The position numbers and the translations under genes are program-made. A DNA stretch of 64,000 nt, from assembly GCA_021325515.1 (NCBI GenBank), contig JAJPHC010000014.1:62001-126000 (forward strand), read 5' to 3'. Shown here one piece after another: positions 1 to 64,000 of the stretch (positions within the stretch are counted from its first letter, which is position 1; each line of letters starts with the position of its first letter). The stretch is from Acidobacteriota bacterium. Lineage in GTDB: Bacteria; Acidobacteriota; Thermoanaerobaculia; Gp7-AA8. Below the pieces are notes generated by a model that had not been told where the DNA came from, searched no databases, and saw nothing but the letters and a program-made list of their open reading frames with translations.

Positions 1-1
1 C

Positions 2-3000
2 CTCGCGCTCTTCACGCGCAAGGATGTCTTCGAGCGCTTCGTCTCCTGCTTCGTCTTCGTTCCGCGCGATCGCTACACGCCGGAGTTCAAGGAGAAGGCG
101 AAGCAGATTCTGCTCGACGCCTTCGACGGGCGCGAGGTCGCGGTGCACGACTACGTCACCGACTCGCCGCTGGCGCGCGGACTCTTCATCATCTGGATGA
201 AGCCCGGCCAGCGCATTCCGGAAGTCGACATCAAGCGTGTCGAAGCGATCCTCTCCGACGCGGCACGCTCGTGGACCGACAAGCTCCTCGATGTGCTGAC
301 GCAGGTACACGGAGAAGAGAAGGGCATCGATCTCCATCGCCGCTACAAGAAGGCGTTTCCGATGGCGTACGCGGCGAACTTCCAGGCCGACGCCACCTCG
401 CATGACATCGAGCACGTCGAAGAAGTGCTGAACAGCGGCAACATGGTGGTCGATCTCTACCGCCATCGCGGCGATGAGCAGAAGCAGTTCCACTGCAAGA
501 TCGTCCATGGCGGCGCGCCCGTGCCTCTCTCGGAGATCATGCCGCGGCTGGAGAACATGGGGCTGCGGGTGCAATCCGAAGTGCCGTACGAGGTGCAGCC
601 GCTGGGAGCGGCGCTGCCGGTCCGCATCCGCGACTTCAGCCTCTCCGCGCAGGGAATGCAGGACGATCTCTCGCCGGTGCGTCAGAAGTTTCAGGATGCG
701 TTCGTCCGCGTCTGGCGCCGCGATGCGGAAGACGACGGCTTCAATCGCCTCGTGCTTGCCGCGGAACTGGAGTGGCACGAGGTCGTCGTGCTTCGCGCGT
801 ACTGCAAGTACATGCGCCAGATCGGCGTGAATCTGTCCGAGGCGTATGTGCAGCAGACGCTGGCGAACAATCCGGCGATTACGCGCCTGCTGGTGCAACT
901 GTTCCGCAATCACTTCGATCCGGAGCTCGGCGCCGCGATGATGAAGGACGCGAAGGCTTCGGCATCGTCGGGCATGGGGCGGCAGGCCGCGGCACTCGGT
1001 ATTCGCGCGCAGATCGAAGACGCGCTGGAGGATGTGAAGAACCCGGATGAGGATCGCATTCTCAGGCTTTACGTGTCGCTGATCGAGTCGACGCTGCGCA
1101 CGAACTACTTCCAGCGCGATGCGGCCGGCGACCGCAAGCCGTACCTTTCGTTCAAGCTCGACTCGCGCTCGGTGCCGGATCTTCCGCTGCCGCGTCCGAT
1201 GTTCGAGATCTTCGTCTACGCGCCGTCGATGGAAGGCATCCATCTGCGCGGAGGCAAGGTCGCACGCGGCGGCATCCGCTGGTCGGATCGCCGCGAAGAC
1301 TTCCGCACCGAGATTCTCGGCCTGATGAAGGCGCAGAACGTGAAGAACGTCGTGATCGTGCCGATGGGCTCGAAGGGGGGATTCGTCGTGAAGAATCCTT
1401 CCGGCGATCGCGCGGCGTTCCAGCAGGAAGGAATCGAGGCCTACAAGACGCTTCTCCGCGGCATGCTCGACATCACCGACAACCTCAGCGGTGATGCCGT
1501 GATCCCGCCGAAGGATGTCGTGCGCCGCGATCCGGATGATCCGTATCTCGTCGTCGCTGCCGACAAGGGGACGGCCACGTTCTCCGATATCGCGAACGGG
1601 ATCTCCGCCGACTACGGTTTCTGGCTGGGCGATGCATTCGCGTCAGGCGGCAGCGTCGGCTACGACCACAAGGCGATGGGCATCACCGCGCGCGGCGGCT
1701 GGGAAGCAGTCAAGCGTCACTTCCGCGAGCTGGGGATGAACACCCAGGAGCAGGATTTCACGGTCGTCGGCGTCGGCGACATGTCGGGCGATGTGTTCGG
1801 CAACGCGATGCTGCTCTCGCCGCACATCAGGCTGCAGGCGGCGTTCAATCACTCGCACATCTTCCTCGATCCGAATCCGGATCCGGCGAAGAGCTTCGCG
1901 GAGCGCCGCCGGCTGTTCGATCAACGCCTCAACTGGAACGGCTACAACACGGAGCTGCTGTCGAAGGGCGGCGCGGTGTTCGAGCGCAGTGCGAAATCGC
2001 TGACCGTTTCCGATGAAGTGCAGGCGCTGTTCGAGCTGCCGAAGAAGACGGTGACGCCGGCCGAGCTGATGAAGGCGATTCTCCGCGCGCGGGCCGATCT
2101 GCTCTGGCTGGGCGGCATCGGCACGTACGTGAAGGCGTCGCACGAAGACCATGCGGCGGCGCGCGATCGTGCGAATGATGCGATCCGCATCGACGCGACG
2201 GAGCTGCGCGTGCGCGTCGTCGGCGAAGGGGCCAACCTCGGCTTCACGCAGAAGGCGCGCATCGAGTTCAATCTGAACGGCGGCAAACTCAACACCGACG
2301 CGATCGACAACTCCGCCGGCGTCGACACCTCGGACCACGAGGTCAACATCAAGATTCTCCTCTACGATGCGATTGCCCGCGGTGAGCTGGCGAACATCGG
2401 AGAGCGCAACAAGGTCCTGGCGGAGATGACCGACGAAGTCGCGCATCTCGTGCTGCGCGACAACTACGAGCAGACGCAGGCCATCACGATCACGCACACG
2501 ATCGGCGAAGCGGTGCTGGACGAGCAGTCGCGCTTCATGCGCGCACTGGAACGCGCCGGCAAGCTCGACCGCGCACTCGAGTACCTGCCCGATGACGACA
2601 CGATTGCGGAGCGGCACGCCTCGCACATCGGGCTGACGCGGCCGGAGATCGCGATCATCCTCGCCTACGCCAAGATCAATCTCTATTCCGATCTTCTGGC
2701 GTCGGATCTGCCGGATGAGCCGCAGCTCGTGAACGATCTGGTGAAGTACTTCCCGGCGAAATTGCAGCAGGGCTATCGCGCGGCGATCGAGCGCCATCGT
2801 CTGCGCCGCGAGATCATCGCCACGGCGGTGACGAACAACATGCTGAACCGGCTGCGGCCGACGTTCGCGCAATCCTCGTCGGAGGAGACGGGCAAGCCGG
2901 CGGCGGATGTCGCGCGCGCGTTTGCCATCGTGCGCGATTCGTTCGATCTCCCCGCGGTCTGGTCGGGCATCGAGTCGCTCGACAACAAGCTGCCGGCGAA

Positions 3001-3640
3001 GGCGCAGACCGAGATGCTGATGGCCGCAGGCTCCTTCACCGAGCGCGCGATCATGTGGCTGCTGCGCAGCGGTTACGAGAAGCTGGACATCACGTCGAGC
3101 GTGGCTGAGTTCCGGCCGTGCGTCGAAGCGATCGAGAAGAATCTGGAGCGCATTCTCCCGCCGGCTCTGCTCACGCCGATGAAAGTGCGCGAAGCCGAGC
3201 TCGTGGAAGATGGATTGCCAGAGCCGCTGGCGCGGAAGATTGCGTCGCTGGATGTGATGACGTCGGCGATGGACATCATCCGCATCGCGCGCCGCGGCGG
3301 TGCGATCGAAGAGACCGCGCGCGTCTACTTCGGAGTCGGCGCGCGCTTCGGCTTCGATCGCCTGCGCCAGGCCGGAGGCACGATCGCCGCGGAGACGCCG
3401 TGGCAGAAGGCCGCGGTCGCGTCGCTGGTCGATGATCTGTTCAACTACCAGAGCGTGCTCGCGTCGCGCGTGATCGGCGAGTCGACGAACGGCGAGCCGG
3501 TCGAGAGCTGGCTGCTCAGGCGCCCGCGCATCGTCGAGCGCGTCGACCAGACCATGAGCGACGTGAAAGCCGCGCCTGCTGTCGACCTCGCGATGCTGAC
3601 GGTCGCCTCACGCCAGTTGCGCTCGCTCGTAGAAAGCTAG
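2..3640 (+). CDS. gdhB: NAD-specific glutamate dehydrogenase, large (GDH-180-like) type, 5' truncated by window edge
   Basis: Oxidative deamination of glutamate to 2-oxoglutarate with NAD in the cytoplasm. The reading frame is open from base 2, and the residues before the first internal GTG at 143 (RFVSCFVFVPRDRY) are conserved family sequence, so the gene starts upstream of the window. About 1,212 residues are present; members of this family usually have about 1,600. Visible catalytic-domain motifs are KVARGGIRWSDR, VPMGSKGGFV (substrate lysine), GVGDMSGDVFGNAMLLS (dinucleotide-binding region), WLGGIGTYVK and VVGEGANLG. The C-terminal helical region runs to the stop at 3638-3640. The next gene is 110 nt downstream. 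No frameshift is seen. Confidence 0.95.
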   Translation, partial: LALFTRKDVFERFVSCFVFVPRDRYTPEFKEKAKQILLDAFDGREVAVHDYVTDSPLARGLFIIWMKPGQRIPEVDIKRVEAILSDAARSWTDKLLDVLTQVHGEEKGIDLHRRYKKAFPMAYAANFQADATSHDIEHVEEVLNSGNMVVDLYRHRGDEQKQFHCKIVHGGAPVPLSEIMPRLENMGLRVQSEVPYEVQPLGAALPVRIRDFSLSAQGMQDDLSPVRQKFQDAFVRVWRRDAEDDGFNRLVLAAELEWHEVVVLRAYCKYMRQIGVNLSEAYVQQTLANNPAITRLLVQLFRNHFDPELGAAMMKDAKASASSGMGRQAAALGIRAQIEDALEDVKNPDEDRILRLYVSLIESTLRTNYFQRDAAGDRKPYLSFKLDSRSVPDLPLPRPMFEIFVYAPSMEGIHLRGGKVARGGIRWSDRREDFRTEILGLMKAQNVKNVVIVPMGSKGGFVVKNPSGDRAAFQQEGIEAYKTLLRGMLDITDNLSGDAVIPPKDVVRRDPDDPYLVVAADKGTATFSDIANGISADYGFWLGDAFASGGSVGYDHKAMGITARGGWEAVKRHFRELGMNTQEQDFTVVGVGDMSGDVFGNAMLLSPHIRLQAAFNHSHIFLDPNPDPAKSFAERRRLFDQRLNWNGYNTELLSKGGAVFERSAKSLTVSDEVQALFELPKKTVTPAELMKAILRARADLLWLGGIGTYVKASHEDHAAARDRANDAIRIDATELRVRVVGEGANLGFTQKARIEFNLNGGKLNTDAIDNSAGVDTSDHEVNIKILLYDAIARGELANIGERNKVLAEMTDEVAHLVLRDNYEQTQAITITHTIGEAVLDEQSRFMRALERAGKLDRALEYLPDDDTIAERHASHIGLTRPEIAIILAYAKINLYSDLLASDLPDEPQLVNDLVKYFPAKLQQGYRAAIERHRLRREIIATAVTNNMLNRLRPTFAQSSSEETGKPAADVARAFAIVRDSFDLPAVWSGIESLDNKLPAKAQTEMLMAAGSFTERAIMWLLRSGYEKLDITSSVAEFRPCVEAIEKNLERILPPALLTPMKVREAELVEDGLPEPLARKIASLDVMTSAMDIIRIARRGGAIEETARVYFGVGARFGFDRLRQAGGTIAAETPWQKAAVASLVDDLFNYQSVLASRVIGESTNGEPVESWLLRRPRIVERVDQTMSDVKAAPAVDLAMLTVASRQLRSLVES

Positions 3641-3668
3641 CTCAGTCCCGAATCGTCCCCCCATCGTC

Positions 3669-3697
3669 CCCCTCTCCCCGCCCCGCGGGGAGAGGGG
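3669..3697. repeat. GC-rich hairpin after gdhB
   Basis: A perfect 13-bp stem with a 3-nt loop: CCCCTCTCCCCGC at 3669-3681 pairs with its complement at 3685-3697. It lies 29 nt after the gdhB stop. It has no T-run, so it is not a classical intrinsic terminator. It could protect the 3' end of the mRNA or be a dispersed palindrome; only this copy was seen. Confidence 0.6.
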
Positions 3698-3749
3698 CCA
3701 GGGGTGAGGGGCCCCACCAACTGGCACGCGCAATGAACCTATCGACTGC

Positions 3750-3965
3750 GTGACCGGACTCCTCATCGGCTTCATCGTCGTCTTCTTCGGCTTCGTCGCA
3801 CTGCTCGCGATCTGGAGCCGCTGGCGCCGCCAGATGGGCGGCGGAATCGGCCCGCAGGAGCTCAGCGACGGCAGCATGACCACGTCGCCCACAGGCTATC
3901 CCGAGGAAATGCACGGGCACGGTAAGAAGATCGGCCCGACGGACAACAACGCCGCCGGGCTGTAG
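3750..3965 (+). CDS. Small single-pass membrane protein, unknown function
   Basis: Seventy-one residues from a GTG start. One hydrophobic helix covers roughly residues 3-23 (LLIGFIVVFFGFVALLAIW). It is followed by a basic stretch, SRWRRQMGG, predicting an outside N-terminus and a cytosolic tail. The tail is polar and glycine-rich, with no motif I recognise. It follows gdhB in the same direction and its stop lies 6 nt from the end of the convergent exbD-like gene. The start is not certain because no clear Shine-Dalgarno sequence precedes the GTG. It could be a small assembly factor of a membrane complex, but nothing in the sequence says which. Confidence 0.55.
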   Translation: MTGLLIGFIVVFFGFVALLAIWSRWRRQMGGGIGPQELSDGSMTTSPTGYPEEMHGHGKKIGPTDNNAAGL

Positions 3966-3971
3966 CTCATG

Positions 3972-4379
3972 TCACGGCTGCGTGCGCTCCGCAATGAGCG
4001 CGACGTCCGTGAATCCCGCGGCACGACACGCCGCGAGCACTGTCATCACGCTGCCGTATTTCACATCCTTGTCGCCGCGCACTGCGATGGGACGCTCCGG
4101 ATGTTCATCGTGCCTCGTGCGCAGAACGCCTGCGAGCTGTTCGGAGCGGATCACGATCGCATCGACGTACAGCGTGCCGTCCGCATTCACGCTGATCGGA
4201 AGCTGTCGCGTCGCATCGCCGGCCGAGGCCGCATCCTTCACCTGCGGCAGATGTACCGGCACGCCGGCCACGATCATCGGCGTCACGACCATGAAAATGA
4301 TGAGCAGCACGAGACACACATCGACGAGCGGCGTGACATTGATGTCGGCCTGAAGCGCCGCGGAACGCGAGATTTGCAT
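3972..4379 (-). CDS. exbD: Biopolymer transport protein, ExbD/TolR family
   Basis: Proton-channel subunit of the energising complexes that work with TonB or TolA in the inner membrane. The 135-residue length is normal for the family. The conserved ADINVTPLVDVCLVLLIIFM segment (about residues 11-30) contains the functional aspartate (PLVD) at the start of the single helix; a periplasmic domain follows. The start is supported by GAGGAGG 5-6 nt upstream on the minus strand. No exbB/tolQ or tonB is adjacent, so this is an orphan subunit; the partner must be elsewhere. Confidence 0.9.
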   Translation of the reverse strand: MQISRSAALQADINVTPLVDVCLVLLIIFMVVTPMIVAGVPVHLPQVKDAASAGDATRQLPISVNADGTLYVDAIVIRSEQLAGVLRTRHDEHPERPIAVRGDKDVKYGSVMTVLAACRAAGFTDVALIAERTQP

Positions 4380-4456
4380 GATCGCCTCCTCGCGAAATGA
4401 GACACCGCAGCGATCACGACCGAAACCGGGACTGTTGCGGTTGAAGCCTTATCCGA

Positions 4457-5185
4457 TTGCGAAATGCGGCACCGCGCCTCGCGTGTTGGAATCCGAACTT
4501 GCGAGTCATCACCTATCTGTCGCCATCGATTCCCGCGGCTCTCTTCGAGCGCATCGCGCGGCATATCGGCGCCGAGCTGATGTTCGAGGAGGCGATCTCC
4601 GGGCCGCAGCCGGGCGATGATGAGCCGTTCACTCGCGGCGACGCCGACGTCGGTTTCGTCTGCGCTCCGTCCTACCGCGTGCTGCGCGATTCGGTCGAGC
4701 TGCTGCCGGTCCTCGTGCCGAGTGATCCGCGCGCGAAGGGGCGGCCGGTGTACTTCGCCGACGTCGTGGTGCGCAGAGAGTCGAAGATCGAATCATTCGA
4801 CGAGCTGCGCGGTATGCGATGGGCGTACAACGATCGCAACTCGCGCAGCGGCTGGTTCAGCATGCTCGAGCGCGCCGGCTCTGCATCGTTCTTCGGCGGC
4901 TTGATCCACGCGGGCTCGCACCTTCGCTCGCTCGAGCTGGTGAGCAGCGGCGCGGCCGATGCCGCGGCCATCGACTCGAACGTGCTCGCTCTTCATCCGC
5001 GCAGTGAATTGCGCGTCGTCGAATCGTGGGGGCCGTTTCCCATTCAGCCGGCGATCATCAGGCGCAGCCTTCCTGACGACGAGAAGCGCCGCATCACCGA
5101 TGCGCTGCTGTCGATCAAGCGCGAAGAGCTCGAGCCCTTCGGCTTCACCTCCTTCGCGATCATCAGCGAAACGGCGTACTTATGA
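4457..5185 (+). CDS. PhnD-like substrate-binding domain protein
   Basis: Resembles the phosphate/phosphonate ABC transporter periplasmic-binding (PhnD) family: an early RVITYLSPSIP strand, GDADVGFVCAPSY, a VVVRRESKIESFDELRG hinge segment, and SGAADAAAID near residue 170. Up to 242 residues from a TTG at 4457; a second in-frame TTG at 4499 would begin just before the first strand, and neither has a strong ribosome-binding site. No signal peptide or lipobox is visible and no ABC transporter genes lie next to it. It may therefore be a stand-alone sensor-like protein, or its true start is misjudged. It ends in a 6-nt convergent overlap with the next gene. Confidence 0.75.
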   Translation: MRNAAPRLACWNPNLRVITYLSPSIPAALFERIARHIGAELMFEEAISGPQPGDDEPFTRGDADVGFVCAPSYRVLRDSVELLPVLVPSDPRAKGRPVYFADVVVRRESKIESFDELRGMRWAYNDRNSRSGWFSMLERAGSASFFGGLIHAGSHLRSLELVSSGAADAAAIDSNVLALHPRSELRVVESWGPFPIQPAIIRRSLPDDEKRRITDALLSIKREELEPFGFTSFAIISETAYL

Positions 5186-6868
5186 CACTCCCATCCGTGC
5201 GAAGCCGGTCACGTGGCTCGCGTCGTCCATGATCCCCACCGACACATCCTCGGTCTTGTCGTCGACGGCGAGGTCGAGCCGCACCGTGATCTCTTTCCGG
5301 CGTTTCAGCGAATCGGCGGGGAATCGCAGTTGATGCTGCAGCCTCTTCACCGCGGATACTTTTCCATCGCGCCGCATGAAAGCCGTAAAGCTCGAGAACT
5401 GGCCGACGAGATCGGTGCCGTCCGGAATCAGTGTCAGAGCCGCAGTCGGGATCTTGATGAAGACCGGCACGATCCGGGTGTCGTTCTCGCTGTGCGATGA
5501 AGCCCCCGCCGCGGTGAGCGTGATATTCAGATCATTCTTCGTGACGGGGTAGAGCAGGTTCGCGGCGACGGCATCCTGCATCTCCGAAGTCAGCGATTTT
5601 TCGATGAATGTCTCTCGTGTGCGGAGGTTGAAGCCCTTCTTCTTCAGCTTCACGCTGATGCTTCGCACCGCATCCTCACGCCGCCCCTCGGTGTGATAGC
5701 CGAGGGAGTAGTAGTTCGTCATGTCCTGAGCGAGCTCGTCGAAGATCAGATTGAAATTGTTCGATCCGGTAAGAGCCACGCCGCCCGTCGCGCCCGCGAT
5801 CTGGCGCAGAGTGAGAAGCCCTTCGTCCGCCGTGATCAGCGGACGCGTATCGGAGATGAACTCGCTGTTGAGGTTCTCTGCGCTCATCGATTCGTGGCCG
5901 GCCGCGAGACCCGATGCCGAAATCGGATAGAGCGCGACGCCGACGCCATTGGCGGCGTCGGCCAGCTCGCTGGTCAGGCGCGACTGCTCGAAGGTCCGCG
6001 CTTCGCTGATCGCGTTGAATGTGTCGCCGTCGGCGAAGAGGCTCTTCTGCGACTCGAGAAAGGAAAAGATCGGCAGCGCGGGATTGTGCGTGATCTGATC
6101 GGTGAGAATGACGAGCGCATTCCGTCCGCTGAGGCCGCGCATGGAAGTCAGGACGCTCTTGATGGCCTCCACGCGCTGCGACTGTTCGAACGAAGCCTTC
6201 GCAGAATAGGACTCGGCGACGGTGATGCCGAGGCTGATCGACGGCTTCTCGACGGTGTCGCGTTCCCGCCGGGTGTTGGCCGACGCGACATCCACGATCT
6301 CTCGCTTGGCCTCGGCGAACTCCCGCTGCGTTCTGGGCGCGGAGGTCAGCGTCCCGAACACGCGATCGAGCGCCCTGGAAGTCTCGGCGAGATCGTCGGT
6401 GAAGGGGAGCTCGACCTTGAGGCCAGGATTCCAGCCGATGATCATGACGTGATCGCCGGGACGCATCGCCCGATGCAGGAAGTCGTTCATCGGTTTCAGC
6501 GCGCGGTCGCGAAGAAACGGCTGCACGGACGTTCCGTCGATGAAGAGAATGATGTTTCGCGCACGCGGGTCGAGTGGCGGCTTCGCTGCTGCAGCGGATG
6601 GTTGGGATGGCGCTTTGGCGGCGGCGGCCTTTTCGTCGCTGCGGATCTCGAGGAAGTTCGTGATCGTCTGCGGCTTGCCGTTCTCCAGCAATTCGAAATC
6701 GTCTTTCGTGAGGCCGGTCGCGGGACGGCCGTCTTTCGTCACAATGACGTCGACGTTGATCACGCGGACTTCGATCGACTCGGTGAAGAACGTCTGTTGT
6801 GGCTGCGGCGCCGTCTGCTGCGCGAACGCCGGCAGAACTGCGAGTGCTGCGATGGCGAGTTTTCGCAC
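5180..6868 (-). CDS. Exported VWFA-related domain protein (Acidobacteria type)
   Basis: A 562-residue exported protein. GTG start with GGAGGAAGG a few bases upstream on the minus strand. A signal peptide is seen at residues 1-16, with likely cleavage after LPAFA. The segment VINVDVIVTKDGRPATGLTKDDFE, characteristic of the VWFA-related Acidobacterial domain, follows, then a von Willebrand A-like core beginning at NIILFIDGTSV (about residue 107; degenerate metal-site motif). The family is expanded in Acidobacteria; its function is unknown, with adhesion or protease-like roles proposed only by fold. It is last in a run of minus-strand genes, 37 nt after the O-methyltransferase gene. Confidence 0.85.
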   Translation of the reverse strand: MRKLAIAALAVLPAFAQQTAPQPQQTFFTESIEVRVINVDVIVTKDGRPATGLTKDDFELLENGKPQTITNFLEIRSDEKAAAAKAPSQPSAAAAKPPLDPRARNIILFIDGTSVQPFLRDRALKPMNDFLHRAMRPGDHVMIIGWNPGLKVELPFTDDLAETSRALDRVFGTLTSAPRTQREFAEAKREIVDVASANTRRERDTVEKPSISLGITVAESYSAKASFEQSQRVEAIKSVLTSMRGLSGRNALVILTDQITHNPALPIFSFLESQKSLFADGDTFNAISEARTFEQSRLTSELADAANGVGVALYPISASGLAAGHESMSAENLNSEFISDTRPLITADEGLLTLRQIAGATGGVALTGSNNFNLIFDELAQDMTNYYSLGYHTEGRREDAVRSISVKLKKKGFNLRTRETFIEKSLTSEMQDAVAANLLYPVTKNDLNITLTAAGASSHSENDTRIVPVFIKIPTAALTLIPDGTDLVGQFSSFTAFMRRDGKVSAVKRLQHQLRFPADSLKRRKEITVRLDLAVDDKTEDVSVGIMDDASHVTGFARMGVS

Positions 6869-6905
6869 TGGACCTTCCTCCGGAGAGGAGATTGTCCGTC
6901 AAAAA

Positions 6906-7922
6906 CTATGTCCGCACAGCCTCCGTCAGCGTGAACGTCCCCATTGGAATCATCTTTGTGACATCGAAACGTTCCGCTTTGAGCATCGCCGTCAGTTCGC
7001 CGGCGGTCCGCTCACGGCCGTTGAGCATGACCAGCATGTTGAGGTCCATGAACGCTGCCGGCGATGGTTGGGGAGTGTCCGGCAGGAGCATTTCGATGAC
7101 GAGAAGCGTGGCGCCGGGCCGCGCGGCGCGATGGACTCGATTGAGGATCGTGGCGCACTTGTCGTCTGGCCAGTCGTGGAGAATCGACTTGAGGAGATAG
7201 AGATCGCCGCCTGCCGGCACCTCATCGAAAAAATCGCCGGCGACGAGCTCGAGGCGCGTCTGATCGACGTGCCTTCGTGCTTCTTCGATGACATCCGCGC
7301 GGTCGAACAGAACGCCTCGTGCCTTGCGGTTGTGCGCGAGCAGCGAGGAGAGGAGGACGCCCTGGCTCCCGCCGACATCGACGATGTGCTCGAATGCGCC
7401 GGCGTTGAAGACACGCGTGACCTCCTGCGAAACGATCGCAGAGAGATTGCCCATCCCTCGCGCGAAACTGGCGCCCTCGTCGGGATTCTTTTCGTAGTAC
7501 TCCCAGACCGGCATGCCGAGCACTTCGGCGGATTGTGACTTGCCGTACTTCACCGCGTCGTAGAGTCGGCCCCACGGCAGCCAGTGCCCCGGCGCAGCCT
7601 CCGCGATCAGAAGATCGCGCAGGGAGCCGGTGCCTTCGGAGCGAAGACACGAGCCTGCCGGTGTGAGCGCGAAACGGCGCCCGGGCGACTCGGCAAGAAG
7701 GCCCAGCGCGGCGCAGGCGCGAAGCAGCCGGTACAGCGCCTCCGGCTCGGCATCGCATTCGTGCGCGAGCGACTCGACATCATGAACGCCGGAGGCGATG
7801 AAGTCCGCGATTCCGAAGCGCGCCGCCGCCGCGACGATCTGCGAATGCCACATACCCATCATCAGTTGCAGGACGTGAACATGGGGCGGTGCCTCCGCCG
7901 GATCGCGGGGAATTGCGGACAT
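6906..7922 (-). CDS. SAM-dependent O-methyltransferase (acetylserotonin O-methyltransferase-like)
   Basis: A 338-residue protein of the plant-type/polyketide O-methyltransferase family. It has an N-terminal winged-helix dimerisation domain (about residues 15-95), then a Rossmann domain with the SAM motif HIVDVGGSQGVLLSSLL (about residue 170). LLKSILHDWPDDKCATIL contains the typical catalytic histidine (HDW). The start is fixed by AGGAGG 7 nt upstream on the minus strand. It starts 24 nt after the hydrolase stop, so the two are probably co-transcribed. The substrate is unknown; no biosynthetic cluster surrounds it. Confidence 0.85.
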   Translation of the reverse strand: MSAIPRDPAEAPPHVHVLQLMMGMWHSQIVAAAARFGIADFIASGVHDVESLAHECDAEPEALYRLLRACAALGLLAESPGRRFALTPAGSCLRSEGTGSLRDLLIAEAAPGHWLPWGRLYDAVKYGKSQSAEVLGMPVWEYYEKNPDEGASFARGMGNLSAIVSQEVTRVFNAGAFEHIVDVGGSQGVLLSSLLAHNRKARGVLFDRADVIEEARRHVDQTRLELVAGDFFDEVPAGGDLYLLKSILHDWPDDKCATILNRVHRAARPGATLLVIEMLLPDTPQPSPAAFMDLNMLVMLNGRERTAGELTAMLKAERFDVTKMIPMGTFTLTEAVRT

Positions 7923-7946
7923 CGGGTGACCTCCTGTTTGTCTGAC

Positions 7947-8741
7947 TTACGTACGAGGAGAATGTGCGGATTTCACGAAACGGGCCACGGTGTCGAAGTA
8001 CCGCGGGTCGTCGAACGAGATCGCGCAGTGGCCGCGGACGTCCGACGTCAGCATCTGCTTCGGCACCTGCAGCTCATCGAAGAGCGTCTTGCCGAGGCGG
8101 AAGGGGATCACGTCATCGTTGCGGCTGTGAAGGACGAGCGTCGGGACGTGCGATTCGTTGGCCCAGGCGCGCGTGCGGAGCGCGAAGGGAGCGGTCGCGC
8201 CGATGGGAAGAGGCCAGTAGAGCGTGTTGCCGAGCGCGGCGAGAGAAGGAAATGTGCTGTCGAGGATCAGCGCACGCGCGCCATGCTTCTTTGCGATCGA
8301 TGCGGCATAGGGGCCGCCGAGCGATTCGCCGTACAGCACGACGTCGCTGCTCTTCGCGTACTGATACACCGCTTCGGCATCGTCGAAGAGCGCCGACTCG
8401 GACGGCTCGCCCTCGCTCCGTCCATATCCGCGCCAGTCGAAGAGCAGCACGCTGATGCCATGCTGCGCGAAGCCGCTTGCGATGGGCGCACGCTCGGTGA
8501 TGTTGCCGGCGTTTCCGTGGAAGAAGAGAAGAAGCGGCGCGTGAGGATCGGCCGCGCGATAGAGCCACCCGTGGAGCCGGACCTTGTCGCGCGTCGTGAT
8601 CCAGACATCCTCGCCTCGCTGCGCGTCCCAGTTTCCGAGCGGATAGCGCTCGGGAAAAAACATGGACGTGCGGCGGAGGAATTGCGCGAACGCGACGAGT
8701 GCGACGAGAAGGATGGCGATGAAGATGAGCGCGCGCTGCAT
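7947..8741 (-). CDS. Membrane-anchored alpha/beta hydrolase (Bem46/ABHD-like)
   Basis: A 264-residue protein. One N-terminal helix (ALIFIAILLVALVAFAQFL) anchors a serine hydrolase domain: oxyanion strand FFHGNAGN, nucleophile elbow GESLGG, acid in HSRNDDVIPF, and catalytic histidine in RGHCAIS. The frame stays open upstream to 8942, but that extension is only translated 9-bp repeat (GPIRPIRPIHPIHP) and mamK sequence, so ATG at 8741 is the sensible start. Unusually, this ATG directly abuts the repeat and has no Shine-Dalgarno sequence. Likely co-transcribed with the upstream actin gene and the downstream methyltransferase gene. Substrate unknown. Confidence 0.85.
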   Translation of the reverse strand: MQRALIFIAILLVALVAFAQFLRRTSMFFPERYPLGNWDAQRGEDVWITTRDKVRLHGWLYRAADPHAPLLLFFHGNAGNITERAPIASGFAQHGISVLLFDWRGYGRSEGEPSESALFDDAEAVYQYAKSSDVVLYGESLGGPYAASIAKKHGARALILDSTFPSLAALGNTLYWPLPIGATAPFALRTRAWANESHVPTLVLHSRNDDVIPFRLGKTLFDELQVPKQMLTSDVRGHCAISFDDPRYFDTVARFVKSAHSPRT

Positions 8742-8808
8742 GGGATGGATGGGATGGATGGGACGGATGGGACGGATGGGACCTATGGGGAGCGATCCCA
8801 TAGGTCCC
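8742..8808. repeat. Short 9-bp tandem array with terminal hairpin
   Basis: Five successive 9-bp units (GGGATGGAT twice, GGGACGGAT twice, GGGACCTAT once) are followed by an inverted unit. The end folds as a perfect 12-bp hairpin, GGGACCTATGGG at 8778-8789 against 8797-8808 with a 7-nt loop. TTTT follows on the plus strand. The same units build the large array at 25704-25950. The array fills nearly the whole gap between the actin stop and the hydrolase start. Confidence 0.85.
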
Positions 8809-8814
8809 TTTTGG

Positions 8815-9852
8815 TCATGCTGACAGTTTCTCCCAATCCGTGTCGGGTGCGTCGATCGCCAGCGCGAGGCCGCCGTCGCTGCCGACGAACACCGGGTCGG
8901 CCATGTAGGTGACTTTGCCGCCGCCCACCTGCTTGAGCGCATCCTGCAGGGCCTCGGGCAATCCGCGAATGAGGCCGCCGCCGCCGGACAGGATGATGTT
9001 GTTGCGCACGCGCTCCTGGAACTCGGGCTCGACGCGCGACAGCAGATCGAGCATCGTCTCCACCGTCGGCCCGAGAAGCGTCTCGCACGCGGCTTTCATC
9101 TCGTTCGTGATGTCGAACTCCGTCGGCACGCCGTTCACCGGCGCCGTGACGACGACCTTCTCCGGCGCCTTGTTGACGAAGCTGTGCTTCTCCTTCCACT
9201 CGCGCACCATGAAGATGGTGATGTTCGCCTGCGGATAGCGCTCGGAGATGAGCTTGAGGAGATGCGTGTCGATGGAGTCTCCGGCGGACGTCAGCGTGCG
9301 CTGATCCTCTTCCGTCGGATAGCGCCCCTTCATCACGCAGAAGTCGGTGGTGCCGGCGCCGATGTCGATGATCATCGTGTGCAGCAGCGCGTCGAGGCCG
9401 TACGCGACGGCGAACGGCTCGCTGACGATCATCAGACTGTCGACGATTCCCTTCATCGTGTTGCGCAGGTACTGCTTGTTCGTCCGCAGGGCTGCCGCGG
9501 GCACGCCGACGACGGCTCGCACGTTCGAGGTCGGAATTCTGCCGTTGCCGTTGCCATCGACGCCGACGAGCCGCAGGAGATGGCGGAGCAGTTCCTTCAC
9601 CGCTTCGACGTCCTTGTCGGATCCTTCCTTCAGCAGTCCGCGCTCGAGCGGACGATGAAGGTCGAGCATCGTGCGATTCGACACGGCCTCGTGGCCGATC
9701 ATCACGCTGCGCTTCAGCACTTTTTTCGCCACCATGTCCACCGGCCAGCCTACGAAGCTGTCGACGACGAAGCGCTCGCCATTGGACGCGGAGATCGCGC
9801 TGCGCGAAGTGCCGAGGTCGATGCCTACGTGGAGGATTTCGGAATCCGCCAT
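8815..9852 (-). CDS. MamK-like bacterial actin
   Basis: A filament-forming actin-fold ATPase of about 345 residues. Actin motifs are phosphate-1 HVGIDLGTSRSAIS near the N-terminus, phosphate-2 IIDIGAGTTDFCVMKG (about residue 160) and adenosine motif NNIILSGGGGLIRGLP (about residue 285). The segment PTEEDQRTLTSAGDSID after phosphate-2 and the C-terminal layout match my recollection of MamK, the magnetosome-organising actin, much better than MreB. ATG 9852 has GGAAGGG 9 nt upstream; ATG 9873 (7 residues longer) would overlap the amidase stop as ATGA and is the alternative. No other magnetosome gene is present, so its cargo is unknown. Confidence 0.85.
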   Translation of the reverse strand: MADSEILHVGIDLGTSRSAISASNGERFVVDSFVGWPVDMVAKKVLKRSVMIGHEAVSNRTMLDLHRPLERGLLKEGSDKDVEAVKELLRHLLRLVGVDGNGNGRIPTSNVRAVVGVPAAALRTNKQYLRNTMKGIVDSLMIVSEPFAVAYGLDALLHTMIIDIGAGTTDFCVMKGRYPTEEDQRTLTSAGDSIDTHLLKLISERYPQANITIFMVREWKEKHSFVNKAPEKVVVTAPVNGVPTEFDITNEMKAACETLLGPTVETMLDLLSRVEPEFQERVRNNIILSGGGGLIRGLPEALQDALKQVGGGKVTYMADPVFVGSDGGLALAIDAPDTDWEKLSA

Positions 9853-9869
9853 CTTCTTTGACCCTTCCT

Positions 9870-10859
9870 TCATTTCTTTTCTGTTGCGTACGTCCTGATC
9901 CCATCGAAGAGGGCGTTCGCAATCCTCTCTCTGTATTCCGGTTGATGCATCTTCTCGACTTCGGCGTCATTCGACATGCAGCCCACCTCGGCGAGAATCG
10001 CCGGCATTTCGGTGGCGACGAGCACGAGGAACGGCGCCCGTTTCACTCCCCAGTTCTGCAGGCCGGGATCGGCGTTGCGCAGGCCGCCGTAGAGCTGCGA
10101 TTGAATCGCGGAGGCAAGGCGCTGCGATTCATCGCGGCGCGCATCCATGTAAATACCGTCCAGAAGCTTGCGCATGTCGGCGAGCGAGTAGCCGGACTCG
10201 CGATTCTCTTCGGCGGCGAGCTTCGTCAGCTTCGCATCGCGCGTCGGGCCGAGATAGTAGGTCTCGACGCCATGCTCGCTGGTGTGCTCGACGATCGAGT
10301 TGACATGAATCGAGATGAAGATGTCGCTCGAAGAGACGTTGGCGATGTGCGCGCGCTCGCGGAGCGGAATGAGGTGATCGTCGGTACGCGTCGTGATCAC
10401 TTCGAAGCCGCCTCGCTCCAGAAGTTTCTTGAGGCGCATGGCGATGTCGAGCGTGACCGCTTTCTCCGCGAGTGTGGGAAGCGCGGTGCCGGGGTCCGTG
10501 CCGCCATGACCCGCATCGATCACGACGCGATGAACGTTCAGCGGCAGCGCGGCCGGATCGACTTTCTCGTACGTGGTGAGCGTCTGCGGCTGCGGCTGTG
10601 CCGCTGCGGCCAGCGGCTTGTGCGGTGCGCCCCGCTGCACGACGAACATCGGCTCGGTGACCGGCTTCGACAGAAGAAACGTCGAGCCTGCGAGCATGAC
10701 GGGAAGCGCGACGATCGAGAGGCGCCGCATCCAGAGGCGGCTGCGACGGACGTTCGGCCGGACGCCTCGCGGCGGGAGGCCGCGAATCGTTTCGAGATTG
10801 TCGGCTACTGCCTGACGCAGTACCCGGCGTTTTGCCCGATCGATCTTGCCCATCCTCAT
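9870..10859 (-). CDS. N-acetylmuramoyl-L-alanine amidase (Amidase_3)
   Basis: Zinc amidase that cuts the stem peptide from murein in the periplasm. One N-terminal helix after a basic stretch (MRRLSIVALPVMLAGSTFLLS) acts as anchor or signal. The catalytic domain starts near residue 130 with VVIDAGHGGTDPG (zinc histidine). It continues with TRTDDHLIPLRERAHIAN, FISIHVNS (second histidine) and ends with ILAEVGCMSN (catalytic glutamate). ATG 10859 (MRMGKIDRAKRR) is chosen because an upstream extension to 10973 would translate the palindromic element at 10886-10952. Downstream it abuts or overlaps the actin gene, suggesting coupling. Confidence 0.9.
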   Translation of the reverse strand: MRMGKIDRAKRRVLRQAVADNLETIRGLPPRGVRPNVRRSRLWMRRLSIVALPVMLAGSTFLLSKPVTEPMFVVQRGAPHKPLAAAAQPQPQTLTTYEKVDPAALPLNVHRVVIDAGHGGTDPGTALPTLAEKAVTLDIAMRLKKLLERGGFEVITTRTDDHLIPLRERAHIANVSSSDIFISIHVNSIVEHTSEHGVETYYLGPTRDAKLTKLAAEENRESGYSLADMRKLLDGIYMDARRDESQRLASAIQSQLYGGLRNADPGLQNWGVKRAPFLVLVATEMPAILAEVGCMSNDAEVEKMHQPEYRERIANALFDGIRTYATEKK

Positions 10860-10885
10860 ACCCGCTCGCCCGAATAGGTAATTGT

Positions 10886-10952
10886 AGTGTAGGACAGGCG
10901 CTACCGCCTGTCCCAATGCCCACGCGACAGGCGGGGGCGCGTGGCCTACACT
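10886..10952. repeat. GTAGGACA palindromic element, copy 1
   Basis: A 67-bp element bounded by perfect 8-bp inverted ends, AGTGTAGG and CCTACACT. It contains an internal hairpin, GGACAGGCG-CTAC-CGCCTGTCC. It sits between the divergent amidase and dodecin genes. The right end supplies a -10-like TACACT 7 nt before the dodecin start. Confidence 0.75.
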
Positions 10953-10959
10953 TGCCACC

Positions 10960-11169
10960 ATGAGCGACAACAAGATTTACAAACTCGTTGAAATCGTTGG
11001 TACTTCGAACGAGTCCTTCGCCCGCGCCGCGGACGCCGGAGTCGAGCGCGCCGCGCAGACACTCCGCCACATCGACTGGTTCGAAGTCGTGGAGATGCGG
11101 GGAAGGGTCGAGAAGGGGAAGGTCGTCCAGTATCAGGTGAAGATGAAGGTCGGGTTCCGCCTCGACTGA
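10960..11169 (+). CDS. Dodecin, flavin-binding storage protein
   Basis: A 69-residue protein of normal dodecin length, which forms a dodecameric shell binding flavins in the cytoplasm. The start MSDNKIYKLVEIVGTS and the central DWFEVVEMRGRVE (the W that stacks on flavin) are diagnostic. It ends in VGFRLD. There is no Shine-Dalgarno sequence; TACACT ends 7 nt before the ATG, so the mRNA may be leaderless. It is followed 18 nt later by the AI-2E family permease gene. Confidence 0.95.
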   Translation: MSDNKIYKLVEIVGTSNESFARAADAGVERAAQTLRHIDWFEVVEMRGRVEKGKVVQYQVKMKVGFRLD

Positions 11170-11187
11170 GTCGAGGGGGCCCGCACC

Positions 11188-12231
11188 GTGCAATGCAGCT
11201 CTGCCGTGGCCGAGCTGCAATTGCGCGTTCCTTTCGCGACGCTGCTGAAGCTGGCGTTCTTCGCCCTGCTGATCGTCTGCACGATCAGGCTTTGGAGCAT
11301 CATTCTGATGTTCACGGTCTCCGTGCTGCTGGCGGTCATGCTCGATCCCCTGGCGGGTTGGGCCGCGCGTCATGGAGTGCGGCGCGGCCTCGCGATCGCT
11401 GCCATCGGCGTCGTTCTCTTCGGCGCGCTCATCGCGTTCGTGTTCGTCGTCGTGCCGCTGATGGCGCGCGAGATCCTCGAGCTCGGACACCAGTTCCCGC
11501 GCATCGTGCAGCGGCTCTCGTCGGCATCGCCGAGGATCCGGTCGATGCTCGACTCGGTGATCGCTTCCGCGAAGAGCTCCCCGCAGGCCAGGCAATGGCT
11601 GTCGCGCGCTCCTCTCATCGGCATGTACATCAGCGAGGCGCTGCTCGCCGTCGTGTTGATCTTCGTCCTGACGATCTATCTGCTGCTCGAAGGACGGCAG
11701 ATGTTCGAGTGGCTGATCGCTTTTGCGCCGGCGAAGCTGCGTCCGCGGATCCGGAGGACGGCCGAGGAGTCGAGCGGTGTCGTGCGGGCGTACATGCGGG
11801 GGCAGGTCATCACCTGCTTCACGTGCGGCGGCGTCGCGCTGACGACGCTGCTGCTCCTGCGCGTTCCAGCCGCGGTGCCGCTCGCCGTCCTCGCGTTCAT
11901 CTGCGATCTCGTCCCGGTCGTCGGGACGATCATCATGAGCGTGCCGGCGGTGCTGCTCGCGCTGCTCGTGTCACCGGCCGCGGCCTTCGTCGTCGTCGGG
12001 GTCTATCTCGCGTATCACTTCGTCGAGAGCTACGTGATCATTCCTCGCGTGTATGGCGATCAGATGAAGCTGTCGACACTCGCCGTGCTGCTGGCGGTGA
12101 CGGCAGGGGGCGCATTGCAGGGACCGGCCGGAGCCGTGCTCGTGCTGCCGTTCGTCGCCGCCTACCCAATCGTCGAGCGCATCTGGCTGAAGGAGAAGCT
12201 GCCGGAAGATACGGTGGAGAAGCATGCGTGA
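11188..12231 (+). CDS. AI-2E family transporter (PerM/YdiK-like permease)
   Basis: A 347-residue polytopic inner-membrane protein. Start GTG 11188 is preceded by GAGGGGG at good spacing. The pattern is that of the family: helices near residues 15-55 (MLDPLAGW motif) and 65-90, a soluble segment, then a cluster of helices from about 150. The conserved PxxGxxI-type region ICDLVPVVGTIIMSVPAVLLAL lies near 235, and YVIIPRVYGDQMKLS near 280. Despite the family name most members have uncharacterised substrates, and some are Na+/H+ antiporters. It probably forms an operon with dodecin. Confidence 0.88.
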   Translation: MQCSSAVAELQLRVPFATLLKLAFFALLIVCTIRLWSIILMFTVSVLLAVMLDPLAGWAARHGVRRGLAIAAIGVVLFGALIAFVFVVVPLMAREILELGHQFPRIVQRLSSASPRIRSMLDSVIASAKSSPQARQWLSRAPLIGMYISEALLAVVLIFVLTIYLLLEGRQMFEWLIAFAPAKLRPRIRRTAEESSGVVRAYMRGQVITCFTCGGVALTTLLLLRVPAAVPLAVLAFICDLVPVVGTIIMSVPAVLLALLVSPAAAFVVVGVYLAYHFVESYVIIPRVYGDQMKLSTLAVLLAVTAGGALQGPAGAVLVLPFVAAYPIVERIWLKEKLPEDTVEKHA

Positions 12232-12238
12232 GAGTTGT

Positions 12239-12275
12239 GGGCGCCGGGTTTCCCGCGCCCCGCGCCCCGCGCCCG
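12239..12275. repeat. GC-rich inverted repeat at a convergent junction (GGCGC family, short copy)
   Basis: GGGCGCCGGG-TTT-CCCGCGCCC folds into a bulged stem and is followed by repeated CCCGCGC blocks. It occupies the gap between the convergent permease and pheA genes. It is related in composition and position to the elements at 29419-29489 and 38746-38800. Confidence 0.55.
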
Positions 12276-12279
12276 ACAA

Positions 12280-13119
12280 TCACCATTTCGACGGATACGA
12301 ACCCAACACCTTCACCGTCTCCGCGAGCTCCGCCAGATTGGAGATGGCGCGCGCGATTTTCGCGTCGCCGGCGCGGCCGGCGAGATCGAGATAGAAGGCG
12401 TACTCCCACGGCTTGCCTTCGATCGGCCGCGACTCGATCTTCGTGAGATCGATCTCGAACATCGCGAACACGCCGAGTGCGCGGAAGAGCGCGCCCGGCT
12501 TGTTCTCGATGCGGAAGACGAGAGAGGTCTTCCAGCGTGACGTCGCTGCCGGCAGCGGCAGCTCCCTCTCGCCCGATTTCAACAGCAGGAAACGTGTGAA
12601 GTTCTGCGCGTTGTCCTCGATGCCGCGGGCCAGGATCCTGGCGCCGTAGATCGCCGCCGCGTCATCCGACGCGATTGCCGCCGCATCGCAGCGCTGCTCC
12701 TCCATGATCATCCGCACTGCGCCCGCTGTGTCGTGTACGGCGCTCGCTTTCATCGTGCGATTGGCGTCGAGAAACCGCGTGCATTGTGCGAGTGCAACGG
12801 GATGTGAGTAGACATCGCGGACGTGGTGCAGCTCGACGTCAGGCGGCGCAATGAGATTGTGGACGATGCGGAGATTCGTCTCGCCTGCGATCGACAGTCC
12901 CGATTCGAGCATGAGGTCGTAGTTGCGGTGAATCGAACCGGCGAGACTGTTCTCGATGGGCGCGACACAACAGTCGCTCTCGTTCTGCAGCACGGAGTCG
13001 AACATCGCATCGAAGGTGGGGCAGGCGATCGTCTCGATCGCATCGCCGGCCAGCCGCTTCGCCGCACGTTCGCTGAATGCACCGCGCTCTCCCTGATACG
13101 CCACTCGAATCATCGCCAT
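12280..13119 (-). CDS. pheA: Prephenate dehydratase
   Basis: Converts prephenate to phenylpyruvate, the committed step to phenylalanine. 279 residues, monofunctional, with no chorismate mutase domain. The PDT domain (about 1-185) shows YQGERGAFSE, PIENSLAGSI and the catalytic NFTRF motif. The C-terminal ACT domain (about 195-275) carries NKPGALF and IESRP, the residues that bind inhibitory phenylalanine. ATG 13119 has GGAGG 5 nt upstream; a second ATG two codons on is equally reachable. It is preceded by an attenuator, so both enzyme activity and transcription look phenylalanine-controlled. Confidence 0.95.
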   Translation of the reverse strand: MAMIRVAYQGERGAFSERAAKRLAGDAIETIACPTFDAMFDSVLQNESDCCVAPIENSLAGSIHRNYDLMLESGLSIAGETNLRIVHNLIAPPDVELHHVRDVYSHPVALAQCTRFLDANRTMKASAVHDTAGAVRMIMEEQRCDAAAIASDDAAAIYGARILARGIEDNAQNFTRFLLLKSGERELPLPAATSRWKTSLVFRIENKPGALFRALGVFAMFEIDLTKIESRPIEGKPWEYAFYLDLAGRAGDAKIARAISNLAELAETVKVLGSYPSKW

Positions 13120-13130
13120 CGATTCCTCCG

Positions 13131-13171
13131 AAAAAGAAAAAGGCCCGCTCCGTTGATGTCGGAGCGGGCCT
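13131..13171 (-). terminator. Intrinsic terminator (attenuator) in front of pheA
   Basis: On the minus strand, a perfect 12-bp stem (AGGCCCGCTCCG at 13171-13160 with CGGAGCGGGCCT at 13152-13141) and 7-nt loop are followed by TTTTCTTTTT (13140-13131). It ends 1-2 nt before the pheA Shine-Dalgarno sequence. There is no gene for it to terminate other than the short leader frame, which is the attenuator arrangement. Confidence 0.92.
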
Positions 13172-13263
13172 CGCTGTTGAGTGCTGATTCCGTTCGGCTA
13201 CACGATCAGACAGGCCGCGCTCATGCGGCTGAAAAATCGGAAAGCGGAACGGTTGTGTTGCAT
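13141..13263 (-). promoter_or_regulatory. Phenylalanine transcription attenuator (alternative hairpins)
   Basis: Three mutually exclusive structures can be drawn on the minus-strand RNA. (1) Protector: GCCGC-ATGAGC-GCGGC, 13229-13214. (2) Antiterminator: GAGCGCGGCCT (13222-13212) pairing with AGGCCCGCTC (13171-13162), perfect apart from one bulged C. (3) Terminator 13171-13141. A ribosome stalled at the Phe codons (13242-13231) would cover the left arm of 1 and free the strand for 2, allowing pheA expression when charged tRNA-Phe is scarce. Confidence 0.75.
13198..13263 (-). CDS. Putative phenylalanine-containing leader peptide of pheA
   Basis: A 21-residue frame, ATG 13263 to TAG 13198, with phenylalanine codons at positions 8, 10 and 11 (SAFRFFSR). 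It starts 10 nt after the stop of the upstream gene and ends 26 nt before the terminator stem. The codons right after the Phe cluster contain both a small hairpin (13229-13214) and the antiterminator strand (13222-13212). There is no Shine-Dalgarno sequence, but a promoter-like -10 ends 7 nt upstream, consistent with a leaderless message. The role is inferred from this arrangement, not from similarity. Confidence 0.7.
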   Translation of the reverse strand: MQHNRSAFRFFSRMSAACLIV

Positions 13264-13270
13264 GGCGATG

Positions 13271-13299
13271 ACTCTAAACGGTGTGCGACGACTTGTCCA
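13271..13299 (-). promoter_or_regulatory. Candidate sigma-70-type promoter of the pheA leader
   Basis: TGGACA at 13299-13294, 17-nt spacer, TAGAGT at 13276-13271 on the minus strand. The -35 matches consensus at 5 of 6 and the -10 at 4 of 6. Predicted initiation falls at or next to the leader ATG at 13263. The promoter lies inside the 3' end of the preceding gene. Confidence 0.55.
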
Positions 13300-13900
13300 C
13301 TGCTGCTGCGTGCCGTACGACACCATCCTGTTCCTCGGGCTCGAACGATTCCTCGAGCTCCTTCCATGTCGTGTAGCTGAGCCGCGCATCGTGCTGATAA
13401 CGCTCGCTCTCCGAGACGAGCTTGTTCAGCAGTTTCATGTAGCGATGCTCATAGAAATACCGCTTGATGTCGGGATAGAAGAAACCGATTCCCGTCGTCG
13501 CGAAGGCGAACATGTCCTCCACGATGGGGATGAAGGGCGCGGCGATGATGAGACTGCCGATCACGAGTCCGATGAGCGCGAATGCCAGGCGCGCAGCGAT
13601 ATCGCCTCCGCGAAATACGTTCCACGCATTGCGCTCGAGATTCGTGATCTCGAGCGCCGGCCCGGTGTACTGCGGAACGACCGTCCTGAGCACTTCCTTC
13701 TGCAGCGTTTCCCAATAGCTCTTCGAGCCCTTCATCTCGTCATACGCACCCTTGATCTCGGCGAGCTTCTCATTCGCACACGCCTCGACTCCCGCCTCGA
13801 ATGACTCAGGGTCGAGACCGCGGCGCCTGTGCTCGCATTCCTGCAGCACTGCATAGACGACGTGACCGAAGTCGAATTGCGAACCGGCGAGGTTGAGCAT
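13274..13900 (-). CDS. Two-helix membrane protein of the SPFH operon, unknown family
   Basis: 208 residues. The N-terminal half is polar and helical (residues 1-100). There are two adjacent transmembrane helices near 105-125 and 128-147 (LAFALIGLVIGSLIIAAPFI and a shorter FAFATTGIGFFY). A charged helical tail, KRYFYEHRYMKLLNKLVSES, follows. No domain is recognised. It starts 2 nt after the stop of the second SPFH gene, so it is almost certainly translated from the same mRNA and may be a membrane partner of the SPFH proteins. Its end overlaps the pheA leader promoter. Confidence 0.75.
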   Translation of the reverse strand: MLNLAGSQFDFGHVVYAVLQECEHRRRGLDPESFEAGVEACANEKLAEIKGAYDEMKGSKSYWETLQKEVLRTVVPQYTGPALEITNLERNAWNVFRGGDIAARLAFALIGLVIGSLIIAAPFIPIVEDMFAFATTGIGFFYPDIKRYFYEHRYMKLLNKLVSESERYQHDARLSYTTWKELEESFEPEEQDGVVRHAAAVDKSSHTV

Positions 13901-13902
13901 TG

Positions 13903-14925
13903 CTATTGTCCCTGCGTCTCCGTCTGCTGTTGTGCCTTCTGCTGGTACTGGATGACGCCCAGTTGTTCCAGCAGCTTGTTGCCGTCGATGATGACGTTGC
14001 CATTGGGTAGTTTCGGGATCTGGCGGATCTCTTTCTTCTGCAGCGCGTCGATGAGCTGGAGACTGACATAAGCGTCGCCCGCGCTGCCATTGAGGGCGGC
14101 GCGCTCCTTCTTGATTCCGGTCGCCACTGCTTCCCGTTCGGCGAGCGTGGCCTGTGCTTCCTGCTTGCGCTTGACGAGATACGCGTCGGCGTTGCGCTTC
14201 ACCTGTTCGAGCTCGCCCTGTGAGCGCGTCAGTTGTTCGGTCAATTCCGCGACCTTCTGCTGGAGCCGCGCCTTGTTGCCCTCTTGTGTGGCGAGGATTT
14301 CCGCCTCGAGCTTCTCCGCCTGCTTCTCGGCTTCCTTGCGGCGATTGATGAGCGCCTGATACTCGTTCTTGAAGGAGAAATCGCCAAGGATGACCTGCTC
14401 GACGATGATGCCGTACGGCTTGAGTTGCGTCGCCAGCACAGTGGTCGCATCCGACGCCGCTTTGAATCTCTGATCGGGATCGTAGTACTCCTCGGAATCG
14501 AGCCGGTTGAGCACGTCGCGTACATAAGCACGCGTCTGCGGGCGCACCACTCGTTCCTTCAGGACGGTCGTCGTCGGCGCGGCAAGCTTCCAGATCTCCG
14601 GGGCCTTCGTCGGATCGATGCGCCAGCGGACGACGACGTCCGTCTCGATGTCGTTGCCGTCGCGGGTCTTGAAACGGAGATCGTCCTTTTCCTTGCGATC
14701 GCCTTCCGTCGCCTTGGCGGTCATGAGCAGGTTCTGGGTCGACGTGTCGAACGTCGTCCAGTCGTTGATGATCGGTGCAAAGAAATACGTTGCGCCGGGC
14801 GCGGCGATCTCAGTATTTCCTGTGATCTTGCTGAACCGCACGCCGACCTGTGTGGCGCCCGTCGTATGCGGTGCGCACGCGCTCAGCGCCATCAGGGTTG
14901 TCGCGATGAAAATCAGTTTCTTCAT
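13903..14925 (-). CDS. SPFH/prohibitin-family lipoprotein
   Basis: About 340 residues. The start MKKLIFIATTLMALSAC (14925) has GAGGA upstream and a type II signal with lipobox LSAC; an ATG at 14937 is 4 residues longer and less likely. The SPFH/Band 7 domain (about 25-220) shows GATYFFAPIINDW, LRFKTRDGNDIETDVVVRW and a long coiled coil (about 205-290, rich in E, K, Q, A). Family members form ring-like scaffolds in membrane microdomains. A lipid-anchored periplasmic-side SPFH protein paired with a transmembrane one is notable. Middle gene of a three-gene operon. Confidence 0.85.
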   Translation of the reverse strand: MKKLIFIATTLMALSACAPHTTGATQVGVRFSKITGNTEIAAPGATYFFAPIINDWTTFDTSTQNLLMTAKATEGDRKEKDDLRFKTRDGNDIETDVVVRWRIDPTKAPEIWKLAAPTTTVLKERVVRPQTRAYVRDVLNRLDSEEYYDPDQRFKAASDATTVLATQLKPYGIIVEQVILGDFSFKNEYQALINRRKEAEKQAEKLEAEILATQEGNKARLQQKVAELTEQLTRSQGELEQVKRNADAYLVKRKQEAQATLAEREAVATGIKKERAALNGSAGDAYVSLQLIDALQKKEIRQIPKLPNGNVIIDGNKLLEQLGVIQYQQKAQQQTETQGQ

Positions 14926-14933
14926 GTCATTCC

Positions 14934-15992
14934 TCAATGATTCGATGACAAGTGGGTGAGATCTGTCGGATCTTCGCTGATGTAGATCGGACCTTTGATG
15001 CTGTTGAGCACCGCCAGTCCCTTGCGCAGTTTCAGCAGCTTGTCGGAGCCTGCGCCTTCCATCGCGCGATTGATGAGCTCCGTCCCCTGCGCTTCCGCGC
15101 TCTTCACCAGCAGATCCGCTTCAGCGTGCTTGGAGCGTTCATAGAGATCGCGCTGTGCATTGATGTCGGTAATCTGCGCCGCGAATTCCGCTCCCTTCAC
15201 GTTGATGAGATTCTGTCCCTGCGCCACCGTCTGTTTGAGCCGCGTTTCGACCTCGGCCTGTTTCGCGATGGCTCGGTTGGCGAGGACCGCTTGATCCTGC
15301 AGCTTCTTCTGTTCCGTGAGCTGCTGAAACGTCGCCGGATAGTCGTACTGGCGAATCAGCACGTCGGCGAGCAGCAGCCCGTTTTCCTTGAAGCGCTGTG
15401 CGAGCTCCTGCTTGATGTCACTGACCTTTTCCAGTCTGTGGCTGTGGTAGAACTCCTCGGCCCGCAATTCGCCGAGGTGTTTCTTGAGCGCAGGATCGGT
15501 GAAGCGGATGACGACGTTGTCCTCATAGCCGGTCCCGAACCCGAATTTCGAGACGACGAGAAACGGATCGGCGATCCTGTACTGCACGGTCACATCGACA
15601 TCGACGCGGTAGCCGTCCACTGTCGGGACATTGATCGCAGGGATCGTGCGGTGATCCTGTCCACGTTCGGCCGGATCATTGGAGAACTCCACCGCCTGAA
15701 TGTCGCGCGGAAACGTCTGGATGCGCTCATAGCCGGAGATCGCGCGGCGATACCCGGGCTTGACGAGCTCTTTCTGCAGTCCTTTGTTCATACCGAAAGA
15801 GATCTGGCGCAGCCCGATCTGATTCGGCGGCACGTAAGTGAGAAAGCAGGCGCGAAGGAAGAGGAGAGGGACGATCAACAATCCCAGCTTCAGCAACAGG
15901 CGGGCAAAGGGGCCGCCCTTGAATGAGGCCGAGGGCATTGAAAACGAGAGCCGGGGTTTGAACCGCGGAGCCGGCGCGGTGCTTTCGAACAT
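14934..15992 (-). CDS. SPFH/Band 7 domain membrane protein
   Basis: 352 residues. A cytosolic basic N-terminus is followed by one helix (about residues 31-50, LLLKLGLLIVPLLFLRACF). The SPFH domain (about 52-230) shows YVPPNQIGLRQISFG, VDGYRVDVDVTVQYRI and LRAEEFYHSHR. A coiled coil (about 235-310) is rich in Q, A and E. ATG 15992 has AGGA 5 nt upstream. The fold and layout resemble HflK/HflC and prohibitins, but no FtsH or NfeD gene is adjacent. First gene of the operon; its stop lies just before or overlapping the next start. Confidence 0.88.
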   Translation of the reverse strand: MFESTAPAPRFKPRLSFSMPSASFKGGPFARLLLKLGLLIVPLLFLRACFLTYVPPNQIGLRQISFGMNKGLQKELVKPGYRRAISGYERIQTFPRDIQAVEFSNDPAERGQDHRTIPAINVPTVDGYRVDVDVTVQYRIADPFLVVSKFGFGTGYEDNVVIRFTDPALKKHLGELRAEEFYHSHRLEKVSDIKQELAQRFKENGLLLADVLIRQYDYPATFQQLTEQKKLQDQAVLANRAIAKQAEVETRLKQTVAQGQNLINVKGAEFAAQITDINAQRDLYERSKHAEADLLVKSAEAQGTELINRAMEGAGSDKLLKLRKGLAVLNSIKGPIYISEDPTDLTHLSSNH

Positions 15993-16128
15993 GGTGTTCC
16001 TGCCTTTTCTCGGAGGTTGGACCTTCGTGAATTGATTTTATTTGAGATTGAAAGAGGTGACGTAAGAATCGAAAACAGAGCGTTTTCGTGCCATTTCTCA
16101 ATTGCTGGCTTGTAATAAAAGGAGCCAC

Positions 16129-17052
16129 TCAGGGCCGCGATCGGATGCACGGTGGACGTGACAGTCGCGTCATCTGATCGAACGTGACCGGCACATCGGT
16201 GTGGATCGTGCCGCTCCAGCGCGACATCGCTCCATTGTGGGACTGCAGCTCGATCTCCATTGCCGTGCCGGCGCGAACCGCCACCGGTTCTTCGAGTGCG
16301 AGAAATGCCTGGTACCAGTGCATCGAGCTTCCGCACGAGGCTTCGATCTCGATCCCCGGCGCCAGCGTCGCATGGAACCATCCCGCGAAGCCGTGCACGA
16401 TGCCGTCTCTTGTGGCGCGCAATTGTGCGCGGCCCGAGACATCCTGCGTGGTGATCGTCGAGAAGTCGATTGCAATGACGGTTGCCGGATCCGTCAGCAG
16501 TGCAGAAGGAGGGATCTTTTCGTGCCGGAACACATTGGAGGCGAACATGTGAACCGCGCAAAGGTCGAATCCATAATGGGGGCGTTGCCACCAGCCGATC
16601 AGACGATCATGCGCTTCGGGATATTCAACCGCAGCAATACGCATCTGCAGGGCGGCGGGAATGATGACTGCGTCCTGCTTCAGCAGGCGCATGCGCGCAT
16701 CGATGACCGATCCGAGCATTCCCTCTTCGAGCGCAAATCCGCCCATCAGCTCATTGACAAGAATGCCGGCCTTCTCCGGCAAAGTCACATCGAATGACTT
16801 GTCGTGAATGACGGTGATCCTCTCGGCAAATCCGCATTGACGCGCGAGAAGAGCTGCGAGATCAGCGGCATGCTGAAAGTCGATCGCATAGACATGACGC
16901 GCACCGGCCTCACAAGCGAACAGGGAGAGGATTCCGCTGCCGCAGCCGAGGTCGAGCACGACGCTGTCGGGACGAACGTAATGGCGGATGGCGTCGCGGT
17001 ACGCGGCTGTACGCTGCTCGTCGTCGATCAGCTCGCGGTGATAGTCGATCAC
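16129..17052 (-). CDS. Protein arginine methyltransferase (PRMT)-like enzyme
   Basis: 307 residues from GTG 17052, whose GTGA overlaps the DinB stop. The frame is open further upstream but would run through dinB. SAM motif VVLDLGCGSGILSLFACEAG is near residue 45. The equivalent of the PRMT double-E loop is NELMGGFALEEGML (about residue 115), and the THW-loop equivalent is MHWYQAFLALEEPV (about 260), leading into the C-terminal beta-barrel. These three together point to a true PRMT fold rather than a generic methyltransferase. The protein substrate is unknown. Confidence 0.75.
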   Translation of the reverse strand: MIDYHRELIDDEQRTAAYRDAIRHYVRPDSVVLDLGCGSGILSLFACEAGARHVYAIDFQHAADLAALLARQCGFAERITVIHDKSFDVTLPEKAGILVNELMGGFALEEGMLGSVIDARMRLLKQDAVIIPAALQMRIAAVEYPEAHDRLIGWWQRPHYGFDLCAVHMFASNVFRHEKIPPSALLTDPATVIAIDFSTITTQDVSGRAQLRATRDGIVHGFAGWFHATLAPGIEIEASCGSSMHWYQAFLALEEPVAVRAGTAMEIELQSHNGAMSRWSGTIHTDVPVTFDQMTRLSRPPCIRSRP

Positions 17053-17549
17053 GGTTGTCCGAGCTCGTCGTAGTACATGAGGAAGTCGGTCGAGCGGACC
17101 GGGATTCCTTTCTGGCGCAGCAGTGCGGCGATCTGCCCGCGGTGATACGTCGAATGATTCGCCGTGTGCTGCATCGCATGAATGAGTGTGTACTCCCACC
17201 GCTCGCCCTGAAAGTTTTCGTAGGAGATCCGACGACGCAACTGCTGATCCGTCAGTGAATCGAGAAAGAGACCCCGCTGCTCTTCGACGTCGCGCCACTG
17301 CGCCTGCACGGCATCGAGTCCGTCGAATTCGTCCGTCGTGAACCGGCGCCTGGGCGAGTCCCCCTTCCAGCGCTGCAGCCAAAGCCACTCGGCCCAGTAA
17401 ATATGGACGAATGTTCCCAGAATGGAGCCGAAGCTCGTCTGGGTGTCGCTCGTCAGTTGCTCGTGCGTGAGCATTCGCGAGTCCGTGAGCAGCCTCGCAT
17501 TAGCCCAATCGTTGAAGGCGAAAAGCGAGCGCATCTCGTTGCTGTTCAT
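17049..17549 (-). CDS. DinB-like putative metalloenzyme
   Basis: A 166-residue four-helix-bundle protein of the DinB/YfiT superfamily. It has the N-terminal FAFNDWANARLL typical of the family and metal-ligand histidines in HIYWAEWLW and HAMQHTANHSTYHRGQIAALLR. Members are thiol transferases or of unknown function; despite the name they are not DNA polymerase IV. It overlaps the PRMT-like gene by 4 nt and is divergent from ahcY. Confidence 0.9.
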   Translation of the reverse strand: MNSNEMRSLFAFNDWANARLLTDSRMLTHEQLTSDTQTSFGSILGTFVHIYWAEWLWLQRWKGDSPRRRFTTDEFDGLDAVQAQWRDVEEQRGLFLDSLTDQQLRRRISYENFQGERWEYTLIHAMQHTANHSTYHRGQIAALLRQKGIPVRSTDFLMYYDELGQP

Positions 17550-17578
17550 GGTTGTGTGCGGATGAGCTTACAACGTTA

Positions 17579-17641
17579 GGCAGCGGGCAGCAGGGGAGTG
17601 TGCCGCTACTTCTCACCTGCAGCTCCCTGCTGCCTGTTGCC
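17579..17641. repeat. CAGCAGG palindromic element, copy 1
   Basis: GGCAGCGGGCAGCAGGGGAG (17579-17598) is inverted at 17623-17641 (CTCCCTGCTGCCTGTTGCC) with a 24-nt centre. It lies in the divergent gap between dinB and ahcY. A relative lies inside the coding region at 59562-59614. Confidence 0.65.
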
Positions 17642-17649
17642 TGTCCTGC

Positions 17650-17690
17650 TAGAATGCACGGTTTCAACGCGGCCTCCCGCTCGGGAGGTC
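17650..17690 (+). promoter_or_regulatory. ahcY leader: -10-like hexamer and 8-bp hairpin
   Basis: TAGAAT at 17650-17655 is a good -10; no convincing -35 lies upstream. The leader then holds a hairpin at 17671-17690 (GGCCTCCC-GCTC-GGGAGGTC, one G-U). AGGAG (17699-17703) is 6 nt before the ATG. I could not match the short leader to a known SAH or SAM riboswitch. Confidence 0.4.
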
Positions 17691-17709
17691 CATCAATCTA
17701 GGAGTCTTG

Positions 17710-19209
17710 ATGACAGCCACACTCGAAGTGACGCATCCATTCGATGCCGCCACGGCCGCGGGGCGCGAGCCGTACAAGATCAAAAATATTCATGAAGCGA
17801 CGCTGGGGCGCTCGGAGATTCGTCTGGCCGAGCATGAGATGCCCGGCCTCATGGCCGTGCGCGAGAAGTATGGGAAGACGAAGCCGCTGGCCGGCGCACG
17901 CATCATGGGCTCGCTGCACATGACTGTGCAGACCGCGGTGCTCATCGAGACGCTGCACATTCTCGGCGCGGACGTCCGCTGGGTTTCGTGCAACATCTTT
18001 TCGACGCAGGACTCCGCCGCGGCGGCGGTCGTCGTCGGACGTCCCGAGACCGGCGGCACGATCGAGAATCCGCGCGGCATCCCTGTCTATGCATGGAAGG
18101 GTGAGACGCTCGAAGAGTACTGGTGGTGTACCTCCGAGGCGCTCCTGTGGCCGGATGGCGGCGGGCCGACGCTGATCGTCGACGACGGCGGCGATGCCAC
18201 GCTGCTCGTGCACAAGGGCGTCGAGTTCGAAGGCAAGGGGCAGGTGCCCGAGTTCAATCCCGCGGATGATCCCGAAGAGTGGGGAGTCATCCTCGACCTG
18301 CTGCGCCGCGAGATGGCGCGCGACAACAAGCGCTGGACGCGGGTTGCCGCGAGCATCAAAGGCGTGTCGGAAGAGACGACGACCGGCGTGCACCGCCTCT
18401 ATCAGATGATGGAAGCCGGCTCGCTGCTGTTTCCGGCGATCAACGTCAATGACTCGGTGACGAAGTCGAAATTCGACAACATCTACGGCTGCCGCCATTC
18501 GGTGATCGACGGCCTCAATCGCGCGAGCGACGTGATGATTGCCGGCAAGCTGGCCGTCGTCTGCGGCTACGGCGAAGTCGGCAAGGGTTGTGCGCAGGCA
18601 CTGCGCGGCCAGGGCGCGCGCGTCGTCGTCACGGAGATCGATCCGATCTGTGCGCTTCAGGCTTCCATGGAAGGCTTCGAAGTGCGCAAGCTGGAAAGCG
18701 TTCTGGAGCGGGCCGACATCTTCATTACGTCGACCGGCAACAAGGACATCATCATGGCGTCGCATATGGCGAAGATGAAGCACAATGCGATCGTCGGGAA
18801 CATCGGCCACTTCGATAATGAGATCGACATGGCGGGTCTCAAGAAGGTGCCGGGAATTCGCCGTGTGAACATCAAGCCGCAGTACGACGAGTGGGTCTTT
18901 CCCGACGGCCACAGCGTGCTGATTCTCGCCGAGGGCCGCCTCATGAACCTCGGCTGTGCAACAGGCCATCCGTCATTTGTGATGTCGGCGTCATTCACGA
19001 ATCAGGTGCTGGCACAGCTCGCTCTCTGGAACAACAAAGGGGAGTATGGCAAGCAGGTCTATGTGCTCCCCAAGAAGCTCGATGAAGAGGTGGCCCGTCT
19101 GCATCTCGCGCACCTCGGCGTCGAATTGACGACACTCACAGAGGATCAGGCAAACTATCTCGGCATTCCGGTCGAGGGGCCGTTCAAGACCGACCATTAT
19201 CGCTACTGA
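17710..19209 (+). CDS. ahcY: Adenosylhomocysteinase (S-adenosyl-L-homocysteine hydrolase)
   Basis: Hydrolyses SAH to adenosine and homocysteine, relieving inhibition of methyltransferases; cytoplasmic, NAD-dependent. 499 residues from ATG 17710 (AGGAG at good spacing; the in-frame TTG at 17707 is too close). Signatures are [32 protein letters not shown] (active-site lysine region), [13 protein letters not shown] (NAD loop) and C-terminal KTDHYRY. Length and insertions match the long bacterial form. An intrinsic terminator follows. The two methyltransferase-type genes at 6.9 and 16.1 kb are examples of enzymes that make its substrate. Confidence 0.97.
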
Positions 19210-19238
19210 TATTGAACGTCATTATGGCGTTTGTTGAG

Positions 19239-19268
19239 ACGGGCGGCGTGATTGCCGCCCGTTTTGTT
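19239..19268 (+). terminator. Intrinsic terminator of ahcY
   Basis: Perfect 9-bp stem ACGGGCGGC/GCCGCCCGT (19239-19247 with 19254-19262), 6-nt loop, then TTTGTTAT. Confidence 0.85.
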
Positions 19269-19320
19269 ATGATGCACACAGTTTTGTGCGCATCTGACGC
19301 GCGCATCAGGAGGATTGAAA

Positions 19321-19788
19321 GTGCCGAGACCGAGAAAGAATGCCGCCGCGAATCCCTCATTGTCGCCGGGTCAGGCCGCCTACGTTCTTGACCGTTTGAT
19401 TCGTGACCGGCGCGTCACACAGTACGACGTACAGCGTTACGTCAATGAAATTGGCCGCGAGATTCAGGATCTCCAGCGCCGCCTTGCAGAGCTTCAGCAG
19501 GCAGGCGGAGGAAGCTCCGCTTCTGCAGCACCTGCGCCGCGCCGCCGTGGCCGGCCGGCAGGCCGCCCGGCAGCAGCAGCTGCTGCACCGGCCGCTGCAC
19601 CCGCGAAGCCCGGCCGCCGCCGCCGCACGATTACGTCGGAGCAGCTCGCGTCGCGCCAGTTGCAGGGACGTTATCTGGCCCTCGTCCGCCAGATCCCGGC
19701 ATCACGCCGCGCAATGTACGCAAAGATCGCGAAGGAAAAGGGACGCGAAGCGGCGATCAAGGAAATGCAGAGCGCAATCGGGAAGTAA
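19321..19788 (+). CDS. Basic AT-hook-like protein, candidate nucleoid-associated protein
   Basis: 155 residues from GTG 19321, with AGGAGG 7 nt upstream; an in-frame TTG at 19315 is too close to the Shine-Dalgarno. Three parts are seen: a helical N-terminus with a short coiled coil (VTQYDVQRYVNEIGREIQDL, about residues 35-65), a low-complexity Ala/Pro/Arg linker with AT-hook-like cores (RRRGRPAGRP, GRRRR; about 75-105), and a basic helical C-terminus. Binding to DNA is inferred from composition; no known family is assigned. It is monocistronic, bounded by terminators on both sides. Confidence 0.75.
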   Translation: MPRPRKNAAANPSLSPGQAAYVLDRLIRDRRVTQYDVQRYVNEIGREIQDLQRRLAELQQAGGGSSASAAPAPRRRGRPAGRPAAAAAAPAAAPAKPGRRRRTITSEQLASRQLQGRYLALVRQIPASRRAMYAKIAKEKGREAAIKEMQSAIGK

Positions 19789-19810
19789 GATGTTCCTCGC
19801 CGTTTACTGA

Positions 19811-19839
19811 AGGGCGCACGATTGTGCGCTCTTTTTTTT
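19811..19839 (+). terminator. Intrinsic terminator
   Basis: AGGGCGCAC (19811-19819) pairs with GTGCGCTCT (19824-19832) around a 4-nt loop, followed by a run of seven more T. It lies 22 nt after the basic protein gene. The opposite strand has only a short A-run, so it serves the plus strand. Confidence 0.92.
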
Positions 19840-19856
19840 GCGATCGCCCCGGCGTC

Positions 19857-20171
19857 TTATTTCTTCAGCGTCCTCACGAACGCGACGACATCCTTCACCT
19901 GCTGTTCGCTCAATGAAGATTTGAACGACGGCATCTTCCCTTTGCCGTTCGTCACGGATGCCATCAGTTCGGCGTCGCTCTTCTTCTGTACTTCATCCGA
20001 ACGGAGGTCGGCCGCCTTCACCGTTTTTCCGGCCGGCGTGTTCCCGCTGCCGTCATCGCCATGACAGGCTTTGCACATCTTCGTGCGGTATACGACTGCG
20101 CCCGGCGCTTCACCGGCGAATGCCGGCAGGGCCAGCGCTGTGGCGGCGATGAGAAGCAGCATGGATCGCAT
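19857..20171 (-). CDS. Small exported c-type cytochrome
   Basis: 104 residues. Start MRSMLLLIAATALALPAFAG with a clear signal peptide cut near residue 20. Heme motif CKACH lies near residue 35, and the distal methionine is probably in GKGKMPSFKSSL (about 82). C-terminal helix VKDVVAFVRTLKK. This is the mono-heme class I cytochrome c fold, an electron carrier in the periplasm. An open extension to 20261 overlaps the divergent gene and adds no signal-like sequence, so ATG 20171 is preferred. Confidence 0.92.
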   Translation of the reverse strand: MRSMLLLIAATALALPAFAGEAPGAVVYRTKMCKACHGDDGSGNTPAGKTVKAADLRSDEVQKKSDAELMASVTNGKGKMPSFKSSLSEQQVKDVVAFVRTLKK

Positions 20172-20199
20172 GAAAAGGCAGGATACACTTCGACCATCC

Positions 20200-21531
20200 A
20201 TGCGCAAGTTTTTACTACTGATGCTCTTCGCCGCACAGTCCTCCCTCGGCGCGACCGTCACGCTTCTCCATTTCTCCGACTATCACTCGCACGCGCTGCC
20301 GTTCTATTCAGAAGATCAGCCGGATCGCGGCGGGATCGCGCGGGCAATCGGATATCTGGAGCGCGAGCACCGGCGCGGCGCACTCGTCCTGAGCGGCGGC
20401 GACATGGTCAACAAAGGCTCGCCCGCGTGGTCCGATAAGTTCGGCTGTGCGGAATGGCCGTGGTTCAACGGCATTGTCGATGCCATGGCATTCGGCAATC
20501 ACGACTCCGACTACGGCTATTCGTGGTTTCAGGATTGCCGCTCGAAGCTGCGCTATCCGGTGCTCAGCGCCAATACGAATGGATTTCAGCGCTATGAAAT
20601 CTTCACGGTGCACGGCATCCGCATCGGCGTCTTCGCCATTGCCGGCCCCGACTTCAATGCGCTGGTCCGAACGCCCGGACTCAGGTTCTCCGACACAATC
20701 ACTGCAGCGCGCGAAGTCGTGAAGATCCTCCGCGAAGAGGAGCGTGTCGATGCGGTCGTACTGATCGGGCACGAACACACGAATGACGATTTTTCACTGG
20801 CGCGCGCCGTGCCCGGGATCGATCTCATTCTTGGAACGCACAGCCACGAGAAGCGCGAGCTGACGAAGATTGCAGGGACCTCGACGTGGTTCATTGCGCC
20901 GTATCAGTACCTGACGTACATCAGCCGCGTGACTCTAACGTTTCACGAACACCGGCTCGCGCGCGTTCAGGGGACGCTCGTTCCCGTGGATGCATCGATG
21001 AAGAGCTCGAGGACGATTCAGGCCCGCGTCGCGGGGATGCAGCGCGAGCTCGAACACGATCCTCAATATGCAGCGCTCTTCGAGCCGCTCGGCACACTCG
21101 ATCGCTCGCTCAGCATTGACGAGCTCGCGGCGAGAACACTGCAGGCGATGCGGAGTGCAACGCATGCCGATGCCGCGTTCTCGACGATCAGCAGCTTCCG
21201 CCAGCCGCTCGCCAAAGGGACTCTTACCCTCGAGGACCTGCGGGCATCGATGCCTTATGACAACGACATCGTCGTGTGCGAGCTGCGCGGCGATGCGCTG
21301 CAGGCGTTGTATGCCGCGATCGATTCGCGGAAAGGCACCGACTCCTTCTGTTATGTCTCGGGACCGTCTTCGATCGATCCGTCGAAAACATACAGGATCG
21401 CGACGACTGATTACGTCGCGAAGATCGCCTACAGGAAAGAGCTCGCCTGCGATGCACAAAAGAGCGGATTCCGCGTCCGCGACGAATTGCGCAAGGAGCT
21501 CACTTCCGCTCGCCCGAAGAGCGGATCGTGA
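20200..21531 (+). CDS. Exported 5'-nucleotidase/UshA-like metallophosphoesterase
   Basis: 443 residues from ATG 20200 with a signal peptide (MRKFLLLMLFAAQSSLGA). The metallophosphatase domain (about 18-250) shows LLHFSDYHSHA, LSGGDMVNKG, AFGNHDSDYG, LIGHEHTND and GTHSHEKRE, the full set of dimetal ligands. The C-terminal 5'-nucleotidase substrate domain (about 285-435) follows. It probably dephosphorylates nucleotides in the periplasm. TACACT ends 10 nt before the ATG and there is no Shine-Dalgarno. The gap to the divergent cytochrome gene is only 28 nt. It overlaps the following convergent gene by 32 nt. Confidence 0.9.
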   Translation: MRKFLLLMLFAAQSSLGATVTLLHFSDYHSHALPFYSEDQPDRGGIARAIGYLEREHRRGALVLSGGDMVNKGSPAWSDKFGCAEWPWFNGIVDAMAFGNHDSDYGYSWFQDCRSKLRYPVLSANTNGFQRYEIFTVHGIRIGVFAIAGPDFNALVRTPGLRFSDTITAAREVVKILREEERVDAVVLIGHEHTNDDFSLARAVPGIDLILGTHSHEKRELTKIAGTSTWFIAPYQYLTYISRVTLTFHEHRLARVQGTLVPVDASMKSSRTIQARVAGMQRELEHDPQYAALFEPLGTLDRSLSIDELAARTLQAMRSATHADAAFSTISSFRQPLAKGTLTLEDLRASMPYDNDIVVCELRGDALQALYAAIDSRKGTDSFCYVSGPSSIDPSKTYRIATTDYVAKIAYRKELACDAQKSGFRVRDELRKELTSARPKSGS

Positions 21532-22345
21532 CGACCTTATTGAGCGTGTCAAACCAGAACGGAGCGCCGAGTGAGAATGCGAATGCGCTCAACAGAAGAC
21601 CGGCGATCTTGAGCCAGCCGAACTGAGCCGGCAGGTCGCTCAATGACTCCGCCCGCCAGCCGAGGGCGATGCCGAGACGGCCGCGCTGGCGGGCGCTCTC
21701 AATGGTTTCCTGAAGCGACTGCGGCGGGCCATTGGGATTCGCCTTGACGTATGCAGTGGCCTGCGCGACGAGCGCCTCGCGCATCGTCCCATCCTGCGAC
21801 AGCGTATTGGAGATCGCGATCGTGTCGACATTCGCAATCGTCGCAATGGCGAGTGCGATGAGGAACAGCACCCATTGTGTCTTGCGCCGGTACCAGGAAC
21901 TGGCGCGCACCATCGAATCTTCGAACCAGCTCTCGATGTTCCTGCGGAACGTGGGCAGATCGTTCTCCGACGCATCCGCAAGCGCAATCATCGACTGCTT
22001 CAATGGGATGTTCTGAATTTTGAGGAGCGCCGTGCGAATCGCCGCGAAGTCGCGCGGCGCGTCATCCGCCGTCGGCGCGAGAATCTCGAGCACCGTCAGC
22101 GAGAACTTCGAGGAAGGGATGAACGTCGGCTTGCGTCCATTCTCGTGCAGACTCTGAATCAGTCCATGAGCGTAGAACTCGTCCGCCTTCTGTCCGAGAA
22201 GATTCGTAATCGCATTGGACAGTGTCCGCATCCGCGCATTCGTGACCGCGGCCAGCATCTCGCGCACCGCACTGCAGACGAGACTGAAGATCAGATAGAG
22301 AAACAGCAGGCCGATGCCGACGTCGAGAACGGGGAGACCGAACAT
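21500..22345 (-). CDS. Membrane protein of unknown function
   Basis: 281 residues. N-terminal helix (GIGLLFLYLIFSLVCSAVREML), a long soluble segment (about 30-150), a helix near 158-175 (WVLFLIALAIATIANVDTIAI), another soluble loop, and a final helix near 245-262 ending in LGAPFWFDTLNKVV. The pattern FSLVCSAVREM...GAPFWFD recurs in uncharacterised bacterial membrane proteins, from memory. The start is ATG 22345. It is separated from the upstream two-component genes by a cruciform repeat, so co-transcription is uncertain. Confidence 0.75.
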   Translation of the reverse strand: MFGLPVLDVGIGLLFLYLIFSLVCSAVREMLAAVTNARMRTLSNAITNLLGQKADEFYAHGLIQSLHENGRKPTFIPSSKFSLTVLEILAPTADDAPRDFAAIRTALLKIQNIPLKQSMIALADASENDLPTFRRNIESWFEDSMVRASSWYRRKTQWVLFLIALAIATIANVDTIAISNTLSQDGTMREALVAQATAYVKANPNGPPQSLQETIESARQRGRLGIALGWRAESLSDLPAQFGWLKIAGLLLSAFAFSLGAPFWFDTLNKVVTIRSSGERK

Positions 22346-22361
22346 TGTGTGCTCCTTGTTT

Positions 22362-22441
22362 GGTTATGCGGTTGCGCGGGCACGCGGGCTCGGGCGGGGT
22401 CAGCACACCGCGAGCCCGCGAGTCTGCGCAACCGCGTAACC
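22362..22441. repeat. Two-tier palindrome (cruciform)
   Basis: Outer arms of 16 bp (22362-22377 and 22426-22441) match at 15 of 16. Inner arms GCGGGCTCG (22384-22392) and CGAGCCCGC (22411-22419) are perfect. It fills the whole gap between the response regulator stop and the next minus-strand start. It may limit read-through; no T-run is present. Confidence 0.7.
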
Positions 22442-22443
22442 CA

Positions 22444-23037
22444 TCACAACCACCCCTTGTCGCGTGCAATGCGCGCGGCCTCGACGCGATTTCCTGCTCC
22501 CAGCTTACTGATTGCTTCGGACAGATAGTTTCGCACGGTGCCCTCGGAAAGATTCAGCGCGGATGCAATGGCGGCACTTGTTTCTCCTTCGCCGGCCATT
22601 CGCAGCACCTGCCGTTCGCGGTCCGTGAGCGGATCGGCTTCCGTCCATGCTTCGGCCGCGAGCTCGGGATCGATGACGCGGCCCCCCTGTGCGACGCGGC
22701 GCACTGCATTCGCCAGTTGTTCCGCGGGTGAATCCTTCAATAGATATCCAGACGCGCCGGCATCGAGTGCACGGCGGAGGTAGCCGGATCGCGCGAACGT
22801 CGTAAGGATGATGATGCGCGTCGTCCTGCGCAGCGCGGCGGCGAGCTCGAGTCCCGTCATGCGCGGCATCTCGATGTCGGTCAGCAGCACGTCGGGTTTT
22901 TCGCGCTGGCATAGCGCCAGTGCCTCTTCGCCGTTCTGTGCGCGGCCGATGACTTCGATGTCGCCTTCGATCTCCAGCAGCGCGGCCAGGGCGCCGAGGA
23001 CCATGGCCTGGTCTTCGGCGATGACGACGCGAATCAT
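22444..23037 (-). CDS. NarL/LuxR-type response regulator (DesR-like)
   Basis: 197 residues. Receiver domain (1-120) with acidic pair EDQ, phospho-acceptor in DVLLTDIEMPRMTG (about residue 54), threonine in ILTTFA and lysine in LLKDSPAEQL. LuxR helix-turn-helix (about 135-195): LTDRERQVLRMAGEGETSAA and LNLSEGTVRNYLSE. It overlaps the histidine kinase gene by 4 nt, so the two form a pair. The ABC exporter genes just upstream in the same operon are the likely targets, as in DesKR and similar stress-sensing systems (inference). Confidence 0.93.
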   Translation of the reverse strand: MIRVVIAEDQAMVLGALAALLEIEGDIEVIGRAQNGEEALALCQREKPDVLLTDIEMPRMTGLELAAALRRTTRIIILTTFARSGYLRRALDAGASGYLLKDSPAEQLANAVRRVAQGGRVIDPELAAEAWTEADPLTDRERQVLRMAGEGETSAAIASALNLSEGTVRNYLSEAISKLGAGNRVEAARIARDKGWL

Positions 23038-24125
23038 GCAGAGCGCTCTTTCTGAAATGGCGTCGCGGGCATGGTGATGGTGACGACTGTGCCATTGGAG
23101 CCGTCGCGTGACAATGTTCCGCCGAGCTGCTCGATGCGCTCCAGCATCCCCGACAGACCGCTGCCGAACGGCTCATCGCCGCCCCGGCCGTCGTCGGAGA
23201 TCGTGAGGATGTATGCATTGTCGCGATGCGCGAGCGCGATGCTGCAACGTGTGGCGCGCGCATGGCGCACGATATTGGTCACGGACTCGCGCACGGCCAT
23301 GGCCAGGACTGCTTCCTGGGCGACGGGAATCTGCAGGGGAGGCACGTCGCATGTCAGAGAGACATTCGCGGCGTCCAGTGCGTCGCGCGCCGACTCGATC
23401 TCCGGCGGCAATCCGCCGGAGCGATATCCGCGCACCGCGGCGCGCACTTGCGTCAGTGCATCGCGCGAAATTCGCTCGACGTCGCGGATCTCGTTGCGCG
23501 CCCGCTCCGGATCGCGTTCCGCGAGCTTCGACGCGAGCTCCGACTTGAGGATGATCACGGACAGCGTGTGGCCGAGCAGATCGTGCAGATCGCGCGCGAT
23601 GCGCTCGCGCTCCGCGACTTTCGCGAGGTGCTCGATCTCATCGTGCGCGAGCCGCAGCTTCCTGCTCGAGCGCGAGACACCTTCGAAGTGGATGCCGATC
23701 GCACCGACGAGCGCGGTAAAGACGATCACCCATACGAACGACCCGGGATGCATCCGCCTTGCGATCACCTCGGCGACCACGATGATCTCGATCGCGCTGA
23801 TGATGCCGACCGCGCGGCGGTCGTCCTCGATCCGCGCCGCGAATGAAGCCGCGTAGATGAACGACACGCCGGCCGCCGAGTTGAGGGGGAAGAGGACCGC
23901 GCCGATCAGCGTGAGCCCGGCGATGATCGGCAGCACCCGGACTCCGCGGACCCAGTGGCCGCGGAAGTAGAGCGCGAGAATCGCGAGCGTGCCGCCGGTC
24001 GAGATCAGCCAGTCGATCGGTTCCGGATGCCGCGCCAGACCCGGCGAGAGCAGAAAGAAGACGACGTAGATGGTCCACGCGTATGGAGTCCATCCGAGGT
24101 TCTCGTCTTTCGGAATCAGTCGCAT
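23034..24125 (-). CDS. Sensor histidine kinase, HisKA_3 (DesK-like)
   Basis: 363 residues from ATG 24125. Five or so N-terminal helices (about 15-150), no large periplasmic domain, so sensing is probably within the membrane. Dimerisation and phospho-acceptor box ERERIARDLHDLLGHTLSVI (about 185, histidine in DLHD). HATPase_c has VRESVTNIVRHA and ISDDGRGGDEPFGSGLSGM. An open upstream extension to 24638 is antisense to the permease gene and is not real. Partner of the regulator at 22444. Confidence 0.92.
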   Translation of the reverse strand: MRLIPKDENLGWTPYAWTIYVVFFLLSPGLARHPEPIDWLISTGGTLAILALYFRGHWVRGVRVLPIIAGLTLIGAVLFPLNSAAGVSFIYAASFAARIEDDRRAVGIISAIEIIVVAEVIARRMHPGSFVWVIVFTALVGAIGIHFEGVSRSSRKLRLAHDEIEHLAKVAERERIARDLHDLLGHTLSVIILKSELASKLAERDPERARNEIRDVERISRDALTQVRAAVRGYRSGGLPPEIESARDALDAANVSLTCDVPPLQIPVAQEAVLAMAVRESVTNIVRHARATRCSIALAHRDNAYILTISDDGRGGDEPFGSGLSGMLERIEQLGGTLSRDGSNGTVVTITMPATPFQKERSA

Positions 24126-24139
24126 GTGTGTGTCTAACC

Positions 24140-24886
24140 TTACTGCACTTCGTCGTGGCGGTATCCGCGATACGCGATCGCGAGGAACACCGCGGTCGCG
24201 ATCACCATCGCAATCACGTGTACGTACGCCGGCATGCCGCGGCCGCCGCCCAGCGTCTTGAGCGCGAGCTGCGAGAAGTGAAACGGCGGGAGGAAGAACG
24301 CGAAGCGCTGCAGTCCGCGTGGCAGCGCCCAGATCGGGACCCAGAGGCCGGAGAGAAACGACATCGGCAGATAGATGAGGTTCAGGAGCGGGACGGCGCC
24401 GTTGGCGCTGACGTTGTAGCCGACCGCCAGCCCGAATGCGGAGAACGTAATCGCGCCGGAGAGAAGAACGCCGAGGAGTGCGAGTGCGCGCGGCAGCGTG
24501 AGTTGTGCGCCGCCGATCGTGAAGCCCAGGGTCATCAGCGAAATGACGATGATCGCGCTGAACAGCAGCGCCATCGCGATCTTCGCGACGAAGTACGCGC
24601 TGAGCGGCATCGGTGTCGTCCGCTTGACGTGCAGCCATCCCTGGCCGCGCTCCAGTGCGACCGTGACTCCGAATCCGAACAGCGACGCGCCGATCACGCC
24701 GAACGCGCCGTACGTTGCGAGCATGTAGGTCGCCATGCCCATGCCGCTGCCCTCATGACGATTCATCACGACCGCGAAGAAGAGATAGAAGAGGATCGGG
24801 AAGAGGAGCGTCGGGAAGGCGTATTGCGGTGTGCGCAGCGCCTTCAGGAATTCGTATTTGATCTCGAGCAGGTGAGTGCGAAGCAT
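24140..24886 (-). CDS. ABC-2 type transporter permease
   Basis: 248 residues from ATG 24886, with AAGGAG 7-8 nt upstream on the minus strand. Six helices are visible, with the ABC-2 signature region NLIYLPMSFLSGLWVPIWALP near residue 180. An N-terminal amphipathic helix precedes the first span. Together with the ATPase encoded 10 nt upstream it forms an exporter; the substrate is unknown (lipids, drugs or peptides are typical). It precedes the kinase and regulator genes in one operon. Confidence 0.92.
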   Translation of the reverse strand: MLRTHLLEIKYEFLKALRTPQYAFPTLLFPILFYLFFAVVMNRHEGSGMGMATYMLATYGAFGVIGASLFGFGVTVALERGQGWLHVKRTTPMPLSAYFVAKIAMALLFSAIIVISLMTLGFTIGGAQLTLPRALALLGVLLSGAITFSAFGLAVGYNVSANGAVPLLNLIYLPMSFLSGLWVPIWALPRGLQRFAFFLPPFHFSQLALKTLGGGRGMPAYVHVIAMVIATAVFLAIAYRGYRHDEVQ

Positions 24887-24896
24887 GATCGTCTCC

Positions 24897-25622
24897 TTAG
24901 CGTCCAAGCAGCGCGAGGAACGCATCCTCGAGCGAGCGCGCGCCATGTTTGATTTCCGAGGGTGAGCCTTCCGCGACGATGCGGCCGTGATCGATGACGG
25001 CCACGCGGTCGGCGAGGGCGTCGGCCTCATCGAGGTAGTGCGTCGTCAGCAGCACCGACTTGCCGCGGTCGACGAAGGCGCGGATCTGTTTCCACAGCGC
25101 GCGCCGCGCTTCGACATCGAGTCCGACCGTCGGCTCGTCGAGCGCGATGAAGTCGGGATTGCCGCAGATCGCGAGGCCGAACAGCAACCGCTGCTTCTGG
25201 CCGCCCGAGAGAGAGCCGAAGCTCTTCTTCTCGATCCCTTCGAGTCCCGCCGCCGCGATGACTTCTGCGAGCGGCATCGGCGATGGGTAGTAACTCGAGA
25301 AGAGCTCGATGTGCTCGCACACGCGCAGCGGCTCGGGGACGCGGGCGACCTGCAGCATCGCACCGGTGCGAATGCGATTGGCGGCATCGCGAGGATCGGC
25401 GCCGAAGACGCGCGCGATGCCGGAGTCCGGCGCGCAAAGGCCGAGGAGAAGGCGGACAGCCGTGGTCTTGCCCGCGCCGTTCGGCCCGAGAAGGGCGACG
25501 AGCTCACCGGGCTGAATGCCGAACGTGAGGTTGTCGAGCGCAGTCGTCGTGCCGAATCTCTTCGTGACATTCGCCAACTGAGCGGGCGGTGGAGCGGTGT
25601 AAAGCTGATGCAGTGTGCTCAT
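24897..25622 (-). CDS. ABC transporter ATP-binding protein
   Basis: 241 residues from ATG 25622 (a GTG two codons upstream is possible). Walker A GPNGAGKTT, Q-loop region MLQVARVPEPL, signature LSGGQKQRL, Walker B DFIALDEPTVGLD and H-loop TTHYLDEAD are all intact, so it should hydrolyse ATP. DrrA/CcmA-type subunit that drives the permease at 24140. First gene of the exporter/two-component operon; the 9-bp repeat array lies in its upstream region. Confidence 0.95.
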   Translation of the reverse strand: MSTLHQLYTAPPPAQLANVTKRFGTTTALDNLTFGIQPGELVALLGPNGAGKTTAVRLLLGLCAPDSGIARVFGADPRDAANRIRTGAMLQVARVPEPLRVCEHIELFSSYYPSPMPLAEVIAAAGLEGIEKKSFGSLSGGQKQRLLFGLAICGNPDFIALDEPTVGLDVEARRALWKQIRAFVDRGKSVLLTTHYLDEADALADRVAVIDHGRIVAEGSPSEIKHGARSLEDAFLALLGR

Positions 25623-25703
25623 GGGCACAGGATGGGGCCGCCGGAGGAATGGGAGTAATGGAGAAGGTCAAGAGGTGAAGGTGACGTTTGTCAGGATGGG
25701 AAG

Positions 25704-25950
25704 ATGGGACTATGGGACCTATGGGACCTATGGGACCTATGGGCAGAAGGACGGATGGGACGGATGGGACGGATAGGACGGATAGGACGGATAGGACGGA
25801 TGGGACCTATCGGACCTATGGGCAGAAGGACGGATGGGACGGATAGGACGGATGGGACGGATGGGACGGATGGGACGGATGGGACGGATAGGCAGAACGA
25901 AGGTGCTCCACCTATAGGTCCCATAGGTCCCATAGGTCCCATCGTCCCAT
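25704..25950. repeat. 9-bp minisatellite array with 37-bp inverted ends
   Basis: The only gap over 300 nt in the window (25623-26023) is mostly this array. Order on the plus strand: one 8-bp and three 9-bp GGGACCTAT-type units, spacer GGGCAGAA, six RGGACGGAT-type units, two NGGACCTAT units, GGGCAGAA again, seven more RGGACGGAT-type units, then AGGCAGAAC and a 15-nt junction. Four inverted units (ATAGGTCCC three times, ATCGTCCC) close it. The ends 25704-25740 and 25914-25950 are inverted copies matching at 36 of 37 positions. It lies between divergent operons (ABC exporter and sdhCAB). Bases 25623-25703 hold nothing I recognise. Confidence 0.93.
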
Positions 25951-25987
25951 GTGACAACCATGAGCACTCCACCCCCTCTTCATCACC

Positions 25988-26015
25988 TTGACCCATCTCG
26001 TCGCTCGAATATGAT
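25988..26015 (+). promoter_or_regulatory. Candidate promoter of sdhCAB
   Basis: TTGACC (25988-25993), 16-nt spacer, TATGAT (26010-26015). The -10 ends 8 nt before the GTG start of sdhC, so transcription would begin at or within a base or two of the start codon. Confidence 0.65.
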
Positions 26016-26023
26016 GTGCCCCC

Positions 26024-26737
26024 GTGAGCATCACACTCAACGAAGCCCCTCCAACTTCACAGACCTGGTTCGGTTCCTTCTGGGCGACAGCCATCGGCAA
26101 GAAGGCGGTGATGGCGCTGACAGGAGTCTTCCTGTTCGGCTGGATCTTCCTTCACATGTTTGGCAACCTGAAGGTCTACTTCGGGCCGGAGCACTACAAC
26201 AACTACGCGAAGTTCCTCATCACCATGGGCTCGCCGCTGCTCGGCGAGAAATGGGCGCTGTGGGCGTCGCGCAGTCTGCTGATCATCGCCACGATCCTGC
26301 ACGTCTGGGCGGCGACGTCGCTGACGCTGATGAATCAGGCGGCACGCCCGGTCGGGTATCGCCGCCGCGAGTACATCAAGGGCGACTACGCGGCGCGCAC
26401 CATGCGCTGTGGCGGCGTCATCATCTTCCTGTTCGTCATCTACCACCTGCTGCATCTGACGACAGGAACGCTGCACCCGAACTTCATCGAGCACGACGTC
26501 TACCACAACTTCGTGACCGGTTTTCAGGTGTGGTGGGCCAGTGCGATCTACATCGTCGCGAACCTCGCGCTCGGCCTGCACCTCTACCACGGCCTCTGGA
26601 GCATGTTCAATTCGCTCGGATTGAACAATCCGAAATTCAATAGCTGGAAAAGAGTCTTCGCGACCGTCTTTGCACTGGTGATCACGATCGGCAATCTGTC
26701 GTTCCCGATCTCGGTGCTGATTGGAATCGTGAGGTAA
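26024..26737 (+). CDS. sdhC: Succinate dehydrogenase cytochrome b subunit
   Basis: Membrane anchor of complex II. 237 residues, the length of the single-anchor (SdhC/FrdC, di-heme type) subunit; no sdhD is present, which agrees. Five helices are seen: [20 protein letters not shown] (about 30), [16 protein letters not shown] (about 85), [16 protein letters not shown] (about 130), a helix near 165-185 with [10 protein letters not shown], and one at the C-terminus. Histidines at the expected helix positions could ligate heme. The GTG start has no Shine-Dalgarno and is probably leaderless. First of sdhCAB. Confidence 0.93.
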
Positions 26738-26745
26738 CCGCCAAG

Positions 26746-28655
<1,910 letters not shown>

Positions 28656-28659
<4 letters not shown>

Positions 28660-29399
28660 ATCTGACTCTGCATGTCTGGCGGCAGGCCGCGCGCAGCGAG
28701 AGCGGCAAGTTCGTCACCTACAAAGCCGAGAACATTTCGGCCGATGCTTCGTTCCTCGAGATGCTCGACGTCGTCAACGAGACGCTGATCGAGAAAGGGG
28801 AAGAGCCGATCCACTTCGAGCACGACTGCCGCGAAGGCATCTGCGGTTCGTGCGGCATGATGATCAACGGCGTCGCGCACGGCCCCATCGGCAAGACCGC
28901 CACGTGTCAACTGCACATGCGCCATTTCAACGACGGCGATGAAGTCGTGATCGAGCCGTGGCGGGCGCGCGCGTTCCCCGTGATCAAGGATCTGATCGTG
29001 GACCGCAGCGGGCTCGATCGCATCATCCAGGCCGGCGGTTTCGTGTCGGTCAACACCGGAAGCGCGATCGAAGCGAACTCGCTCCCGATTCCGAAGCCGG
29101 TGCAGGAACTGGCCATGGATGCCGCGGAGTGCATCCAGTGCGGCGCGTGCGTCGCACAATGTCCGAACGGCGCGGGCCAACTATTCACTGCAGCGAAGGT
29201 CTCCCACCTCGGCCTGCTCCCCCAGGGACAGCCGGAGCGCTACTCGCGCGTCGTGAAGATGGTGGAAACGATGGAGTCGATGTTCGGCTCCTGCACGATG
29301 TTCCGCGAATGCGAAGCGGTCTGCCCGAAAGGCATCTCGACCGACTTCATCGCACGGATGAATCGCGACTACATCGTCGCGAAGTTCAAGAGAGACTGA
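28656..29399 (+). CDS. sdhB: Succinate dehydrogenase iron-sulfur subunit
   Basis: Electron-transfer subunit of complex II. 247 residues. [2Fe-2S] ligands in [15 protein letters not shown] and the later TATC; [4Fe-4S] and [3Fe-4S] ligands in [14 protein letters not shown] and [15 protein letters not shown]. The ATG overlaps the sdhA stop. Last gene of the operon; a strong palindrome follows. Confidence 0.97.
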
Positions 29400-29400
29400 C

Positions 29401-29489
29401 GCGATGCTTTGCATCGCGGGCGCTGGGCGCGAGGCGCGAGGCGCAGGACGAGGCGATCGGCCGTCCTTGCGCCCGGCGCCCGGCGCCTT
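29401..29489. repeat. GC-rich palindrome at a convergent junction (GGCGC family)
   Basis: A small hairpin GCGATGC-TTT-GCATCGC (29401-29417) is followed by a long imperfect inverted repeat of GGCGCTGGGCGC-type blocks (29419-29489), whose central arms CGCAGGACG and CGTCCTTGCG pair with one bulge. It fills the gap between sdhB and the convergent lipoprotein gene and could terminate both. Confidence 0.7.
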
Positions 29490-29499
29490 CTGATCAAGG

Positions 29500-30129
29500 T
29501 CACTTCACCTTGCTCGCCGCATCCTTGGCCATCTTCAGATGGTCCTGCAGCGTCGGCAGCGTCTTTCCGGCCCACGCCTTCAGATCGGCATCCTTCGCGT
29601 CCTTCGACTGCTTCTCGAATTCCTTGACGTCCTTTTCGTGGTCTTCGACCATCGCCTTCATGTAGGCCTTGTCGAAGTCCTTTCCTGTTTTCTTCGAAAG
29701 CTCGTCCGCAACTTTTTTGTGTTCGTCGCCGATGTCCGACGGCAACGCGACACCCTTCGTGGACGCGAGCTGCTTCAGCTCATCATTCGCTTTCGAATGA
29801 TCGGTGACCATCCGGTCGGCGAACGCTTTCACGGCTGGGTCGGTTGCCTTCGACTGTGCGGTCGTTCCGAATTGCACTTCGGCCAGCCCGCCCTGCGCCG
29901 CCTTCGTCATGAACTCCTTGTCGGCGGGATCGAGGTTGCCCGCTGTCGATGTCGTGCTGGTAGCGCTGGATCCCGTCGTGTCGTACGTCGATGTCGTCGC
30001 CGACGTGTCGCTAGCCGTCGTGCTGGTGCTCGCCGTATCGCTCGTACTGCTGCTGCTTTCGTTCTTGTTGCAGGCCAGCGTAGCGATGAAGAGAAGTGCT
30101 GCGAGAATGATTGTGAACTGCTGTTTCAT
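29500..30129 (-). CDS. DUF4142 family lipoprotein
   Basis: 209 residues from ATG 30129, with AGGAGGAG upstream. Signal peptide with lipobox at LIATLAC. A low-complexity Ser/Thr/Ala linker (about 22-65) places the domain away from the membrane. The DUF4142 helical bundle (about 70-205) shows KEFMTKAAQGGLAEVQFG, DRMVTDHSKANDEL and MVEDHEKDVKEFE. The fold is ferritin-like with histidines that might bind metal; function is unknown. Divergent from the hybrid kinase gene. Confidence 0.88.
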   Translation of the reverse strand: MKQQFTIILAALLFIATLACNKNESSSSTSDTASTSTTASDTSATTSTYDTTGSSATSTTSTAGNLDPADKEFMTKAAQGGLAEVQFGTTAQSKATDPAVKAFADRMVTDHSKANDELKQLASTKGVALPSDIGDEHKKVADELSKKTGKDFDKAYMKAMVEDHEKDVKEFEKQSKDAKDADLKAWAGKTLPTLQDHLKMAKDAASKVK

Positions 30130-30218
30130 TGCTCCTCCTACAAGAAGTTGTGCAGGCAGTCGCAAGCGGTGCAGGAAGTGCTCCAGTTTGACGGGTTAGA
30201 ATGGGTGCAGGGTCCGGA

Positions 30219-32633
30219 ATGTCCAGCAAGGCGGAGCTGCAGGAGATCGCCGCCGAGTCCGCCAGATTGTTCAAGGCGCCGGTGGCGTTGATCGGAATGC
30301 TCGAACCGAATCGGGAGAGCATTCGTACGAGTGTCGGATGGGATGTGGCCGCGTTGCCGCGTGCCTGTTCCTTCGCTGCGATTGCTGCCGAGGCCGGTGG
30401 GGTTTCGATTGCACCGGACGCGGCGGCCGACGCCGGTCTTGCGGCTCATCCGCTCGTCAAGGGACAGCCGCACATCCGTTTCATCGCGACCGCGCCGATG
30501 ATCGACGACGGCCGGTTTCTCGGCGCGCTCACTGTGCTGGACACGCAGCCGCACGAGGTCACACGCGACCAGGCGTCGCTTCTCCAGTTGCTGGCGAGCT
30601 ATGCGGCGCGCGTGCTCGTGTTCGAAGAACGGATCGATGAGAGCGAAGAGCGCTTCCGCGACTTCTTCGATCGCATCCCCGAATTCGTGATGAGCATCAA
30701 CGCAGAAGGGAAGCTTCTGCATGCGAATGCCGCCACGTTCGACATCCTCGGCTATTCGTTCGAGGAGCTGAGGAAAGGGCCGATCACGCGCGTCATCGAT
30801 CCCGATTCGCGCGAGGCATTCCGCCGCGCATTCGGCGAAGTATTCGCCTCGGGCTATGCGCAAACGGTCGAGACGATTTTCGTGACGTCCGCGGGACGGC
30901 GCATCGATGTCGAAGGTTCGCTCTATCCGAAGGTGATCGACGGGACGCCGGTGCTGTTGCGCGTGATGTTTCGCGACATCACCGAGCGGAAACAGTTCGA
31001 GGCCGACCTGGGCAGCGCTCGCGACGCCGCGCTGGAAGCTGCACGGCTGAAGACGCATTTCCTCACGAACGTCAGCCATGAGATCCGCACGCCGATGAAC
31101 GGCATCGTCGGCATGATCGATCTGCTCCTCTCGACGCCGCTCGATCCCGCGCAGCGTGACTACGCGCATCAGGCGCGGTCGAGCGCGGAAGAGCTGCTGT
31201 CGATCGTGAACAACATTCTCTACGTCTCGAGTCTCGAGGCCGGCGGGCTCGCTCCCGCGATGGTCGACTTCGACCTGCCCCGCACGCTGCAGCGCATCGT
31301 CGAGGTGCTGCAGGTAGGAGCGCTCGGCAAGGATCTCGAGATCCGGATGGAGATGGACAAGAGCATTCCGTCGATCGTGCGCGGCCAGCAGGGACGGCTG
31401 CGGCAGGTCATCACGAACCTGATGGAGAACGCGATCAAGTTCACCGAGGAAGGGAGCGTCGTGCTCTCCGTGTCTCAGCAGACGGAGACGGAGACGCATC
31501 GCGTCCTGCGATTCGAAGTGCGTGACACGGGTCCGGGCATCTCGCCGGAGGATCGCCTTCTGCTCTTCGAACGCTTCTCTCAGATCGATGCATCGTCGAC
31601 GCGGAGGTTCAGCGGAGTCGGGCTTGGACTCGCGACGGCGCGGCAGCTCGTCGAGACGATGGGCGGCTTGATCGATGTCGAATCGACGGTGGGGCTGGGA
31701 TCCACGTTCTGGTTCACGGCGCCGTTCCCCAGGCAGCTCGGATCGCGGCGGCCGATCGCGTCGAGCGATCTGGAGTTCCGCGGCAAGCGCGTGCTGCTCG
31801 TCGATCACTATCCGACGAGCAAGCAGATCGTCCGCCACTATCTCGAGACCACGTGGGAGATGCGCGTGAGCGAAGGGGAGAATGCCGAAGACGTGATCAC
31901 CGCGATGCGGCGCGAAGCGGCGGCGGGAGATCCGTTCCGCCTCGTCCTCTTCGACACGATGCGCGACATGGATCCGCTCTCGTTCGCGCGCGAAGTCGGT
32001 GCGCGGAAAGAGATCGCGGGCACGAGTCTCGTCTATCTCGCGACGGATGTGCGGGAGATCAATCAGGAGCGGCTGCGCGAGGCGGGGATCCACGCCTTCA
32101 TTGCCAAGCCGGTGGGACAGGCGGAGCTGTTCGATGCGATCACGGTCGCGCTGGCGCACGATGCGATTCCGCTCGTGAAGCTCGCATCACCGCAGCCGCA
32201 GGAGGTCCATCCGGCCCCGCGTGAGATTTCCGCCGAGGAGCGGAAGTCGATTCGAGTGCTGCTGGCGGAGGACAATTTTCTGAATCGCAAGCTGACGATG
32301 AGCCAGCTCGAAAAACTGGGCTACGTCGCCGATTCCGTCGTCAACGGCAAGGAGGCGCTCGAAGCCGCGACACGCCTGCCGTACGAGATCATCCTGATGG
32401 ATTGCCAGATGCCGGTCATGGATGGATACGAGGCGACGATGGAAATCCGCCGCCGCGACAACGCGAATCGGAAACGCCGCCGGATCATTGCCATGACGGC
32501 GAATGCGCTGGAAGGCGATCGGGAAAAATGCCTGGCGGCCGGGATGGACGACTATCTGTCGAAGCCTACGCGGCACGAGGATCTGGAGAAGGCGCTCGCG
32601 CGCGCGTTTCTCGCCGTCACAGCCGTTTCGTGA
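30219..32633 (+). CDS. GAF-PAS hybrid sensor histidine kinase with two receiver domains
   Basis: About 804 residues. Order: GAF (about 10-140), PAS/PAC (about 145-265), HisKA with HFLTNVSHEIRTPMNG (histidine near 287), HATPase_c (NLMENAIKF, DTGPGISPED, GVGLGLATARQLVE), receiver 1 (about 525-650), receiver 2 (about 680-800). Receiver 2 is complete (LLAEDN, ILMDCQMPVMDG, lysine in LSKP). Receiver 1 keeps LVLFDTMRDMD but has only one residue of the acidic pair (LLVDHY). No transmembrane helix, so a cytosolic sensor. ATG 30219 is preferred to 30201, which sits inside a -10-like TAGAAT. Confidence 0.92.
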   Translation: MSSKAELQEIAAESARLFKAPVALIGMLEPNRESIRTSVGWDVAALPRACSFAAIAAEAGGVSIAPDAAADAGLAAHPLVKGQPHIRFIATAPMIDDGRFLGALTVLDTQPHEVTRDQASLLQLLASYAARVLVFEERIDESEERFRDFFDRIPEFVMSINAEGKLLHANAATFDILGYSFEELRKGPITRVIDPDSREAFRRAFGEVFASGYAQTVETIFVTSAGRRIDVEGSLYPKVIDGTPVLLRVMFRDITERKQFEADLGSARDAALEAARLKTHFLTNVSHEIRTPMNGIVGMIDLLLSTPLDPAQRDYAHQARSSAEELLSIVNNILYVSSLEAGGLAPAMVDFDLPRTLQRIVEVLQVGALGKDLEIRMEMDKSIPSIVRGQQGRLRQVITNLMENAIKFTEEGSVVLSVSQQTETETHRVLRFEVRDTGPGISPEDRLLLFERFSQIDASSTRRFSGVGLGLATARQLVETMGGLIDVESTVGLGSTFWFTAPFPRQLGSRRPIASSDLEFRGKRVLLVDHYPTSKQIVRHYLETTWEMRVSEGENAEDVITAMRREAAAGDPFRLVLFDTMRDMDPLSFAREVGARKEIAGTSLVYLATDVREINQERLREAGIHAFIAKPVGQAELFDAITVALAHDAIPLVKLASPQPQEVHPAPREISAEERKSIRVLLAEDNFLNRKLTMSQLEKLGYVADSVVNGKEALEAATRLPYEIILMDCQMPVMDGYEATMEIRRRDNANRKRRRIIAMTANALEGDREKCLAAGMDDYLSKPTRHEDLEKALARAFLAVTAVS

Positions 32634-33783
32634 GCGCGGCCGCCAGCCGCTCGTAATCGCCGATCTCGTTGTAGAGCTGAGCCGAGATGCGGAGGATGCG
32701 TTTCGGCGGATGCGGAAACGGTACGAGCGGCACCTCGATCTGATCCTCGAACAGCAGTGAATCCTGCAGCGGATCTCCGTACAGCGAGGGCGCCGTGACG
32801 GCGTCGCCATCGGGAAGAGGAAGTGCGGCCATCGATCCGATCATCTCGTCCGGCGCGGAATGCTCGACGTGCAGCGCCGCGGCGAGGAGATCGCGCGCCT
32901 GAAGCGCGAGGCGCCGGTTGCGCTCCATCAACGCGGGCCATCCGCCGTCGACGAGTGATCCCATGTAGCGGATGGCTTCCGCGGACGCGAGCCAGGCGGA
33001 GGGATCGAACGTTCCCGTCCAGTCGAACTCGAGGTGATAGCGGCTGCGGTCGCTGCGCGTGGAGTTGGCGCCGTGACTGACCGCAATCGGATGAAGCCCG
33101 AGCCGGCGGTTCCTGCTTGCGTAAAGAAAGCCGGCGCCTTTCGGCGCGCAGACCCACTTGTGCAGGTTCGCGGTGTAGTACGCCACGTCGAGCTCCCGCA
33201 GATCGAGCGGGATCATTCCCGGCGCGTGCGCACCGTCGACGAGGACATCGATGCCGCGCGCCTTCATCTCATCGGCGATGCGCCTGATCGGAAGAATCAG
33301 TGCGGTCTGGCTCGTGATGTGATCGATCACCAGGAGACGCGTGCGATCGGTGACCTTCTCGACGATTCGCTCGATGACGATGTCGGATGACGGGATGGGA
33401 AAGGGGAGGGTGGCGGTGACGACCTTCGCTCCCGCCAGGGCGGCGACATACTCGATCGTGTTGCGCGTCGCGTTGTACTCGTGATTCGTCACCAGCAGCT
33501 CGTCATGCTTGTCGAGGTCGAGCGAGCGCAGGACGGCGTTGATGCCGGCCGTGGCATTCGGGACGAAGACGAGACCGGCCGGATCGGCGCCGGCAAAGTC
33601 GGCAACCTCGCGGCGCGCGGCATCGAGCAGCAGCTCCAGTTCGCGCACCATGAAACGCACCGGCTCCCGCTCCATCTGCGCGCGCAACTCGTCCTGCCGG
33701 GCGAGAATCGCGCGCGGTGTCGCGCCGAACGAGCCGTGATTGAGAAAGGTGATCGCGGGGTCGAGGAGCCAGAGATGTTTCAT
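32617..33783 (-). CDS. Class V aminotransferase (isopenicillin-N epimerase-like)
   Basis: 388 residues from ATG 33783 (MKHLWLLDPAITFLNHGSFG). PLP fold type I: FVPNATAGINAVLR (phosphate-binding region), DGAHAPGMIPLDL (aspartate on the pyridine nitrogen) and the Schiff-base lysine in YTANLHKWVCAPKGAGFL. Most like CefD-type epimerases or desulfurase-like enzymes of unknown substrate. It overlaps the convergent kinase gene by 17 nt. Its upstream region is a palindromic element. Confidence 0.88.
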   Translation of the reverse strand: MKHLWLLDPAITFLNHGSFGATPRAILARQDELRAQMEREPVRFMVRELELLLDAARREVADFAGADPAGLVFVPNATAGINAVLRSLDLDKHDELLVTNHEYNATRNTIEYVAALAGAKVVTATLPFPIPSSDIVIERIVEKVTDRTRLLVIDHITSQTALILPIRRIADEMKARGIDVLVDGAHAPGMIPLDLRELDVAYYTANLHKWVCAPKGAGFLYASRNRRLGLHPIAVSHGANSTRSDRSRYHLEFDWTGTFDPSAWLASAEAIRYMGSLVDGGWPALMERNRRLALQARDLLAAALHVEHSAPDEMIGSMAALPLPDGDAVTAPSLYGDPLQDSLLFEDQIEVPLVPFPHPPKRILRISAQLYNEIGDYERLAAALTKRL

Positions 33784-33791
33784 CCGTCGAG

Positions 33792-33854
33792 AGTGTAGGA
33801 CAAGCGCTCTGCTCGCCGGTACGAGCTGAGAGTTTGTTCTACGCTGGAATTTGG
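33792..33854. repeat. GTAGGACA palindromic element, copy 2
   Basis: Left end AGTGTAGGACAAGCGCTCT and right end AGAGTTTGTTCTACGCT are imperfect inverted copies, with a central GAGC-type motif. The right end contains the TAG stop of the aminotransferase gene at 33839. Confidence 0.65.
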
Positions 33855-34957
33855 CTAACCAGGCGTTGCACTCCATCGGCGAAGATGTCCGGCTTCGTCA
33901 GAAGCGATACGACCAGGAACCCTTCCGCCGGGAAGTCGAAGAAGTATCCGGGATGCACCGCCACGGAGTGCTGCTGAATGAGCCGCAGCGCGAGCTCTTC
34001 CTCAGGCTCGATGTTCGGGATGCGAAGAACGGCCGACCAGCCGCCTTCCACGGGAAGAATGCGCGCGCTCGGCGCGAGCTCGATCGCGCGCGTGAGCACG
34101 TCGAGGTTGAGGCGCGTGCGTGCGCGGATCGCGCTGCGGATCGACGGTGCGAGCCGCAGCAGATCGGGGAGCGCTTCCTGCACCGGCGTCGAGACCGAGA
34201 GGTAGTTGTCGGCGATCATCTCCAAAGCGGAGATCGCATCGCCCGCACCCGGCCCGCTGGCGCGGATCCATCCGAGCTTCACGTGCGGCAGGCCGGCCGA
34301 CTTGGAGAGACCGCCCAGCGTGAACGTCAGCACATCGTCGCGAACGAACGTCCGGTGCGGAACGTCATCGAGCGCGTAGTCGAAGAAGACCTCGTCCGAA
34401 ATGACCGGCAGGCCGCAGGCCGCGAGCGACTCCTGTTCATGGGGCGCCACGTACGAGCCGGTGGGATTGTTCGGGTTGACCACGATGATCGCCCGCGTGC
34501 GTGACGTTCGCGCATTCGCGATGTGGGCGGGATCGATCTCCCATCTCCGATGGAGCTCGAGCGGGAACGAGCGGAGCTCGATCAATTCGAGGGACGCGAG
34601 GTGCTCGAGCAGCGGATATGACGGCGTCGCGGTCAGGACGTCATCGCCGGGATCGGTGAGCAACTTGAACAGATAACCATATGCTTCACTGGTACTGGCG
34701 GTGATGGCGAGCTCCGAGGCATCGCATCCGAGGTACTGCGCGACGGCCTCGCGCGCGGAGGGGATGCCGAGCGGATGTGGATCGTACGAGGCGCGCGCCG
34801 CGCGTGCGAACGCCTCGCTCAGTTCATCCAGTGGGTAGGCGATGCCGGCGCGCGTCGGGTTCGACTCGGTCAGGTCGAGAAGACCGGCGCAGGACGCGCG
34901 TGCAATCGCGAGCCGATTCGATGGCGCGTTCCATTGCGCGCGGCGTGAGAAGGGCAT
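33839..34957 (-). CDS. Class I/II pyridoxal-phosphate aminotransferase
   Basis: 372 residues. Fold type I aspartate-aminotransferase family: LTESNPTR substrate loop, ITASTSEAYGYLFKLL, IVVNPNNPTGSYV (asparagine and proline motif), PVISDEVFFDYAL (PLP aspartate) and TFTLGGLSKSAGLPHVKLGW (Schiff-base lysine, about residue 225). The amino-acid substrate cannot be read from sequence. Its start is directly adjacent to the previous stop, so it is in an operon with the PA2779/PA2778-like pair. Its TAG stop lies within a palindromic element. Confidence 0.9.
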   Translation of the reverse strand: MPFSRRAQWNAPSNRLAIARASCAGLLDLTESNPTRAGIAYPLDELSEAFARAARASYDPHPLGIPSAREAVAQYLGCDASELAITASTSEAYGYLFKLLTDPGDDVLTATPSYPLLEHLASLELIELRSFPLELHRRWEIDPAHIANARTSRTRAIIVVNPNNPTGSYVAPHEQESLAACGLPVISDEVFFDYALDDVPHRTFVRDDVLTFTLGGLSKSAGLPHVKLGWIRASGPGAGDAISALEMIADNYLSVSTPVQEALPDLLRLAPSIRSAIRARTRLNLDVLTRAIELAPSARILPVEGGWSAVLRIPNIEPEEELALRLIQQHSVAVHPGYFFDFPAEGFLVVSLLTKPDIFADGVQRLVSQIPA

Positions 34958-36010
34958 TCAGCGCGTGATCGTATCAGCGCAGGAGATCGGTGCCGGCTCC
35001 GTCTGTGGAGGCATCGTCGTGCGCGCCTCCTCCATCGTCTTCGCCGCTTCACCGCAGTCGCCTTTTGCGGCGAGCACGCGCGCCAGCGTATCGAGGACGA
35101 CCCAGGTGTCGGGCCCTTTCTGCGCGACCGCGGCCCGCGCGAGCGTTTCCGCCTCGGGCAGGCGCTTTTCCTCGAGCAGCAGCCAGGCGAGGTTGTTCAG
35201 TGCGTCGCGCGATCCGGCATCCAGCTTCAGCGCGTGGCGGAACGCATCCTCGGATTCCTCGCGATGGCCGAGCTTCATCTCGACATTGCCGAGGTTGGTC
35301 CAGGCGAGGGCGGAACCGGGGTGTTGTGCGAGGAGCTTGCGGTACTCCGCGGCAGCGCCGGCCACATCCCCGCGCTCTTCGAGCGCCACGGCGGCGCGGA
35401 TGAAGGGTGTCGCGGGATCGCCGGGATGGATCAGGATCGCCGCATGTCCGCCGCCGCTCCACGCCTTCTCAAGTCGATCGAACGTGGTCCAGCGCGCTTT
35501 CGCATCGCCGAACTGCGTGCGAATCAGTCCGCGATCGGCGTCGAGTCCATCGACGACGATGTAATGGAAGAAGTCGAACTGGCGGCCGAACGTGTCGATC
35601 ACGCGCAGCATGAGAATTACCGGATGCCCGCTGCGCAATTCGTTTTCGATCAGGGCGCGATCGCCGGTGACGAGTGTCGCGTCGAATCCTTTGCCGCGTG
35701 CCGCGAGCAGCATGTCGATCGTCAGCACGCCGCCGCGCATCTTCGGCAGCGTGGCGTCCCAGGTCTGCATGGTCGTTGGTTCGCCGTAGTGCTGGAGCAC
35801 GGTGGCGAGCGAACCGGCACCGCATGACTCGATGCCCCACGTCAACTGAGGCACGTCCTGAATGACGATCGCAGACGAGGAGGGACGCCGGGAGCGCGGG
35901 GCGAGAGTGATGCAGGAGACGGAGAGGAGGCAGCAGACGGCGGCCACGAAGGCCGGAATGAATCGGGCGAGCCGGTTGCCCGCCCGATACACGAACCGCG
36001 GATCGTTCAC
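34958..36010 (-). CDS. PA2778-like C39-family cysteine peptidase lipoprotein with TPR repeats
   Basis: 350 residues from GTG 36010, whose GTGA overlaps the stop of the upstream gene. N-terminal hydrophobic segment ending in a lipobox (LLSVSC, about residue 33). C39-like papain-fold domain (about 45-200): SCGAGSLATVLQHYG has the catalytic cysteine, FDFFHYIVVDGLD the histidine. TPR helices follow (about 205-330), e.g. ALAWTNLGNVEMKLGHREES. The pairing with the small protein at 36007 matches the conserved Pseudomonas pair PA2778/PA2779. Biological role unknown. Confidence 0.82.
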   Translation of the reverse strand: MNDPRFVYRAGNRLARFIPAFVAAVCCLLSVSCITLAPRSRRPSSSAIVIQDVPQLTWGIESCGAGSLATVLQHYGEPTTMQTWDATLPKMRGGVLTIDMLLAARGKGFDATLVTGDRALIENELRSGHPVILMLRVIDTFGRQFDFFHYIVVDGLDADRGLIRTQFGDAKARWTTFDRLEKAWSGGGHAAILIHPGDPATPFIRAAVALEERGDVAGAAAEYRKLLAQHPGSALAWTNLGNVEMKLGHREESEDAFRHALKLDAGSRDALNNLAWLLLEEKRLPEAETLARAAVAQKGPDTWVVLDTLARVLAAKGDCGEAAKTMEEARTTMPPQTEPAPISCADTITR

Positions 36011-36360
36011 GACAGTGCGACGACGAGAATCAGAGCAGCGAGCGCACCGATGCCGACCCAGATCCATTCCTGCTGCGTGAGGCCTGCGGCCTGCAACTGG
36101 TTCAGATTCTGGGCGAGCTGATGAACGTCCTGCGGCGACAACTGCGCGAGCCGGTCATTGACCTGCGCCTGCGTAAAGCCGTGCTGGGCGAGGACGGCGG
36201 CAACCTGATCGTTGGCCGCGACATCGCGGATCATGGCGATATCGGCGGCACGCGAATCAAGACTCTGATTCGCCGCGGTCTTCGACGGCATCGGCCCTGC
36301 GAACGTCGGGACCGCCGCGATCAAGACGAGAACGAAAACAGCCAACAGCGATTTCTTCAC
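36007..36360 (-). CDS. PA2779-like small exported membrane protein
   Basis: 117 residues. Signal peptide (MKKSLLAVFVLVLIAAVPTFAG), a helical middle with QHGFTQAQVNDRLAQLSPQD (EF-hand-like spacing but no calcium ligands), and a C-terminal helix (WIWVGIGALAALILVVAL) that would anchor it with most of the chain outside. Layout and neighbourhood match PA2779 family proteins. It overlaps the peptidase gene by 4 nt and could be its substrate or chaperone (inference). Confidence 0.78.
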   Translation of the reverse strand: MKKSLLAVFVLVLIAAVPTFAGPMPSKTAANQSLDSRAADIAMIRDVAANDQVAAVLAQHGFTQAQVNDRLAQLSPQDVHQLAQNLNQLQAAGLTQQEWIWVGIGALAALILVVALS

Positions 36361-36436
36361 GACTACCTCCTTTTAGCGGCGATCCCACGCGGACGCCGAT
36401 TTCGAGAACGAGACTCAGCAAGAGGCGCACCAGCTG

Positions 36437-36525
36437 GTGTACGACAGGCGCCCTCGCCTGTCGTTGAGTGGCGCCCTCGCCTGTCGCGGACAGGGGTCAG
36501 ACAGGCGAGGGCGCCTGTCCTACAC
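36437..36525. repeat. GTAGGACA palindromic element, copy 3 (26-bp inverted ends)
   Basis: The arms 36437-36462 and 36500-36525 are inverted copies matching at 25 of 26 positions, each holding GACAGGCG...CGCCTGTC, with a further internal copy of the CCTCGCCTGTC half. It lies 23 nt upstream of the rel start, in the divergent promoter region. Confidence 0.85.
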
Positions 36526-36548
36526 TCTGGTAATCTTTTCCCCTTCTC

Positions 36549-38729
36549 ATGATCCGCTTCGAAGACATCCTCGACAAGATCGAGAGTTACAAACCCGATT
36601 ACGACGAGGAACTGCTTCAACGCGCTTACATCTTCTCGGCGCGCGAGCATCGCGGGCAGGTGAGGAGCTCCGGTGAGCCGTATCTGATTCATCCGCTCAA
36701 TGTCGCGTACATCCTGGCCGACATGCGGCTGGATGAAACGTCGATCGCGGTCGGGCTGCTGCACGACGTGCTCGAAGATACGCTGACGACGAAGGAGAAG
36801 CTGCAGGAAACGTTCGGCAACGATGTCGCGGAGCTCGTCGACGGCGTGACGAAGATCTCGCGCTACGCCTACGTGTCGAAGGAAGAGCAGCAGGCCGAGA
36901 CGTTTCGAAAAATGCTGCTGGCGATGGTCGGCGACCTGCGCGTCGTGCTGGTGAAGCTCGCCGACCGTCTGCACAACATGCGGACACTGCAGTACCTGCC
37001 GGAAGAGCGGCGCCACGCGATCGCCAAGGAAACCCTCGAGATCTACGCTCCGATCGCCAACCGCCTCGGCATGGGGAAGGTGAAGGCGGAGCTCGAGGAC
37101 TATTCGCTCCAGCATCTGCATCCGCGCGAGTACGACGAGCTGTCGAAGACCGTCGCGGAGAAGCTCGCCGTGTCGGGCGATCTCGTCGATCGCATCAGGA
37201 GCACGCTCGCCCAGAGGCTGCGCGAGAACGGCATCGACTGCGAAGTGTACGGACGCGTGAAGTCGATGTTCTCGATCTGGGCGAAGCTGCGCAGGCAGGA
37301 GACCGACATCGGCCAGGTCTACGACTATCTCGCGTTCCGCATCATCACGCCGTCGATCAAGGACTGCTATGCGGCGCTCGGCTTCGTGCATCAGATGTGG
37401 CGTCCCGTTCCGGGCCGCATCAAGGACTACATTGCGATGCCCAAGCCGAACCTCTACCAGTCGCTGCATACGACGGTAGTGGCGGAGAAAGGGCAGCCGT
37501 TCGAAGTGCAGATCCGGACGCGCGAGATGGATCTGATCGCCGAGCAGGGCATCGCGGCGCACTGGAAGTACAAGGAAGGACGCGTTGGTGCGCATGACGA
37601 CGACAAGAGCTTTCTCTGGCTGCGCCAGCTCGTCGAGCAGCAGCAGGAGATCAAAGATCCGCGCCTCTTCCTGCATTCGCTGAAGATCGATCTCTATCCG
37701 GACGAGGTGTACACGTTCACGCCGAAGGGCGATGTGTTCGCGTTTCCGCGCGGCGCGACGCCGCTGGACTTCGCCTATCGGATTCATACGGACGTCGGAC
37801 ACCGTTGCGTCGGCGCGCGCGTCAACGGCAAGCTCGTGCCTCTGCGTACGGCGCTGAAGAACGGCGACATCGTCGAGATCCTGCAGGGGACGACGCAGAC
37901 ACCGAGCCGCGAATGGCTGAACATCGCGGTGACGTCGCGCGCGCGGCACAAGATCCGGCACTGGCTGAACACGGAGCAGAAACATCGCTCGATCGAGCTC
38001 GGCCGCAAGCTGATCGAGAAAGAGGCGAAGCGCTACAAGGTCCAGTGGCGCAAGCTAGTGGCGGAGAACGCGCTCGACGGCGTCCTGTCGGAGCACGGTC
38101 TCGCGCGGCTCGACGATCTCTACGCCGATGTCGGCTACGGAAAGATCTCGGCGCGCTCGGTCGTGGAACGCTTCGCGACCGATGAGGTGAAGGAGAAGGG
38201 GCCGGCCGCCGAAGCGGGAGTGCTGCAGCAGGCGGTGCGAAAGATCTTCCCGTTCACCTCGTCGTCACAGACGATCAAGGTGCGCGGTTACGACGACCTG
38301 CTGACGTATCTCGCGAAGTGCTGCAACCCGCTGCCGGGCGAACCGATCGTCGGATATGTCACGCGCGGCAAGGGCGTCGCGGTGCACAGCGCGAACTGTC
38401 CGAACGTGAAGAACCTGATGTTCAACCCCGACCGCGAGATCGAAGTGGAGTGGGCCGATCAGCGGCAGAGCCAGTTCCAGGTCGAGCTGGAAGTCGTGGC
38501 CGAAGACCGCCAGGGGATTCTGGCCCGCGTCATTTCGACGATCTCGAATCTGAAGACGAACATCCGCCATCTCGAGACGCGCACCGGCGACGGACGCGCG
38601 ACGATCGATCTTGCGCTCGAGATTGCCGACCTGAAGCACCTGGAGAAGGTGACGAAGTCGATCGGCGTCGTGGACGGTGTGATTCGCGTCGAGCGCCGTT
38701 ACAACACCGGAAGGCATGCGACGGCGTGA
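36549..38729 (+). CDS. rel: Bifunctional (p)ppGpp synthetase/hydrolase (RSH)
   Basis: 726 residues, full-length RSH. The HD hydrolase domain (about 25-180) keeps GLLHDVLEDT with HD at 72-73. The synthetase domain (about 225-370) has YDYLAFRI, GRIKDYIAMPKPNLYQSLHT and FEVQIRT; RIKD rather than an EXDD-type motif marks the bifunctional class. TGS (about 385-445) has VYTFTPKGDVFAFP; a zinc-finger/helical region has CCNPLPGEPIVGYVTRG; the ACT domain is at the C-terminus. It makes and degrades the stringent-response alarmone. Start ATG 36549 lacks a Shine-Dalgarno; TAATCT lies 12 nt upstream. Confidence 0.96.
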   Translation: MIRFEDILDKIESYKPDYDEELLQRAYIFSAREHRGQVRSSGEPYLIHPLNVAYILADMRLDETSIAVGLLHDVLEDTLTTKEKLQETFGNDVAELVDGVTKISRYAYVSKEEQQAETFRKMLLAMVGDLRVVLVKLADRLHNMRTLQYLPEERRHAIAKETLEIYAPIANRLGMGKVKAELEDYSLQHLHPREYDELSKTVAEKLAVSGDLVDRIRSTLAQRLRENGIDCEVYGRVKSMFSIWAKLRRQETDIGQVYDYLAFRIITPSIKDCYAALGFVHQMWRPVPGRIKDYIAMPKPNLYQSLHTTVVAEKGQPFEVQIRTREMDLIAEQGIAAHWKYKEGRVGAHDDDKSFLWLRQLVEQQQEIKDPRLFLHSLKIDLYPDEVYTFTPKGDVFAFPRGATPLDFAYRIHTDVGHRCVGARVNGKLVPLRTALKNGDIVEILQGTTQTPSREWLNIAVTSRARHKIRHWLNTEQKHRSIELGRKLIEKEAKRYKVQWRKLVAENALDGVLSEHGLARLDDLYADVGYGKISARSVVERFATDEVKEKGPAAEAGVLQQAVRKIFPFTSSSQTIKVRGYDDLLTYLAKCCNPLPGEPIVGYVTRGKGVAVHSANCPNVKNLMFNPDREIEVEWADQRQSQFQVELEVVAEDRQGILARVISTISNLKTNIRHLETRTGDGRATIDLALEIADLKHLEKVTKSIGVVDGVIRVERRYNTGRHATA

Positions 38730-38745
38730 GAATCGGAAGGCGCCG

Positions 38746-38800
38746 GGCGCTGGGGGCCGGGCGCAAAGATCGGAATCTTCTGCGCCCCGCGCCCAGCGCC
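38746..38800. repeat. GC-rich palindrome at a convergent junction (GGCGC family)
   Basis: Arms 38746-38765 (GGCGCTGGGGGCCGGGCGCA) and 38781-38800 are inverted copies with two mismatches in 20. They enclose a second perfect stem AAGAT-CGGA-ATCTT. It lies between rel and the convergent rpmB gene and could stop both transcripts. Confidence 0.8.
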
Positions 38801-38822
38801 TCGCGCCAGCGGCGAGAGCCGC

Positions 38823-39017
38823 TTAGCGCGCGGCCTTCTGGATCTTACCGGTGCGGATGCAACGAGTGCAGACCTGCATGCGGCGAACCGCGCTGCCGAG
38901 TTTGACGCGCACGCGCTGGAGATTCGGCATCCAGCGGCGGCTCGACACGTTGTGAGCATGGCTCACGCGGTTACCGAACACCGGGGTCTTACCGCAGACT
39001 TCACACATCTTGGCCAT
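38823..39017 (-). CDS. rpmB: 50S ribosomal protein L28
   Basis: 64 residues. MAKMCEVCGKTPVFGNRVSHAHN, the RRWMPNLQRVRV core and CTRCIRTGKI are classical L28; the paired CxxC motifs mark the zinc-binding form. GAGGAG lies upstream of ATG 39017. Single gene with its own promoter. Confidence 0.97.
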   Translation of the reverse strand: MAKMCEVCGKTPVFGNRVSHAHNVSSRRWMPNLQRVRVKLGSAVRRMQVCTRCIRTGKIQKAAR

Positions 39018-39049
39018 AGGAAACTCCTCAAATAACGGAAAGGCGGTGG

Positions 39050-39078
39050 ATTGTAACCGTGCTCCGATTCCTGTGCAA
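39050..39078 (-). promoter_or_regulatory. Candidate rpmB promoter
   Basis: On the minus strand TTGCAC (39078-39073), exactly 17 nt, then TACAAT (39055-39050), the latter 5 of 6 to consensus. It predicts a leader of about 25-30 nt before the rpmB start. Confidence 0.6.
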
Positions 39079-39142
39079 CTGTTCTCCGTGGCCGATTACG
39101 GCAAACGCGCGTAATCGTTCCACTTATCTAATTTCGGTAGAG

Positions 39143-39169
39143 TTGACACCGCCATTTAAACGTTGTAAT
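39143..39169 (+). promoter_or_regulatory. Candidate promoter of the pil operon
   Basis: TTGACA (39143-39148) is a perfect -35. A -10 TGTAAT lies 15 nt on (39164-39169), or TAATTT at a 17-nt spacing. The region is AT-rich compared with its surroundings. Leader of about 55-60 nt to the pilM start. Confidence 0.5.
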
Positions 39170-39231
39170 TTCGGTCCACCTTTCAAAACTCCGGAGCCAG
39201 CGAGAAGTGAGTGAGATGGATGGGGTGAGCG

Positions 39232-40290
39232 GTGTTCTTCTCAAAGAGCAAAAATGTTGTCGGCCTTGATATTGGCTCCTCAGCAATCAAGCTCGTCGAG
39301 CTGAAGGAGAAAAAAGGCGGACAGTTCCAGCTCGTCAAACTTGGCATCGAGCGACTGTCGCCTGAGGCCATCGTCGACGGGTCGATCATGGATTCGTCCA
39401 TGGTCGTGGAGACGATCCAGCGCCTCAACGCGGATCAAAGCGTAAAGAATTCCAATTACGCGACGTCTCTATCTGGACACTCCGTCATCATCAAAAAGAT
39501 CAGTCTTCCGTCGATGTCTCCGGAAGAACTGGCGGAGTCGATTCAATGGGAAGCTGAGCAGTACATCCCATTCGACATCAACGATGTGAACCTCGACTAC
39601 GTTCCGCTCACCGCACCGGGGACGGGTGACAACGTCGAAGTGATTCTCGTTGCCGTGAAGAAGGAGAAGATCAACGACTACACGTCGGTGATCAGTCAGA
39701 CAGGCAAGCTGCCGGTGCTCGTCGACGTCGACGCCTTCGCGCTGCAGAACGCATACGAGGCGAACAACGACATCGAAGATGGAAAAGTCCTCGCGCTCTG
39801 CAACGTCGGAGCGTCGGTGACGAACGTGAACGTGTTGTCCGGAGGGCAGTCGCTCTTCTGGCGCGACATCACGTTCGGCGGCAATCAGTACACCGATGCG
39901 ATCCAGCGCGAGCTCTCGCTCTCGTTCGAGCAGGCGGAAGAGCTCAAGCGCGGCAACGCGGTCGGCGACTACACCATTCAGCAGGTCATCCCCATCCTGA
40001 ACTCGGTCTCAGAGGATTTCGCGGGCGAGCTTCGCAAGACGCTCGACTTCTTCACCGCGACCTCGGGCGCGGACCGCGTCGACGAGATCGTTCTCGCCGG
40101 CGGCGGATCCGGAGTGCTGAATCTCGACGCGATTCTGCGCGACAAGTTCGGCATCCCCGTCTCGATCCTCGATCCCTTCCGTCGTATCACCGTTGACGAG
40201 AGTCAATTCAACCCCGAGGAGCTGGCCGAGATTGCTCCGAGTATGGCGATCGCAGTGGGCCTCGCCATCCGGAGGGTGGGGGACGCTTGA
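39232..40290 (+). CDS. pilM: Type IV pilus assembly actin-like protein PilM
   Basis: Cytoplasmic actin-fold ATPase of the T4P alignment complex that binds the PilN N-terminus. 352 residues from GTG 39232. VVGLDIGSSAIKLVEL at the N-terminus, PEELAESIQWEAEQYIPFDI (family signature), LCNVGASVTNVNVL and VLAGGGSGVLNLDAIL are all typical. First gene of pilMNOPQ; it overlaps pilN by 4 nt. Confidence 0.96.
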   Translation: MFFSKSKNVVGLDIGSSAIKLVELKEKKGGQFQLVKLGIERLSPEAIVDGSIMDSSMVVETIQRLNADQSVKNSNYATSLSGHSVIIKKISLPSMSPEELAESIQWEAEQYIPFDINDVNLDYVPLTAPGTGDNVEVILVAVKKEKINDYTSVISQTGKLPVLVDVDAFALQNAYEANNDIEDGKVLALCNVGASVTNVNVLSGGQSLFWRDITFGGNQYTDAIQRELSLSFEQAEELKRGNAVGDYTIQQVIPILNSVSEDFAGELRKTLDFFTATSGADRVDEIVLAGGGSGVLNLDAILRDKFGIPVSILDPFRRITVDESQFNPEELAEIAPSMAIAVGLAIRRVGDA

Positions 40291-40961
40291 TCAAGATCAA
40301 CTTAGTGCGGGAAGGGCGTGCGGTTCGCGGCGGTGGCGCCGCGCCGGCCGCGGCTCCGTCTGGTGGAGCAGGTGCTGCTGGTGGAAACATCAACAACATC
40401 ATCGTGATCGGTCTGATCGTTGCGGCTGCTGTCGCCGCTGGGATCTGGTGGTTCACGAAGAACAACGAGCTGAAGAACAAGCAGGAGCTCGTGACGACGA
40501 AGCAGGCCGAGGCTCAGAAACTCGAAGCGATCATCAAGGACGTCGAGAACTATCAGAAGCGCAAGGACAGTCTGCAGAAGCGCATCGACCTCATCAATCA
40601 GCTGAAGCAGAACCAGAAAGGTCCTGTGAAAGTGATGGATCGCATCAGCCAGGATCTTCCGGATCTCGTCTGGCTCGACCGGATGACGCTCGGACCCGGA
40701 ACGGTCACGCTGAACGGGCGCGGCCTCAATCCGAACGCGATCGCGAATTTCGTCGACAACGTGAAGAACGATCCGTTGTTCGACGAACCGGAAGTCGGTT
40801 CTGTGGCGATGGTGAGCGTGATTCCGCTCGTCTACAGCTTCGACATGTCATTCCACTTCAAGTACGCGCAGGCTGGTGGTGCTTCCGGTGCGACGGGAAC
40901 CACAGGCGCGACATCGACTGCTGGAGCGGCGGGAGCCGCTCCGGGCGGAAAGAAGCCGTAG
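40287..40961 (+). CDS. pilN: Type IV pilus inner-membrane protein PilN
   Basis: 224 residues. The conserved cytosolic INLVREGR peptide that docks into PilM is at residues 3-10. A Gly/Ala-rich linker, one helix (about 32-52), a coiled coil (about 55-100) and a ferredoxin-like periplasmic domain follow. Translation start TTG at 40287 overlaps pilM. The C-terminus is Ala/Gly/Thr-rich low complexity. It pairs with PilO. Confidence 0.92.
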   Translation: MIKINLVREGRAVRGGGAAPAAAPSGGAGAAGGNINNIIVIGLIVAAAVAAGIWWFTKNNELKNKQELVTTKQAEAQKLEAIIKDVENYQKRKDSLQKRIDLINQLKQNQKGPVKVMDRISQDLPDLVWLDRMTLGPGTVTLNGRGLNPNAIANFVDNVKNDPLFDEPEVGSVAMVSVIPLVYSFDMSFHFKYAQAGGASGATGTTGATSTAGAAGAAPGGKKP

Positions 40962-40970
40962 GAGGAGTCG

Positions 40971-41579
40971 ATGGCGGCACTCTCACTGAATGACAAGCCC
41001 TGGTGGGTCGGAGCGATTGCCGGCGCGGTTCTGGCCGGCGGCATCATCTATGGCGTTAAGGCCATGTGGATCGATGCCATGGACAACCAGATCCGCGACG
41101 CCGACGCGAAGATCGCGGAACTGGACAAGAAGATCGCGGCCGGCCGCGCGGCGGAGCTGAAGCTTCCGCAGTTCCGCGAGGAAGTGAAGCGGCTCGAGCT
41201 CGAGCTCGAGAAGCTGCGCCGCATTCTTCCCTCCACGCGCAATACCGAAGAGATCATCAAGAAGATCAAGTCGCTCGTCGATCAGGGCGACTTCATCCTT
41301 GGCCGGCTCACGTTCCCGAAGCTCGGAACGGCGGCGGGCAGTGAACCCTATGCGGAGTGGCCGATCAGCATCAGCGTCCTCGGCCGCTACCACAACCTCG
41401 CGCAGCTCTTCAACCGGCTGAGCAACTTCTCGCGCATCATCAATGTAGAGTCGGTGACGATCAACGCGCTGCCGCTGCAGATCGAGAAGACGATCGGTGT
41501 CGACTTCGTCGCCAAGACGTTCGTTTACGTCGAGCCGAAGGATGTGACGCCCGCGCCGGCAAAGGCAGGTGGCAAGTGA
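40971..41579 (+). CDS. pilO: Type IV pilus inner-membrane protein PilO
   Basis: 202 residues. N-terminal helix WWVGAIAGAVLAGGIIYGV, a charged coiled coil (about 38-90) with ELEKLRRILPSTRNTEEI, then a ferredoxin-like fold with ISVLGRYHNLAQLFNRLSNF. Forms the periplasmic PilN-PilO heterodimer of the alignment complex. Follows pilN by 9 nt. Confidence 0.93.
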   Translation: MAALSLNDKPWWVGAIAGAVLAGGIIYGVKAMWIDAMDNQIRDADAKIAELDKKIAAGRAAELKLPQFREEVKRLELELEKLRRILPSTRNTEEIIKKIKSLVDQGDFILGRLTFPKLGTAAGSEPYAEWPISISVLGRYHNLAQLFNRLSNFSRIINVESVTINALPLQIEKTIGVDFVAKTFVYVEPKDVTPAPAKAGGK

Positions 41580-41587
41580 GAGGAACG

Positions 41588-42148
41588 ATGAGCTCCATTC
41601 GCGTTGCGCTTCTGTTCGCCGCCGTGGCGCTGATGATCGGCGCAACGGTCGTGGCGCAGACGTCAACGAGCGGTACGGCCGCGACGTCCACGACTGCGAC
41701 GACATCGACGGCCGCCACATCGACGGCCGCGACTTCGACCTCCGGCGGTTCCAGCGTGCAGCAGAGCCTCCAGGAGATTCTCGAGGAACCGGCGACGGGA
41801 GAGACGTATCACTACGATCCGCAGGGACGCCGTGATCCTTTCCAGTCGCTCGTTGGGCCGAAGATCGCGCAGACCAAGTCGGACAAGCCGCCCGGACCTC
41901 CGGGATTCCTCATCGACGAGATCAAGCTCCAGGGCGTGATCAAGACGAAGCAGGGACTCGTCGGCATGATCAACGGGCCTGACAACAAGGGATACCTCAT
42001 TCACGTTGGCGATAAGGTTCTCGATGGTGAAGTGATTCGCATTACACCCTCCTCCGTTGTGTTCCGGCAGGAGGTCAATGATCCAACTCGAATCGAGCGC
42101 TACCGCGAGGTGGTCAAGGATCTGACTCCCGAACCGGCGAAGAAATGA
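41588..42148 (+). CDS. pilP: Type IV pilus assembly protein PilP
   Basis: 186 residues from ATG 41588 (AGGAACG just upstream). Signal peptide ending near VVAQT. It lacks the usual lipobox cysteine, so it is exported rather than clearly a lipoprotein. A low-complexity Thr/Ala/Ser stretch is followed by the PilP beta domain with YDPQGRRDPFQSLV and LQGVIKTKQGLVGMINGPD. Connects PilNO to the secretin PilQ. Overlaps the frame of the following gene. Confidence 0.9.
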   Translation: MSSIRVALLFAAVALMIGATVVAQTSTSGTAATSTTATTSTAATSTAATSTSGGSSVQQSLQEILEEPATGETYHYDPQGRRDPFQSLVGPKIAQTKSDKPPGPPGFLIDEIKLQGVIKTKQGLVGMINGPDNKGYLIHVGDKVLDGEVIRITPSSVVFRQEVNDPTRIERYREVVKDLTPEPAKK

Positions 42149-42186
42149 TGGAGCGGGTGCAGGTCAGGGGCTGCGTGGAGGGTGAG

Positions 42187-44742
42187 ATGGTGAAGGTGGG
42201 ACGTATGAGAAGAGCAAACCGAATCCTGCTGACAGCGGGCTTGCTCGCGATCATCGCGAGCACTGCGGATGCCTCGCTATGGCGCCGGCATAAGAACGAC
42301 GCGCCGGCAAGCGCCGCGCAGACGGCGGCTGCCGACCCGGCGGTGATGTCGCTGAATGCCGTCGAGATCGATGGGAGCCGCATCGTGCTGCATACGAGCG
42401 CGACGCCGGCGTACACCTCGTACAGCCCGTCACCTGACGTGTTCGTCGTCGATCTCTCCGCGACGAGCAAAGCGCCGCAGCTGGCGATCCCGTCATCATT
42501 GCCGGCAGGCATCACATCCGTAGCTGCCGAAAACGCCGTCGAGATGGGCACCCGCCTGACGCGCGTCACGTTCCGACTGAGCCAGCCGATGTCTCCCACC
42601 GCATCGGCGACTGAAAACTCCGTCGTCGTCACGCTGCCTCTGCCGGCCATCGCGAAGGTTGAAGAAACCGTTCCTCAGGTGCCGGTGAAGCCGGCCGAGG
42701 TCGCCGAGACGGTCCACAACGAACCTGTTCCCGTTCCGGAGCCGGTCGTCACTTCTGCTCCGATCGAGCCTGCGGCGGTCGCCGACTCACGCCCGCTCGC
42801 CAAGGCGAAGAAGTTGAAAGATGTCGCGGCGGCTGGTTCCGCGGTGCGCATCACCGGCGATGGAGAGCTGACCTACAAGTCGTTCCAGCTTGCCTCGCCT
42901 GATCGTGTCGTCATCGACATCACAGGCGTTCGCAACGGCGTCGCGAAGAAGACGATCGCGGTCAATGATCCGTTGGTCAAAGGCGTTCGCATCGGCCAGT
43001 TCTCGACCGATGTGATCCGCGTGGTCGTGGACCTCAACAGCAAGACGACGTACGACGTCGCGCGCAACGGCGAGAATCTCGTCGTGACGTTCGGCGGTGC
43101 ACCCGCTCCCGCATCGATGATGGCGAGGACGGCGGCGCCGGAACAGAAAGCGCCCGCCGCATCGACCGTGGCCGTGACCGCGCCGAAGAGCCAGGGCAGC
43201 GATGTCCGGACGCAGGTGCCGGTGATCGCGGAAGATGCTCCGACGTGGAAGATGCCGGATCGCGCCTCGAAGGGTGCGAAGGCCGTCATCACCGCGCCGG
43301 CGACGCAGAGCGCTCCGGACACGACGACGAGCTCGAAGAAAAAGGGCAAGACACTGACGCCGAGCACCACGACTTCAGCGGCATCGGCAACCGCCGGCTC
43401 GAACGCGCCCGTCGGCAATTCCGAGGACGTATTCAGCGGCGACCAGCAGACGGCGTCGGGCGGTCGTGAGACCACGCTCAATGCCGGAGCGATGACGACG
43501 GGCACAGGCGGACGGACGCTCAGCGCCGGCGGCCGTGTATACACCGGTGAGCCGATTTCGCTGAACCTCAAGGATGCGGACATCAAAGACGTGCTCCGCA
43601 CCTTCGCTCAGTTGACAGGCCTCAACATCGCGGTGGATCCCGATGTCGGCGGCAGCGTGACTGTGGACTTCATCGATGTTCCGTGGGACCAGGCACTCGA
43701 TCTGATCCTCCGGCAGAACGGCCTCACGTACGTGCTCGAAGGCAACGTGATGCGCGTCGGCAAGATCGATCGTCTGGCCGCGGAGACTGCTGCACAGCGC
43801 CGGCTTCAGGATGAAGAGCGGCTCAATGTGCCGCTGCAGACCGTAAGCTTTCTTCTCTCTTACGCGAAGGCGACGGAAATCCAGTCGCTGCTCCGCGAGC
43901 TCGCTTCACCGCGCGCGCGCATCATCGTCGACGCCCGCACGAATCAGTTGATCATCAGCGAGATACCGCAGTATCTGCAGACGATGCGCAACCTCATCGA
44001 CTCCATCGACGTGCCGACGAAGCAGGTCGTGATCGAAGCGCGCATCGTGGAGACCACGAAGAACTTCCTGCAGCAGTACGGATTCTCGTGGGGCTTCCGC
44101 GGCTCGCTCGATCCCGCGCTCGGTACGGGCACGGGTCTCGTCTTCCCGAATCGCGTCGGGATCGTCGGAGGTCCGTTCGACTTCGGCCCCGGCAATCCTG
44201 TTCTCGCTCTGACGATGAGCGATGTGCTCGGCACCTTCAATCTCGACTTCGCGCTGAATGCTGCGGAGGCCGAAGGTCTCGTCAAAGTCGTGTCGGCGCC
44301 GAAGGTGACGACCCAGAACAACCAGTCGGCAGAAATCCAGAGCGGTTTCCAGATCCCGTATCAGACGCGCGTGAACTTCACGACGACCGTGACCTACGTT
44401 GATGCGACGCTGCGGCTGCAGGTCACTCCGCAGATCACAGAGGCGGGTACGGTCATCATGGAGATCTCCGTTCAGAAGAACGAGCCGGCGACCGGTCTCG
44501 CGGTCGAAGGTGGCGCCGGAACGCCGCTCTCGACGCGCCAGGCGAGAACGAAGCTGATGGTTCGCGACGGCGGAACGTCGGTCATTGCGGGCATCTATCA
44601 GACGAAGGACAACAACTCTCAGACGAGGCTGCCCTTCATCCATCAGATTCCCGTCATCGGAAATCTGTTCAAGACGCACAACATCTCGTCAACACATGAC
44701 GAACTATTGATCTTCATTACGCCGCGCATCGTGCGGTCGTGA
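42187..44742 (+). CDS. pilQ: Type IV pilus secretin PilQ
   Basis: Outer-membrane channel through which the pilus exits. 851 residues from ATG 42187 (GGAGG about 6 nt upstream); ATG 42145 overlapping pilP and ATG 42205 are alternatives. Signal peptide ...RILLTAGLLAIIASTADA, two AMIN-type domains (about 45-130 and 200-295) separated by low-complexity linkers, STN (ISLNLKDADIKDVLRTFAQL), N1 domain, and the C-terminal secretin core (VSAPKVTTQNNQSAEI, TKLMVRDGGTSVIAGIY, IPVIGNLFKTH, ELLIFITPRIV). Confidence 0.95.
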   Translation: MVKVGRMRRANRILLTAGLLAIIASTADASLWRRHKNDAPASAAQTAAADPAVMSLNAVEIDGSRIVLHTSATPAYTSYSPSPDVFVVDLSATSKAPQLAIPSSLPAGITSVAAENAVEMGTRLTRVTFRLSQPMSPTASATENSVVVTLPLPAIAKVEETVPQVPVKPAEVAETVHNEPVPVPEPVVTSAPIEPAAVADSRPLAKAKKLKDVAAAGSAVRITGDGELTYKSFQLASPDRVVIDITGVRNGVAKKTIAVNDPLVKGVRIGQFSTDVIRVVVDLNSKTTYDVARNGENLVVTFGGAPAPASMMARTAAPEQKAPAASTVAVTAPKSQGSDVRTQVPVIAEDAPTWKMPDRASKGAKAVITAPATQSAPDTTTSSKKKGKTLTPSTTTSAASATAGSNAPVGNSEDVFSGDQQTASGGRETTLNAGAMTTGTGGRTLSAGGRVYTGEPISLNLKDADIKDVLRTFAQLTGLNIAVDPDVGGSVTVDFIDVPWDQALDLILRQNGLTYVLEGNVMRVGKIDRLAAETAAQRRLQDEERLNVPLQTVSFLLSYAKATEIQSLLRELASPRARIIVDARTNQLIISEIPQYLQTMRNLIDSIDVPTKQVVIEARIVETTKNFLQQYGFSWGFRGSLDPALGTGTGLVFPNRVGIVGGPFDFGPGNPVLALTMSDVLGTFNLDFALNAAEAEGLVKVVSAPKVTTQNNQSAEIQSGFQIPYQTRVNFTTTVTYVDATLRLQVTPQITEAGTVIMEISVQKNEPATGLAVEGGAGTPLSTRQARTKLMVRDGGTSVIAGIYQTKDNNSQTRLPFIHQIPVIGNLFKTHNISSTHDELLIFITPRIVRS

Positions 44743-44774
44743 GATGCGGCGAGGGTAGAGAGGCTGGAGGACGT

Positions 44775-45341
44775 ATGAAGAGACAGAAGAAGACATGGAT
44801 TCTCGCCGCGGCTGCACTGGCGTTTGCGTGCAGTGGTGACATCAACCGGAATTCCTCGCCGGTCGAGCTCGTGGTGACGAATACGCAGAACCTCCAACAA
44901 TTGGATCTGAAACCTGGTGCGACCAACTGTAATCAGGATGTCGGTTCGATTCTGATTCAGGCCATCGTGAAGAGTCAGAGCACGAGCGACAACCGCTTCA
45001 ATGACGTGCGCATCACGCGCTATCGGGTCTCATACACGAGGACCGACGGCGGGCATTCGGTTCCCGCAACCTTCGTGCGCACGACCGACTCGCTGATCAC
45101 CGCGAACGGCGCCTCGACCTCGCTCTCCAAGTTCGTCGTCGTCGAGAGCGATGCGGTGACGCAGGCACCGTTTGCCGCACTGCTGCCGCAGAACGGCGGC
45201 CGCGATCCGGAGACGAACAGACCTGTCGTGAAAATGGATGTGAATGTCGAGATCTTCGGCCAGACACTGGCCGGAGAGAATGTCTCGGGAGCGACGCATT
45301 TCCCGCTCGACTTCTGTTATGACTGCGGCGGTTGCGCTTAA
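44775..45341 (+). CDS. Lipoprotein of unknown function in the pil operon
   Basis: 188 residues from ATG 44775 with GGAGG upstream. Lipobox LAFACSG (cysteine near residue 19). The mature part predicts beta-rich structure with no recognised domain; cysteines occur near the C-terminus (FCYDCGGCA). Follows pilQ by 32 nt and precedes another lipoprotein gene by 12 nt, so it is probably expressed with the pilus genes. A role at the outer membrane near the secretin is an inference from position only. Confidence 0.72.
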   Translation: MKRQKKTWILAAAALAFACSGDINRNSSPVELVVTNTQNLQQLDLKPGATNCNQDVGSILIQAIVKSQSTSDNRFNDVRITRYRVSYTRTDGGHSVPATFVRTTDSLITANGASTSLSKFVVVESDAVTQAPFAALLPQNGGRDPETNRPVVKMDVNVEIFGQTLAGENVSGATHFPLDFCYDCGGCA

Positions 45342-45353
45342 CAGGGGGCAAAC

Positions 45354-47351
45354 ATGAAGACGATCAGACAAAAGAATTACCTGTTTGCTCTGCTGACGCT
45401 GCTCGCTGTGTTCGCAGCGTGCAAAGGTGAATCTCCGACCGCGCCGCCTCCGTCGGGGGGTGGTACGACGCCTCCGCCCGTGAGCTCCTCGCTCACGCTG
45501 ACGGCGTCGTCCGCGAATCCCCAGGTGAGCACGACGACCATCATCTCTGCGACGGCAACGACGAACGGCAGCCCGGTACCGAATGGAACCGCAGTCGAGT
45601 TCTCCACGGACTTCGGCACCTTCACCGAGACTGGAACAAAGACGGCTCTCCGGACCACGACGAATGGCGTTGCCACGGTGACGCTGACTTCGTCTGCCGC
45701 CGGAACCGCAGTCGTGCAGGCCGTCGTCAACAACGTTCTGAAGACGACGTCGGTGACGTTCAAGCCGATCCCGACAACGACATGTCCACCTGATTGCCCG
45801 CCGGTCGTCACCTCGATCACCGGCATTTCTCCGGCGTTCGGTCCGCCTGCCGGCGGAACGCTCGTGACGATCGGAGGACAGAATCTGAAGGGACCTGTCC
45901 GCGTGTTCTTTACGCCGACGGATGCCGGTGCGACGCCGAAGGAAGCATTCGTCGTGTCCCGCACGGACACGCAGATCGTCGTCACCGCGCCTCCGATCGA
46001 CCTCGGCACCGGCCAGACGAAGGCCGTTGACGTCACGGTCGTCACACAGGCCGGGACGAGCACTGAACTGACGGTGAAGTCCCCGACACAGTTCACCTAC
46101 CAGCTCGAAATTCTCACACCATCCATCACGACGATCAGCCCCGCATCGGGTCCGATCGACGGTGGAACGAACGTCACGATCTTCGGCGACGGCTTCCAGG
46201 CACCGGTACAGGTGTTCTTCGGATCTGCCGAGGCGCGCGTGATCACAGTGACGTTCAAGCAGTTGACCGTCGTCAGCCCTGCGGCGCGCGATACCGCGCC
46301 CAATGGCTCTGGCTCGGTCACCGGCTCTGTCGACATCAAGGTCATCAACATCAACTCCAACAAGACGGTGACTTCGCCGATTCAGTTCCGGTACACGCCG
46401 AAGATGCAGATCACTGCTGCGGGTCCGACGCAGGGTCCGGCAAACGGCGGAACGACCGTGACGATCGACGGCGTCGGCTTCAACGATCCGGTTGCCGTCA
46501 GCATCGGTGGGTTCGCTGCCCAGCCGATCCGTGTCTCGGGAACGCAGGTCGTGGCGATTACATCGGCGATCGCACTCTCCGCGTGCGCGGATGTGTCAGG
46601 CCCGATCATCGTGACCAACGTGGATAACGGAGATACGGCCTCAGGTCCGAACTTTACGTATCGGGTACCGAAGCCGGCGATCCTGAGCGTCAGTCCGACG
46701 ACTGTGACAGCAGGCGGAAGCATTACGGTGTCTGTTGCGAATGCGCTTTCAGGCACGACAAAGATCACGATCGGTGGGAAGAGCGGATTCATCACGGGCG
46801 CGTCGACGTCGAATGGCGTGACGACCTATTCCGTTCAGGTTCCCTCGAACTTCACGTTTGCGACGCAGCCCTGCACGGTTGGATCGGTGTCGGGTGTTCA
46901 GAACGTGCCGCTCTCGGCGGATGTCAGCTATCTGAATGTCGAATCGACGTGTACTGACACGGCGTCCGGCATCCTGACGGTGAATCCGACGAGCACCGCC
47001 TGCGTGATTCCTCCGCCGCCGAACGGCGTCGTGGATCATCCGCCGGGCAACTGCGCGGCCTTCACTCCGGTTGCCTCCGCGGGTACCGCAACGGGCACGG
47101 CTACGATTACCGTCTCGAACACTGCAGCCGCAGGGTCGCAGAGCCTCAACATCACCGGCGCTACGGTCACGGGGAACGGGAACGGCACTTATACGATCGC
47201 CCCGTCGACCGCGACGATTGCACCGGGCACGAGTGCCACATTCACGATTACCGTCGATCCTGCAGCAGCAGGCGCGATCGGTGCGACCGTGACGTTCCAG
47301 AGCAACAATCCGACTGCACTGTCGGGTTGTGCAAGCGGCAATGCAACCTAG
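45354..47351 (+). CDS. Lipoprotein with Ig-like and tandem IPT/TIG domains
   Basis: 665 residues. Lipobox LAVFAAC (cysteine near 23), Pro/Gly-rich linker, a Big_1/invasin-like Ig domain (about 45-135, SSANPQVSTTTIISATATTN), then at least three IPT/TIG domains each opening with ITGISPAFGPPAGGTLVTI-like sequence (about 150, 255 and 350). The C-terminal Ig-like domain has a SLNITGATVTGNGNGTYTIA motif. Such arrays form extended surface adhesins. Position after pilMNOPQ suggests co-expression with pili; secretion or anchoring through the outer membrane is not proven. A terminator follows. Confidence 0.85.
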   Translation: MKTIRQKNYLFALLTLLAVFAACKGESPTAPPPSGGGTTPPPVSSSLTLTASSANPQVSTTTIISATATTNGSPVPNGTAVEFSTDFGTFTETGTKTALRTTTNGVATVTLTSSAAGTAVVQAVVNNVLKTTSVTFKPIPTTTCPPDCPPVVTSITGISPAFGPPAGGTLVTIGGQNLKGPVRVFFTPTDAGATPKEAFVVSRTDTQIVVTAPPIDLGTGQTKAVDVTVVTQAGTSTELTVKSPTQFTYQLEILTPSITTISPASGPIDGGTNVTIFGDGFQAPVQVFFGSAEARVITVTFKQLTVVSPAARDTAPNGSGSVTGSVDIKVININSNKTVTSPIQFRYTPKMQITAAGPTQGPANGGTTVTIDGVGFNDPVAVSIGGFAAQPIRVSGTQVVAITSAIALSACADVSGPIIVTNVDNGDTASGPNFTYRVPKPAILSVSPTTVTAGGSITVSVANALSGTTKITIGGKSGFITGASTSNGVTTYSVQVPSNFTFATQPCTVGSVSGVQNVPLSADVSYLNVESTCTDTASGILTVNPTSTACVIPPPPNGVVDHPPGNCAAFTPVASAGTATGTATITVSNTAAAGSQSLNITGATVTGNGNGTYTIAPSTATIAPGTSATFTITVDPAAAGAIGATVTFQSNNPTALSGCASGNAT

Positions 47352-47379
47352 TCCGTTTCGATAAGGTCCCGAACTTGAA

Positions 47380-47410
47380 ACCGCCCCCTGCGAAGGGGGC
47401 GGTCCCTTCT
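47380..47410 (+). terminator. Probable intrinsic terminator of the pil operon
   Basis: A 10-bp stem ACCGCCCCCT/AGGGGGCGGT (47380-47389 with 47394-47403) is capped by a GCGA tetraloop and followed by CCCTTCT. The T-run is weak, so termination may be partial. Confidence 0.65.
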
Positions 47411-47433
47411 GGTGCGAAGGAATTCAGACGTCG

Positions 47434-48714
47434 ATGGCACAGCCGGTTACCAACACGAAGATCGAAGAGCTTCGGGGGCGTCTCAAGAGCGATCCGAAGA
47501 GCCGGCTTTTTTATCCGCTCGCCGAGGAACTGAGGAAAGTCTCGCAGTTCAGCGAGGCGGAGCAGGTGCTGCGCACAGGCCTTGCGAATCATCCGACGTA
47601 TCTCTCCGCGTGGGTGAGTCTCGGGCGCGTATTGCGCGAGACCGGGAACAACGACGGCGCCGTCGAGGCTTTGACGAAGGCGCTGCAACTCGATCCGGGC
47701 AATGTCGTGGCTGCGCGCATTCTCGCTGACGCGTATCTCGCCCTGGGCGAGAAGGTGGAGGCGATCAAGAAGTACAAACTCGTTCACGCTCTGCTTCCTT
47801 CTGATGAGGAAGTGGAAGCGACGATCGAGCGCCTGGAGCGGGAACTTCATCCTCCCGTGCCTGCAGCGCTCTCCGACATCCCGGCGTCCGAGGAATTTTC
47901 TGCCGGAACGGGTCAGGTCGAAGAGGCGCCGCTTGCATCATCCGGCGAGATGCCGTGGTCGTCGGAGCCGGCGCCGCCTCCACTCGATGAGCCGCAGATG
48001 TTTGAGGAAGCAACGCATCAGGTAGCCGAGGAGCAGGCATCCGCTGTTGACACTGGCGATGCCGAACCGATGGCCGCTGCGCATGCGGAGAGTCCATTCG
48101 AAGAACCTCTCGGATATGGAGGGGATTCGTTTGCCGTCGAGCAGCCGGACGCGATGCATCTCGAGCCTGCTCCGGCGAGCGCGGAAGTTCCTTCGTACGT
48201 CACACCGCCGCAGGAGCCGGAGGTCGTCTCCGCGTACGAGTCGGAGGACATGTTTGCGCCCGCGCCGGCCCAGAGGCATGCAGAGGAAGACGAGGAGCGC
48301 ATCGAGGTAGGCATCGCGTCGGAGTCACCATTTCCTCTGACGACGGAACTGCCGCCTCCTCCCTCGGACGATTTCGCGAAGACGATCACGATGGCCGATC
48401 TCTACGCGAAACAGGGACTCGTCGATGAGGCGCGCGACATCTACGAAGACATTCTCGCCAGGGATCCGAACAACGAGATGGTGCGCGCGAAGCTCGATGA
48501 GCTCAGCGCAGCGCCTGCCGCGGAGCCGGAGCCCGTCGAAGAGGCTCTGCCTTCCGAAGAAACGCTGCCTTTCGAAGAAACGGGTGAGCAACCCGAGCTC
48601 GTTGCGGCGGCCGCTCCTGCGGCGGTCGTTGCGGAGCCGGGGCAGAGCCCGAAGATTGCACGGCTGGAAAACTGGCTGGCAAAAGTCACGAGGAGAGAGA
48701 GTGGCCGAGTTTAG
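47434..48714 (+). CDS. TPR-repeat protein
   Basis: 426 residues, soluble, no signal peptide. N-terminal TPR array (about 10-130) with FYPLAEELRKVSQFSEAEQV, AWVSLGRVLRETGNNDGAVE and RILADAYLALGEKVEAIKKY. A long acidic Pro/Glu/Ala-rich disordered middle (about 135-310) and a lone C-terminal TPR-like hairpin (TMADLYAKQGLVDEARDIYE, about 318) follow. Architecture resembles FimV-like scaffold proteins of polar machinery, but it lacks LysM and a membrane span. It overlaps the Roadblock gene by 14 nt. Confidence 0.85.
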   Translation: MAQPVTNTKIEELRGRLKSDPKSRLFYPLAEELRKVSQFSEAEQVLRTGLANHPTYLSAWVSLGRVLRETGNNDGAVEALTKALQLDPGNVVAARILADAYLALGEKVEAIKKYKLVHALLPSDEEVEATIERLERELHPPVPAALSDIPASEEFSAGTGQVEEAPLASSGEMPWSSEPAPPPLDEPQMFEEATHQVAEEQASAVDTGDAEPMAAAHAESPFEEPLGYGGDSFAVEQPDAMHLEPAPASAEVPSYVTPPQEPEVVSAYESEDMFAPAPAQRHAEEDEERIEVGIASESPFPLTTELPPPPSDDFAKTITMADLYAKQGLVDEARDIYEDILARDPNNEMVRAKLDELSAAPAAEPEPVEEALPSEETLPFEETGEQPELVAAAAPAAVVAEPGQSPKIARLENWLAKVTRRESGRV

Positions 48715-49057
48715 ACAAGTGCTCTCCGGCATTCGTGCGCGCGTCGAAGGGACGCTGGCCGTGAGCCTGATCGGGCTCGACGGCATTGCCATCGACTCGA
48801 TCAACGAACAGCATGTGCCACTGGATGTGCTTGGTGCGGAATTCGGGGGATTCGTCAAGTCGATCCGGCCGAATGCGGAGTTGGACACCGGAGAAGTGCT
48901 ACAGTTCTCCCTCGTCACTGAGAAGTACATTACGTTTCTCTCTTCCGTGACGCCGGAGTACTTCATTCTTCTCGTTCTCCGGCCTGACGGAAACTACGGC
49001 CGCGCGCGCTTCGAGCTCGCGCGAGCGAAGGTTCTTCTCCGCGACGAATTGATCTGA
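48701..49057 (+). CDS. Roadblock/LC7 domain protein (MglB-like)
   Basis: 118 residues from GTG 48701, with AGGAG upstream inside the TPR gene. Alpha-beta Roadblock/LC7 fold: [20 protein letters not shown] (opening helix and strand), IAIDSI, a long central helix and C-terminal [20 protein letters not shown]. Members act as dimeric regulators (GAPs) of small Ras-like GTPases, e.g. MglB with MglA in polarity and pilus motility. No GTPase gene is seen in the window. Coupled to the TPR gene. Confidence 0.82.
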
Positions 49058-49067
49058 GAGGCGAGAT

Positions 49068-49562
<495 letters not shown>

Positions 49563-49568
49563 GCCAGC

Positions 49569-50906
49569 ATGATCTCGAAGGTTCTGATCGCCAATCGCGG
49601 CGAGATTGCGCTGCGCATCATCCTCGCCTGCAAAGAGCTCGGACTCAAGACGGTCGCCGTCCATTCGATGGCTGATCGCGACGCGCTCCATGTTCGCTAC
49701 GCCGATGACGATGTCTGCATCGGCCCGGCCGCATCGAAGCAGTCGTACCTCAACATGTCGAGCATCATCTCCGCGGCCGAGATCACCGGTGCGGATGCGA
49801 TTCATCCCGGCTACGGTTTTCTCGCGGAGAACGCGACGTTCGCCGAAATCGTCGGCGAATGCCAGATCACGTTCATCGGGCCCTCTCCCGACGCGATCCG
49901 CCGGATGGGGGACAAAGCGAAGGCGCGCGAGACCGCGAAGAACGCCGGCGTCCCGATCCTTCCCGGCAGCGATGGTCCGCTTCGTTCGATTGACGAAGCG
50001 CGCGAGGTTGCAGCAGCCATCGGTTTTCCCGTGATTCTCAAGGCGTCCGCCGGTGGCGGCGGCCGCGGCATGCGCATCTGCGCCGACGAGACGGAACTGC
50101 AGAGCGCGTACGAGACTGCGCGCAACGAGGCCGAGCGCGCGTTTGGTGTCGCCGACGTCTATCTCGAGAAGTACCTCGAAAGACCGCGGCACATCGAGAT
50201 TCAGGTCTTCGGGGACACCCACGGCAGGATCGTTGCCCTCGGAGAGCGCGACTGTTCGATCCAGCGGCGGCATCAGAAGCTGATCGAGGAATCGCCGTCG
50301 CCGGCCATCACCGAAGAGATTCGCAAGAAGATGAGCGCCGCCGCCATTCAGCTCTGCGAAGCGGTCGGCTACGTGAATGCGGGGACGATCGAGTTCCTCT
50401 TCCAGGATGGCGAGTTCTACTTCATGGAAATGAACACGCGCATCCAGGTCGAGCATCCGGTGACGGAAGAAGTGACGGGGATCGATCTGGTCAAGGAACA
50501 GATCCGCGTTGCGGCCGGGGATCGTCTCTCCGTTCCGCACGGCGATTTTCGCCTGCGCGGACATGCGATGGAGTTCCGCATCAACGCCGAGGATCCCGTG
50601 ACCTTTGCGCCGCATCCGGGAAAGATCAAGGAGTTCCATCTTCCGGGCGGGCCGGGAGTCAGGGTCGACACCGCCGCGTATCGCGACTACGTGATTCCTC
50701 CCCACTACGATTCGCTCATCGCGAAGCTCGTGGTGAAAGGGAAGGATCGGATGGAGACCCTGGCGAGAGCGCGCCGCGCACTCGAGCAGTTCATCGTCGA
50801 GGGTGTGAAGACGTCGATCCCGCTGCACCGGCAGATCGTCGCGAACGAAAAATTCATCAACGGCGACTTCTCCACGAAGTTCATGGAGACGTTCCTCAGA
50901 GGCTGA
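49569..50906 (+). CDS. accC: Biotin carboxylase of acetyl-CoA carboxylase
   Basis: ATP-dependent carboxylation of biotin on AccB. 445 residues, normal length. [15 protein letters not shown] start, ATP-grasp glycine loop [32 protein letters not shown], catalytic [14 protein letters not shown]. No propionyl-type extension. Forms an operon with accB; the transferase genes accAD are not in the window. Confidence 0.97.
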
Positions 50907-50969
50907 AGCCGTGCGAACGAGACGCACGTACCGATCTTCTGCTACCCTCTTTCCGGGTTCACCCTGCCA

Positions 50970-51509
50970 ATGAAGATCTATCTCGTCGGGTTCATGGGAG
51001 CCGGTAAGACCACCATTGGCCGGGAGCTGGCGGCTCGGGTCGATGCTCCCTTCTTCGATCTCGACGAGCTCGTGGAGGCGGCGGAGAAGATGTCGATCAA
51101 GGACATCTTCGCGCAACATGGCGAGCCGTACTTCCGCAAGCGTGAGCGCGATCTTCTGCGCTCCACGCGCAATCTCGAGCACGGCGTGATCGCCACAGGC
51201 GGCGGCACCTTCACGTTCGACGAGAACATCCAGTTCATCCAGTCCGAGGGGTTGTCGGTATTCCTTTCGGCACCGTACTCGCTGCTGCGCACCCGGATCA
51301 ATGACAAGGCGGGAGAGCGGCCTCTGTTTCGCGATGATCTGGCGACGCATGAACTGTACGCGAACCGGATCAAGTACTACCGGATGTCGGATCTGACGAT
51401 CGAGATTCGCGACGACGAGACGCCGGCGGAAATCGCGGAGCGCCTGATGCTCGAGCTTCCGAAGTCCTTTCACGGGGCCACGCGCGCCCCGGCCTGGAGG
51501 CGCGTATGA
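50970..51509 (+). CDS. aroK: Shikimate kinase
   Basis: Phosphorylates shikimate in aromatic amino-acid synthesis. 179 residues. P-loop GFMGAGKTTIG (about 7-17), DLDELVE, shikimate-binding FRKRERDLL and GGG at IATGGGTF, lid region GERPLFRDD. 63 nt after accC; overlaps the next gene by 4 nt. In the same pathway as pheA at 12280. Confidence 0.95.
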   Translation: MKIYLVGFMGAGKTTIGRELAARVDAPFFDLDELVEAAEKMSIKDIFAQHGEPYFRKRERDLLRSTRNLEHGVIATGGGTFTFDENIQFIQSEGLSVFLSAPYSLLRTRINDKAGERPLFRDDLATHELYANRIKYYRMSDLTIEIRDDETPAEIAERLMLELPKSFHGATRAPAWRRV

Positions 51510-52249
51510 GGGCGCTGGTCGTCAGCGATCTGCACTCGAATGCCGAAGCGATGCGCGCCGTCATGGCTCGCGTGCGGCGGAAGAAGTTCGATCACATTTT
51601 CTGTCTCGGCGATTTCGTCGGCTACGGCGCACAGCCGAATCAGATCCTCGACACGATGCGCACGTTCAAGGGTGCGAAGAAGGTCTACATCCGCGGCAAT
51701 CACGATCGCGTCGCCGCCGGTCTCGATGAGGCCGAAGGATTCAACGCCGCGGCGAAACATGCCGCGCTTTGGACGCGCGAGCACCTGAGTGCACCGAACC
51801 GCCGGTTTCTGCGCGATCTCCCTCTTGGCCCTGTCATGCGCGATGAAGTGCAGCTCTGTCACGGCTCGCCGCAGGACGAAGACGAATACGTCTTCAACGG
51901 ACATCATGCTGCTGGCGTGTTCGCCTCCACCGATGCGCGATTCATCCTGTATGGCCACACGCACATGCCGGTGATCTTCGCGCTCGATGAAAACGGCTAC
52001 GTCGAAGGTGCAGCGATTCGCGCCGAAGCAACGCTGCGGCTCTCGGAAGGCTTTCGCTATCTGATCAACCCCGGATCCGTCGGGCAGCCGCGCGATCGGA
52101 ATCCTGCGGCGTCGTTCGCCATCTTCGATTCGAAGGCGCTCACGATTCAATTCTTCCGCGTTCCGTACGACATCCCGAAAGCGCAGGCCTCGATCCTCGC
52201 CGCCGGTCTGCCGCGGATTCTCGCAGACCGCCTGGCCCTCGGGACCTGA
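51506..52249 (+). CDS. Calcineurin-like metallophosphoesterase (YfcE/MJ0936-like)
   Basis: 247 residues, cytosolic. ALVVSDLHSNAEAM, CLGDFVGYG, IRGNHDRVAAG, CHGSPQDEDEYVF and YGHTHMPVIFA supply all dimetal ligands; the C-terminus has LINPGSVGQPRDR typical of the group. Probably a phosphodiesterase of unknown substrate. Coupled by ATGA overlap to aroK. Confidence 0.9.
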   Translation: MRALVVSDLHSNAEAMRAVMARVRRKKFDHIFCLGDFVGYGAQPNQILDTMRTFKGAKKVYIRGNHDRVAAGLDEAEGFNAAAKHAALWTREHLSAPNRRFLRDLPLGPVMRDEVQLCHGSPQDEDEYVFNGHHAAGVFASTDARFILYGHTHMPVIFALDENGYVEGAAIRAEATLRLSEGFRYLINPGSVGQPRDRNPAASFAIFDSKALTIQFFRVPYDIPKAQASILAAGLPRILADRLALGT

Positions 52250-52412
52250 GGTTCGCGCCCGCGGCGTGTCCTACGTTCGTGACGCGCTGTCCACAAATCT
52301 GGAGGACAGCATGACCGCGCCTTCACGTAAGTCACTGAAAACTCGAAGGGAATGCTCAGCGGGGAATGGCACGTGGCCCGCTTCATCAGGCAGTCGCCAG
52401 CAGGAGAACGCA

Positions 52413-54584
52413 ATGCGCAAACTCGCCTTTCTCTTCACTCTCGCTTTCATCGCCGCGCTTCCCGCGCTCGCCGATTCGGGCAGCGGACGGGCACAGTCCT
52501 ACTTCACGTACGACGACGGCGGAACAATCATTCATCAGGGCGACGATGGCCGCGAAGCAGAGGCGCGCGTCAACATGCCGGTATTTCCCGGCGATGAAGT
52601 CGTCACCGGGCGACGTGGCCGTTCCGAGATCCGTCTGTCGGATGGCAACGTACTCGGCATCGACCGCGCGACCGCCGTTCGCTTCAAGTCGATTCTCGAC
52701 AGCTACGAGGGCGATGCCTCGCAGACGACGGTCGAGCTGACCTACGGCCATGTGATGGTGCACCGGACCGCGGTCGGATCCGACTACGTTCGTCTCGACA
52801 CCGACATGGCGAGCTATGTCGCCCCCGACTCCGCGGTCTACGCGGTCGACACCGATCGCGGCAAGGATCGCATCACAGTCTTCGAAGGCTCGGTCGAAGT
52901 CCGCACTCCGAATCGCCGCTCGCGGCTTCGCGCTGGTGAAGAAGCGCGCGTGGATGGGCAGGGCGTGTACGGCCTCGTGAGCAATGACAGCGGCGTGGCC
53001 GATGAATTCGAGCGGTGGTTCCTGCGCCGCGCGGAGCGATATGACCGAGGCAACAGCCGCTATCTCGATTCGTCACTGGCGTACGCGGATTCTGATCTCG
53101 ACTCGAATGGCTCGTGGATCTATGTGAGCTCCTATGGCGGCTGGGCATGGCGGCCGTATGTTGCGGTCGGCTGGCGTCCGTACTATCACGGCAGTTGGGT
53201 GTATGGACCGTCGGGCTGCCTCGTCTGGGTTTCTGACGAACCGTGGGGCTGGGTGCCTTACCACTACGGCCGCTGGGCGTATGACCCGGGCTATGGCTGG
53301 TTCTGGATGCCGGGCGCGGGCTATGCGCCGGCATGGGTCTACTGGATGTACGGCTCGGGATATATCGGCTGGGCACCTGCCGGCTACTGGGATTGCTATC
53401 GCCCGTATTACAACTGGTGCTATCGCCCCTATTCTCGCGCGGGACTCGATTACGGATTCGGATTCTTCGGGCGCGTGCGTGTGCATGATGTCGATCTTCG
53501 TCCCTGGACGATCATCGAGCCGAATGGTCTGACGTCGCGGCGTGCGGATCGCGCAGCGCTGACGATCGATGCAGTGCGCGGCCGTCTGGCGCGCGACACC
53601 GGCGGCTATGTCACGGTCTCGAATACGGGCGCACGCTTCACGCGCGATCAGCAGAGAGATCCCGGCACGGCAGTGAACACGATCGTCCGCCGCGGGTTGG
53701 GCGGTGGTGAGGGCAGCAGTCCCGTCGCCGACGTGACGCCGTTCATTCGCCGCGATCCGGAAATCGCGAGCGGCGTGCGCGAGCGCGTCACGCGCAACCG
53801 GCCGGCGGATGCGGCAGGCAGCATCGCTCCGATTGGCCGTGGCAGTGTGTCGCCGATCGGCGGAGGAAGTGTCGCGCCGGTTGGCCGCGGCAGCGTCGCT
53901 CCGATTGATGGAGGAAGCGTGGCTCCGATCGGCGGCAGCTCAGGCCGCGTTGGCCGCGACATCGGTTCGTCGACTCCTGCACCGGCGCCGGGCGCCTCGC
54001 GCGGAAACGGCGGAGATCGCACCGTGATTCATCGCAACGGATACGAGCAGCCTGCAGATCGCGGCAACAGTTCGGGCCGTGATACGGCCGGCACGGCACC
54101 TTCGTGGCGCGACCGCGTGGAGCGTCCTTCCACCGTGGCTCCGGCCGTCGAGCCCGTTGCGCCGGAACCCGACACGCGTACGCGCGATGATGGTTCGTGG
54201 CGCGGACGTGCGGTGCGCAGCGGCGGAGGCAGCAGTACAGAAGCTCCGGCTCCAGCTCCGTCGACGACCGAGCGCCGCAACAGCGGAAGCAGCGATGTTC
54301 CGCGGCGCGTCATCGATCGCATCGGCGGCGCGCGGATCTCCGGCGATCGCGGCAGCAGCGGGGACAATCCTCCGCGCACCGAGCGCGCACCGTCGAGCGA
54401 TCGCCACAGTGCTCCTCCTCCCTCGCACAACGATGGAGGAAGCCGCGGCAGCAGCAGCAGCGGCAGCAGCGGCAAGAGCAGCAGCAGTGGCAGCAGCGGA
54501 AGCAGCAGCGGCAGCAGTTCACGCGGCAGCAGTTCACGCGGCAGCAGCAGTGACAGTGGCCGGGTTCACCGCGATCACAACTGA
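52413..54584 (+). CDS. Exported FecR-domain protein with W/Y-rich (DUF6600-like) and low-complexity regions
   Basis: 723 residues from ATG 52413 (AGGAG upstream). Signal peptide MRKLAFLFTLAFIAALPALA. FecR-like beta domain (about 35-175). The aromatic-rich segment (about 225-345) repeats motifs such as GSWVYGPSG, WGWVPYHYGRWAYDPGYGW and GYIGWAPAGYW. Five tandem GSVAPIGRG-like 8-9-residue repeats (about 470-510) and a Ser/Gly-rich tail follow. This combination is common in Acidobacteria from memory; function unknown, possibly cell-surface. No sigma/anti-sigma genes are adjacent, so FecR signalling is unlikely. Confidence 0.85.
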   Translation: MRKLAFLFTLAFIAALPALADSGSGRAQSYFTYDDGGTIIHQGDDGREAEARVNMPVFPGDEVVTGRRGRSEIRLSDGNVLGIDRATAVRFKSILDSYEGDASQTTVELTYGHVMVHRTAVGSDYVRLDTDMASYVAPDSAVYAVDTDRGKDRITVFEGSVEVRTPNRRSRLRAGEEARVDGQGVYGLVSNDSGVADEFERWFLRRAERYDRGNSRYLDSSLAYADSDLDSNGSWIYVSSYGGWAWRPYVAVGWRPYYHGSWVYGPSGCLVWVSDEPWGWVPYHYGRWAYDPGYGWFWMPGAGYAPAWVYWMYGSGYIGWAPAGYWDCYRPYYNWCYRPYSRAGLDYGFGFFGRVRVHDVDLRPWTIIEPNGLTSRRADRAALTIDAVRGRLARDTGGYVTVSNTGARFTRDQQRDPGTAVNTIVRRGLGGGEGSSPVADVTPFIRRDPEIASGVRERVTRNRPADAAGSIAPIGRGSVSPIGGGSVAPVGRGSVAPIDGGSVAPIGGSSGRVGRDIGSSTPAPAPGASRGNGGDRTVIHRNGYEQPADRGNSSGRDTAGTAPSWRDRVERPSTVAPAVEPVAPEPDTRTRDDGSWRGRAVRSGGGSSTEAPAPAPSTTERRNSGSSDVPRRVIDRIGGARISGDRGSSGDNPPRTERAPSSDRHSAPPPSHNDGGSRGSSSSGSSGKSSSSGSSGSSSGSSSRGSSSRGSSSDSGRVHRDHN

Positions 54585-54607
54585 AGCGGCGCAGCCATCC
54601 TGACGGA

Positions 54608-54641
54608 AGCGAAGGATCCCCGGAATCGGGGGTCCTTCGCT
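54608..54641 (+). terminator. Hairpin terminator
   Basis: A 15-bp stem with one G-U pair (54608-54622 with 54627-54641) and GAAT loop, 24 nt after the previous stop. It is followed by GTCTTCG rather than a T-run, so efficiency is uncertain. Confidence 0.6.
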
Positions 54642-54678
54642 GTCTTCGCCGCTCAGGATGACATGCTATCTTCATCCC

Positions 54679-54915
54679 GTGTCATTGCCGCTCTTCTTTG
54701 CTCTCTACTGCGTCGAAGCGGGAGTGTTTTTCGTCATCGCTCCCTGGACGCGTGTGTGGACCGTCAACCCGTTTCTTCATCACACGCTCGCGATCGCGGC
54801 CTGGGCCGATAATCCATTCATTCGAGGATTCGTCTCCGGCTGCGGAGTCGTCCACATCCTGATCGGAATCAAAGACATCATTCGGATCACGCGGGAGAGA
54901 CGGGCGGAATCATGA
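54679..54915 (+). CDS. Small two-helix membrane protein
   Basis: 78 residues from GTG 54679; an ATG at 54658 (7 residues longer) would lie upstream of a predicted start of transcription (TATCTT at 54667-54672). Helices SLPLFFALYCVEAGVFFVIAP and, near the C-terminus, GFVSGCGVVHILIGIKDIIRI; basic end RITRERRAES in the cytosol. No family recognised. It overlaps the MscS gene by 4 nt and is probably made with it. Confidence 0.68.
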   Translation: MSLPLFFALYCVEAGVFFVIAPWTRVWTVNPFLHHTLAIAAWADNPFIRGFVSGCGVVHILIGIKDIIRITRERRAES

Positions 54916-56333
54916 AGCGACCCGGAGCCGAGTCCGCGCGCGTCGCGATTCCTCTGATCTTCAGCGCGTCGCTGTTCCTCCTCTACTGGTTCGTCAGGGA
55001 AGAGCCGAAGGTGTTTTTCACGCACCCCGAGTTTCGCTTCGTGGTGTTCGGGAAAGACCTGCGCGGCCTGTTGTTCGTGGCGTGGATTCCTCTGATCTTC
55101 GCTGTCGTCCGTTTTCTCGACAGCGTCATCTTCGATGTCATCGTCGCGCGGCGCCGCGTGTCGGCTCCGCTGCTGCTGCGGCAGATGATCGGGATCATCA
55201 CGTACATCCTGCTCTTCGGCTGGACCGTCTCCGCGATCTTCAACACATCGCTGGCCGCTCTTCTCACCACCGGCACCGTGCTGGCAGCGGTGGTCGGTCT
55301 CGCTCTGCAGGACACGCTGGGAAATCTCTTCTCCGGCATCGCCATCCATCTCGAGGATGCCTTCGATGTCGGCGACGTGATCCATTCGGGTGAGTTCATC
55401 GGCGTCGTGGAGGGAGTCTCCTGGCGCGCCACGCGGCTGCGCTGCTTCAACAACCAGCTCGTCGTGCTGCCGAACTCGCAGATGGCGAAGGATCGCATCG
55501 AGATCTTTCCGCGCAACAATCTCAATGCGCGCGTCCTGCAGCTCGCCGTCGATTACCACGTGCCGCCGGCCACGGTGATCGAAGTCCTCGTCGATGCCGC
55601 CCGGCACGTCGACGGGATCGCGCGCGACATGCCGACGATCGCACGCGTCGGCGGCTTCGCCGATTCGTCGGTGACATACGAGTTGAAGTACTTCACGCGC
55701 GATTACTCGATGCGGGACCGCATCGACGCCGAGATTCGCAAGGCGGTCTGGTACGCGTTTCATCGCAACCAGATTTCGTTCGCGACGCCGATCAGGGCCT
55801 ACGCTCCTTACACGCCGCCGAAACCGCAGGCGCAGATCACGTCCGAGCAGGTCACGCAGCGCCTCATGGACGTGAAGATCTTCATGCCCCTTTCCGGGCA
55901 GGCGCATGAGACGCTGGCGAAAGCAGCGAAAGTTCACTCGTACTCGAAAGGAGAGGCGATCATTCGTCACGGCTCTGCCGGCGACTCGATGTTCGTCGTG
56001 CACGAGGGAACGGTTTCGGTTCGTATCGCGGATGAGTCGCCTGCGGGCTGGCACGAGGTCGCGCAGCTCGGCGCTGGTTCAGTGTTCGGCGAGATGGCGC
56101 TGTTGACCGGAGAAGTGCGCGCCGCCGACGTCGCTGCGCTCACGGACGTCATCGCGCTGGAGATCAGCAAGGATGCGCTCTGGCCGATCCTGCACGAGAC
56201 GCCTGAGCTGGCGAGTGCCATCTCACAGAAGGTGATGGAGCGGCGCGATCATCTCGACGAAATTCGCGCGACCGGCGCCGAAGAGGAAGAGGAGTCGATC
56301 CTCTCCCGCATCAAGAGCTACTTCGGGATATGA
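54912..56333 (+). CDS. MscS-family mechanosensitive channel with C-terminal cyclic-nucleotide-binding domain
   Basis: 473 residues. Membrane helices at about 12-30, 50-75 and 90-110, then the pore helix TTGTVLAAVVGLALQDTLGNLF (about 118-140), the signature of MscS. Beta domain with AFDVGDVIHSGEFIGVVEGVSW and LPNSQMAKDRIEIFPRN. A Crp-type cNMP-binding domain (about 320-430) follows, with EAIIRHGSAGDSMFVVHEG and GSVFGEMALLTGEVRAADV; the FGEMALLTGEVRAA phosphate cassette is well kept, so ligand binding is plausible. MscS-cNMP fusions are known (bCNG class). Overlaps both neighbours by 4 nt. Confidence 0.93.
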   Translation: MKRPGAESARVAIPLIFSASLFLLYWFVREEPKVFFTHPEFRFVVFGKDLRGLLFVAWIPLIFAVVRFLDSVIFDVIVARRRVSAPLLLRQMIGIITYILLFGWTVSAIFNTSLAALLTTGTVLAAVVGLALQDTLGNLFSGIAIHLEDAFDVGDVIHSGEFIGVVEGVSWRATRLRCFNNQLVVLPNSQMAKDRIEIFPRNNLNARVLQLAVDYHVPPATVIEVLVDAARHVDGIARDMPTIARVGGFADSSVTYELKYFTRDYSMRDRIDAEIRKAVWYAFHRNQISFATPIRAYAPYTPPKPQAQITSEQVTQRLMDVKIFMPLSGQAHETLAKAAKVHSYSKGEAIIRHGSAGDSMFVVHEGTVSVRIADESPAGWHEVAQLGAGSVFGEMALLTGEVRAADVAALTDVIALEISKDALWPILHETPELASAISQKVMERRDHLDEIRATGAEEEEESILSRIKSYFGI

Positions 56334-57703
56334 AGCGCATTCTGATCGTCGAAGACAAGACATCGCTCGCGCAGGTATTGTGCGAGGCGGTGGAGGCCGA
56401 TGGCTTCGAAGCCGACGTCGCGGCGAACGGCACGGAAGGCATCCGAAAGCTCGCCGACGGCCAGCGGTATGTCGCCGTGCTGACCGATCTTCGAATGCCG
56501 GGCGCTGATGGCATCGCCGTCCTTCGCCAGTCGCGCGAGTCGGATCCTGATTGCCCGGTGATCGTCATGACCGCCTTCGGGACGATCGAGAACGCCGTGG
56601 AAGCGATGAAGCTCGGCGCGTTCGACTTCGTGCAGAAGCCGGTCGACGTCGATCACCTCCTCGTGCTGCTGCGCCGCTGCCAGGAGCACCGCGAGCTTCG
56701 CTTCGAGAATCTGCTGCTGAAGGAAGAATTCCGGAAGCGCCACGGCCTGCCGGCGATCATCGGCGACTCGCCGAAGATCGTCGAAGTCTCACAGGCGATT
56801 CAGCGCGTTGCTGCGACGGATTCGACGGTGCTGCTCGAAGGGGAGTCAGGTACGGGGAAGGAGCTCTTCGCGCGCGCGATCCATCAGTTGTCGCCGCGCC
56901 ATGCGCGTCCTTTCGTCGCGATCAACTGCGCGGCGATCCCCGACACGCTCATCGAAAACGAGTTGTTCGGGCACGAGAAGGGTGCCTTCACGGGAGCGAC
57001 GGCGCGGCAGAGCGGCAAGTTCGAGATCGCCGACGGCGGCACGATCTTCCTCGACGAGATCGGCGAGCTCGCGCTCAACGTGCAGTCGAAAGTTCTGCGC
57101 ATCCTCCAGGAGCAGCGATTCGAGCGGATCGGTGGCTCGGTCACGCTGGAGACAGATGTGCGGATCGTCTGTGCGACCAACCGCAACCTCTCCCAGGAGG
57201 TGAAGCGCGGACGGTTTCGTGAAGATCTCTTTTTCCGGCTCAACGTCTTTCCCATCACGCTTCCTCCGTTGCGCTCGCGCAAGGAGGACCTCGATGCTCT
57301 GGCTAACTTTTTCCTGCAGCGGCTGATGCGCGATCTCAAGAAGCCGGGATTGCAGCTCAGCGGCGATGCCCGTGCCGCGCTGCGCGAATACGACTGGCCG
57401 GGAAACATCCGCGAGCTGGAGAACGCGCTGGAGCGGGCCGCGATCCTCTGCGAGGGCAACACGATCGAGCGCTCCGACCTCGGCATCGCCTCCACGGCAA
57501 GCGTCGACGACCGCCTGCGCGAGGCTCTCGATCTCAGCGGATCTCTGGGGGAAGCGACGGAGCGCGCCTCGCGCGCCGTCGAACGGCTCAAGCTGAGCGA
57601 TGCGCTGAAGCGCACCTCTTCGCGCGCCGAGGCGGCAGAGCTCCTCGGCATTGCGCCGCGTACGCTGATCGCGAAATTGAAGGAGCATGGACTCGGCGAA
57701 TGA
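56330..57703 (+). CDS. Sigma-54-dependent response regulator (NtrC family)
   Basis: 457 residues. Receiver (1-120): IVEDKTSLAQV, phospho-acceptor in VLTDLRMPGADG, lysine in VQKPVD. AAA+ domain (about 140-375): Walker A GESGTGKELFARAIH, GAFTGAT loop that touches sigma-54, FLDEIGELALNVQSKVL and arginine-finger region. Fis-type helix-turn-helix at the C-terminus (AAELLGIAPRTLIAKLKEHG). No cognate kinase is adjacent; the gene is coupled to the MscS-cNMP channel. Confidence 0.95.
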   Translation: MKRILIVEDKTSLAQVLCEAVEADGFEADVAANGTEGIRKLADGQRYVAVLTDLRMPGADGIAVLRQSRESDPDCPVIVMTAFGTIENAVEAMKLGAFDFVQKPVDVDHLLVLLRRCQEHRELRFENLLLKEEFRKRHGLPAIIGDSPKIVEVSQAIQRVAATDSTVLLEGESGTGKELFARAIHQLSPRHARPFVAINCAAIPDTLIENELFGHEKGAFTGATARQSGKFEIADGGTIFLDEIGELALNVQSKVLRILQEQRFERIGGSVTLETDVRIVCATNRNLSQEVKRGRFREDLFFRLNVFPITLPPLRSRKEDLDALANFFLQRLMRDLKKPGLQLSGDARAALREYDWPGNIRELENALERAAILCEGNTIERSDLGIASTASVDDRLREALDLSGSLGEATERASRAVERLKLSDALKRTSSRAEAAELLGIAPRTLIAKLKEHGLGE

Positions 57704-57921
57704 TTCCGACCGCGCAGGACGTCGTGGCGTTTCTCAACGAAGAGCTGGCGAAAAGGAATCTTCCTTATCGCGTCGATTCGATCGCGGTGCTGCCTTATGT
57801 GAATCCGATGTGGCTCGCGAACTGGGAAGCGCCCCAACTGGCTGCTGCACCCGAGCGCGATGCGATCGACGATGTCATCCGCGAGGCGCGCTGGCACTAC
57901 CCGCAGGTTCTGCTCGAGTAA
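57700..57921 (+). CDS. Small soluble protein, unknown function
   Basis: 73 residues, starting in an ATGA overlap with the NtrC-type gene and ending 47 nt inside the convergent membrane-protein gene. MIPTAQDVVAFLNEELAKRN and a tail IDDVIREARWHYPQVLLE suggest an alpha-beta-alpha mini-domain. No family recognised. The overlap supports translation. Confidence 0.55.
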   Translation: MIPTAQDVVAFLNEELAKRNLPYRVDSIAVLPYVNPMWLANWEAPQLAAAPERDAIDDVIREARWHYPQVLLE

Positions 57922-59641
57922 TCGAGTAGACGGCGTCGCCATCCGGGAAGCGGACGAGCTCTCGCAGGCGCCCGCTGTCGATCCACTTCCGCGCCTTCTC
58001 CGCCGCCTCGGGATGAATCACGACGACCGTGGCGCCGTTCTTCGCAATCACATCCAGCATTGCGTCGTCGTATCGATGGATGCGCAGCAGCTCATGTACC
58101 GGCGGATCGAATCCCGACACGCCGTTCATCGTCGGAATGCGATGCCGAGTCGATGCGAGCAGATACGATGCCTCGCGCTCGTCCCAGCCGACGGGCAGCT
58201 CGATCATGCACGAGGGACGCGCCGAGGCCAGCCACGCATACACGGGCGGGAGCTCGCGTGGTACATGCTGCCAGGTGAAGCGCGGGAGCACTTCGATGAT
58301 GCTGAGCGCCAGCACGGCGAATCGGAGCCGCGGCAGACGTGATGCGCTGACCGCCATCCAGATTCCGAGGCCGCAGTAGGCGATGATGGCCCAGCGGGCG
58401 GGCGAGCGAGTCGCGCGCATCGGCTCGAAGACGCGGAACAGGAACGAGTGCAGAAACGAGTGCTCGCCGAACGAGCCGGCGAATCCGATCGCGATCCAGA
58501 GTGACGCGACCCACAGCTCGGCGCGCACAACGTACTTGCGGAAAGGGATCGCAGCGATCGCCAGGAGCACCGCCGGCATGAATGCAACGTCCGACTTGTG
58601 CCAGCGAAGCAGAACGCAGCCAGCCAGCAGGAGCAGCAGTGCGGCGATGGCCAGCGGTTTTCGGATGCGGATCGAAGGATCGATGCGCGGCCGCGAGCTC
58701 AACACTCCATAGAGAAGAAGAGCGAGCGCGAGAAAGCCGGGGAAGATCCGCCGCTCTGGCCGGCCGCTCATCGAGCCGTACAAGAGACTGGAGGGCGAGG
58801 CGCCGATCCAGTCCTGCCAGGATGCCGATCCCTGCGTCGACTCCATCGAGTTGCGGCGCATCCGGTACGTCTTCGAGACGACCTGATAGGGAATGAGGAA
58901 CGGAAGCAGGAGAAGAAACGAAGCGACGAGAGCGACGGCCAGCCTTCGCACCTGAAATGGCCTGACGAGATGGAGGAACACGATCGTCGCCACGACCGCG
59001 ACGCCGGTGAACAGCAGCCAGTAGACATTCGTCAGTCCGTTCATGACGAATGCGATCGTGAACAGCGCCGCATGTTTCGCGGAGCCGCTGCGCCAGAAGA
59101 GCAGAAGTGCAGCGAGCGTCAGCGGGATCCAGCCGCTCGCGATGATCTGGACATGCGAGAGGTGATCGAACTTGAAGGACACGAACGCGTAGAAGACTCC
59201 CGCTGCGAAGGACGCGATCGTGTCGCCGCTGATCAGACGCGCCAGCAGAAACATCCCGAAACCCGACAGCGCAAACGAGATGAGGAGGGCGATGTTGTAC
59301 GTCGCGACTGCGCTGAAGCCCGCGAGATGGAACGGCAGAACCAGCAGCGCGACGCCGGTCATGTGCTCGCTGAATGCGAGCGGAAACTCCGCGGGGCGGA
59401 AGATGGGAGCGTCAAAGAGATGCAGCGGGTCGTGGGAGAGCGCGTGACAGTTCCAGTCGATGATCCACGCATTCAGCAACGGATCGCCGTGATCGGCGAC
59501 GGCCGTATCGAGCTCACGCACGAGCGGCCACGTGAGCGCGATGGCGAGTGCGACATACGACAACAGGCAACAGACGACGAGCAGCAGGCCTGGGACTCTC
59601 CTGCTGCCTGTTGACGATTGCGTGTTGACAGCGTCAGTCAT
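57875..59641 (-). CDS. Polytopic membrane protein (glycosyltransferase GT-C-like)
   Basis: 588 residues with about 11-13 helices from residue 18 on. Early loop TWPLVRELDTAVADHGDPLLNAWIIDW has the acidic pattern seen in GT-C-fold membrane transferases. ALSGFGMFLLARLISG and FVSFKFDHLSHVQIIASGWIPL follow. The C-terminal soluble part (from about 490) holds MIELPVGWDEREASYLLAST. The enzyme role is an inference from fold pattern. The first 25 or so codons lie in a CAGCAGG-type repeat, so the start may be elsewhere. Overlaps the upstream gene by 4 nt. Confidence 0.75.
   Translation of the reverse strand: MTDAVNTQSSTGSRRVPGLLLVVCCLLSYVALAIALTWPLVRELDTAVADHGDPLLNAWIIDWNCHALSHDPLHLFDAPIFRPAEFPLAFSEHMTGVALLVLPFHLAGFSAVATYNIALLISFALSGFGMFLLARLISGDTIASFAAGVFYAFVSFKFDHLSHVQIIASGWIPLTLAALLLFWRSGSAKHAALFTIAFVMNGLTNVYWLLFTGVAVVATIVFLHLVRPFQVRRLAVALVASFLLLLPFLIPYQVVSKTYRMRRNSMESTQGSASWQDWIGASPSSLLYGSMSGRPERRIFPGFLALALLLYGVLSSRPRIDPSIRIRKPLAIAALLLLLAGCVLLRWHKSDVAFMPAVLLAIAAIPFRKYVVRAELWVASLWIAIGFAGSFGEHSFLHSFLFRVFEPMRATRSPARWAIIAYCGLGIWMAVSASRLPRLRFAVLALSIIEVLPRFTWQHVPRELPPVYAWLASARPSCMIELPVGWDEREASYLLASTRHRIPTMNGVSGFDPPVHELLRIHRYDDAMLDVIAKNGATVVVIHPEAAEKARKWIDSGRLRELVRFPDGDAVYSITRAEPAGSASAPRG
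59562..59614. repeat. CAGCAGG palindromic element, copy 2, inside a coding region
   Basis: CAACAGGCAACAG and GCAGCAGG on the left are inverted on the right as CCTGCTGCCTGTTG. The element is read through in frame as the start of the first hydrophobic segment of the membrane protein on the minus strand. It is related to 17579-17641. Confidence 0.5.
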
Positions 59642-61293
59642 CGCAAACCGAGGAGACGCAACACGTAGCCGGCCACGGCTCTCTGCGGCAAGGACTCCGG
59701 TGTCTCTCGCGCCACGCCGCGTCCCCAGGCGATGAGGACCGTCTCATACTCGCGATGGGTTGGCAGGCCGCCATGCTGGCCGGGGTTCTCGGCCGGACTC
59801 GTGAAAGGGTCGCCTTCACGCAGCGTGATTGCGAATGACGGATAGGCGAACGCCGTGATGTCATCGCGCGTCGCGTCGTAGGTGACCTGCTCGAACACGC
59901 GAGCGCCCGCAGGCGTCGTGAGGTTCCGGAGGAAGTCGATGAACGCCGCCGTGTCGTCGGGCAGAGCCGTTCGATGGAACATGCAGACGTTGCCCGTCGG
60001 ATTCGGAATCCACCGAGTGTCGAAGGCCGCGTTCCGCAGGATGCGGTTGATGTGCACGTCGGTCTCGACGTGCGCCGATCCATGATCGCCGACGACGACC
60101 AGCGCGTCGTGCGCGGGATCGATCGCATTCGAGATCGCCGCGATCGAGCGATCGGCATCGGCAATCGCCAGCGCCACCGCCGCTTCATCCACGCCGCGGT
60201 AATGATGCTCGGTCGTGTCGACGATCGGTTCGTAGGCCAGCAGGAGATCGAACGGCATCCGCTGGATCGAGAGCGTCGCCACCTTCGCCAGATAGCTGGA
60301 GAGGCGGTCCATCTGTTCGAGGAACGTCTGGCGATCGACAGGGTGCTCTTCTCCGGAACCGGGCCAGAATCCGACTTCATCGTCGATCATCCGCACGTAG
60401 CTCGCCGGTACGCCGACGTTGCGGTTGACGGAGCCGAGAAACAGCGTCGCTTCGTTGAGTGCCGGATCGAAGCTCACCAGCTTCGACCACGAACCATACA
60501 GTCCGTCCGGAAAGCGCGTCTCCACTGAGAACCAGCGGTGCGCGTCCAGCGGCGTCTCCGTTCCGGCGTGTTCGACATAGAACGCGTCGTAGTCGCGGAC
60601 GTGATCGTTCGTCGTGTCGTACGCCACGAGATCGAAGTGCTCGTGACCCACGTTCGGGATGTCCTGATCGATTCGCGTGCGCATCGGCGGACTGAATGAC
60701 TGGTGTCGTGGCTGCAGCGAGCCCCATCCGGGAGGAAGCCACTCCGGATGAAAATCGTTCTTCGTCAGGTGCAGAGTGCGCGCGGCGACGGCGGGCCTCG
60801 TCCACAGCAGCCCCCAGTCCGGTGTGCGCCGCGGCGAAGAGCCGTCCATGGTCGGGAAAGGAATCGAGCCGACGCGCTTGCCCGCTCCGCGCGCGATGTC
60901 GATCAACGTCGGTACGCCGATCTCCGTTTCCAATCCGCGCGTGGCCTGAGTTGGCGGAGTCCCCGGCTTGTGAAAGACGTTGGAGAGAATGCCCGTCTCG
61001 TCGCGCTCTGCGCCGGTGAGGATCGTCGCGTGCGTCGTCGACGTCACGCTCGGTGATGCCGGTACGACGCGCGAGAACGTTCCTTCATTCGCGAGGTGCA
61101 TCATCGCCGCCGGCTTCTGCGCCTCGACATCGTTTGCGCCGAGGCCGTCGAAGGAGAGGAGGACGACGCGGGCGGCGGCTCCGGTCGTATGCGGTTCTGG
61201 AGAAGGTGCCGTCTGCGTGGCCGGAGTGGTTGACCCCGGCGCGGTGGCGCATGCGCAGAGCAGCGCCACGAAGAGGAGTCGAAAGCGGGTCAT
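59638..61293 (-). CDS. Alkaline-phosphatase-superfamily lipoprotein (nucleotide pyrophosphatase/phosphodiesterase type)
   Basis: 551 residues. Lipobox LLCACA (cysteine near residue 15), Pro/Thr-rich linker, then VVLLSFDGLGANDVE (metal aspartate, about 45), nucleophile threonine region VPASPSVTSTTHATILTG, and DHGSAHVETDVHIN and NPGQHGGLP carrying further metal ligands. NPP-type enzymes hydrolyse phosphodiesters outside the cytosol; substrate unknown. Overlaps both adjacent minus-strand genes by 4 nt. Confidence 0.87.
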   Translation of the reverse strand: MTRFRLLFVALLCACATAPGSTTPATQTAPSPEPHTTGAAARVVLLSFDGLGANDVEAQKPAAMMHLANEGTFSRVVPASPSVTSTTHATILTGAERDETGILSNVFHKPGTPPTQATRGLETEIGVPTLIDIARGAGKRVGSIPFPTMDGSSPRRTPDWGLLWTRPAVAARTLHLTKNDFHPEWLPPGWGSLQPRHQSFSPPMRTRIDQDIPNVGHEHFDLVAYDTTNDHVRDYDAFYVEHAGTETPLDAHRWFSVETRFPDGLYGSWSKLVSFDPALNEATLFLGSVNRNVGVPASYVRMIDDEVGFWPGSGEEHPVDRQTFLEQMDRLSSYLAKVATLSIQRMPFDLLLAYEPIVDTTEHHYRGVDEAAVALAIADADRSIAAISNAIDPAHDALVVVGDHGSAHVETDVHINRILRNAAFDTRWIPNPTGNVCMFHRTALPDDTAAFIDFLRNLTTPAGARVFEQVTYDATRDDITAFAYPSFAITLREGDPFTSPAENPGQHGGLPTHREYETVLIAWGRGVARETPESLPQRAVAGYVLRLLGLR

Positions 61294-62672
61294 TTGGCGA
61301 GAGACTTCACAACTCGCGAGCGATACTCCTTCGCCTTTGCGACTGCTTCCGGAACATCGACCGTCAGCACGTGCCGGTTCCTCATCAGCACTTTGCCGTC
61401 GCAGATGGTGGTCGTGACCGCGCTGCCGGATGCCGCGTAAACGATCGCTGACTCGACGGCGTACACCGGCTGCGACTTCGGCTGCGAAAGATCGATCACG
61501 ATGACGTCGGCCTGCTTTCCGACTTCGAGAGTGCCCACTTTGTCGGCGAGGCCGAGAACACGCGCTCCGCCGATCGTCGCCATCTCGAGTACATCACGCG
61601 CGCTGAGAACCTTCGGGTCCATCTTCGCGACTTTCTGCAGGCGGGCCGCGGACGCCGCCTCTTCCAGCATGTCGAGATTGTTGTTCGATCCTGCCGGGCC
61701 ATCCGTACCGAGACCGACGTTCACGCCTGCCTTGCGCATGTCGACGACGGGCGCGATGCCCGACGCGAGCATCATGTTGCTCTCCGGGCAGTGCGCGACG
61801 CCGGTGCCCCGCTGCGCGAAGGTCTTCAGTTCATCCGCCGTCAACCAGACTCCATGGGCGGCAATGACATCCTTGCCGAGGAATCCCAGCGAGTCGAGGT
61901 ACTGGCCGGGAGTCATTCCATCCGCCTTCTTCGCGATGTCGGCGAGCTCGTTCTTCGTCTCGCTGACGTGAATCAGAATCGGGATGCCCAACTCCGTTGC
62001 GAGTCTGCGGACTTCCTGCAGATGTTCTTTGGAGACCGTGTACGGCGCGTGCGGCGCAACCGCGGGAGTGATGAGGCGATCGCCCTTCCACTCCTTCGCA
62101 TACTTGCGTACGTAGGCCATCGCCTCGGGCCACGTCTTGTTGTCGGGAACGGGGAAGTCGATCACCGTTTCGCCGAGCACGCCGCGCAGGCCGGCCTTCT
62201 TCGTTTCGCGCGCGAGATCGGACTCGAAGTAGTACATGTCGGCGAACGTCGTCGTTCCCGACTCGATCATCTCCGCGGCGGCGAGCCGCGTTCCCCACTT
62301 GACGAAGTCCGCGGTCACGTTCTTCGCCTCGGCCGGGAAGATGTAGTTCTGCAGCCAGTCCATCAGATCGCGGTCGTCGGCGATGCCGCGGAAGAGCGTC
62401 ATCGGCACGTGTGTGTGCGCGTTGACGAAGCCGGGCATGATCGCGCCCGTCGTGTTGATCGTCGTCTTCGCTTCGTACTTCGAGGCGAGGTCGGCGGCCT
62501 TGCCGACGGCGACGATTTTTCCTCCGTCGATGACGACGGCACCCTGCTCGATATTCGGGCCGGCCATCGTCAGGACGGTGCCGCCCTTCACGATGATGTC
62601 GGCCTTCTTCGGCGCCGCGAGGGCGGCGGTGCAGGCCAGGGAGAGGAGAAGCGCGATCAGACCGCGTCGCAC
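61290..62672 (-). CDS. Exported Atz/Trz-family amidohydrolase (MTA/SAH deaminase-like)
   Basis: 460 residues. Signal peptide MRRGLIALLLSLACTAALAA, unusual because characterised MTA/SAH and chlorohydrolases are cytosolic. TIM-barrel amidohydrolase: PGFVNAHTHVPMTLFRG (HxH metal site), HAPYTVSKEHL, ILIHVSETKNE, IAAHGVWLTADEL, LGTDGPAGSNNNLDM (metal aspartate) and PESNMMLASG. Most like 5-methylthioadenosine/SAH deaminases. Four nt downstream of cdd and overlapping the phosphodiesterase gene, so the group looks like exported and internal nucleoside salvage (inference). Confidence 0.88.
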   Translation of the reverse strand: MRRGLIALLLSLACTAALAAPKKADIIVKGGTVLTMAGPNIEQGAVVIDGGKIVAVGKAADLASKYEAKTTINTTGAIMPGFVNAHTHVPMTLFRGIADDRDLMDWLQNYIFPAEAKNVTADFVKWGTRLAAAEMIESGTTTFADMYYFESDLARETKKAGLRGVLGETVIDFPVPDNKTWPEAMAYVRKYAKEWKGDRLITPAVAPHAPYTVSKEHLQEVRRLATELGIPILIHVSETKNELADIAKKADGMTPGQYLDSLGFLGKDVIAAHGVWLTADELKTFAQRGTGVAHCPESNMMLASGIAPVVDMRKAGVNVGLGTDGPAGSNNNLDMLEEAASAARLQKVAKMDPKVLSARDVLEMATIGGARVLGLADKVGTLEVGKQADVIVIDLSQPKSQPVYAVESAIVYAASGSAVTTTICDGKVLMRNRHVLTVDVPEAVAKAKEYRSRVVKSLAK

Positions 62673-62675
62673 GGA

Positions 62676-63068
62676 TCAGTCCTCCAGTGAGAAGTAGAAC
62701 GGATGAGGGAAGAGGGTTGAGAGCTTGTAGTCAACACGTTGACCTTTGAGGCCGGCCAGCGTGACGTCGATGTCGCCGCAGTACTCCCACATGAGCTGGC
62801 GGCAGGGGCCGCAGGGCGTGCCCGGCTCGTCGCTTTGCGTGACGACGACGATCGCGTCGAATTGGCGCTCTCCGGCCGCAAGTGCGGAGAGAAGCGCCAC
62901 GCGCTCCGCGCACACCGTGAGGCCGTAGGTGCAGTTCTCCACATTGCAGCCGTGAAACACGCGGCCTGCTTTGGTGCGGAGTGCGGCGCCGACTTTGAAT
63001 TTGGAGAAGGGTGCGACAGCGTTTTCGCGAGCCTTGATCGCTTCCTGAATCAGGAGGTTGTCTGTCAT
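62676..63068 (-). CDS. cdd: Cytidine deaminase
   Basis: Deaminates cytidine and deoxycytidine to uridine forms; cytosolic zinc enzyme. 130 residues, the tetrameric short class. NVENCTYGLTVCAERVAL (zinc cysteine and catalytic glutamate) and PCGPCRQLMWEY (two zinc cysteines). Upstream of it lies a palindromic element. Downstream is the amidohydrolase gene, 3 nt away. Confidence 0.96.
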   Translation of the reverse strand: MTDNLLIQEAIKARENAVAPFSKFKVGAALRTKAGRVFHGCNVENCTYGLTVCAERVALLSALAAGERQFDAIVVVTQSDEPGTPCGPCRQLMWEYCGDIDVTLAGLKGQRVDYKLSTLFPHPFYFSLED

Positions 63069-63097
63069 GGGACTGGTTACGTTAGCACGAGAACCGC

Positions 63098-63152
63098 GTA
63101 GGACAAGCTCTCAGCTTGTCCCCCCAAAGGACAGCCTGAGAGGTTGTCCTAC
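63098..63152. repeat. GTAGGACA palindromic element, copy 4
   Basis: Arms 63098-63121 and 63129-63152 are inverted copies differing at about 3 of 24 positions: GTAGGACAAGCTCTCAG and its partner CTGAGAGGTTGTCCTAC, with centre CCCCAAA. The right end contains the TAG stop of hisIE (63149). Confidence 0.8.
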
Positions 63153-63733
63153 ACCCGGCTGCGCAGCTCTGCCCCCACATCCTTCCAGTCGATCCCTTCG
63201 TCCACCAGCAGGACGGAAAGGTGGTACATGAGATCCGCGATCTCGGAGACGAGCCGCTCCCGTCCCTGTCCCTTCGCCGCGATGACGACCTCCGTCGCTT
63301 CCTCGCCGATCTTCTTCAGGATCTTGTCGCGCCCTTCATTGAAGAGGTACGCGGTGTACGAACCCTCCGGCCGTTTCTCGTGACGGGAACGGAGGACGCG
63401 CATCAGGCCTTCGAGATCGAACGCCGGCGCTGGAACATCGTTGAAGCAGGAGGTGCTCCCGGTGTGACACGCGGGGCCGGCCGGCTCGACGCTGACCACG
63501 AGCGCGTCGCCGTCGCAATCGGCCGCGATGTGTACGACCCGCTGGGTGTTGCCCGACGTCGCGCCCTTGTGCCACAGCTCGTTCCGCGAGCGGGACCAGA
63601 ACCACGTCTCGCCGGTTTCCTCCGTCTTTCGCAGCGATTCTGCGTTCATGTACGCGAGCGTGAGCACCTGACCAGACGTTGCATCACGCACGATCGCGGG
63701 AATGAGGCCATCGGTGAATTTCAGGTCGTTCAT
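63149..63733 (-). CDS. hisIE: Bifunctional phosphoribosyl-AMP cyclohydrolase/phosphoribosyl-ATP pyrophosphatase
   Basis: Steps 2 and 3 of histidine synthesis. 194 residues from ATG 63733. HisI part (about 1-105): [31 protein letters not shown] and zinc cysteines in DCDGDAL and [10 protein letters not shown]. HisE part (about 110-194): [16 protein letters not shown] and [16 protein letters not shown]. Overlaps hisF by 4 nt. Its last two residues and TAG stop run into a palindromic element. Confidence 0.97.
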
Positions 63734-64000
63734 CGGACAGGAATCCCTTCTCCGGCCAGAAACGCTTTCACGTCGCCGACCGTCAGCACATGATCGTGGA
63801 AGAGCGATGCGGCGAGCACGGCGCGGGCTCCGCCGCATTCGATGGCATCGAGAAAGTGTTCGAGCCGCCCCGCGCCTCCGGATGCAATCACGCCGATCCG
63901 CAGCACCGAGGTGACGGCGCGCAGCAGATCGATTTCGAAGCCGCTGTTCGTTCCGTCGCGATCGACGGATGTGAGGAGTATCTCGCCGGCGCCCAACTGT
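63730..64000 (-). CDS. hisF: Imidazole glycerol phosphate synthase cyclase subunit, partial
   Basis: Only the C-terminal ~90 residues are inside the window; the 5' part lies beyond 64000. [20 protein letters not shown] (second catalytic aspartate region and phosphate site) and [17 protein letters not shown] (phosphate-binding loop) are HisF hallmarks of the C-terminal half barrel. Works with HisH to form imidazole glycerol phosphate and AICAR. Upstream partner of hisIE. Confidence 0.96.

Follow-up and report, generated by a model that had tools for sequence, protein, structure and literature searches.

The prephenate dehydratase gene pheA of an Acidobacteriota genome is very probably preceded by a ribosome-mediated transcription attenuator that responds to phenylalanine, a mechanism known from Escherichia coli. 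We located the element on the minus strand of a 64,000-nucleotide stretch of DNA, hereafter the window. The window is part of contig C30, and the source genome measures 5.4 Mb. This pheA is the sole prephenate dehydratase of the source genome, the leader codons match the product amino acid, and the best named matches of the PheA protein are MAGs labelled Thermoanaerobaculia, which probably places the genome in that class. As far as sequences can tell, the comparison supports well that the attenuator is genuine, ordinary in its mechanism and unusual in its place. For this model we computed the anatomy of the element, its recurrence with changed sequence, its excess complementarity and its predicted ribosome-dependent folding.

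Anatomy of the pheA leader

The element combines a leader ORF carrying cognate codons, a terminator between leader and gene, and an alternative antiterminator that stalling is predicted to free, as in leader-peptide attenuators (Table 1). The antiterminator strand lies inside the leader frame, directly 3' of the Phe codons, and the terminator lies 3' of the leader and 21 nucleotides upstream of pheA, whose ATG is at 13,119. From the leader start to the U-tract the RNA measures about 130 nucleotides, half of which are ORF.

Most of this anatomy had been proposed in a sequence-only reading of the window. The 21-codon frame with its FRFF Phe codons (codons 8, 10 and 11) is present where that reading had placed it, and so are the antiterminator strand pairing with the terminator 5' arm save for one bulged C and, as a predicted fold, the protector hairpin overlapping the leader frame. 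The terminator with its U-tract beside the pheA Shine-Dalgarno was also correctly located, and its stem, given as 12 bp, has 13 pairs. The promoter-like hexamers upstream of the leader ATG had been overlooked. This pair of hexamers has 9 of 12 consensus matches (shuffles average 0.2), and its -10-like member ends 7 nucleotides before the leader ATG, which puts the predicted transcription start at about 13,265-13,263, at the ATG itself.

On the same strand, an ORF of 208 amino acids (13,274-13,900) without Pfam or NCBIfam match ends 11 nucleotides upstream of the leader ATG, and two SPFH/Band 7 proteins are encoded further upstream.

Table 1. Features of the pheA attenuator region, in window positions
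Feature	Position	Strand	Basis
Promoter-like hexamers TGGACA (13299-13294) and TAGAGT (13276-13271), 17-nt spacer	13271-13299	-	Consensus match only
Leader peptide ORF MQHNRSAFRFFSRMSAACLIV, then stop; 21 codons	13198-13263	-	ORF reading; layout recurs in L003 and L004
Regulatory Phe codons F8 TTC (13242-13240), F10 TTT (13236-13234), F11 TTC (13233-13231)	13231-13242	-	Phe clusters also in relatives
Antiterminator strand GAGCGCGGCCT, 11 nt, complementary to terminator 5' arm, one bulged C	13212-13222	-	Duplex and masked folding
Protector hairpin, core GCCGC (13229-13225) / GCGGC (13218-13214)	13211-13231	-	Predicted fold
Outer stem CCGTTC (13252-13247) / GAACGG (13195-13190), closing the leader hairpin	13190-13252	-	Predicted fold
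Intrinsic terminator: 13-pair stem and 7-nt loop (13172-13140), then T-rich tract TTTCTTTTTC	13130-13172	-	Strongest of 4 in window
pheA Shine-Dalgarno GGAGG	13125-13129	-	Sequence reading
pheA, prephenate dehydratase with ACT domain, without chorismate mutase fusion	12280-13119	-	NF008865 above cut-off; PF00800, PF01842

Chance controls

For the chance controls we used the window itself, the loci retrieved for comparison, and shuffled sequences. The attenuator region folds better than 200 out of 200 shuffles (z = -4.0). The duplex between the antiterminator strand and the terminator 5' arm reaches -19.3 kcal/mol (RNAduplex), compared with -12.2 +/- 2.4 for shuffled sequence, and only 1.2% of the shuffles equal it. 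Both strands of the window together contain four strong terminators, and the pheA one is alone in having a Phe-cluster ORF upstream, defined as a short ORF that has three Phe codons within a stretch of six. When the upstream sequence was shuffled, such an ORF appeared in 5 of 2,000 trials and a terminator of equal strength in none of 400.

A scan of positions 12,000-14,500 with Rfam returned no family at gathering score, T-boxes and known riboswitches included. The Rfam Phe leader, which is the gamma-proteobacterial pheL family, was unmatched up to an E-value of 5 in the same interval and up to 0.5 in two relatives (L003 and L137). Sub-threshold Rfam matches in the interval were put down to chance.

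Distribution of phenylalanine leaders

The family has two further genera with a leader, a terminator and a Shine-Dalgarno before pheA, in divergent sequence. The leader of one (G014) is MISASLRFFAFFSAGRAGSVTV and that of the other (G013), which begins with GTG, is VNTTSCFAARFTGFFSKERR; their Phe clusters read RFFAFF and RFTGFF. Both genera keep the Phe codons, the antiterminator strand just 3' of them and the terminator, and outside the Phe cluster the leader peptide is unconserved between genera of the family. Conservation of the Phe codons and of the antiterminator strand, on which the sequence-only reading had staked its proposal, holds in the genera that carry the element. The leader itself is absent from 8 of the family's 11 homologous pheA loci (a twelfth locus is cut off). 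One genome without the element, G007, ties with G014 as the nearest relative by pheA identity. In the pheA tree, the source genome, G014 and G013 fall within one supported clade of six sequences, the other three of which have no leader; in this clade the leader may have arisen once and then been lost, or have been gained repeatedly. A further leader, MNFSQFSSARYYFWYEPQPGLCRVARC, is found with the divergent pheA of G003.

Phe leaders occur also outside the family, in G113 and in G079, where the leader precedes a fused chorismate mutase-prephenate dehydratase. By family, Phe leaders stand upstream of pheA in f15 and f17, and f38 has them at 11 of 12 loci (for example MLISRRFFVFSFRTPGARPGGV). G023 is a weaker candidate for a Phe leader.

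In each of the five Thermoanaerobaculia pheA leaders tested, the pairing between the terminator arm and the strand behind the Phe codons of the same leader outdoes 95.8-98.8% of shuffles (fractions 0.012-0.042), and the best partner of the arm begins 3-18 nucleotides past the last Phe codon. The arms themselves differ between these genomes. In family f38 terminator and leader arms hardly vary, and covariation there was discarded as uninformative. Since the duplex test is mixed in f38 (0.05-0.47), it is the peptide and the terminator that carry the case for conservation in this family.

The -10-like hexamer lies 7 nucleotides before the start codon in the source genome, 10 in G014 (GATAAT), 10 in G013 (TTGAAA-17-CATAAT) and 13 in G003 (TTGACA-17-TACTCT). 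Judging from these promoter consensus matches, the leader mRNA of the source genome is probably leaderless.

We also noticed leaders of mixed aromatic composition. A locus on the minus strand (L090, bases 24-107) has an SSGFYFYF leader and a terminator before a DAHP synthase gene, and another (L101) has ARYYFWY and a terminator before a divergent pheA. Two Chloroflexota MAGs (L039:2483-2611 and L050:5932-6012) carry the Phe-Tyr leaders FWFYFYGSP and FYFYGSP with a terminator before chorismate mutase and DAHP synthase, and a Flavobacteriaceae MAG (L049:132-200) has a Phe/Tyr leader and a terminator before pheA.

Folding with a masked ribosome

We folded the leaders with a 27-nucleotide ribosome footprint blocked and measured how much of the nascent terminator 5' arm was paired upstream. 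In the source genome the arm is sequestered at 0.19 with no ribosome, at 0.68-0.81 with a ribosome stalled at Phe 8, 10 or 11, and at 0.26 with a ribosome at the stop codon. For E. coli pheL, used as a control with the same script, the corresponding values are 0.04, 0.74-0.84 and 0.04. These values indicate that stalling would free the antiterminator and that a ribosome at the stop codon would cover it. Once complete, the terminator of the source genome dominates at equilibrium even with a stalled ribosome (0.94-0.98), unlike at most stall positions of E. coli pheL, and the decision must therefore be kinetic, taken before the 3' arm emerges.

The contrast between stalled and stop-codon ribosome is equalled by 11% of shuffles in the source genome, 4% in G014, 47% in G013, 8% in G113 and 0.7% in G079, and we rejected it as too weak for a stand-alone statistic. 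The predicted folding supports the attenuator model, but is not strong by itself. Since the antiterminator strand lies inside the ORF in the source genome, G014, G113 and G079, the ribosome itself would act as the shield. The source genome has a predicted protector hairpin in addition, whereas G014 and G079, which have no clear one, apparently depend on the ribosome only, and according to the predicted fold their ribosome-free RNA would antiterminate.

Proposed mechanism and its alternatives

The following course is our inference as regards promoter use, leader translation, ribosome stalling, termination in vivo and the phenylalanine response. RNA polymerase would initiate at or beside the leader ATG, with a ribosome trailing it. 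As long as no ribosome covers it, the protector hairpin would mask the antiterminator strand. When Phe-tRNA is scarce, the ribosome would stall at Phe 8, 10 or 11 and cover the 5' side of the protector stem, leaving GAGCGCGGCCU exposed; this strand would capture the emerging terminator 5' arm before the 3' arm is made and allow read-through into pheA. With ample phenylalanine, the ribosome would reach the UAG and cover part of the antiterminator strand, so that the terminator would form and transcription would stop upstream of pheA.

The hairpin might instead be the plain terminator of the upstream gene (13,900-13,274, minus strand), with the Phe-rich frame and the complementary strand present by coincidence. 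That gene is encoded on the same strand and does end only 11 nucleotides short of the leader ATG, and the fold contrast of the source genome taken alone is weakly significant. Against this stand the same layout before pheA in other genera with different upstream sequence, the rarity by chance of Phe-cluster ORFs before terminators (5 of 2,000 shuffles), the complementarity between leader and arm in five genomes, and the position of the hairpin 3' of the leader and close to pheA, which together make a mere upstream terminator improbable. Riboswitches, T-boxes and protein-binding elements likewise put a terminator before biosynthetic genes, and an element of this sort could sense phenylalanine or tRNA directly, the ORF being incidental. 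With no Rfam family at gathering score, an RNA of about 130 nucleotides that is half ORF, and Phe codons that recur where the RNA sequence does not, we regard direct sensing as the least probable of the alternatives.

Nearly as improbable is that the leader works chiefly by another route, be it a small RNA or peptide that is translated or acts in trans, translational coupling, or Rho, the terminator then being a constant brake. A trans-acting, near-leaderless attenuator RNA is known in Sinorhizobium meliloti (PMC7298713) and the start predicted here is similar; such a route, however, leaves unexplained the antiterminator complementarity and its position right after the Phe codons, and the peptide beyond the Phe cluster is unconserved between the genera of the family. 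We hence retain ribosome-mediated attenuation.

The closest known counterpart of this attenuator is E. coli pheL-pheA (NC_000913.3, 2737599-2738905), which also has a short Phe-rich leader, an antiterminator competing for the terminator 5' arm and a terminator before pheA, and which gives a similar predicted folding pattern with a masked ribosome. The pheL logic with an unrelated leader, as the sequence-only reading had described it, therefore stands for the nascent folding, but the element is no exact copy. Leader peptide and RNA are different, with three Phe codons compared with seven in E. coli; the acidobacterial pheA lacks a chorismate mutase fusion; the antiterminator is part of the ORF, where that of E. 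coli follows the stop codon; the ATG follows the -10 hexamer by 7 nucleotides, probably leaving the mRNA leaderless; and the terminator wins at equilibrium, with kinetic control only. A leaderless leader, predicted here, is shared with the S. meliloti trpLE(G) attenuator (rnTrpL/peTrpL), whose RNA has its 5' end at the leader ATG (PMC7298713). That system, however, senses Trp rather than Phe, differs in gene, sequence and phylum, and is the only one of the two for which trans activity has been described.

Histidine and tyrosine leaders on a common RNA core

Beyond the window, near 131-132 kb of contig C30, the source genome has a His attenuator (L219/L226) with leader MLMNTTGSSRTHHHHHHVM and a terminator before his genes, which speaks for attenuation at its pheA as well. 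Similar leaders are found at L212-L217, L222 and L239. Tyr-rich leaders with a terminator, such as MTRTAQRFAYYYGYFT and MFLRAYYYGFYT, precede DAHP-synthase genes in several genera of the family (L150-L153, L156, L158, L159, L162 and L170). In G005 (L236) a Tyr/Trp leader, MTGKASRNSYYGWWHYRS, lies before an aroDE-like gene on the common core described below. A search upstream of the family's chorismate-binding genes gave no convincing Trp leader.

The His, Tyr and Tyr/Trp leaders have in common one RNA core of five segments (L150-L162, L212-L222 and L234-L245): GGGGUGC or GGGGC at the stop codon (1), GCGCCCC (2), GAAGGGGCGC (3), CCUCUUC (4), and GAAGAGG followed by a U-tract (5). Searched across 149 genomes of the class, the exact pattern gave 12 matches, which lie in 9 genomes and without exception in this family; the reversed pattern, used as a control, gave none. 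Rfam gave no match for the His/Tyr core. An automatic alignment of the core misaligned segment 1 and the terminator arms, and was for this reason used neither for pair counts nor for a covariance model.

When 16 core sequences were folded with a masked ribosome, stalling favoured the antitermination state, in which segments 1:2 and 3:4 are paired, in 13. Placing the ribosome at the stop codon removed 1:2 from every sequence and led to 2:3 in eight, with 3:4 persisting in several, including that of the source genome. A switching model for the five-segment core is promising, but this predicted folding supports it only in part.

We give even chances to the proposal that the family has modular attenuators. 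According to this proposal one core, confined to the family within the class, would be combined with different codons depending on the gene downstream: His at his genes, Tyr at DAHP synthase and Tyr/Trp at the aroDE-like gene. A separate and simpler Phe design would stand next to it at pheA, and in the core a ribosome at the stop codon would hide segment 1 and favour termination. If this is true, attenuation by Tyr-specific leader peptides would add a new codon class. A survey gives T-boxes for tyrosine (PMC1262725), and we found no tyrosine leader-peptide attenuator in the openly searchable literature, subscription papers being outside our scope. The presence of His, Tyr and Tyr/Trp leaders on one core makes codon swapping between attenuators testable.

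Discussion

The screen of Naville and Gautheret in 2010 included Acidobacteria and predicted premature terminators and attenuators there, almost none with an associated function (PMC2965389). The sequence-only reading had likewise remarked that attenuation of this class is little described in such bacteria. To the knowledge of these authors at that time, leader-peptide systems had been shown, apart from the Firmicutes case that they presented, in Proteobacteria and Actinobacteria only (PMC2965389). Compared with their acidobacterial predictions, we can assign gene, amino acid and codons, and the Phe attenuator described here has all its parts and recurs in several families of the phylum. The mechanism that it most likely uses had hardly been described in Acidobacteriota before; related switches prove to be common there. 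Our data suggest that the leader peptides of such attenuators in Acidobacteriota begin at the very end of the RNA, and that translation-coupled control of amino-acid synthesis is common in this phylum and easily gained or lost.
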